Shown here: positions 1 through 33,827 of the stretch, piece after piece | Layout: every line of letters begins with the position of its first letter | Numbering within the stretch: position 1 is the first letter of the stretch | Source of the DNA: Candidatus Krumholzibacteriota bacterium | Lineage (GTDB): Bacteria; Krumholzibacteriota; Krumholzibacteriia; Krumholzibacteriales; Krumholzibacteriaceae | Assembly (NCBI GenBank): GCA_030667985.1 | Contig: DAOUUU010000011.1 | Location: 1-33,827, forward strand | DNA: 33,827 bases | Direction: 5' to 3' | Made by a program: the position numbers and the translations under genes | Notes under the pieces: model-generated | Seen by the model: the letters and a program-made list of their open reading frames with translations, nothing else | Told to the model about the DNA's origin: nothing | Database searches by the model: none

Positions 1-1
1 G

Positions 2-166
2 TATTACGACTGGTTGCTCGACCGCGCCTACCTGCTGGTTCCCGCTCAGGCATATGTGGGGAAATTCCTGGCGACTTTCAAGGAATATCCGCCGCGGCAG
101 AAGGCGGCCAGCTTCAGCCTCGACAAGGTGATGGAGAAACTGGAGTCACCGGGTGGTACGCATTAA
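2..166 (+). CDS. C-terminal fragment of arylsulfatase-like protein (5' truncated by window edge)
   Basis: Frame 2 reads YYDWLLDRAYLLVPAQAYVGKFLATFKEYPPRQKAASFSLDKVMEKLESPGGTH*; the 'VPAQAYV..FL.TF.EYPPRQKAASF.LD.VMEKL' tail resembles arylsulfatase C-termini. Confidence 0.6.
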   Translation, partial: YYDWLLDRAYLLVPAQAYVGKFLATFKEYPPRQKAASFSLDKVMEKLESPGGTH

Positions 167-196
167 TTTTGTAGCAAGGCCTGGATGACAGAAAAC

Positions 197-234
197 AATC
201 GGGGCGAATGCCAATATGGATGTTCGCCCCGATT
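197..234. terminator. Strong hairpin downstream of the arylsulfatase-like gene; possible terminator without a clear U-tract
   Basis: Perfect 12-bp inverted repeat aatcggggcgaa (197-208) / ttcgccccgatt (223-234). Confidence 0.5.
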
Positions 235-296
235 CGTGTCCGTAGTGCGCTCTAATGGGTTGGAATAGTCGCCGGGGCTATAGTATTATCAATATC

Positions 297-1163
297 ATGA
301 AGCGATACGAACGAATGAGGAAAACTGCCGGGATTATAACTCGTTCCGCTCTTGCGGCATGCGCCTGCCTTTTGATCTTCTCCTGCGGCTCGGTGAAGAA
401 TTACATGGATGCCGAAGGGCCGTCCCTCTGCGGTTCCTACTCGGAGCAATGTCCCGATCCGTGCGATACGATAAAAGTCGTATCATACAACATCAAGTTC
501 GGAGAGAGAATAGAGGAGGCGAGAGAGGAGATCCGCCGGCAGGAGGTGCTCCGCAATCCCGATATCGTGCTCCTCCAGGAGATGGATGGCGCAGGCGTCA
601 AGTCGATCGCCCGGGAGGGCAAATTCAATTTCGTCTATTTCCCAGCCTCACTACACGGGAAGCATGACAAGGATTTCGGGAACGCGATCCTCTCGCGCTG
701 GCCCATACGTGACGAGCAGAAGATAATCCTGCCGCACGAGCAACCGATCAGCAAGCAGTTGCGAATCGCCACGGCGGCCACAGTGGTGATCGATACGACC
801 AGTATCCGCGTTTACAGTGTCCACACCGAGACTTCGTGGCTCGGCATAGATGAGAGAATCGAACAGATGGACTCGATACTCGCGAGCGTCCCCGCCGAAT
901 TCGAACATGTAGTGATCGGCGGGGATTTCAATACCGTATCGGCTGGAACGATAAGACGTGTCGAGCGTCGATTCACAGATGCGGGTTTCACCCGCGCTTC
1001 GCGGGGTGTGGATTATACAGCGGCCGAAGGCCCATTCGGTCTTCTCGAGTTAGATCTCGATCATATATTCGTAAAGGGTTTCAGGGTCATGTCCGCGGGA
1101 ACGGGCGAAAAGACCGAGGTGAGCGATCACCTGCCCCTCTGGCTCATCCTATCCATGGAATGA
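297..1163 (+). CDS. Endonuclease/exonuclease/phosphatase (EEP) family lipoprotein
   Basis: Signal peptide with lipobox-like LLIFSC; EEP motifs VVSYNIKFG, DIVLLQEMD, GNAILSRWPI, VIGGDFNT, SDHLPLWL. ORF extends to 255; the ATG at 297 gives a better signal peptide. Confidence 0.85.
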   Translation: MKRYERMRKTAGIITRSALAACACLLIFSCGSVKNYMDAEGPSLCGSYSEQCPDPCDTIKVVSYNIKFGERIEEAREEIRRQEVLRNPDIVLLQEMDGAGVKSIAREGKFNFVYFPASLHGKHDKDFGNAILSRWPIRDEQKIILPHEQPISKQLRIATAATVVIDTTSIRVYSVHTETSWLGIDERIEQMDSILASVPAEFEHVVIGGDFNTVSAGTIRRVERRFTDAGFTRASRGVDYTAAEGPFGLLELDLDHIFVKGFRVMSAGTGEKTEVSDHLPLWLILSME

Positions 1164-1173
1164 TAGTGTGATA

Positions 1174-2463
1174 TCACCGCACACGGTCACGCTGGCGGAC
1201 CGGCTTCTCGTATGAACCGAGATGCACCTGGATCCGCGCAGAGGGTTGGCCCACGCCGAAGTCGATACGCGCGAGCCCCACGTAGGGGATGATGAAGCGG
1301 ATGCCAATGCCGTAACCGTCTATGAAATTCTTCCTGAAGTCCTCTTCCTGGCTCCAGGCGGTGCCGACATCGGCGAAAGCGGCTAGGTGCATACCGACAC
1401 GCAGGTTTATACCGAAATAGCTTATCAGTCTTGGTTCGATCAACATATATCGGTACTCGAGTGTGTTGATGAACTGGTTCTTGCCCGTTTTCGAACCAAG
1501 ATGCCAGCCGCGGATCGTATTGGTGCCGCCGAGGCTGTACTGCTGCCATGGGGCGATCGTCTCTCCGACCACACCGTCCGTCAGGGATGCTAGGGAGAAG
1601 AGCGCGATCGTATGACGATCAACGACATGAAAGAACCTTCTGATATCGATGTGTGTTCGCCAGAAATCGATATCTTCGCCGAATAGCCCCGCCTTCTCGA
1701 TCGCGATCTCGTTCCACCAGCCGGTGCTCGGGTTGGATGCGAGGTCGCGGCTGTCGTACCCGACGAAGAATCTGATCGTGGAAACATTGTCCTTGTTGTC
1801 CGGGGAGATCGTCCGCCCGGGCTCGTTGCTCTTGATTATCTCGTGCGAGAAGCGCCCCCCGATACGGCCATTCTGCCGTATGTAGCTCGAGAGGGTCAGG
1901 AAGAATTCGTCGGAGACCTCATCGAATTCGAAGAGCTCGTTTCTTCGGTCCCTGTGAAAGTACATGAATTCGTATCCGAAGTGATTGCCGATAACCCATG
2001 GATTCCTTAGCACCGCCTCGACGGTCGTGGCTCCTCCGAACCGAGCGACGCCGCTGAGATAGACGCCCTTCCCGAGAAAATTCACCGACTTGAGGCCTGC
2101 GCCGGCCGAGACGCCGTTCTCATCATCGATCGAGATGCTGACGACGGGGAGATAGCGGAGAGTCTCAGTGACCTCGATCATGAGTACGGTCTCGCCGTTC
2201 TCTTCTGTCGGATAGATCTTGACGTCACTGAAGACACCGAGCCGGTCGAGAGATTCCAGGTCCTTCTTTATCTTTTCGGGATCGAAGAACTCCCCGATCT
2301 CGGTGAGGAGCTCGCGCAGGATTATATTTTCCTTTGTGTTTTTTGCTCCGACGACCCTTATCTCGGAGACGGTTTTGCCTTCGAATTCTTCGTATCGTTC
2401 CTCTGCGGCGGGCGCCTCGGAAAATAATAGGAGCAGCAGGGAAAGAGCGGCGAAATATCTCAT
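1174..2463 (-). CDS. Compact Omp85/BamA-family outer membrane protein (apparently a single POTRA plus surface-antigen barrel)
   Basis: Signal peptide; POTRA-like KTVSEIRVVGAKNTKENIILRELL...LDRLGVFSDVKI; Omp85 loop-6-like GGTNTIRGW; C-terminal FADVGTAW...GYGIGIRFIIPYVGLARIDFGVG. Confidence 0.88.
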   Translation of the reverse strand: MRYFAALSLLLLLFSEAPAAEERYEEFEGKTVSEIRVVGAKNTKENIILRELLTEIGEFFDPEKIKKDLESLDRLGVFSDVKIYPTEENGETVLMIEVTETLRYLPVVSISIDDENGVSAGAGLKSVNFLGKGVYLSGVARFGGATTVEAVLRNPWVIGNHFGYEFMYFHRDRRNELFEFDEVSDEFFLTLSSYIRQNGRIGGRFSHEIIKSNEPGRTISPDNKDNVSTIRFFVGYDSRDLASNPSTGWWNEIAIEKAGLFGEDIDFWRTHIDIRRFFHVVDRHTIALFSLASLTDGVVGETIAPWQQYSLGGTNTIRGWHLGSKTGKNQFINTLEYRYMLIEPRLISYFGINLRVGMHLAAFADVGTAWSQEEDFRKNFIDGYGIGIRFIIPYVGLARIDFGVGQPSARIQVHLGSYEKPVRQRDRVR

Positions 2464-2487
2464 GGCATACTTTCGGTAAAGACTGTT

Positions 2488-5400
2488 CTAAACGGCATTC
2501 TTGAGGTATCTCCCTACCTTGTACCAGAAGCCGCCGTACTCGGGCAGGAGCTCATTCAATTCCTCGATAGATTCGACCCAGGTTGTGACACCGAGTATAT
2601 TAACAAAATCGAGATATCCAACCGTGCTGTAGGTGTCCGAGACGACATACATCGTTTCCCCGTCCATGATCTTACCCCTGTAATCCATGTTATGGGAGCC
2701 CACGGTCAGGTAGAAGATCGTTTTCTCGTCCTCCTCGGGTGTGAGCGAGGCATCCCATTGCGAGGCGATTATTCGGACGTTGTCGAATGTCTGGGCTCGC
2801 AATCTCTTGGCATTGACATAGCTTTCGCTGGTGAGCTGTTCGCCCCGCGCAAGGAGGTAATCCTTGATGAGATCTGCCCAACCCTCGAGCGGAATGAGTG
2901 TAGAAACGGCTTCTCCTGAAATAAAGAGCTGGGATTTGAAGTGCAGTTTCGGTTTCCTATCTACAGCGTCCTCTGTGAGGAAGATGGGCTTGAATCCTTG
3001 CTGCTTCATGGATTCAGACACGGATCTCAGGGAGTCGAGAACAGACGGATGGAAGGGAAATACCGTCTTTAGCCAATCGTAACGATCGAAATTTTCGATG
3101 ATCTTGTCCACACGCGATATCTTGTCCGATACATCGATATCGAGATCGTATATGCCCACCTTGAGCATACCGCCCGCCGATTCTATCTCCTCCCTCAAGA
3201 CGTCCTGTATGATCACCAAACGGGCGAAGAGCTCGTTAGCCCTGGACATCTGCGGGACTCCGTCACTCGGGGCGTTTTCGAAAGCGGGAGTGATGGGGAA
3301 AACGCGGCATCCCCTGAATGCCGACCCCACGAGCATTCCCGCCCAGAGCGGGCTGTTCCAGAGTGAATCGGGGATGTAGAGTTGAGAGCCTTTGGGCATG
3401 AGTGTGTAGAGTATGCCTTTTGCGACATTCGAATCCTTCTGGCCGTATCCTGTCAGATTATGGACCTGCATGGCGGAAGCTCTCCACCCTTTAGCTTCGA
3501 GCTTGGAGATCATAGCCCCATAATTCGACGGCTTTGGGATCGACCGCAGGGGGGCGGGTATCTCATTCGCCTTGAACCCCTGGGAGAGCAGCAGTTCCCG
3601 TGCCTTGTCCTTGAGGCTCACGAGGGCGGGGCCCCGAACGAGGATCGCCCTGTCGTCCCATGTGGCTCCAGAGAAGTGTTCTCCTACGCCCATACCGGTA
3701 TAGATAGCTTCGCCCTTGCCCGGCTCGATCTCGGTCACATCGTGGAAGCTGATCTTCCGGTGGTCGATCATTACGATGTCGGGAACCCAGAAGAGGTATT
3801 TGAAGAGGTTGGCGCTCCTGAAGGTGAAATCCGGTGGGTTGGTCATATTGACGTGTACCTTGATCTTGTTCCGTAGCCATTTACTACCGTACGCTTCCAG
3901 TCCCGCCTGAAGCGCCTTAGATTCCTCGACCGCGGTGCGGAGCTCTGCCTGGGTTTTTCGTATAGTCTCCTCCCACTCGTCGAATTCGCCGGGGAGCTCG
4001 ACTTCATGATTCAACGGATCCTCGAGAAGCGCGAGCCAAAGCCTGCTATTGCTCAGAGTTGGATAGAGGGTGTCGAGAAACATCATGTAGACGGGAATCT
4101 TGCCCGTATCATCGTACGCCTTGACCCTATTGATCAGAGCCCTCATGTAAGCGCGAACCGTTATGCTGTATCCAATAAAATCGGGCTCGCCCTTCCCGTT
4201 CAGGCCGGCGAAGTCGTGTATCCAGAGAACGTGATAGTTCTCCGTCTCGAGTATCATACGAGCGAGCTCCCACTGAAACTGCTCGCCGATTATGTAGTGG
4301 ATGTCGTTTCCGCCTGTGAAATTCTCCTTCACTGCCTTCTCTATGATAGCGTCCATCTCGCTCTGCGTGTCGTGGTCCTCGAGCTGGAGGGCGTAGTGGA
4401 GTGGAATCCAGACGAGGCGCATGTCGTGCCAGCGATCCAGCAGCCTCTTTCTCTGGTCTTCCATCATCAGGATGATCCGGTGAAAGACATAGAGGGCTGC
4501 CTGGCGCTGGATCGGGGTTAACTCCCGATTCATCTCTGTCCAGCTCTGGAACTCGTGCTTCGCGTCGTTTGCGAATCCGAGCAGAGAGTCCCTCTTCTTG
4601 CGCTGACCGAGGGAGCGGTCGTAGGGCAGTATGATACGGTCGAGCAGGAGCTCACGCGCCTTATCGGTTATAAGTATTCCGTTATCCGGATTTCCGTTGG
4701 AATTTCCATATGCAGCGGCGATAGCAAAGGCTCTCTCGAGCTCTCGATGGTATGTCTCGATCACGCCCTCGAATGTCCGGCCCTTGGGAAAGTAGTCGTT
4801 TCTCTCGGCCATCAGCGACTTCATTTGATGCAGCTTTTCGATAAAGTGCTTCTCGCCCTCGGTACGCTTCTCGTCGAGGAATGGGGTTGTGAAAATGCTT
4901 ATCCAGGTCATTGCCTCTGAAATATTCGAAAGCGTGCCGGCGAGTTCCTCAGAAGGTTCGAATATCGATTCAGGTGCTCTGGATTTTCTCGAAGGGAGCA
5001 TCACATGATCCTTCTTCGCCCTCGTCTTTCCAGCGTAAGGTTGAGCGATCGGGATCTCGAAGCCAATATTGAAGGAGTGGCCGCGCCCCGGGAACCAGTC
5101 GATCCTGAGCTGTCCGCCCCGGTTGAATAGCCCCCCCCGCTGTAGAGGGAGTGCGAAGGAGAGGAGAAAATCGAACTCCTCGTTACGGAACGAGTAATCG
5201 GCCCCCATCTTGAGCATGAAGAAGCGGCTCTCCCCCATGAGGCGCAAGCCGCCGTCACCGATATTGTCGACCGTCTCGATATAGGCCTCGCCGACGATTC
5301 CGAGCGCGCCATATGTCGGGTTCATCAGGTCACGGTAGACTCCGAGATTGATCTCCGCTCCTATATTGCTCTGTTCCGATTGCCGGTCTGCGACCATAGC

Positions 5401-5559
5401 AAGGCTGAAATGGGGTTTCCAGACAGGGGGGAAGCTCATCGACTTGATATATTCACCCTGATCCGGGAGCATGGGATTCTGTGCTGGAGCAGGCGCCGAA
5501 AGCATGAGGAGCAAAACAACGATGAGAAGCGGGACAAATTGATCTATTACTCTGTTCAT
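2488..5559 (-). CDS. Exported 1023-aa protein with phospholipase-D superfamily motifs and a beta-strand-rich N-terminal region
   Basis: Signal peptide; DHRKISFHD fits H-x-K-x4-D followed by a GMGVGEHF...WDDRAILVRGPAL context typical of PLD; second degenerate site LHFKSQLFI plus GSHNMDYRG (G-S-x-N). N-terminal ~180 aa has alternating barrel-like strands. Confidence 0.72.
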   Translation of the reverse strand: MNRVIDQFVPLLIVVLLLMLSAPAPAQNPMLPDQGEYIKSMSFPPVWKPHFSLAMVADRQSEQSNIGAEINLGVYRDLMNPTYGALGIVGEAYIETVDNIGDGGLRLMGESRFFMLKMGADYSFRNEEFDFLLSFALPLQRGGLFNRGGQLRIDWFPGRGHSFNIGFEIPIAQPYAGKTRAKKDHVMLPSRKSRAPESIFEPSEELAGTLSNISEAMTWISIFTTPFLDEKRTEGEKHFIEKLHQMKSLMAERNDYFPKGRTFEGVIETYHRELERAFAIAAAYGNSNGNPDNGILITDKARELLLDRIILPYDRSLGQRKKRDSLLGFANDAKHEFQSWTEMNRELTPIQRQAALYVFHRIILMMEDQRKRLLDRWHDMRLVWIPLHYALQLEDHDTQSEMDAIIEKAVKENFTGGNDIHYIIGEQFQWELARMILETENYHVLWIHDFAGLNGKGEPDFIGYSITVRAYMRALINRVKAYDDTGKIPVYMMFLDTLYPTLSNSRLWLALLEDPLNHEVELPGEFDEWEETIRKTQAELRTAVEESKALQAGLEAYGSKWLRNKIKVHVNMTNPPDFTFRSANLFKYLFWVPDIVMIDHRKISFHDVTEIEPGKGEAIYTGMGVGEHFSGATWDDRAILVRGPALVSLKDKARELLLSQGFKANEIPAPLRSIPKPSNYGAMISKLEAKGWRASAMQVHNLTGYGQKDSNVAKGILYTLMPKGSQLYIPDSLWNSPLWAGMLVGSAFRGCRVFPITPAFENAPSDGVPQMSRANELFARLVIIQDVLREEIESAGGMLKVGIYDLDIDVSDKISRVDKIIENFDRYDWLKTVFPFHPSVLDSLRSVSESMKQQGFKPIFLTEDAVDRKPKLHFKSQLFISGEAVSTLIPLEGWADLIKDYLLARGEQLTSESYVNAKRLRAQTFDNVRIIASQWDASLTPEEDEKTIFYLTVGSHNMDYRGKIMDGETMYVVSDTYSTVGYLDFVNILGVTTWVESIEELNELLPEYGGFWYKVGRYLKNAV

Positions 5560-5650
5560 ATAGCTGGTATCCCCCTCTGAGCACAGGCCGTTTTATCTCC
5601 GGTAAAGCGGCATTTGATAATGATGATCTGTCTGCTCCCGGGATTTCGGC

Positions 5651-6244
5651 TCAATGCGAGAATGTGGCTCCTATCTTGAAACCCCAGAAGTCGTAAGGGC
5701 CGGCATCTTTCCGACCGAAGGCGTAGTCATAGTGAAAGACCGCTACGAGATAGGAGCTGTATCCCACAGGAACCATGACCCCGACCTCCGGCGCAAGACC
5801 GAAGTGCCAGTTGGAATCCGTGATGGTGTAGACGCCCATATCGAGTTTTTTCTCTATCCAGTAGGTTCCTACTCCCAATCCCGCGTAGGGCAGGATCGTC
5901 GCGTTGCTCCAAGGGTCGTACATATATAGTTGAAATGTGGCTAGGATCGGAGAGATGTAGAACCTTCTGAACTGGTTGCCGGAGGCAGCCCCGCCATCAA
6001 ACGTAATCAACTCGTCTGTATTCTCATGGAATGTCCTCCATGCCCACGATAGACCCGCCGAGAACTGCGGTCCGAAGAACTTTCTTCCCTCGATCGTAAT
6101 ACCCCTCCAGCTCTCGTTGTTGGTGAAGTCCTTCAGGTCGCCAGATGGGAAGGTTATATCATAGGTCACAACCCCGAGGCCGTACTGGGCGTTGGCTGCC
6201 GTCGCCAGCATAATCACAATCAGCATTGCGAAAATGTATCTCAT
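5651..6244 (-). CDS. Outer membrane beta-barrel protein (OmpA-like barrel type)
   Basis: Signal peptide MRYIFAMLIVIMLATAANAQYG; amphipathic strands, e.g. FSAGLSWAWRTF, LPYAGLGVGTYWIEKK, FGLAPEVGVMVPVGYSSYLVAVFHYDYAFG; terminal GFKIGATFSH. Confidence 0.7.
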   Translation of the reverse strand: MRYIFAMLIVIMLATAANAQYGLGVVTYDITFPSGDLKDFTNNESWRGITIEGRKFFGPQFSAGLSWAWRTFHENTDELITFDGGAASGNQFRRFYISPILATFQLYMYDPWSNATILPYAGLGVGTYWIEKKLDMGVYTITDSNWHFGLAPEVGVMVPVGYSSYLVAVFHYDYAFGRKDAGPYDFWGFKIGATFSH

Positions 6245-6295
6245 CGTGTACCTCCGTTATATGATTTGTGCAACATTGGCATGTAACCCCTGTCC

Positions 6296-6922
6296 TTACA
6301 GGTATGGCGACTGATCGAACGCCTGGTTGATTCTGTTCGTCAGGCGCGATGTCAGCCCTGTGGAGGTATCGCCGAGTAGACCATTGAGCACCGCCGTCCA
6401 GACGATCCTGTCTAAATCTACTTCCTCTTCATGGATCATTCGGATGAATATTGTACCCGTCGTGAAGGTGTACGAGGGATAATAGCCTCCCGGCGGGTAA
6501 TATGGGTACCAACCGCCCCAGCCGGGGTACCAGTACCAGTAGTCATACCAGTACGACCATCCGACAAAGTCGATCGACGCGGCATCGACCACAAAATAGA
6601 CATCTGGGTCTGTAACGTTTGTATCGGCTTCTACATAACCGAGTGCCTCGATATTCTCCCTCACGAGGTTCAATATGAATTCGTCGTAATCCCTGCCGAG
6701 GTCGTCATCATCACCCTCTTCGACGAGGTGGATTATGGTGTCTGGGAGAAAATAGGTTTCTACCGTACTGAAATTGTAATCCTCGTCGTACAGTGTCACG
6801 ACGACATCGTAGTCGGCTACCGTGTTGAATCCGCTGTCGGGCGCGCAGGCGCTCATTATGAGCACGAGCGCGGCACTCAACACGGAGACTGTGAGCAAAA
6901 ACTTCATGCCGGATTTTTTCAT
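6296..6922 (-). CDS. DUF4136-type lipoprotein with an aromatic (W/Y/P/G)-rich insert
   Basis: Lipobox LIMSAC; YDVVVTLYDEDYNFSTVETYFLPD...GYVEADTNVTDPDVYFVVDA...WYPGWGG...GTIFIRMIH...IVWTAVLNG layout as in DUF4136. ORF extends to 6952; the internal ATG at 6922 is favoured. Confidence 0.75.
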   Translation of the reverse strand: MKKSGMKFLLTVSVLSAALVLIMSACAPDSGFNTVADYDVVVTLYDEDYNFSTVETYFLPDTIIHLVEEGDDDDLGRDYDEFILNLVRENIEALGYVEADTNVTDPDVYFVVDAASIDFVGWSYWYDYWYWYPGWGGWYPYYPPGGYYPSYTFTTGTIFIRMIHEEEVDLDRIVWTAVLNGLLGDTSTGLTSRLTNRINQAFDQSPYL

Positions 6923-6970
6923 AATCCGTACCTCCTTCTTATCTTGATTCATTTCCTATATCCCGAATCG

Positions 6971-7624
6971 TCAGAATGGGATGGTGAGTCCCGCCGTCAC
7001 GTCTCCCTGCAGTATCGAGGAGCCGCCGCTGAGGCCGATTCCGCATCCGTCCGTGCCGCACCAGAGGCCTCCGCCCGCCCACTGGATCGGCATGAGGAAG
7101 CGGCCCTGAAGCCTGAGGGCGAGACGTTCACCGATAGGCACTTTGACTCCGAGTCCGAGGGCCATCGAGAACAGCCACTCACTACTGTATTCAGAAGTAT
7201 CCGGCGCGAATCGCGTCGCGCCTATGGTCAGAACCGTGTAGGGGCCGAAATGGTCTGTGCCTCTCAGCTTGTGAAGAGCACCGATCTGGTAGTACTCGAT
7301 CGCCATATCGAAGAGCTCTTCCCTCGGCTTGGAATAATCATAATACCTGACTTCCAGTGCCGAATACTGTCTCGTGAAGCAGAGCTCGAGCTGTGTATCG
7401 GGACGCATATCGACATTCAGGGCGATGCCCCAGTTACCTGTGCCGGGAACCCGGAACTCTCCGTCCCAGCCGCTCACTGTGCCGCCCCACTGGTACCCGC
7501 CGAATGGGGTGATCTCGATCCTCGGCCTCGCCCAGGCGGGAGAGAGGCAGGATATGGTGAGTAAAAGGACCACAGCAGTGATTACAGGACACATCTTTAC
7601 CGTACAATTCAACAGTCTATGCAT
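6971..7624 (-). CDS. Outer membrane beta-barrel protein
   Basis: Signal peptide; RIEITPFGGYQWGGTV, YYQIGALHKL, YTVLTIGATRF, MALGLGVKVPIGERLALRLQGRFLMP. Confidence 0.68.
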   Translation of the reverse strand: MHRLLNCTVKMCPVITAVVLLLTISCLSPAWARPRIEITPFGGYQWGGTVSGWDGEFRVPGTGNWGIALNVDMRPDTQLELCFTRQYSALEVRYYDYSKPREELFDMAIEYYQIGALHKLRGTDHFGPYTVLTIGATRFAPDTSEYSSEWLFSMALGLGVKVPIGERLALRLQGRFLMPIQWAGGGLWCGTDGCGIGLSGGSSILQGDVTAGLTIPF

Positions 7625-7697
7625 TTCTGGCTCCTTTCTATTTGCCCATGGTTTGTTCGCCGCCGGATTCTATCACATGAACTTTGGTTTCTCCATC

Positions 7698-8414
7698 CTA
7701 TTTATACTCGAGTTGGATCCACTGGATCGAAGAGGCCGACCTGCCGCCCGAGTGGTTCGAATCGCACTTCAGCGCGATGGCGCCGATATCCGGCACATCA
7801 TCGGTATTAAAGAGCGATTTGTAGTCCTCGAGTATATTCCGCTCGAATGTCTTCCATTCGCCCAGGCCGTCGCTGCCTGAACCGATTACGATGTACCGGA
7901 CCTGCTTGAACCGCGCCGACCGGCCCGTTGTTCCTGTTTCCAGCGTGGAGTCCCACACATAGCCGATCGTCTCTGGAGGCGAGAAGAATCCCCCGCCCCG
8001 GTTGAAGATCACAAAGAGACGAAAGGCGGCGTCATCCATCATTTTGCTGGTCACATCGGCTCCGGGCGGGATCTCGTCCACCTTCGCTTTGAATTCGATC
8101 ACGGTGTATCGGTCAGGGTCGACCTTCGGTTTGAACTTAGTGCCGATCACAGTCGACGCGTCATTGTTCATCATAAAGAGCGTATTGTCCCGTATCAAAT
8201 AGCGCTTCGCGCTTCCACGCTGCTCCTCCCATCCGTTTTCCTTCAGCCACTGCTTGATCGGGATTTCTTCGGATGGGAGGGAGAGGATGTTGAGTGTCGA
8301 ATCGCTATCGACGCAAGGCTTCTTTTCCTCGGCTCGAACGGGCTGGGCTTCGACTATGAGCAGAAACGCGACTGCTAAACTGATCAATAGATGTATGACA
8401 CTTGTATGCTTCAT
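7698..8414 (-). CDS. DUF3047-like exported protein
   Basis: Signal peptide; RYIVIGSGSDGLGEWKTFERNILEDYKSLFNTDDVPDIGAIALKCDSNHSGGRSASSIQWIQLEY matches the DUF3047 C-terminal pattern. Start chosen at MKHTSV. Confidence 0.72.
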   Translation of the reverse strand: MKHTSVIHLLISLAVAFLLIVEAQPVRAEEKKPCVDSDSTLNILSLPSEEIPIKQWLKENGWEEQRGSAKRYLIRDNTLFMMNNDASTVIGTKFKPKVDPDRYTVIEFKAKVDEIPPGADVTSKMMDDAAFRLFVIFNRGGGFFSPPETIGYVWDSTLETGTTGRSARFKQVRYIVIGSGSDGLGEWKTFERNILEDYKSLFNTDDVPDIGAIALKCDSNHSGGRSASSIQWIQLEYK

Positions 8415-8479
8415 CCGTTCTCCTATGGATGGTGGCATGCCCTGTGATTCGGCCTGTATGCAAGTATTACTGAAGCCGC

Positions 8480-10795
8480 CTACCGCCGCCTGCTGCCGCT
8501 CGATTTCGGTCTCGTACTCCTCTGCCCGCTGCTCTTGGATCTTGTCTGACGCTGATAGTCATTAGAGCGCGTGTTGCCCCTCTGGCGGGCGTCGTGCTGA
8601 CGCTGCAAGTCGGATTGTTTCGGTTTTTGCGTCTGTGGTGTCGATTTGGGTCTCGTGTCTCTGGATTGATCGGCCGGTCTCGTCTGTTTCGAGCTGTCGG
8701 TCGGCCGCGTCTGTCTGGAGCTGTCAGTAGGCCGCGTTTCTCTCGAACGGTCTGTCGGCCTGGTTTCCCTCGAGCCGGAAGGCTTCTGGGCGGCTCGATC
8801 CGTTGATTTCCAGCCATCGTTTGTGCGCTGCTCCCAGCCCTTATCTGTCTTGCGGTGCACATTTCCGTTCCGGTCGGAATAGATGTTGTTCTCGCGCGTG
8901 CGTGGTTGAGCGGTGCCGGGTCTGGTCGCTCGATCTGCCGTGCTAACGCCCGGCGCTCTTGTCTTTGTCTTGCGGTCCATCGTGCTTACCGTGCCCGAGG
9001 GGTGTTTCCGGTAGACATTGTTGTAATGGGTCGGGCGCCTGGAAGCATGGTGTCCGGCATAGTAGCCGGCGCGCATTCCGTGATAGTACCCGTGGCGATA
9101 ACCGGCATGGTAGCCGGCCGGTCCCCACCAACCACCGTAACCTGGGTGACCGACTCTCACATGGAACCAGCCGCCGTATGTGAAGCCGACCGAGAAGCCC
9201 CAGCCGGTGTAGGGATTCCAGTGGACACCGAAGCCGTACGTCACCGGTCTCGGGTAGTAGTAATGTCCGTACCAGGGGTGATACCTGTAACCCGTTCCGT
9301 AAACGACCGTTCCATAGTAGGTATACGAGCAGACGTAGCCTGGCGTGTACCCCACGTACACGACACTTGGAGTGTAGCTGTATACATAGACGTAACGCAC
9401 ATTGTACACGGGCGAGCTGGGCGGGATTGTCTGAACCGCGGCCGGAACCTCCACGCAGACGGCCCAGGGTCCCACCGGAGCGGCCGAGACAAACCAGACC
9501 GCGTCGTTACAGCAGTAGTAGCTGTTATCTATCAGGAGGACCGACTTGTCCGTGTTGACGGCGTACTGGACCTCGGTCTCTTCTATCTTCTCGAATTTCG
9601 GATCGCCGTCGTACTCGATCTCTAGGGCCGCCTTTTCCCGGTCGACGGCCGCTGTCTGCGGAATCTCGTTTTCGAGCACAGCCTCGCGCGCCTCCTGGGT
9701 CTCGGGCACGCTGGCTAGAACCGATCCCTTCTCCGATTCGGGGGAGATGGTCTTGAACTCCTCGGGCAGCTCGCCGGGCGGCACGAATTCCCATGGGCCA
9801 TTGTCGAGTGATTTCGTCACGTACCAGCGGCCCGAGAGAAGGACGAAATGTCTTTGCGAAGAGATCTCCATGAAGACGTCGCTGTCCGTATTGTCCATAT
9901 AGAGCAGGCTCTCGGTGCCGGTGATCGGTTGATAGGAGGGAGTACCGTCGGCAGTGATCAATTCGGCCGGCTCTGTGCTTACTATGATCTCGGGAGGCGA
10001 GCCGGATCCGGTCTCCATTTCCTCTTCCTCTATATCATCCTGTTGCTCTACCATCTTCACTGCGATCTCGACGATCTCCTTGGGGGGCGACGCTGTATGT
10101 TTCCACTCATCTGATACTTTTCCCGCCGTATACCAGAATTCCCCGCCCTTCAGGTAAAAGCGCTTCGCCTTGGGATCCTGGATTACGAGAAAAGGCGTGT
10201 TCATGATATATTTATATTTCGTATTCTCGAGATCACGGATGACCGGCTCGCCGTCGACAAAAACGAGCACGGCGGGCTTGCTCCGGTAATGGATCTTGGG
10301 CGGATCGTTATTGAAATTGACCGCTGCCTTTTGTTCCCGCTCCACCGTCTCGAGACTTGCGATGAGGCGGTCGAGGGAGATGCTGTAATTCCATTTGGGT
10401 ATCTCGCGTTCGACTATCGCAGAGAACTCCTTGATCCAATCTTCCGATGCCTCGGGAAACTTCGCCGTTGAAACAGCGAGGTCGACGAGGTAGACCATCC
10501 TGTTTTCCAGATCAGTCCTCATACGGCAGGTGAACCAGACGGCGCCGAAGGCCGGCTCTTTCCTGTCCTTCAATGCGACCGATACCGCAGCCCGCGAGTT
10601 GAGTATGTTGTTCTCGAAGGATTCAGGCTGGGGCTGATAGATCGTTATCGTGCCCTGTGGGACAACGATGTCCCGAGGCCATGGTATGCCCTCCTCCCCT
10701 TCCTTTATCTCGATGGCAATGGTTTGAAAGGAAGTGGAGAGAACGATCAGAGTCATGGCGGTCACCATGAGCAGAGTCTTCTGTGTCAGATTCAT
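8480..10795 (-). CDS. Large exported Tyr/Gly-rich repeat protein with a basic Arg/Thr/Ser-rich tail
   Basis: Signal peptide (MNLTQKTLLMVTAMTLIVLSTSFQTIAIE); Y/G-rich VRYVYVYSYTPSVVYVGYTPGYVCSYTYYGTVVYGTGY...; C-terminal tandem S-R-[EQD]-T-R-P-[TAK]-[DS] repeats. ORF extends to 10828. Confidence 0.75.
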   Translation of the reverse strand: MNLTQKTLLMVTAMTLIVLSTSFQTIAIEIKEGEEGIPWPRDIVVPQGTITIYQPQPESFENNILNSRAAVSVALKDRKEPAFGAVWFTCRMRTDLENRMVYLVDLAVSTAKFPEASEDWIKEFSAIVEREIPKWNYSISLDRLIASLETVEREQKAAVNFNNDPPKIHYRSKPAVLVFVDGEPVIRDLENTKYKYIMNTPFLVIQDPKAKRFYLKGGEFWYTAGKVSDEWKHTASPPKEIVEIAVKMVEQQDDIEEEEMETGSGSPPEIIVSTEPAELITADGTPSYQPITGTESLLYMDNTDSDVFMEISSQRHFVLLSGRWYVTKSLDNGPWEFVPPGELPEEFKTISPESEKGSVLASVPETQEAREAVLENEIPQTAAVDREKAALEIEYDGDPKFEKIEETEVQYAVNTDKSVLLIDNSYYCCNDAVWFVSAAPVGPWAVCVEVPAAVQTIPPSSPVYNVRYVYVYSYTPSVVYVGYTPGYVCSYTYYGTVVYGTGYRYHPWYGHYYYPRPVTYGFGVHWNPYTGWGFSVGFTYGGWFHVRVGHPGYGGWWGPAGYHAGYRHGYYHGMRAGYYAGHHASRRPTHYNNVYRKHPSGTVSTMDRKTKTRAPGVSTADRATRPGTAQPRTRENNIYSDRNGNVHRKTDKGWEQRTNDGWKSTDRAAQKPSGSRETRPTDRSRETRPTDSSRQTRPTDSSKQTRPADQSRDTRPKSTPQTQKPKQSDLQRQHDARQRGNTRSNDYQRQTRSKSSGQRSTRPKSSGSRRR
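8648..8775 (-). repeat. In-gene tandem ~24-bp repeats encoding SRxTRPTD-like octapeptides (approximate bounds)
   Basis: Translated SRETRPTD-RSRETRPTD-SSRQTRPTD-SSKQTRPAD-QSRDTRPKS. Confidence 0.8.
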
Positions 10796-10979
10796 TACGG
10801 ATTCCCCCTTAAAGTTTAACCATCGCACGATCGGCGATGATGTTTAGATTATCCATATATAAAAGTTATTGCAAGCCAAGGCGGAATGTCAACATAATAG
10901 GCGCTGTCGGTCTGGTGAGGTTGTTCATTTGGAGCTCGCTTTTTATCGAAGTAATCCTGAACCCCGGGAGAGCATAGGT

Positions 10980-12374
10980 TTGAAAGCATTGCATATTTCG
11001 AATGTACTGGTTTCCGCTGTACGGCTTCCGCTGGTTGTTATCCTTCTCTGCTCTGCCGCATCATCGGTGGCGATAGCTCAGGACTCCCACTACTGGACGA
11101 ACCAGTACGGCACTATGGCCAATATGCTTGGTGGGGCTGTAGTAGGCAGCGTTCGCGATCCGAGCTCGGTCTACTACAATCCGGGTGCGATGGGGCTCGG
11201 TGAGGATTCGACGCTTGTAATAAGTACCGATGTGCTTCGGATCAGGGAACTGAGATACAGTGGGTGGGGAATAAGGGAGGAGGATCTGGTGTCGTTCACG
11301 GGAGGGTCGGCGCCGGGCATGTTTGCTATCAGGGTACCATTCCATGTGGCCGACGACCATCAGCTGGCGATATCCTATCTCAAGCGCCAGGATCTGAATG
11401 TGGAATTACAGGGTATTGTAGCGGATCGGATCGACGCCCTTCCCCCGGCCGGTGATGAGGACTTTTCTGCCGAGGCGCTTATGCGCCAGAACATGGGCGA
11501 GGACTGGTACGGCCTTACGTGGAGCTACAAGGTGAATGACCGCATGGCGGTGGGCGCCACCTGGAACGTCGCAGTCCGCAGCCAGCGAAATCGTTTTCAG
11601 ACGGTCGCGCAGCTTCTTGCGGAGGACGGTTCGCACAATGTGGCCAATGTCGTCTCCGATTACAACTTTTTCAATGTTCGGACGCTGTGGAAGCTCGGAG
11701 CCGCCATGGAGCGCGGACCGTGGGCGTTCGGCTTGGCCGTGACGACTCCTAGTCTCGATTTGTTCGGAACCGGGTCGGCCTACTACAACATCGGTTTTTT
11801 CGACAGTGAAACGGCGGAGAACAATACATTGATGGCTGATACGAAGAAGGATATGGGCGCGGACTACGAGTCGCCTTTATCGGTCGCGGCGGGGGTGTCA
11901 TACAGTTTTGGAAGCACGGGTTTGCATATCACCGCCGAGTGGTTCAACGAGGTCAAGGAGTTCGAGGTGATATCTCTCGAGGGCTTTGTCATAGATATTG
12001 GAGACCGGACTTTATACCCTTCTTTGGTTCATGGCCTGAATGAGGTTTTAAATGTAGGAATCGGGATCGATCATCGGTTCCATAGCGGAGTTTCGATCTA
12101 TGGCGGTTTTACAACCGATTATTCCGCTTTCAAGTCCGCTGAGGAATCTATGCTGTCGGTCACAAACTGGGATATCTATCACGCAACACTCGGCAGCTAT
12201 TTTTCTTTTTATCATATAGGCTTTACTCTGGGTTTCAGTTACTCGTTCGGTAACGGTGTCTTCGACAGAATCTCCGAATTTAGCGGGATCAGCAGCGGCG
12301 ATCTCGTCGGATCCTCCGAAGAGAAGGCTGTCGACTACAGGCAGCTCAAGTTCATCATCGGAATAGACTACTAG
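10980..12374 (+). CDS. FadL/OmpP1-like (or PorV-like) outer membrane protein
   Basis: TTG start at 10980 gives signal peptide LPLVVILLCSAASSVAIAQ; DPSSVYYNPGAMGLGEDSTLVIS, YGLTWSYKVNDRMAVGATWNVAVRSQ, LSVAAGVSYSF, and a barrel tail ending LKFIIGIDY. ORF extends to 10869. Confidence 0.75.
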   Translation: MKALHISNVLVSAVRLPLVVILLCSAASSVAIAQDSHYWTNQYGTMANMLGGAVVGSVRDPSSVYYNPGAMGLGEDSTLVISTDVLRIRELRYSGWGIREEDLVSFTGGSAPGMFAIRVPFHVADDHQLAISYLKRQDLNVELQGIVADRIDALPPAGDEDFSAEALMRQNMGEDWYGLTWSYKVNDRMAVGATWNVAVRSQRNRFQTVAQLLAEDGSHNVANVVSDYNFFNVRTLWKLGAAMERGPWAFGLAVTTPSLDLFGTGSAYYNIGFFDSETAENNTLMADTKKDMGADYESPLSVAAGVSYSFGSTGLHITAEWFNEVKEFEVISLEGFVIDIGDRTLYPSLVHGLNEVLNVGIGIDHRFHSGVSIYGGFTTDYSAFKSAEESMLSVTNWDIYHATLGSYFSFYHIGFTLGFSYSFGNGVFDRISEFSGISSGDLVGSSEEKAVDYRQLKFIIGIDY

Positions 12375-12439
12375 GGTCAAACTAATCCGTTTGCAAAAAT
12401 TCAGAGTGGATTGTATCTTTTATGTGTAGGGGATGCGTG

Positions 12440-12451
12440 CAGTATATACTG
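12440..12451. promoter_or_regulatory. 12-bp perfect palindrome cagtatatactg, candidate operator upstream of the 678-aa secreted protein
   Basis: Direct reading; lies in the 225-bp gap upstream of 12600. Confidence 0.3.
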
Positions 12452-12599
12452 TATGGTCGAAGCGGTTTCCCCGGCGCGCCGAAGAAGCGAAACGGCGCGT
12501 AAATAGCGGATGGATTGCTCCTCACCGCAATCAGCCACTTGATCCGGTAGCATCAAAACCGGAAACAGCTTTTAAGTTTCCAGAAGGAGGGGTTGTCCG

Positions 12600-14636
12600 A
12601 TGAGAGATCGCGCTGGTGTTTTTTTCGTCAGTCTTTTCCTGGTAATCCTGATTCTTGTCTTCTTTGGTACCGCCGATTCGAGGGATCTATCGGCCGAGTC
12701 GCAGGAGAAGCAGCTCGATGGTCCTTCCCGTGTTCTCGTGATCGATGGGAGCAATGTCCACGACGTTGGCGAATTGCTCACGCATGTCGGCAACTGGGGA
12801 ATCTTCGGTTCAATGCCGAGCGCTACACTTCCATTCTCTTTCGCTCCGTCGGCCGAATGGCCGGCAGGCAGCGGTGTGGAGCATCTCTATATATCAGGAC
12901 TCTGGGTCGGAGCGATAAAGAACCTGCTTCCGGCCGTCTCGACCGCCGCTTTCGAGTTCGAATTCCGGCCGACCGATAGTCTGATCGATATCATCTATCG
13001 TTCCATAGAGGGGAATGCAGGTGGCTCGAGGCTTCCCTCGGCGACAGCAGACGACGATGGCGACGGCATGATCGACGAGGATTGGCTCGACGGGCATGAC
13101 AACGACATGGACGGTTTGATCGACGAGGACTACGCGGCTATATCGGACCAGATGTTCAGCTGCTGGTTCACCGATGATCAGCCGCAAATGACCCAGATCT
13201 ATCCCGAACACAATCCTTTGAACATCATGGTGCGGCAGGAGAGCTACCAGTGGACGGATGACAGCTTCGACGATTTCGTCGGGATCCGTTACTTCATCAC
13301 GAATGTCGGTACCGAGCCGCTGGAGAATGTATATCTCGGTTTCTTCGCCGACTGCGATATCGGATCCCGATACATGAATCAATATTGGATGGATGATGCT
13401 GGGAGTAGTTATATCGAGACGGTTCCCACAGATATCGGATCGGCAGAAGTCATGATGGCATACGCCTATGACGAGGATGGCGACGGGGGAGCGACTCCGA
13501 GCTACTTCGGCGTTCAGCTCCTCGGGTTTACGACTGATCCGCTTGGTGTCAACGCACCGTCAGCAGTCGAAATTAATGCTATTCGATTCTTTAGTGGAGA
13601 CCAACCGTTTGAAAACGGTGGAGATCCGACGAATGACTTTGAGCGGTACGAGGCCCTGTCCACGGCCGGCATCGACAGGGGGATTACATTCGGTGACGTA
13701 AGGTTTCTCATAAGTGCAGGGCCCTTCGAATCGCTCGCTCCGGGAGAATCGATCGAGATACATCTCGCCCTCACCGCAGGTGATGGGCTCGAGGGCCTGG
13801 TTGAGAACGCGGCCTACGCCAAACGTTTCTTCGACGGTACCTGGTTCGATATCGACGGCGATCCGGAGACCGGTATAAACGGAAAAGAGACCCAGGTTCA
13901 CTGGCTGCTCGGAGAGACGGTCGCGCACTCGCACATTCTTGACATAAAACCGGGTTCCTGCCCGAATCCCTTCAACGTGAAGCTGTTCGACTACGTCGAC
14001 GGCGACAAAGATAACAAGGGGGGCGTGCTCCCAGTTGCGATTCTGGGGAGCAGTGATTTTGATGTCTATGATGTCGATCTCGGAAGCCTCATGTTAGAGG
14101 GCGTGATTCCCCTCGAGACGGGTATCGGTTACGAGGATGTCTCATCTCCCGACAGCAGCTACGATGAGTGCGGCTGTGAGGAGTTCGGACCCGACGGATA
14201 CATCGATCTCGTGATGAAGTTCAACAGTCTCGAGATCGCCGAGGCGATCATGCCGGCCGGCGTCGCCGGCGAGGAGCGGGTATTGACCCTGACAGGAAGC
14301 CTGCTGGACGGCACGATGTTCGAGGCGACCGACTGCATCGTGTTCGTCGGCAAGGAGAAGAAGGACAAGGGAAAGGAGCCGGCACTATACGCCGCCTCGC
14401 CGAACCCGTTCAATCCGATTACGATGGTTTCGTATTACTTGCCGGAACGGCAACGCATCCGGCTGTCTGTTTACGACGTCCAGGGGCGCCTTGTCGGTGT
14501 GATCGACGAAGGCTTCAGGGGCGCTGGTGAACACATGGTCGAATGGAATGCCCGCGGTGTGGCAAGCGGTGTCTACTTCTCCCGCCTCGAAGCGGGGGTT
14601 TACACCAGGACGCAGAAGATGATATTGCTCAGGTAG
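12600..14636 (+). CDS. Large secreted protein with Asp-rich putative Ca-binding loops and T9SS-type (FlgD-like) C-terminal domain
   Basis: RBS agaaggagg; signal peptide; DDDGDGMIDEDWLDGHDNDMDGLIDEDY; conserved domain starting LDIKPGSCPNPFN; C-terminus ASPNPFNPITMVSYYLPERQRIRLSVYDVQGRLVGVIDEGFRGAGEHMVEWNARGVASGVYFSRLEAG...KMILLR. Confidence 0.88.
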   Translation: MRDRAGVFFVSLFLVILILVFFGTADSRDLSAESQEKQLDGPSRVLVIDGSNVHDVGELLTHVGNWGIFGSMPSATLPFSFAPSAEWPAGSGVEHLYISGLWVGAIKNLLPAVSTAAFEFEFRPTDSLIDIIYRSIEGNAGGSRLPSATADDDGDGMIDEDWLDGHDNDMDGLIDEDYAAISDQMFSCWFTDDQPQMTQIYPEHNPLNIMVRQESYQWTDDSFDDFVGIRYFITNVGTEPLENVYLGFFADCDIGSRYMNQYWMDDAGSSYIETVPTDIGSAEVMMAYAYDEDGDGGATPSYFGVQLLGFTTDPLGVNAPSAVEINAIRFFSGDQPFENGGDPTNDFERYEALSTAGIDRGITFGDVRFLISAGPFESLAPGESIEIHLALTAGDGLEGLVENAAYAKRFFDGTWFDIDGDPETGINGKETQVHWLLGETVAHSHILDIKPGSCPNPFNVKLFDYVDGDKDNKGGVLPVAILGSSDFDVYDVDLGSLMLEGVIPLETGIGYEDVSSPDSSYDECGCEEFGPDGYIDLVMKFNSLEIAEAIMPAGVAGEERVLTLTGSLLDGTMFEATDCIVFVGKEKKDKGKEPALYAASPNPFNPITMVSYYLPERQRIRLSVYDVQGRLVGVIDEGFRGAGEHMVEWNARGVASGVYFSRLEAGVYTRTQKMILLR

Positions 14637-15734
14637 ATGAAGATACTGCTTGCAGAGCCGTTTCTGACCGGATCCCATGATGTATGGTCTCGTGAGTAGT
14701 CCAGCAGGAGTGCTCACGAGATCTTTTTGCTCGGCCTGGAGGGAAGGCACTGGAAGTGGAGAATGCACGGAGGCGCCGTTACTCTGGCGCGGCGTTTTCT
14801 AGAGTGCTCCTTCGAGCCCGACCTGATCCTTGCGAGCGACATGCTCGATCTCACAACCTTTCTCGCCCTGACGCGAAGCAGAACAGCCGGCAAGAAGACA
14901 GCACTCTACTTTCATGAGAATCAGATCGCCTATCCCTGGTCGGAGAACGATCCCGATCCTTCGCTGGAGCGCGATGTGCATTACGGTTTTATCAATTTCG
15001 CCTCGGCGCTGGCGGCGGATACGGTTCTCTTCAATTCAAGATACAATATGGATTCTTTTCTAAAAGGGCTCGGTCCGTTACTCGAGGGTTTCCCAGATTA
15101 CAAAGAGATCGATGCGATCAAGGGGATAGAGGAGAAATCACAGGTCCTGCCGCTCGGTGTCGATCTCGAGCGGTTCGATGAGCACAGGGGAACAAAGGAA
15201 CCGTTGCACCCGCCGCTCATTCTCTGGAATCACCGTTGGGAGTATGATAAGAACCCGGAGGAGTTTTTCGAGGCGCTCTTCAGGCTCAAAGAGGAGGGTG
15301 TCGACTACCAGGTCGCCCTGCTCGGCGAGCGGTTCTCGAAGTCGCCGCCCGTTTTCGAGGAGGCGGAGAGACGTCTCGGGGAATCGATAATCCATTCCGG
15401 TTATGTCGAAGATTTCGAGGAGTACGCTCACTGGCTCTTGCGCGCGGACATTCTGCCGGTCACGTCTGTACACGATTTCTTCGGGCGAAGCGTTGTGGAG
15501 GCGGTCTACTGCGGCTGCCATCCGCTCTTGCCGAGGCGGCTCGCCTACCCCGAGCATATCCCGGAGGAGCGGCACGATGAATTCTTCTACGATGACTTCG
15601 AGGGATTGCTGTCGAAGCTCAGGGCCCTGATCCTGAATATCGAGGAGACGAGAAGGATCAGAGTGAGCGGATTCGTCGATAAGTATGACTGGCGAGTGTT
15701 GGCTCCCCGCTACGATACGCTATTCGATATCTAA
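14637..15734 (+). pseudogene. tRNA-queuosine alpha-mannosyltransferase-like (DUF3524/GTDC1-like) glycosyltransferase, interrupted by in-frame TAG at 14697-14699 (pseudogene, readthrough or assembly error)
   Basis: Reading from ATG 14637: MKILLAEPFLTGSHDVWSRE*SSRSAHEIFLLGLEGRHWKWRMHGGAVTLARRF... continuing into ORF 14727-15734 with YFHENQIAYPW, FNSRYNMDSFL, LILWNHRWEYDKNPEEFF, GYVEDFEEYAHWL. The GSH and HEI-L-L-GRHWKWRM motifs lie on either side of the TAG. Confidence 0.82.
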
Positions 15735-15772
15735 CTCAATAACAACCACTTGTATGGAATGCAACATTTGCC

Positions 15773-15809
15773 TTGCCATTCTTTGGCTATTTGGTTAAAT
15801 TGCCAAATA
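15773..15809 (+). promoter_or_regulatory. Putative arsR promoter with overlapping ArsR-type dyad operator
   Basis: TTGCCA (15773-15778), 16-bp spacer, TTAAAT (15795-15800); dyad tatttgg (15788-15794) / ccaaata (15803-15809) flanks the -10. Confidence 0.5.
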
Positions 15810-15815
15810 TGGCTG

Positions 15816-15886
15816 ATGTCTAGCCACCGTTTGTGGTCATTTCACCCGGTAGCAATGAAGATATCTAGCTACCGTTTATGGTCATT
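15816..15886. repeat. Two ~26-bp direct repeats 45 bp apart upstream of arsR
   Basis: atgtctagccaccgtttgtggtcatt (15816-15841) vs atatctagctaccgtttatggtcatt (15861-15886); 3 mismatches, all transitions. Confidence 0.7.
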
Positions 15887-15915
15887 ATCACGGGCGCCGT
15901 CGAAAGGGCTCTGTT

Positions 15916-16245
15916 ATGGATCCAAAGACTCATGCATTGTTCGTGGAACGTGCCAGGATTATAAAAGCCCTTGCTCACCCGAGCCGGCTCTACATCGTCG
16001 ATCGCCTCTCGCAACGCGAGCACTGCGTCCAGGAGCTCGCCGAGCTCGTCAATGCCGATATCTCGACCGTGTCCAGGCACCTATCTATTCTCAAAAATGT
16101 TGATATCGTCAAGGATGAGAAGAGAGGGACAAAGGTCTTCTACAGCCTTCACACTCCATGTGTCCTCAACTTCTTCGGCTGCGTGGAGAAAGTCATCAAA
16201 TCGTCCGCCAGAGAGCGGGCCGATTTGCTCGAAAAGGAGAGTTGA
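15916..16245 (+). CDS. arsR: ArsR/SmtB family transcriptional regulator
   Basis: ARIIKALAHPSRLYIVDRLSQREHCVQELAELVNADISTVSRHLSILKNVDIVKDEKRGTKVFYSL is a typical ArsR winged HTH; HCVQEL carries a cysteine near the canonical sensing helix. Confidence 0.9.
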   Translation: MDPKTHALFVERARIIKALAHPSRLYIVDRLSQREHCVQELAELVNADISTVSRHLSILKNVDIVKDEKRGTKVFYSLHTPCVLNFFGCVEKVIKSSARERADLLEKES

Positions 16246-17556
16246 GTGTTCTGGAAAAAGCAGTGGCGGGCTTTTCTCATCATCCTCGCGGTCTTCCTGG
16301 CGAGTTACTATCTGCCGATCGAAGGCCTGCGGGGTGCAACCCGGTGGACGAGCGCCTTCTACGAAGCGCTCCACCTGCTGCGCTGGTACGCCCGCGAACA
16401 TGTGCTTCTCTGTCTCGTGCCCGCGTTTTTCATAGCGGGCGCAATAGGCGTCTTCGTCAGCCAGGCGTCGGTGATGAAGTACCTGGGCGTCAAGGCGAAC
16501 AAGGCGCTCGCCTATGGTGTCGCCTCCATCTCGGGAACGATCCTCGCCGTTTGCTCATGCACGGTGCTCCCGCTGTTCTCCGGCATCTACAAGCGTGGAG
16601 CGGGGCTGGGCCCTGCGACCGCCTTCCTATACTCGGGCCCCGCGATAAATGTGTTGGCTATCGTTCTAACGATGCGTGTGCTGGGTTTCGAGCTTGGAAT
16701 CGCCCGGGCGGTAGGCGCGATCCTGTTCAGCATCGTAATTGGTCTCCTCATGCATCTTTTCTTCCGAAAGGAAGAGATCGACAAGGCGAACTCGCAGACC
16801 GCGGTGCCGGAGCCGGAGGGATCGAGGCCACTCTGGAAGACCGCGCTCTATTTCGCCTCACTGGTCTTGATCCTCGTCTTCGCAAACTGGGGATACCCGA
16901 AACAGGAACAGGGATTATGGCACTCGATATATACGGCTAAATGGGTGCTGACGGGCATCTCTGCCATGTCACTAGCGGTGATGGTCGTCGTGTGGTTCGG
17001 CGCGAAGTGGCTGCATATGACACTGGCCGCTCTGCCCGCTGCTATCCTCGCTGTTTTGTTTCCGCAGACCCCGGCTCTGGCCTTTTCCGCAGGCGCGGTC
17101 GGTCTCTCCGTCCTGACGGTCCGCCGCGGAGGCGAGCTTGGCGAGTGGTTCGACTCGAGTTGGGGATTCGCGCGCCAGATACTGCCGCTGCTCCTTCTGG
17201 GTGTACTGATTGCCGGTGCTCTGCTCGGAAGGCCGGAATACGAGGGACTGATCCCTTCGGTCTGGGTGGCGCGCGCGGTAGGCGGCAACTCTATTGCCGC
17301 GAACCTGTTCGCTTCGATCGCGGGAGCTTTCATGTATTTTGCGACCTTGACCGAAGTGCCGATACTGCAGGGCCTGATCGGCGCCGGTATGGGCAAGGGC
17401 CCCGCCCTCGCACTGCTTCTCGCTGGCCCGGCTCTCTCGCTTCCCAACATGCTCGTCATCCGGAGCGTGATGGGAACCAGGAAGACGATCGTGTTCGTCC
17501 TGCTCGTCGTAGTGTTGGCGACCTTGAGCGGTATGATATATGGAGCGTTATTTTAG
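16246..17556 (+). CDS. Permease of the DUF318/UPF0718 (ArsP-like) family
   Basis: GTG start abuts arsR stop; CSCTVLPLFSGIYKRGAGLGPATAFLYSGPAINVLA and the second-half repeat LTEVPILQGLIGAGMGKGPALALLLAGPALSLPNML are diagnostic; many TM segments. Confidence 0.88.
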   Translation: MFWKKQWRAFLIILAVFLASYYLPIEGLRGATRWTSAFYEALHLLRWYAREHVLLCLVPAFFIAGAIGVFVSQASVMKYLGVKANKALAYGVASISGTILAVCSCTVLPLFSGIYKRGAGLGPATAFLYSGPAINVLAIVLTMRVLGFELGIARAVGAILFSIVIGLLMHLFFRKEEIDKANSQTAVPEPEGSRPLWKTALYFASLVLILVFANWGYPKQEQGLWHSIYTAKWVLTGISAMSLAVMVVVWFGAKWLHMTLAALPAAILAVLFPQTPALAFSAGAVGLSVLTVRRGGELGEWFDSSWGFARQILPLLLLGVLIAGALLGRPEYEGLIPSVWVARAVGGNSIAANLFASIAGAFMYFATLTEVPILQGLIGAGMGKGPALALLLAGPALSLPNMLVIRSVMGTRKTIVFVLLVVVLATLSGMIYGALF

Positions 17557-17570
17557 CTTGGAGGATCGAT

Positions 17571-17816
17571 ATGAAGAAGGTCCAGATACTCGGGACGGGC
17601 TGCGTGAAATGCAAAAAGCTCAGCGAGCAGGCCGAGCTGGCTATCGCGGAGCTCGGCGAGGGGTATGAGCTCGAGAAGATCAGTGATATAGAGGAGATAG
17701 TCGACTTCGGCGTCATGATCACCCCTGCCCTCGCCATCGATGGTGAAGTAAAGGCAGTCGGCAAGGTCCTTTCGAAGAATGAGATCGTAATACTACTCAG
17801 AGCGGAACAGGAGTGA
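17571..17816 (+). CDS. arsE: Small thioredoxin-like redox-active disulfide protein, ArsE-like
   Basis: 81 aa; MKKVQILGTGCVKCKKLSEQAELA with CxxC; MITPALAIDGEVKAVGKVLSKNEI; directly upstream of arsF- and arsG-like genes. Confidence 0.75.
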   Translation: MKKVQILGTGCVKCKKLSEQAELAIAELGEGYELEKISDIEEIVDFGVMITPALAIDGEVKAVGKVLSKNEIVILLRAEQE

Positions 17817-17820
17817 GAAG

Positions 17821-18360
17821 ATGCCGTTCAAACAGATCATAACAGTGATCCTGGTACTATTCGTCGTTGCGAGTGTAGTGTTTTTGATAATGAACACGGG
17901 CCGCGATGCCGGGCAGTCAGCGAATGAAGGAGCAGTAGCAGAATCTGATGAGGCGCCGGGCGTAGGGGAGGCTGAAGAGAAAGGTGGGCATGACCCGTCT
18001 GCCGGCATCTCCGGCCACAGCGTGGTTGCATATTACTTCTACGGCACCAAACGGTGCCCGACCTGTATAAAGATCGAGAAGTACGCGCGGGAATCGATCA
18101 CGGACGGTTTCCCGGAGCTCATCGAATCGGGCCGGCTCCAGTTTCGCGCGATCAACGTCGACGAGACGGAGAACGGACACTTTATAGACGACTACAAGCT
18201 CACAACAAAATCGGTTATAATATCCGACCGTCTGGACGGTAAGGAGACGAGATGGAAGAACCTCAATCTCGTCTGGGAGTACGTCGGCGAAAAGGATACA
18301 TTTATAGACTACGTGAGACGGGAGACGACGGCATACCTGGGGGAGCTCGAGCATGAATGA
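17821..18360 (+). CDS. arsF: ArsF-like protein (nitro-compound reductase subunit ArsF family)
   Basis: N-terminal TM; YYFYGTKRCPTCIKIEKYARE...FRAINVDETENGHFIDDYKLTTKSVIIS; CxxC in a thioredoxin-like fold; overlaps the next gene. Confidence 0.8.
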   Translation: MPFKQIITVILVLFVVASVVFLIMNTGRDAGQSANEGAVAESDEAPGVGEAEEKGGHDPSAGISGHSVVAYYFYGTKRCPTCIKIEKYARESITDGFPELIESGRLQFRAINVDETENGHFIDDYKLTTKSVIISDRLDGKETRWKNLNLVWEYVGEKDTFIDYVRRETTAYLGELEHE

Positions 18361-19042
18361 ACTATTCGCCGGTATCGGCACAGCTCTCTGGCTTGGTATA
18401 CTAACGTCGATAAGCCCGTGCCCTCTCGCTACGAACATTGCAGCGATATCATATATAGGAAAGCGAGTCGACAGGCCCGGGCAGGTGCTTGCAACAGGAC
18501 TTCTCTATACCCTCGGGAGAACGGTTGCGTATCTGGTTCTCGGCATCGTCCTCGTTACGAGCCTGCTCTCTGCGCCCCATCTTTCCCACTGGCTGCAGAA
18601 GTATATGATGAAGATACTGGGGCCGCTCCTTATCCTGGTCGGGATGGTCCTGCTCGGGCTCATTGGGCAGGGATTGACCGGCATCGGCGCCGGCGAGAGT
18701 ATCAGAAGACGCGCCGAGCGGATGGGTCTCTGGGGAGCGGGGCTCCTGGGATTCGTCTTCGCGCTCTCTTTCTGTCCCGTCTCCGCGGCGATCTTCTTCG
18801 GCAGCCTTCTGCCGCTCGCCGTCAGCGCGCAGTCGGCGGTTCTCTATCCATCGCTCTACGGCGTCGGCACAGCCCTTCCCGTGGTGCTCTTTTCTGTCAT
18901 CATAGCCTCGAGCGCCTATTCGGTCGGTAGGACCTTTGACAGGGTGATCCAGTTCGAGATATGGGCCCGCCGCATCACAGGCATTCTATTCATAGGCATC
19001 GGGATATATTTCTCGATAAAGTACATCTTTCACATCTTCTGA
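18353..19042 (+). CDS. arsG: ArsG-like efflux permease (DsbD/CcdA-like membrane protein)
   Basis: Starts inside arsF (ATGAATGA overlap); LTSISPCPLATNIAAISYIGKRVDRPGQVLATGLLYTLGRTVAYLVLGIVL; GFVFALSFCPVSAAIFFGSLLPLA. Confidence 0.8.
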   Translation: MNELFAGIGTALWLGILTSISPCPLATNIAAISYIGKRVDRPGQVLATGLLYTLGRTVAYLVLGIVLVTSLLSAPHLSHWLQKYMMKILGPLLILVGMVLLGLIGQGLTGIGAGESIRRRAERMGLWGAGLLGFVFALSFCPVSAAIFFGSLLPLAVSAQSAVLYPSLYGVGTALPVVLFSVIIASSAYSVGRTFDRVIQFEIWARRITGILFIGIGIYFSIKYIFHIF

Positions 19043-19081
19043 TCCGGAAACCCGGGAGATCGAAGATGGAGTCTTTCGATC

Positions 19082-19160
19082 ATGGCCGTCAGTGTTCTGA
19101 TCGAAGTTCCGGTAATGCTGATGCTGGTAGCAATATGCAGACGTTACTGCTATATATTCA
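19082..19160 (+). pseudogene. Possible C-terminal remnant of an ACR3-family arsenite transporter
   Basis: MAVSVLIEVPVMLMLVAICRRYCYIF resembles the ACR3 terminal helix (VGVLIEVPVML.LV); no upstream ACR3 body, since ArsG ends at 19042 in the same frame. Confidence 0.5.
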
Positions 19161-19229
19161 AGGAGTGCAAACTCGGCCTGCGCCAGTGTGCGCAGGCGGC
19201 GTTCGGAACGGAGGAACAGGTTTACCGTA

Positions 19230-20237
19230 ATGATCTACCCCATCGATGCAGTCATAGCCGTTACGTACAGATGCCAGTCGCGTTGCCGGATGTGCTCGAT
19301 ATGGCAGATCAACGAACACGATGATGTCTCTCCCGGCGTCTACGATAAACTCCCAACGACCCTGAAGGACGTCAACCTCTCCGGCGGCGAGCCTTTCCTG
19401 CGAAAGGATCTCGCCGAGATCGTCCGCGTCGTACACGACCGGGTTCCCAAGGCGCGGATCATCGTGTCGACCAACGCCCTTATGGGAGATGCGCTCGTGC
19501 CCCGGGCTCTAGAGCTCGTCAAGATCGATCCCGGGATCGGGTTCGGCATCTCGATCGACGGCATAGGGGAGATGCAGGATTTCATCAGGGGAGTGAAGGG
19601 AGCTTACGAGAACGCCCTCGCCGCTGCGAAAGGACTCAAATCGGAAGGGGTGGACAACATCCGTCTCGCCTTTACTCTTACGCGCGAGAACGCAGATCAC
19701 ATGATCAAGGTCTACGAGCTTTCCCAAAAGCTCGGCGTCCAGTTCACGATGTCGATGGCCCACGACAGCGATTTCTTCTTCGGGAGCCATGACTCGGCGA
19801 TAGTGAAGGATGAGGGATCGCTCTTCGATGATGAAACGCTGCGGCGCGACCTCGAGCGCATCATCAGGAGCGAGCTCGCCACCAGTGCCCTCAAGAGCTG
19901 GGGAAAGGCCTTCATATACCACGGTATGTACCGGGTCATGACAGAAGGCAAGAGGCCTTTCGGTAACCGGCCCGGCGTTGATTTCTTCTACCTCGACCCG
20001 AAGGGGGACATCTACCCTTCGGTCGTTCATAACTTCGTGATGGGGAGCATTGCCGGGGATGACTTCGAATCGGTCTGGAGCTCGGAACAGAGCGACGATA
20101 TACGAAAGAGATGCGCGGCGGACGAGAGGCCCTACTGGATGGGCTGCATGCTCCGCAGGGCTCTCCTGGACCACAGGTTCCAGATCGGCATCTGGGCGCT
20201 TCACCACAAGTTTTTGGGGCTACGGCTCGAGCGGTGA
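19230..20237 (+). CDS. Radical SAM protein
   Basis: AVTYRCQSRCRMCSIW (CxxxCxxC at ~19272-19295), DVNLSGGEPFLRKDLAEIV, GFGISIDGIGEMQDFIRG. ORF extends to 19188; ATG at 19230 is favoured. Confidence 0.88.
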   Translation: MIYPIDAVIAVTYRCQSRCRMCSIWQINEHDDVSPGVYDKLPTTLKDVNLSGGEPFLRKDLAEIVRVVHDRVPKARIIVSTNALMGDALVPRALELVKIDPGIGFGISIDGIGEMQDFIRGVKGAYENALAAAKGLKSEGVDNIRLAFTLTRENADHMIKVYELSQKLGVQFTMSMAHDSDFFFGSHDSAIVKDEGSLFDDETLRRDLERIIRSELATSALKSWGKAFIYHGMYRVMTEGKRPFGNRPGVDFFYLDPKGDIYPSVVHNFVMGSIAGDDFESVWSSEQSDDIRKRCAADERPYWMGCMLRRALLDHRFQIGIWALHHKFLGLRLER

Positions 20238-20319
20238 GCCTCCTCGAGTGTACGGTGGCATCTGCTATTAACTGATTCCATTACAACGCGGTATTCTCTT
20301 TTGTAGCTTATCTATTTTG

Positions 20320-20348
20320 TTGAGATTCTAAGGGATTTATGGCACAAT
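20320..20348 (+). promoter_or_regulatory. Putative sigma70-like promoter upstream of the 670-aa lipoprotein
   Basis: TTGAGA (20320-20325), 17-bp spacer, CACAAT (20343-20348). Confidence 0.35.
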
Positions 20349-20448
20349 AGTATCCGATCTCCTATGCAGGGCTTGTTGTGACAAGTCGAAGAGAACATTT
20401 CGGGAGGTCCTTTTTTGTCTCTGCGGCACATCACCGGTGGAGGGTTCG

Positions 20449-22461
20449 ATGAAGAGATTCGCTCTGTTATTTGCAGTAATGTTCCTCCTTTCAGGATTGT
20501 TTCTTGTTAACTGCTCGGAAGACTCCGCCATCGCCCCGGATGGGAATGGTCAGAACGAGGAGTCGTTCGATATCAGCTACACGACCGATTCGAGCCGTGC
20601 GGTCGAATCGTCGATCACGGCGGCCCTCGGAGGCACGGTCTACGCGGTCGATTCCTCGGGCGTCGTCTTTACGCTCGAGATACCGGCGAACGCCCTGTCC
20701 CAGGACGAGACGATACGCATCATACCCCTTGACCTGCTCACGATAGAGGGGCCCGGTGTGATGCTCTGCTCGGGCTGTGACGAAGGTGAGGATTGCTGCG
20801 TCAAGGGAGCGCTCTTCGAGCCTGAGGGGCTCGAATTCGATTCGCTCGTGACTCTCACGGTCGAATTTCCCGACACGCGGCCATTTCCGTTCGACAGTGT
20901 CGGCGTTGTCATGGTCTTCGATTCGCCCAGTTCCTTATATAGTCCCTGCCCTACAGAGGTCGATTACGACGCGAGAAAGCTGACTGCGAGTATATCTCAT
21001 TTCAGCGGGTACGGTACGGCGAGCCCAGACTGCGAGCATCTTACGCAGCTATACTACAGATTCGAGGAGGCTGTGCGCGCCACGGTCGGTACGGGAGCTA
21101 TCTACTATCCCCTCGGCGAGCTGATCGGCCTCTACATCAGCAATGTTGCCTGCGATCCTGTATTCCAGGACCAGTGCCACGTTATGTGCCCCAGTGTGAA
21201 CGTGATGATCGAGAACCTATTCGCAGTCGAACTCTCCAATCATATTGCATCTCTTAAAGGCAGTCATCCGGTGGGGGAGGCGACGCCCCAGTCGATCGAG
21301 GAGATGATCGAGCATTTCGAGAAGCTCTACCGGGTGAAATGCTCGTGTTCCTTAACCTTCACGGTGCTCGCTGGTCTCGAGAGCGACATGTTCGCCTATA
21401 TCAGGCAGATGGCCGGCACGGTATATACTCAGGGCGTGACGCTCTGCCAGCAGTCGGAGTGCGACGACGGCGAGGCTCTTCTCTCTTACGTATTGAACCT
21501 GGGAGCGCGCGGGTACGTGACTGACGAGGCGTTTCTGCAGCAGGTGGAGGAGGCACTCGATAATTGTTGCGCGGAGCTCAGCATCACTCTTTCTGCGGAT
21601 AATTATGCCATTCCGCGGGCTGTCGTCTCCATCGGCGATCTGGAAGCAGGCTATATAACGCTCACAGCGACCGTGACCGACCCTTCTGGCGGCCCGCGCG
21701 TGGGACTCCGGGTCGATATGGGCTGGGATATCAACTACAGTAACCTCGGCGGGGACGAGACGGACGAGAACGGGAAGGCGGAGGTTTACGTGAGCGCGAG
21801 GGATCTCGGGTCAACCGAGGTCTTCTTCTGCTACGAATCGCTCGTCCGTGAAACGGGGGCCAAGGTCTACGATCCGGTCGCGAGCGAGTGGTACGAATCG
21901 GATCCGGTGACACTTACCTTCAAGAACCTCGTCATGACGAGCGAAATTCAGTATTCTTTCTCCGAGGACAGCTTCACGGACCCGGATAATTACAAGGTCG
22001 CGACGGCAGCCGTGTCGGGCGGCGGCACAGGCCCCGCGAACAGCACCTCCCCCTGCGTCAACGACTGTACGGGTAAGATCCAATTCTCGTACACGTCGAA
22101 CAGCTGCTCGGCAGGAGAGTGCGGTACAGAGAACGTGATAGGTAATCCCGAAGTAACGGGTTGTCTCGTGCGTCCGGTATTCGATGGGATCGTACTCGAT
22201 AACGGGAAGCTGGTCTACCTGGTTGAGGGGATAAACTTCTATTCATCCGCGCTGTACCCGAATGTCACATACGAGCGATGCGTCGCGGCGGTGTGCGACA
22301 CAGCAGTCTACCCGTTCACGGCCTGGACACGCTGGCCCGTCGCCGAGATTCCGACATATTTCGAGGGGGATGGAACGGGGAGCTTCCTTCCCTGGCAATG
22401 GAGCGAGGAGACGGAAACCTCCAGCACTTCGATCACCATAACAGTCGGTGTGCATTACTGA
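20449..22461 (+). CDS. Large lipoprotein with ZU5-like N-terminal and Ig-like (Big-1-type) C-terminal regions
   Basis: Signal peptide with lipobox-like LFLVNC; LGGTVYAVDSSGVVFTLEIPANALSQDETIRIIPLD; ITLTATVTDPSGGPRVGLRVDMGWDINYSNLGGDETDENGKAEVYVSARDLGSTEVFF; many Cys. ORF extends to GTG 20437. Confidence 0.72.
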   Translation: MKRFALLFAVMFLLSGLFLVNCSEDSAIAPDGNGQNEESFDISYTTDSSRAVESSITAALGGTVYAVDSSGVVFTLEIPANALSQDETIRIIPLDLLTIEGPGVMLCSGCDEGEDCCVKGALFEPEGLEFDSLVTLTVEFPDTRPFPFDSVGVVMVFDSPSSLYSPCPTEVDYDARKLTASISHFSGYGTASPDCEHLTQLYYRFEEAVRATVGTGAIYYPLGELIGLYISNVACDPVFQDQCHVMCPSVNVMIENLFAVELSNHIASLKGSHPVGEATPQSIEEMIEHFEKLYRVKCSCSLTFTVLAGLESDMFAYIRQMAGTVYTQGVTLCQQSECDDGEALLSYVLNLGARGYVTDEAFLQQVEEALDNCCAELSITLSADNYAIPRAVVSIGDLEAGYITLTATVTDPSGGPRVGLRVDMGWDINYSNLGGDETDENGKAEVYVSARDLGSTEVFFCYESLVRETGAKVYDPVASEWYESDPVTLTFKNLVMTSEIQYSFSEDSFTDPDNYKVATAAVSGGGTGPANSTSPCVNDCTGKIQFSYTSNSCSAGECGTENVIGNPEVTGCLVRPVFDGIVLDNGKLVYLVEGINFYSSALYPNVTYERCVAAVCDTAVYPFTAWTRWPVAEIPTYFEGDGTGSFLPWQWSEETETSSTSITITVGVHY

Positions 22462-22483
22462 GAGTTCTACGGTTCATTGCTTG

Positions 22484-22515
22484 CAGGCCCGCAGGGTTTG
22501 CGTGATCCGGGCCTG
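22484..22515. terminator. Hairpin between convergent genes, candidate bidirectional terminator
   Basis: caggcccg (22484-22491) / cgggcctg (22508-22515). Confidence 0.4.
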
Positions 22516-22525
22516 TGATCGAGAC

Positions 22526-23416
22526 TCAGTCTTTGACGAGCATACTTTTTGCGAGCCTGCCGTGCAGGTAACCCACACCCTTTGCAAGGTGGAGCGTTAG
22601 CAGGATGAGCAGGACCCCTGCGATGAAGGTGAGCGGAACATACCATACGGGAATCTGGAACTCTACGCCATGTATCGTCGCGATCGGCATGCCCTGCCAG
22701 AGGATCAGCACGGGGCTCGCTATGCCGTACAGGGCGAGCGCCAGCAGTATGATAAAGAGCGTGAAGTAGATGATGCCGAGCGGCATCAGAATGATCATGT
22801 AGAGCAGAGTCAGCCAGGTGCGACTGTCCTTGATGAGGAATTTGAATTTTCCCCACACTCCAAGATCTTTCCGTGAGAATATAGGTCGCCTCGGCATCCG
22901 TTCGCCGAGCAGGGCTTCGATGATCCTGCCCTCGACCAGGGCCAGGCCCTGAACGGAGAGCAGGAAAAGCCCGAAAAACGGAATGCCGAAGATCAGGATG
23001 ATAAAGACCACCGACATAAAGATGCCGCTGACAGCCCATGTGAAGTAGATGATCCCGGTGATCATCGCGAAAAACATGTAGAAGAGCGCTCCATAGGCCC
23101 TGGGGTCGATGAAGGCGCCGAAGATGCGCCCGGCGACGGAGCGGTGCTTGGGACCGTAGGCGGAGATGGCGGGTTGGGTCCGTTCCTCGATCTCCCTGTA
23201 GGCGGAGGCTGTCTCCTCCGGCGTACCGTAATGTTCCATGATATCCTCCAATGCTCGGGTTTCGGTCATGTTTGGATCGTCGTGCAGGGCCTGTTCGAGA
23301 GCGGTGCGCAGGTGTTCCTCGGCGTCCGCGAGGGCATCCTGGATCGTCGCCCGGTCGGCTCCGGCGAGGGCAAGTTTGAGCTTTCCGAGGTAATCATCGA
23401 TTCTCATCGACATCAT
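22526..23416 (-). CDS. HAAS/DUF1700-like multi-pass membrane protein
   Basis: MRIDDYLGKLKLALAGADRATIQDALADAEEHLRTALEQALHDDP...ALEDIMEHYGTPEETASAYREIE followed by several TM segments; overlaps padR-like gene. Confidence 0.75.
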   Translation of the reverse strand: MMSMRIDDYLGKLKLALAGADRATIQDALADAEEHLRTALEQALHDDPNMTETRALEDIMEHYGTPEETASAYREIEERTQPAISAYGPKHRSVAGRIFGAFIDPRAYGALFYMFFAMITGIIYFTWAVSGIFMSVVFIILIFGIPFFGLFLLSVQGLALVEGRIIEALLGERMPRRPIFSRKDLGVWGKFKFLIKDSRTWLTLLYMIILMPLGIIYFTLFIILLALALYGIASPVLILWQGMPIATIHGVEFQIPVWYVPLTFIAGVLLILLTLHLAKGVGYLHGRLAKSMLVKD

Positions 23417-23762
23417 CTTGTCCTTTCAGTACGGAATCCACGAACGATTTCGTGCTCTCCCAGGCATCCTTCCAGTTCGACAGTGTTTCCTTGCCCGCCT
23501 CCGTGATCCGGTAATAACGCCTCGGGGGACCAGCCGAGGAGGGCTCGACGTCGCTCGAGAGCAATCCGTCCCGTTCGAGTGAGCGAAGTACCGGGTAGAG
23601 GGCGCCCTGCTTGATATCGAGCTCGCCGGCATCGATCTCCTTGGTGATCTGGTAGCCGTACATCGGTTCTGCGGCCTGTTCCAGTGTCCCGAGAAGGATG
23701 AGCGCAACGGTGCCCGATTTCAGCTCCTTGAGGAATTTCTTATTTGCGTTCATACTATTCAT
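23394..23762 (-). CDS. PadR family transcriptional regulator
   Basis: LKELKSGTVALILLGTLEQAAEPMYGYQITKEIDAGELDIKQGALYPVLRSLERDGLLSSDVEPSSAGPPRRYYRITEAGKETL. Confidence 0.92.
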   Translation of the reverse strand: MNSMNANKKFLKELKSGTVALILLGTLEQAAEPMYGYQITKEIDAGELDIKQGALYPVLRSLERDGLLSSDVEPSSAGPPRRYYRITEAGKETLSNWKDAWESTKSFVDSVLKGQDDVDENR

Positions 23763-23796
23763 AACTTAATTCTAGTATTAAGTTCGTAATAGTCAA
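23755..23796 (-). promoter_or_regulatory. Putative padR promoter and autoregulatory operator
   Basis: Perfect 8-6-8 dyad aacttaat-tctagt-attaagtt (23763-23784) with flanking ctatt/aatag arms (23755-23792); minus-strand TTGACT (23791-23796), 16-bp spacer, TAGAAT (23769-23774). Confidence 0.55.
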
Positions 23797-23942
23797 GGGA
23801 AATGTTTCATTTATTTTTGGATAATCATGATAATCCAACGGGATGTGGGCAAAACATATTAGTATATCAGGAGTTAGATACATCAGCATCTATATGTTCT
23901 CAGATCGATATTGAAACAAATCTGTTGCGTGTTCCGTAACAT

Positions 23943-23986
23943 GAATATATATTCGTAACCTGAATTCATATTCATTGTTCTGAATG
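23943..23986. promoter_or_regulatory. Candidate TetR operator region
   Basis: Perfect 12-bp palindrome gaatatatattc (23943-23954), tgaattca (23961-23968), and further tgaat/attca half-sites just upstream of the tetR-like gene. Confidence 0.45.
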
Positions 23987-24011
23987 TAAAGCCCTCGTTT
24001 TGGAGGATCCT

Positions 24012-24659
24012 ATGGAAGTGAACAGGGCCAACGGAGAGCGATCTACCTGGCGCGAGCGTGAACGTGAACGTGCGCGCGAGGCGATACTGCACGCCGCAGC
24101 CGACACATTCGCCGAATCCGGCTATGTGAAGACAAGCATGAAGGAGATTGCAAGCCACGCCGGAATCTCTGTCGGTATGCTTTACAACTATTTCAAGGGT
24201 AAAGAGGAGATTTATAGGGAACTGATCGAATATTACTTCACGCATCTTCAGGAGAAGGCGACAGCAGCGTGCAACCCCGACGATCCGCCTGTCGATCAGA
24301 TCCTCTGCAGGATCAGATCGGCGGTGGAGTTCTACTGGGAAAACCGCAGTCTCGCCATGATGTACGTTAACGAGAATCCGATGCGGTTGGAGTATATGGT
24401 GAAGGGGTGGGAGGAGAAGAACCGCGGCGTAATATCGGGACTCCTCTCGAGCGCGATTGAGCGGGGAGAGATCGTTGATGAGGATCCCGTCGTGCTAGCC
24501 GCTCTGATCCTCGGGGCGATCCACCGGCTCGTTTACGTACTTGTCAAAGAGGGCAACGAGAAAGATCTCGATACTATACCGGACATAATACATAGAATCG
24601 TATTAAAGCCTCTTGAGTGTGGGGGGCGACCGAGTGCGAACGGGGAGGAAGGCCGATGA
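24012..24659 (+). CDS. TetR/AcrR family transcriptional regulator
   Basis: REAILHAAADTFAESGYVKTSMKEIASHAGISVGMLYNYFKGKEEIYRELIEYYF; RBS ggagg; ORF extends to 24000. Confidence 0.92.
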   Translation: MEVNRANGERSTWRERERERAREAILHAAADTFAESGYVKTSMKEIASHAGISVGMLYNYFKGKEEIYRELIEYYFTHLQEKATAACNPDDPPVDQILCRIRSAVEFYWENRSLAMMYVNENPMRLEYMVKGWEEKNRGVISGLLSSAIERGEIVDEDPVVLAALILGAIHRLVYVLVKEGNEKDLDTIPDIIHRIVLKPLECGGRPSANGEEGR

Positions 24660-26053
24660 AAAAAATTCTCAGTAAATGCTGTACAGGACTACTCGCGTTG
24701 GTGTTTGCCACGTTCATTCTGCTGCCGGCTCGTCCGGCCAGGGCCGAAACGACCGTGCTCTCGCTCGAAAAGGCGATCGAGCTGTCCCTCGAGAACGACG
24801 AGGGGCTGCGCCGGGCGAACGAAGCGGTCGAGGGCGCGAGGGGCCTGATCACGAGCACCCGGTCGGCCGCACTGCCCCAGCTCACCATTTCGGGACAGTA
24901 CGGAAGGAATATTCTTCTGCCCTCCTTCTTTCTTCCGGAAGAGTTCAGAGAGGATCCGGATACTCCGGCGATGGTCGAGATGGGAGAAGACAACGATTTT
25001 ATGGGGACTGCGACCCTGACGCAGATACTCTGGGCGGCGGGGCGCGTCTCGGCCGGTTTGACGGCGGCAAAGGAATACCTCGGCCTCTACGAGATGCAGA
25101 AGGAGGTCGTGACAGATTACGTAAGGTTCAGCGTTCAGCAGGCATATTTCAACGTTCTGCTGGCAGAGGAGACGCTCCGGATCTCGGAGAAGGCGATGGA
25201 GGCGACGGAGGAAGCGGTCCGTGTCGCCCGCAGGGGATTTGAGAACGGGACTGTGAGCCGCTTCGATCTCCTGAGGTCCGAGGTCGAGCTGGAGAACCGC
25301 AGGGCGCCGCTAGTCGCCGCGCGGAACGATGTCGACCAGGCGTATCTCGTGCTCCGCAGGCGATGCGGGCTCGAGCACGATGCAGAAATCACACTTACAG
25401 ATTCATTATATAAGGAACCGATAGAAGCTGTGCTTGGAGCGTTCCTCGCCAGCATGCTGGAGAGCAGCGCCGAATTGAAGGCCCTAAACCATGACATCGT
25501 GGCAAAGCAGCAGTTCCACCGTATCGCCAAGGCTGAGCGGTATCCGATGATGACGATGTCGGCTTATTACGGAATACAGACACAGTGGTCCGGGGGCTGG
25601 ACTCCTTCCAGCGAACTCGTCGTGGATCTGGCCGCGGTCCAGGTCGGATTGCAGATACCGATATTCGACGGATTGAGAGCGAAGGGCAATATCAGAAGGG
25701 CGGAAGCGGACCTGCGGTCCGCGGAGATAGAGCTCGAACGGATCACGCGGGAGAAAAAACTAGCCGTGAGACAGTCCTGGCTCACGCTCGAGAACGCGCT
25801 CACGGCATTAAACGGGCGGAGGGAAGCTGTCGATCTAGCCGAAGAGGCATACCGACTCGCGCTCGTGCGCCTGCAGAACGGGCTGGCTACGCCGCTCGAA
25901 CGCCTCGATGCTGAATTGGCGATGACGACCTCGAGGGCGCATCTCGCTGCGTCGCTCTTCGCTTACAGAATGGCCTATGTATACCTCGAGCTGTCAGTGG
26001 GGAGCGAAGGATTCAACAGAGTGATCAATACAAGTGAAGGAGAGTGGCAATGA
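24656..26053 (+). CDS. TolC family outer membrane efflux protein
   Basis: ATGA overlap with tetR; signal peptide; SLEKAIELSLENDEGLRRANEAVEGARGLITSTRSAALPQLTISGQYGRN...VSRFDLLRSEVELENRRAPLVAARND..GLQIPIFDGLRAKGNI. Confidence 0.92.
   Translation: MKKILSKCCTGLLALVFATFILLPARPARAETTVLSLEKAIELSLENDEGLRRANEAVEGARGLITSTRSAALPQLTISGQYGRNILLPSFFLPEEFREDPDTPAMVEMGEDNDFMGTATLTQILWAAGRVSAGLTAAKEYLGLYEMQKEVVTDYVRFSVQQAYFNVLLAEETLRISEKAMEATEEAVRVARRGFENGTVSRFDLLRSEVELENRRAPLVAARNDVDQAYLVLRRRCGLEHDAEITLTDSLYKEPIEAVLGAFLASMLESSAELKALNHDIVAKQQFHRIAKAERYPMMTMSAYYGIQTQWSGGWTPSSELVVDLAAVQVGLQIPIFDGLRAKGNIRRAEADLRSAEIELERITREKKLAVRQSWLTLENALTALNGRREAVDLAEEAYRLALVRLQNGLATPLERLDAELAMTTSRAHLAASLFAYRMAYVYLELSVGSEGFNRVINTSEGEWQ

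Positions 26054-33827: not shown

What the first reader, a model, noticed from the sequence alone, without database searches (positions are those of the whole stretch)
2488..5559. Large exported PLD-superfamily protein with a barrel-like N-terminus
DHRKISFHD (3748-3765 region, minus strand) fits H-x-K-x4-D exactly. A second site is split and degenerate: HFK (2935-2943) lacks the Asp, and GSHN (2689-2700) follows ~90 residues later. The N-terminal ~180 aa reads as outer-membrane-like beta strands (GAEINLGVYRDL, GLRLMGESRFFMLKMGADYSF, GQLRIDWFPGRGHSFNIGFEIPI) and is followed by a long helical region. PLD enzymes joined to putative barrel segments are unusual to my knowledge; possible roles are outer-membrane lipid remodelling or a surface-exposed phospholipase.
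Basis: partly seen in the sequence, partly recalled or inferred. Interest (0 to 1): 0.7.

Follow-up and report, generated by a model that had tools for sequence, protein, structure and literature searches.

The report
Phospholipase D fused to outer-membrane barrel
This bacterial gene encodes an exported enzyme of the phospholipase D family that appears to carry its own eight-stranded outer-membrane barrel as an anchor, which would place a lipid-rebuilding enzyme directly at the outer membrane; no such combination turned up in the paper library or the protein-family libraries searched.

Summary
ORF 2488-5559(-) encodes a 1023-aa exported protein that no Pfam or NCBIfam model recognises. I found about 40 distinct homologues (30-52% identity) in Krumholzibacteriota (the window's phylum), Gemmatimonadota and other MAG lineages. 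All catalytic residues of a two-lobed PLD enzyme are invariant: H600, K602, D607; H873, K875; N957, E968. The second lobe never has the HKD Asp, and always has 78-87 residues between HxK and GSxN, a conserved insertion rather than decay. AlphaFold2 on 41 sequences gives pLDDT 91.5 and pTM 0.91. Foldseek matches the C-terminal part to phosphatidylserine synthase, PLD1/2 and Moritella PLD (prob 1.00), and the N-terminal 8-stranded domain to transmembrane beta-barrels. Strand alternation supports a membrane barrel: one face has 3% polar residues, the other 39%.

Best reading: an OmpA-like layout, with a barrel anchor and a PLD enzyme in the periplasm at the outer membrane's inner leaflet, remodelling phospholipids. 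A one-POTRA Omp85 gene follows 24 bp downstream, recurs beside homologues in several lineages, and co-occurs with the PLD across genomes (p=1e-5). Chemistry and topology are inferred, not shown. The surface-exposed version is less likely. New variant of a known kind.

The parts
2488..5559 (-). Barrel-PLD gene, 1023 aa exported protein
   Evidence: ORF; about 40 distinct homologues with conserved frame and length; AF2 pLDDT 91.5, pTM 0.91
5479..5559 (-). Sec-type signal peptide, about residues 1-27, no Cys (not a lipoprotein)
   Evidence: Read from sequence: positively charged start, hydrophobic core, APAPAQ; helix 2-20 then low pLDDT 21-30 in the model
5050..5421 (-). 8-stranded beta-barrel domain, strands within residues 47-170
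   Evidence: Eight strands in both models; Foldseek to OmpX/PagP/OmpW/Ail, a designed transmembrane barrel and phage-encoded OM barrels; face alternation 3% vs 39% polar
5047..5064 (-). Internal beta-signal-like motif G-x-x-phi-x-phi at the end of strand 8 (residues 166-171)
   Evidence: 28 of 37 homologues match G..[FILVMWY].[FILVMWY] here
4330..4950 (-). Helical region between barrel and PLD domain, residues 204-410
   Evidence: Secondary structure of the AF2 model
3580..4317 (-). PLD lobe 1, about residues 415-660
   Evidence: Foldseek alignment to PssA and PLD1/2 and model secondary structure; lobe limits approximate
3739..3765 (-). HKD motif 1, DHRKISFHD (residues 599-607), H-x-K-x4-D
   Evidence: D599, H600, K602, D607 invariant in all 41 sequences
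2515..3492 (-). PLD lobe 2, about residues 690-1015
   Evidence: Foldseek and model; lobe limits approximate
2935..2943 (-). Second-lobe HxK (residues 873-875), no following Asp
   Evidence: H873 and K875 invariant in 40/40; residue 880 never Asp
2716..2916 (-). Helical insertion between HxK and GSxN, about residues 882-948
   Evidence: HxK-to-GSxN distance 78-87 residues in all 39 homologues that span it; helices 882-888, 894-910, 917-938, 941-946 in the model
2656..2700 (-). GSHN and following R961, D966-G-E968 (residues 954-968)
   Evidence: G954, N957, R961, D966, E968 invariant in 39/39; S955 in 37 and T in 2
1174..2463 (-). Omp85-superfamily protein with one POTRA, 429 aa, 24 bp downstream of the PLD stop
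   Evidence: Pfam Omp85 1.5e-25 and POTRA 2.9e-10; adjacency in homologous loci; co-occurrence p=1e-5
255..1163 (+). Putative lipoprotein of the endonuclease/exonuclease/phosphatase family, convergent with the Omp85 gene; tentative associate
   Evidence: Pfam 5.9e-16; lipobox-like LIFSC; same convergent place in L026 and directly upstream of the PLD in L046; co-occurrence p=1e-4
10869..12374 (+). Exported, probably outer-membrane protein, FadL-like N-terminus; tentative associate
   Evidence: No Pfam/NCBIfam hit; weak PDB match to an outer-membrane protein, 3dwo, E=0.17; homologue abuts the PLD in L039 and the Omp85 homologue in L128; in 15 of 17 PLD genomes versus 5 of 61 others

Best explanation
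The protein is exported by Sec and inserted in the outer membrane through its N-terminal 8-stranded beta-barrel. The rest of the chain (a helical region and a two-lobed PLD-superfamily enzyme) stays in the periplasm against the inner leaflet of the outer membrane, the layout of OmpA with an enzyme in place of the peptidoglycan-binding domain. H600 and H873, with K602/D607, K875 and N957/E968, form one active site. It works on the phosphodiester of phospholipids through a phosphohistidine intermediate, either hydrolysing the head group or transferring the phosphatidyl group to another alcohol (head-group exchange or cardiolipin formation). The net role is remodelling of outer-membrane phospholipids, probably together with the adjacent one-POTRA Omp85. 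Shown by computation: homology, fold, invariant catalytic residues, barrel-like alternation, Omp85 linkage and co-occurrence. Inferred: outer-membrane location, periplasmic orientation, lipid substrate, and any cooperation with Omp85.
For: Catalytic residues are invariant in all homologues. Model confidence is pLDDT 91.5, pTM 0.91. All 49 PDB matches at E<=0.001 are PLD superfamily, led by phosphatidylserine synthase (TM up to 0.61 on the target), then PLD1/2, Moritella PLD and plant PLD alpha. The barrel fold matches OmpX, PagP, OmpW, Ail, a designed transmembrane barrel and phage OM barrels. The outward-type face carries 3% D/E/K/R/H/N/Q against 39% on the other; the hydropathy contrast of 3.29 was never reached in 2000 shuffles, maximum 2.36. 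An internal beta-signal-like motif is present in 28/37. The Omp85 gene is adjacent in the window, in the second copy in the same genome (L027), and in L026, L055, L033, L022, L060, L036 and L040, scattered over the tree. Co-occurrence with the Omp85 across 78 genomes has p=1e-5 and by genus p=0.0017, often on different contigs. Precedents: a PLD-type cardiolipin synthase, ClsO, acts at the outer membrane (PMC12846801), and the patatin phospholipase domain of PlpD is held in the periplasm by an outer-membrane barrel (PMC11116518).
Against: No experiment. The PLD superfamily also contains nucleases, and PLD3/PLD4 are among the structural matches. The proposed extracellular loops are short (2-6 residues) and the strand 6-7 turn is longer and highly conserved (RGG-x-F-x-R-G), the reverse of the usual outer-membrane pattern. 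The polar face is only weakly more conserved than the hydrophobic one (p=0.086). Most homologues do not have Omp85 next door. Co-occurrence is not specific to lipid genes: an unrelated exported protein (8480-10828) co-occurs about as strongly (p=7e-8), so shared lifestyle could explain part of it.
Confidence: 0.6

Rival explanations
1. The enzyme is surface-exposed: the PLD domain is carried through or around the membrane (with help of the Omp85 partner) and acts on the outer leaflet or on external lipids.
For: An Omp85-family gene is linked; ClsO shows that a PLD-type enzyme can sit on the cell surface (PMC12846801).
Against: Both ends of an even-stranded outer-membrane barrel face the periplasm. 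Type Vd PlpD was first thought to be secreted and was then shown to stay periplasmic (PMC11116518).
Confidence: 0.15
2. It is a periplasmic, outer-membrane-tethered nuclease that degrades incoming nucleic acid.
For: PLD3/PLD4 nucleases are among the structural matches; an endonuclease/exonuclease/phosphatase-family lipoprotein is encoded nearby and next to two further homologues.
Against: The best structural matches are phospholipid enzymes; the GSxNMDYRSMxMDGE stretch reads like the phospholipid-acting PLD1/2 motif, and PLD1 is the only PLD that the sequence profile picks up in the PDB, at E about 0.8, which is not significant.
Confidence: 0.12
3. The N-terminal domain is a soluble 8-stranded barrel (lipocalin-like), and the protein is a soluble or peripheral periplasmic PLD.
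Against: With the better model, transmembrane barrels are the best non-PLD matches. One face is almost free of polar residues across 41 sequences while the other holds invariant or near-invariant E91, R106, G119 and D121, which fits a packed polar interior.
Confidence: 0.1
4. It is a catalytically inactive scaffold because the second HKD motif lacks its Asp.
For: Residue 880 is never Asp; GSxN is displaced by about 65 residues relative to the usual spacing (usual spacing from general knowledge).
Against: All His, Lys, Asn and Glu positions expected of the active site are invariant, which would not last in a dead enzyme. The putative cardiolipin synthase ClsD of Acinetobacter also lacks the second Asp (PMC12846801).
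Confidence: 0.05

Closest known systems
PLD-superfamily phospholipid enzymes (phosphatidylserine synthase PssA, PLD1/2, Moritella PLD)
   Same: Two-lobed fold, H-x-K in both lobes, GSxN with the following R and E; Foldseek prob 1.00.
   Different: Exported, carries a beta-barrel and a helical region, lacks the second Asp, has about 80 residues between HxK and GSxN of lobe 2, and is not recognised by Pfam (weak PLDc_2 in 12 of 41 members, best E 0.014).
ClsO, outer-membrane lipoprotein cardiolipin synthase (PMC12846801)
   Same: PLD-type enzyme at the outer membrane.
   Different: ClsO is a lipid-anchored surface lipoprotein close to ClsC; this protein has no lipobox Cys and uses its own barrel, and is not a PLDc_2 family match.
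PlpD / type Vd patatin-Omp85 (PMC11116518)
   Same: Phospholipase-type domain covalently joined to an outer-membrane barrel; an Omp85-superfamily protein is involved.
   Different: PLD fold instead of patatin; 8-stranded barrel at the N-terminus instead of an Omp85 barrel at the C-terminus; the Omp85 is a separate gene.
OmpA
   Same: 8-stranded N-terminal barrel followed by a soluble C-terminal part.
   Different: The C-terminal part is a PLD enzyme, not a peptidoglycan-binding domain; no detectable sequence similarity.

Membership tests
PLD superfamily | Two-lobed PLD fold | tested here: met
   Foldseek, 49 PDB matches at E<=0.001, all PLD superfamily
PLD superfamily | H-x-K-x4-D motif in lobe 1 | tested here: met
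   Invariant in 41/41
PLD superfamily | H-x-K-x4-D motif in lobe 2 | tested here: inconclusive
   H-x-K invariant, Asp absent in all; some superfamily members lack it
PLD superfamily | GSxN strand with downstream R and E | tested here: met
   Invariant in 39 (S/T at one position), but displaced by an insertion
PLD superfamily | Significant match to a PLD profile (PLDc_2, PF13091) | tested here: not met
   Window protein none; 12 of 41 homologues weak, best E 0.014. Fold and motifs carry the assignment, not the profile; a profile match is a detection aid rather than a defining feature
PLD superfamily | Phosphodiesterase or phosphatidyltransferase activity via phosphohistidine | not testable with these tools
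   Needs purified protein
Outer-membrane beta-barrel protein | Even number of antiparallel strands closing a barrel with hydrophobic outer face | tested here: met
   8 strands; face alternation; Foldseek to OM barrels. Direction of the faces inferred
Outer-membrane beta-barrel protein | Sec signal and beta-signal | tested here: met
   Signal peptide read from sequence; motif in 28/37
Outer-membrane beta-barrel protein | Location in the outer membrane | not testable with these tools
   Needs fractionation
ClsO | Lipoprotein signal with lipobox Cys | tested here: not met
   No Cys in the first 40 residues
ClsO | PLDc_2-type cardiolipin synthase sequence | tested here: not met
   no PLDc_2 match in the whole genome
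Type Vd (PlpD) | Patatin domain fused to POTRA plus 16-stranded barrel | tested here: not met
   No patatin match and a different barrel
OmpA | C-terminal OmpA peptidoglycan-binding domain | tested here: not met
   No Pfam match; PLD fold instead

The most novel reading that the evidence does not exclude
A previously undescribed class of integral outer-membrane transphosphatidylases: barrel-anchored PLD enzymes that make or exchange phospholipids (for example cardiolipin) in the outer membrane itself, working with a dedicated one-POTRA Omp85, in diderm lineages far from Proteobacteria. In the window's order they would be the only PLD-type lipid enzymes left.
Probability: 0.3. Interest if true: 0.82.

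Novelty: new variant of a known kind. Interest (0 to 1): 0.63.

Why it matters
Phospholipid synthesis was long placed only at the inner membrane; in 2026 ClsO showed that a PLD-type enzyme can make cardiolipin at the outer membrane (PMC12846801). A second, structurally different way of fixing a PLD enzyme in the outer membrane, in Krumholzibacteriota, Gemmatimonadota and others, would say that outer-membrane lipid remodelling is broader and arose more than once. It also gives the linked one-POTRA Omp85 a possible job. The family has no Pfam or NCBIfam name.

Tried and rejected
Pfam and NCBIfam on the protein gave nothing. phmmer and profile searches of the PDB gave only chance-level hits, with PLD1 at E about 0.8. 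Plasmid records gave no match. The first genome-contig scan with a single sequence found nothing, but the alignment found 42 loci. hhalign against phylum PLDc_2 proteins aligned only the GSxN region, probability 9.8, so sequence profiles alone do not prove PLD homology; fold and invariant residues do. The first AF2 model with 15 sequences was poor at the active site (pLDDT 77.5) and was replaced by the 41-sequence model. I considered that PLD-Omp85 adjacency might come from close relatives; the label needs 6 changes on the tree (shuffled mean 6.3), so it is not one clade, but the tree cannot tell repeated gain from repeated loss. Gene 8480-10828 was chosen as a co-occurrence control and turned out to co-occur as well; the radical-SAM gene 19188-20237 did not (p=0.34). 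I therefore weigh co-occurrence lightly. The EEP and FadL-like genes are left as tentative associates.

Full report
OBSERVATION. The ORF at 2488-5559 on the minus strand is real: 1023 aa with a signal peptide and no Cys in the first 40 residues. DHRKISFHD is residues 599-607 (3765-3739), HFK is 873-875 (2943-2935), GSHN is 954-957 (2700-2689). Pfam and NCBIfam give no family for it.

HOMOLOGUES. Searching genomes of the same phylum gave 17 of 80 genomes with matches, including a second copy in the window's own genome at 40% identity. An alignment-based scan of named genomes gave 42 loci, titled Krumholzibacteriota, Gemmatimonadota, Zixiibacteriota, Aminicenantes, Eisenbacteria and a Deltaproteobacterium (MAG titles may be wrong). 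The contig of genome G017, in the same family as the window, has the same length as a record named Krumholzibacteriota (19331 bases), so the window is from that phylum. The alignment of 41 members has H600, K602, D607, H873, K875, N957, R961, D966 and E968 invariant wherever present. The sequence after the second motif, GSxNMDYRSMxMDGE, follows the general PLD pattern GSxNxxxRS...xxE. The Asp of the second HKD is absent in all, and GSxN follows HxK by 78-87 residues in all 39 members that span it, whereas in ordinary PLDs the distance is about 15 (general knowledge). This is a conserved insertion.

STRUCTURE. AlphaFold2 with 41 sequences: mean pLDDT 91.5, pTM 0.91. Residues 47-170 form eight strands, 204-410 helices, and about 415-1015 the PLD domain. 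Foldseek against the PDB: 49 matches at E<=0.001, all PLD superfamily, best Haemophilus and E. coli phosphatidylserine synthase (E 3.5e-8), then PLD1/2, Moritella PLD, plant PLD alpha, PLD3/4. The next match is a designed transmembrane beta-barrel (prob 1.00, E 0.01).

IS THE BARREL A MEMBRANE BARREL? In each of the eight strands, residues of one parity are hydrophobic and of the other polar. Over 41 sequences the hydrophobic face has 3% D/E/K/R/H/N/Q and the other 39%; the hydropathy contrast of 3.29 was never reached in 2000 within-strand shuffles (maximum 2.36). The polar face carries invariant or near-invariant E91, R106, G119 and D121, as expected of a packed barrel interior; overall the polar face is only weakly more conserved (p=0.086). 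Strand 8 ends in a G-x-x-phi-x-phi motif in 28 of 37, like the internal beta-signal expected when a domain follows the barrel. Against: the turns that would be extracellular are short and the strand 6-7 turn (RGG-x-F-x-R-G) is the longer, conserved one.

NEIGHBOURHOOD. The next gene, 24 bp downstream on the same strand, encodes an Omp85-superfamily protein with one POTRA. The same pairing is found for the second copy in this genome (4 bp gap), and in L026, L055, L033 (convergent), L022, L060, L036 and L040. These are spread over the tree. The window genome has 12 Omp85 matches in 2.5 Mb, so two of two copies having one next door is unlikely by chance. Across 78 genomes, close homologues of this Omp85 occur in 10 of 17 PLD genomes and 4 of 61 others (p=1e-5; by genus p=0.0017), often on another contig. 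One relative (G006) keeps the Omp85 but has only terminal pieces of the PLD gene, so the Omp85 can persist without it. A FadL-like exported protein (10869-12374) co-occurs in 15 of 17 versus 5 of 61, and its homologue abuts the PLD in one genome and the Omp85 homologue in another. An EEP-family lipoprotein (255-1163) co-occurs more weakly. But gene 8480-10828, picked as a control, co-occurs too (13 of 17 versus 5 of 61), while a radical-SAM gene does not. Co-occurrence may therefore partly reflect a shared envelope type or lifestyle.

OTHER PLD ENZYMES. The window's genome has no PLDc_2 protein at all, and none of the 25 genomes of its order has one, whereas 45 of 53 other genomes of the phylum do. 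CDP-alcohol phosphatidyltransferases are present, four copies, so another type of cardiolipin synthase is possible.

MECHANISM. Shown by computation: PLD fold, a complete set of catalytic residues except one Asp, barrel-like N-terminus, Omp85 association. Inferred: outer-membrane insertion; periplasmic placement of the enzyme (both ends of an even-stranded barrel face the periplasm, general knowledge); phospholipid substrate (best structural matches are phospholipid enzymes); remodelling role. Whether the chemistry is hydrolysis or transfer is open.

COMPARISON. Literature searches found no PLD enzyme fused to an outer-membrane barrel (the library lacks most subscription journals). The nearest precedents are ClsO, a PLD-type surface lipoprotein that makes cardiolipin in the outer membrane (PMC12846801), and PlpD, a patatin phospholipase whose domain is held in the periplasm by an Omp85 barrel (PMC11116518). 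The present protein is neither: no lipobox, no PLDc_2 profile match, no patatin, a different barrel. It is a member of the PLD superfamily by fold and motif, with an anchor not described in anything found by these searches: a new variant of a known kind.

Noticed in passing
L011 (genome G006, contig C24): A relative in which the barrel-PLD gene is reduced to N- and C-terminal pieces while the adjacent Omp85 gene remains intact (gene decay, or an assembly effect).
   Followed up: partly
Genomes G000-G024 (window's order): No PLDc_2 protein in any of 25 genomes of the order, while most other genomes of the phylum have them.
   Followed up: partly
window 8480-10828 (-): 782-aa exported protein without Pfam or NCBIfam match; co-occurs with the barrel-PLD in 13 of 17 genomes and sits in a cluster with OMP and DUF4136 genes in L160.
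   Followed up: partly
window 10869-12374 (+): FadL-like exported protein with no family match, found in 15 of 17 barrel-PLD genomes and adjacent to the PLD or the Omp85 gene in two genomes.
   Followed up: partly
window 1174-2463 (-), C-terminus: The Omp85 ends in a basic tail (RQRDRVR) beyond the last barrel strand; similar tails (RQRERVR, RRQKVR, RAKKIR) occur in L026, L027 and L055.
   Followed up: no
L095-L097 (alignment A3): PLDc_2 proteins of other genomes in the phylum begin with a lipobox-like LLG-x-ASC, possibly ClsO-like lipoproteins.
   Followed up: no
L036 10580-12772 (-): 730-aa protein with a ShlB/Omp85-type C-terminus directly upstream of a barrel-PLD gene.
   Followed up: no
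window 16941-20237 (+): Thioredoxin-domain protein, DsbD-like membrane protein and radical-SAM/SPASM protein in a row.
   Followed up: no
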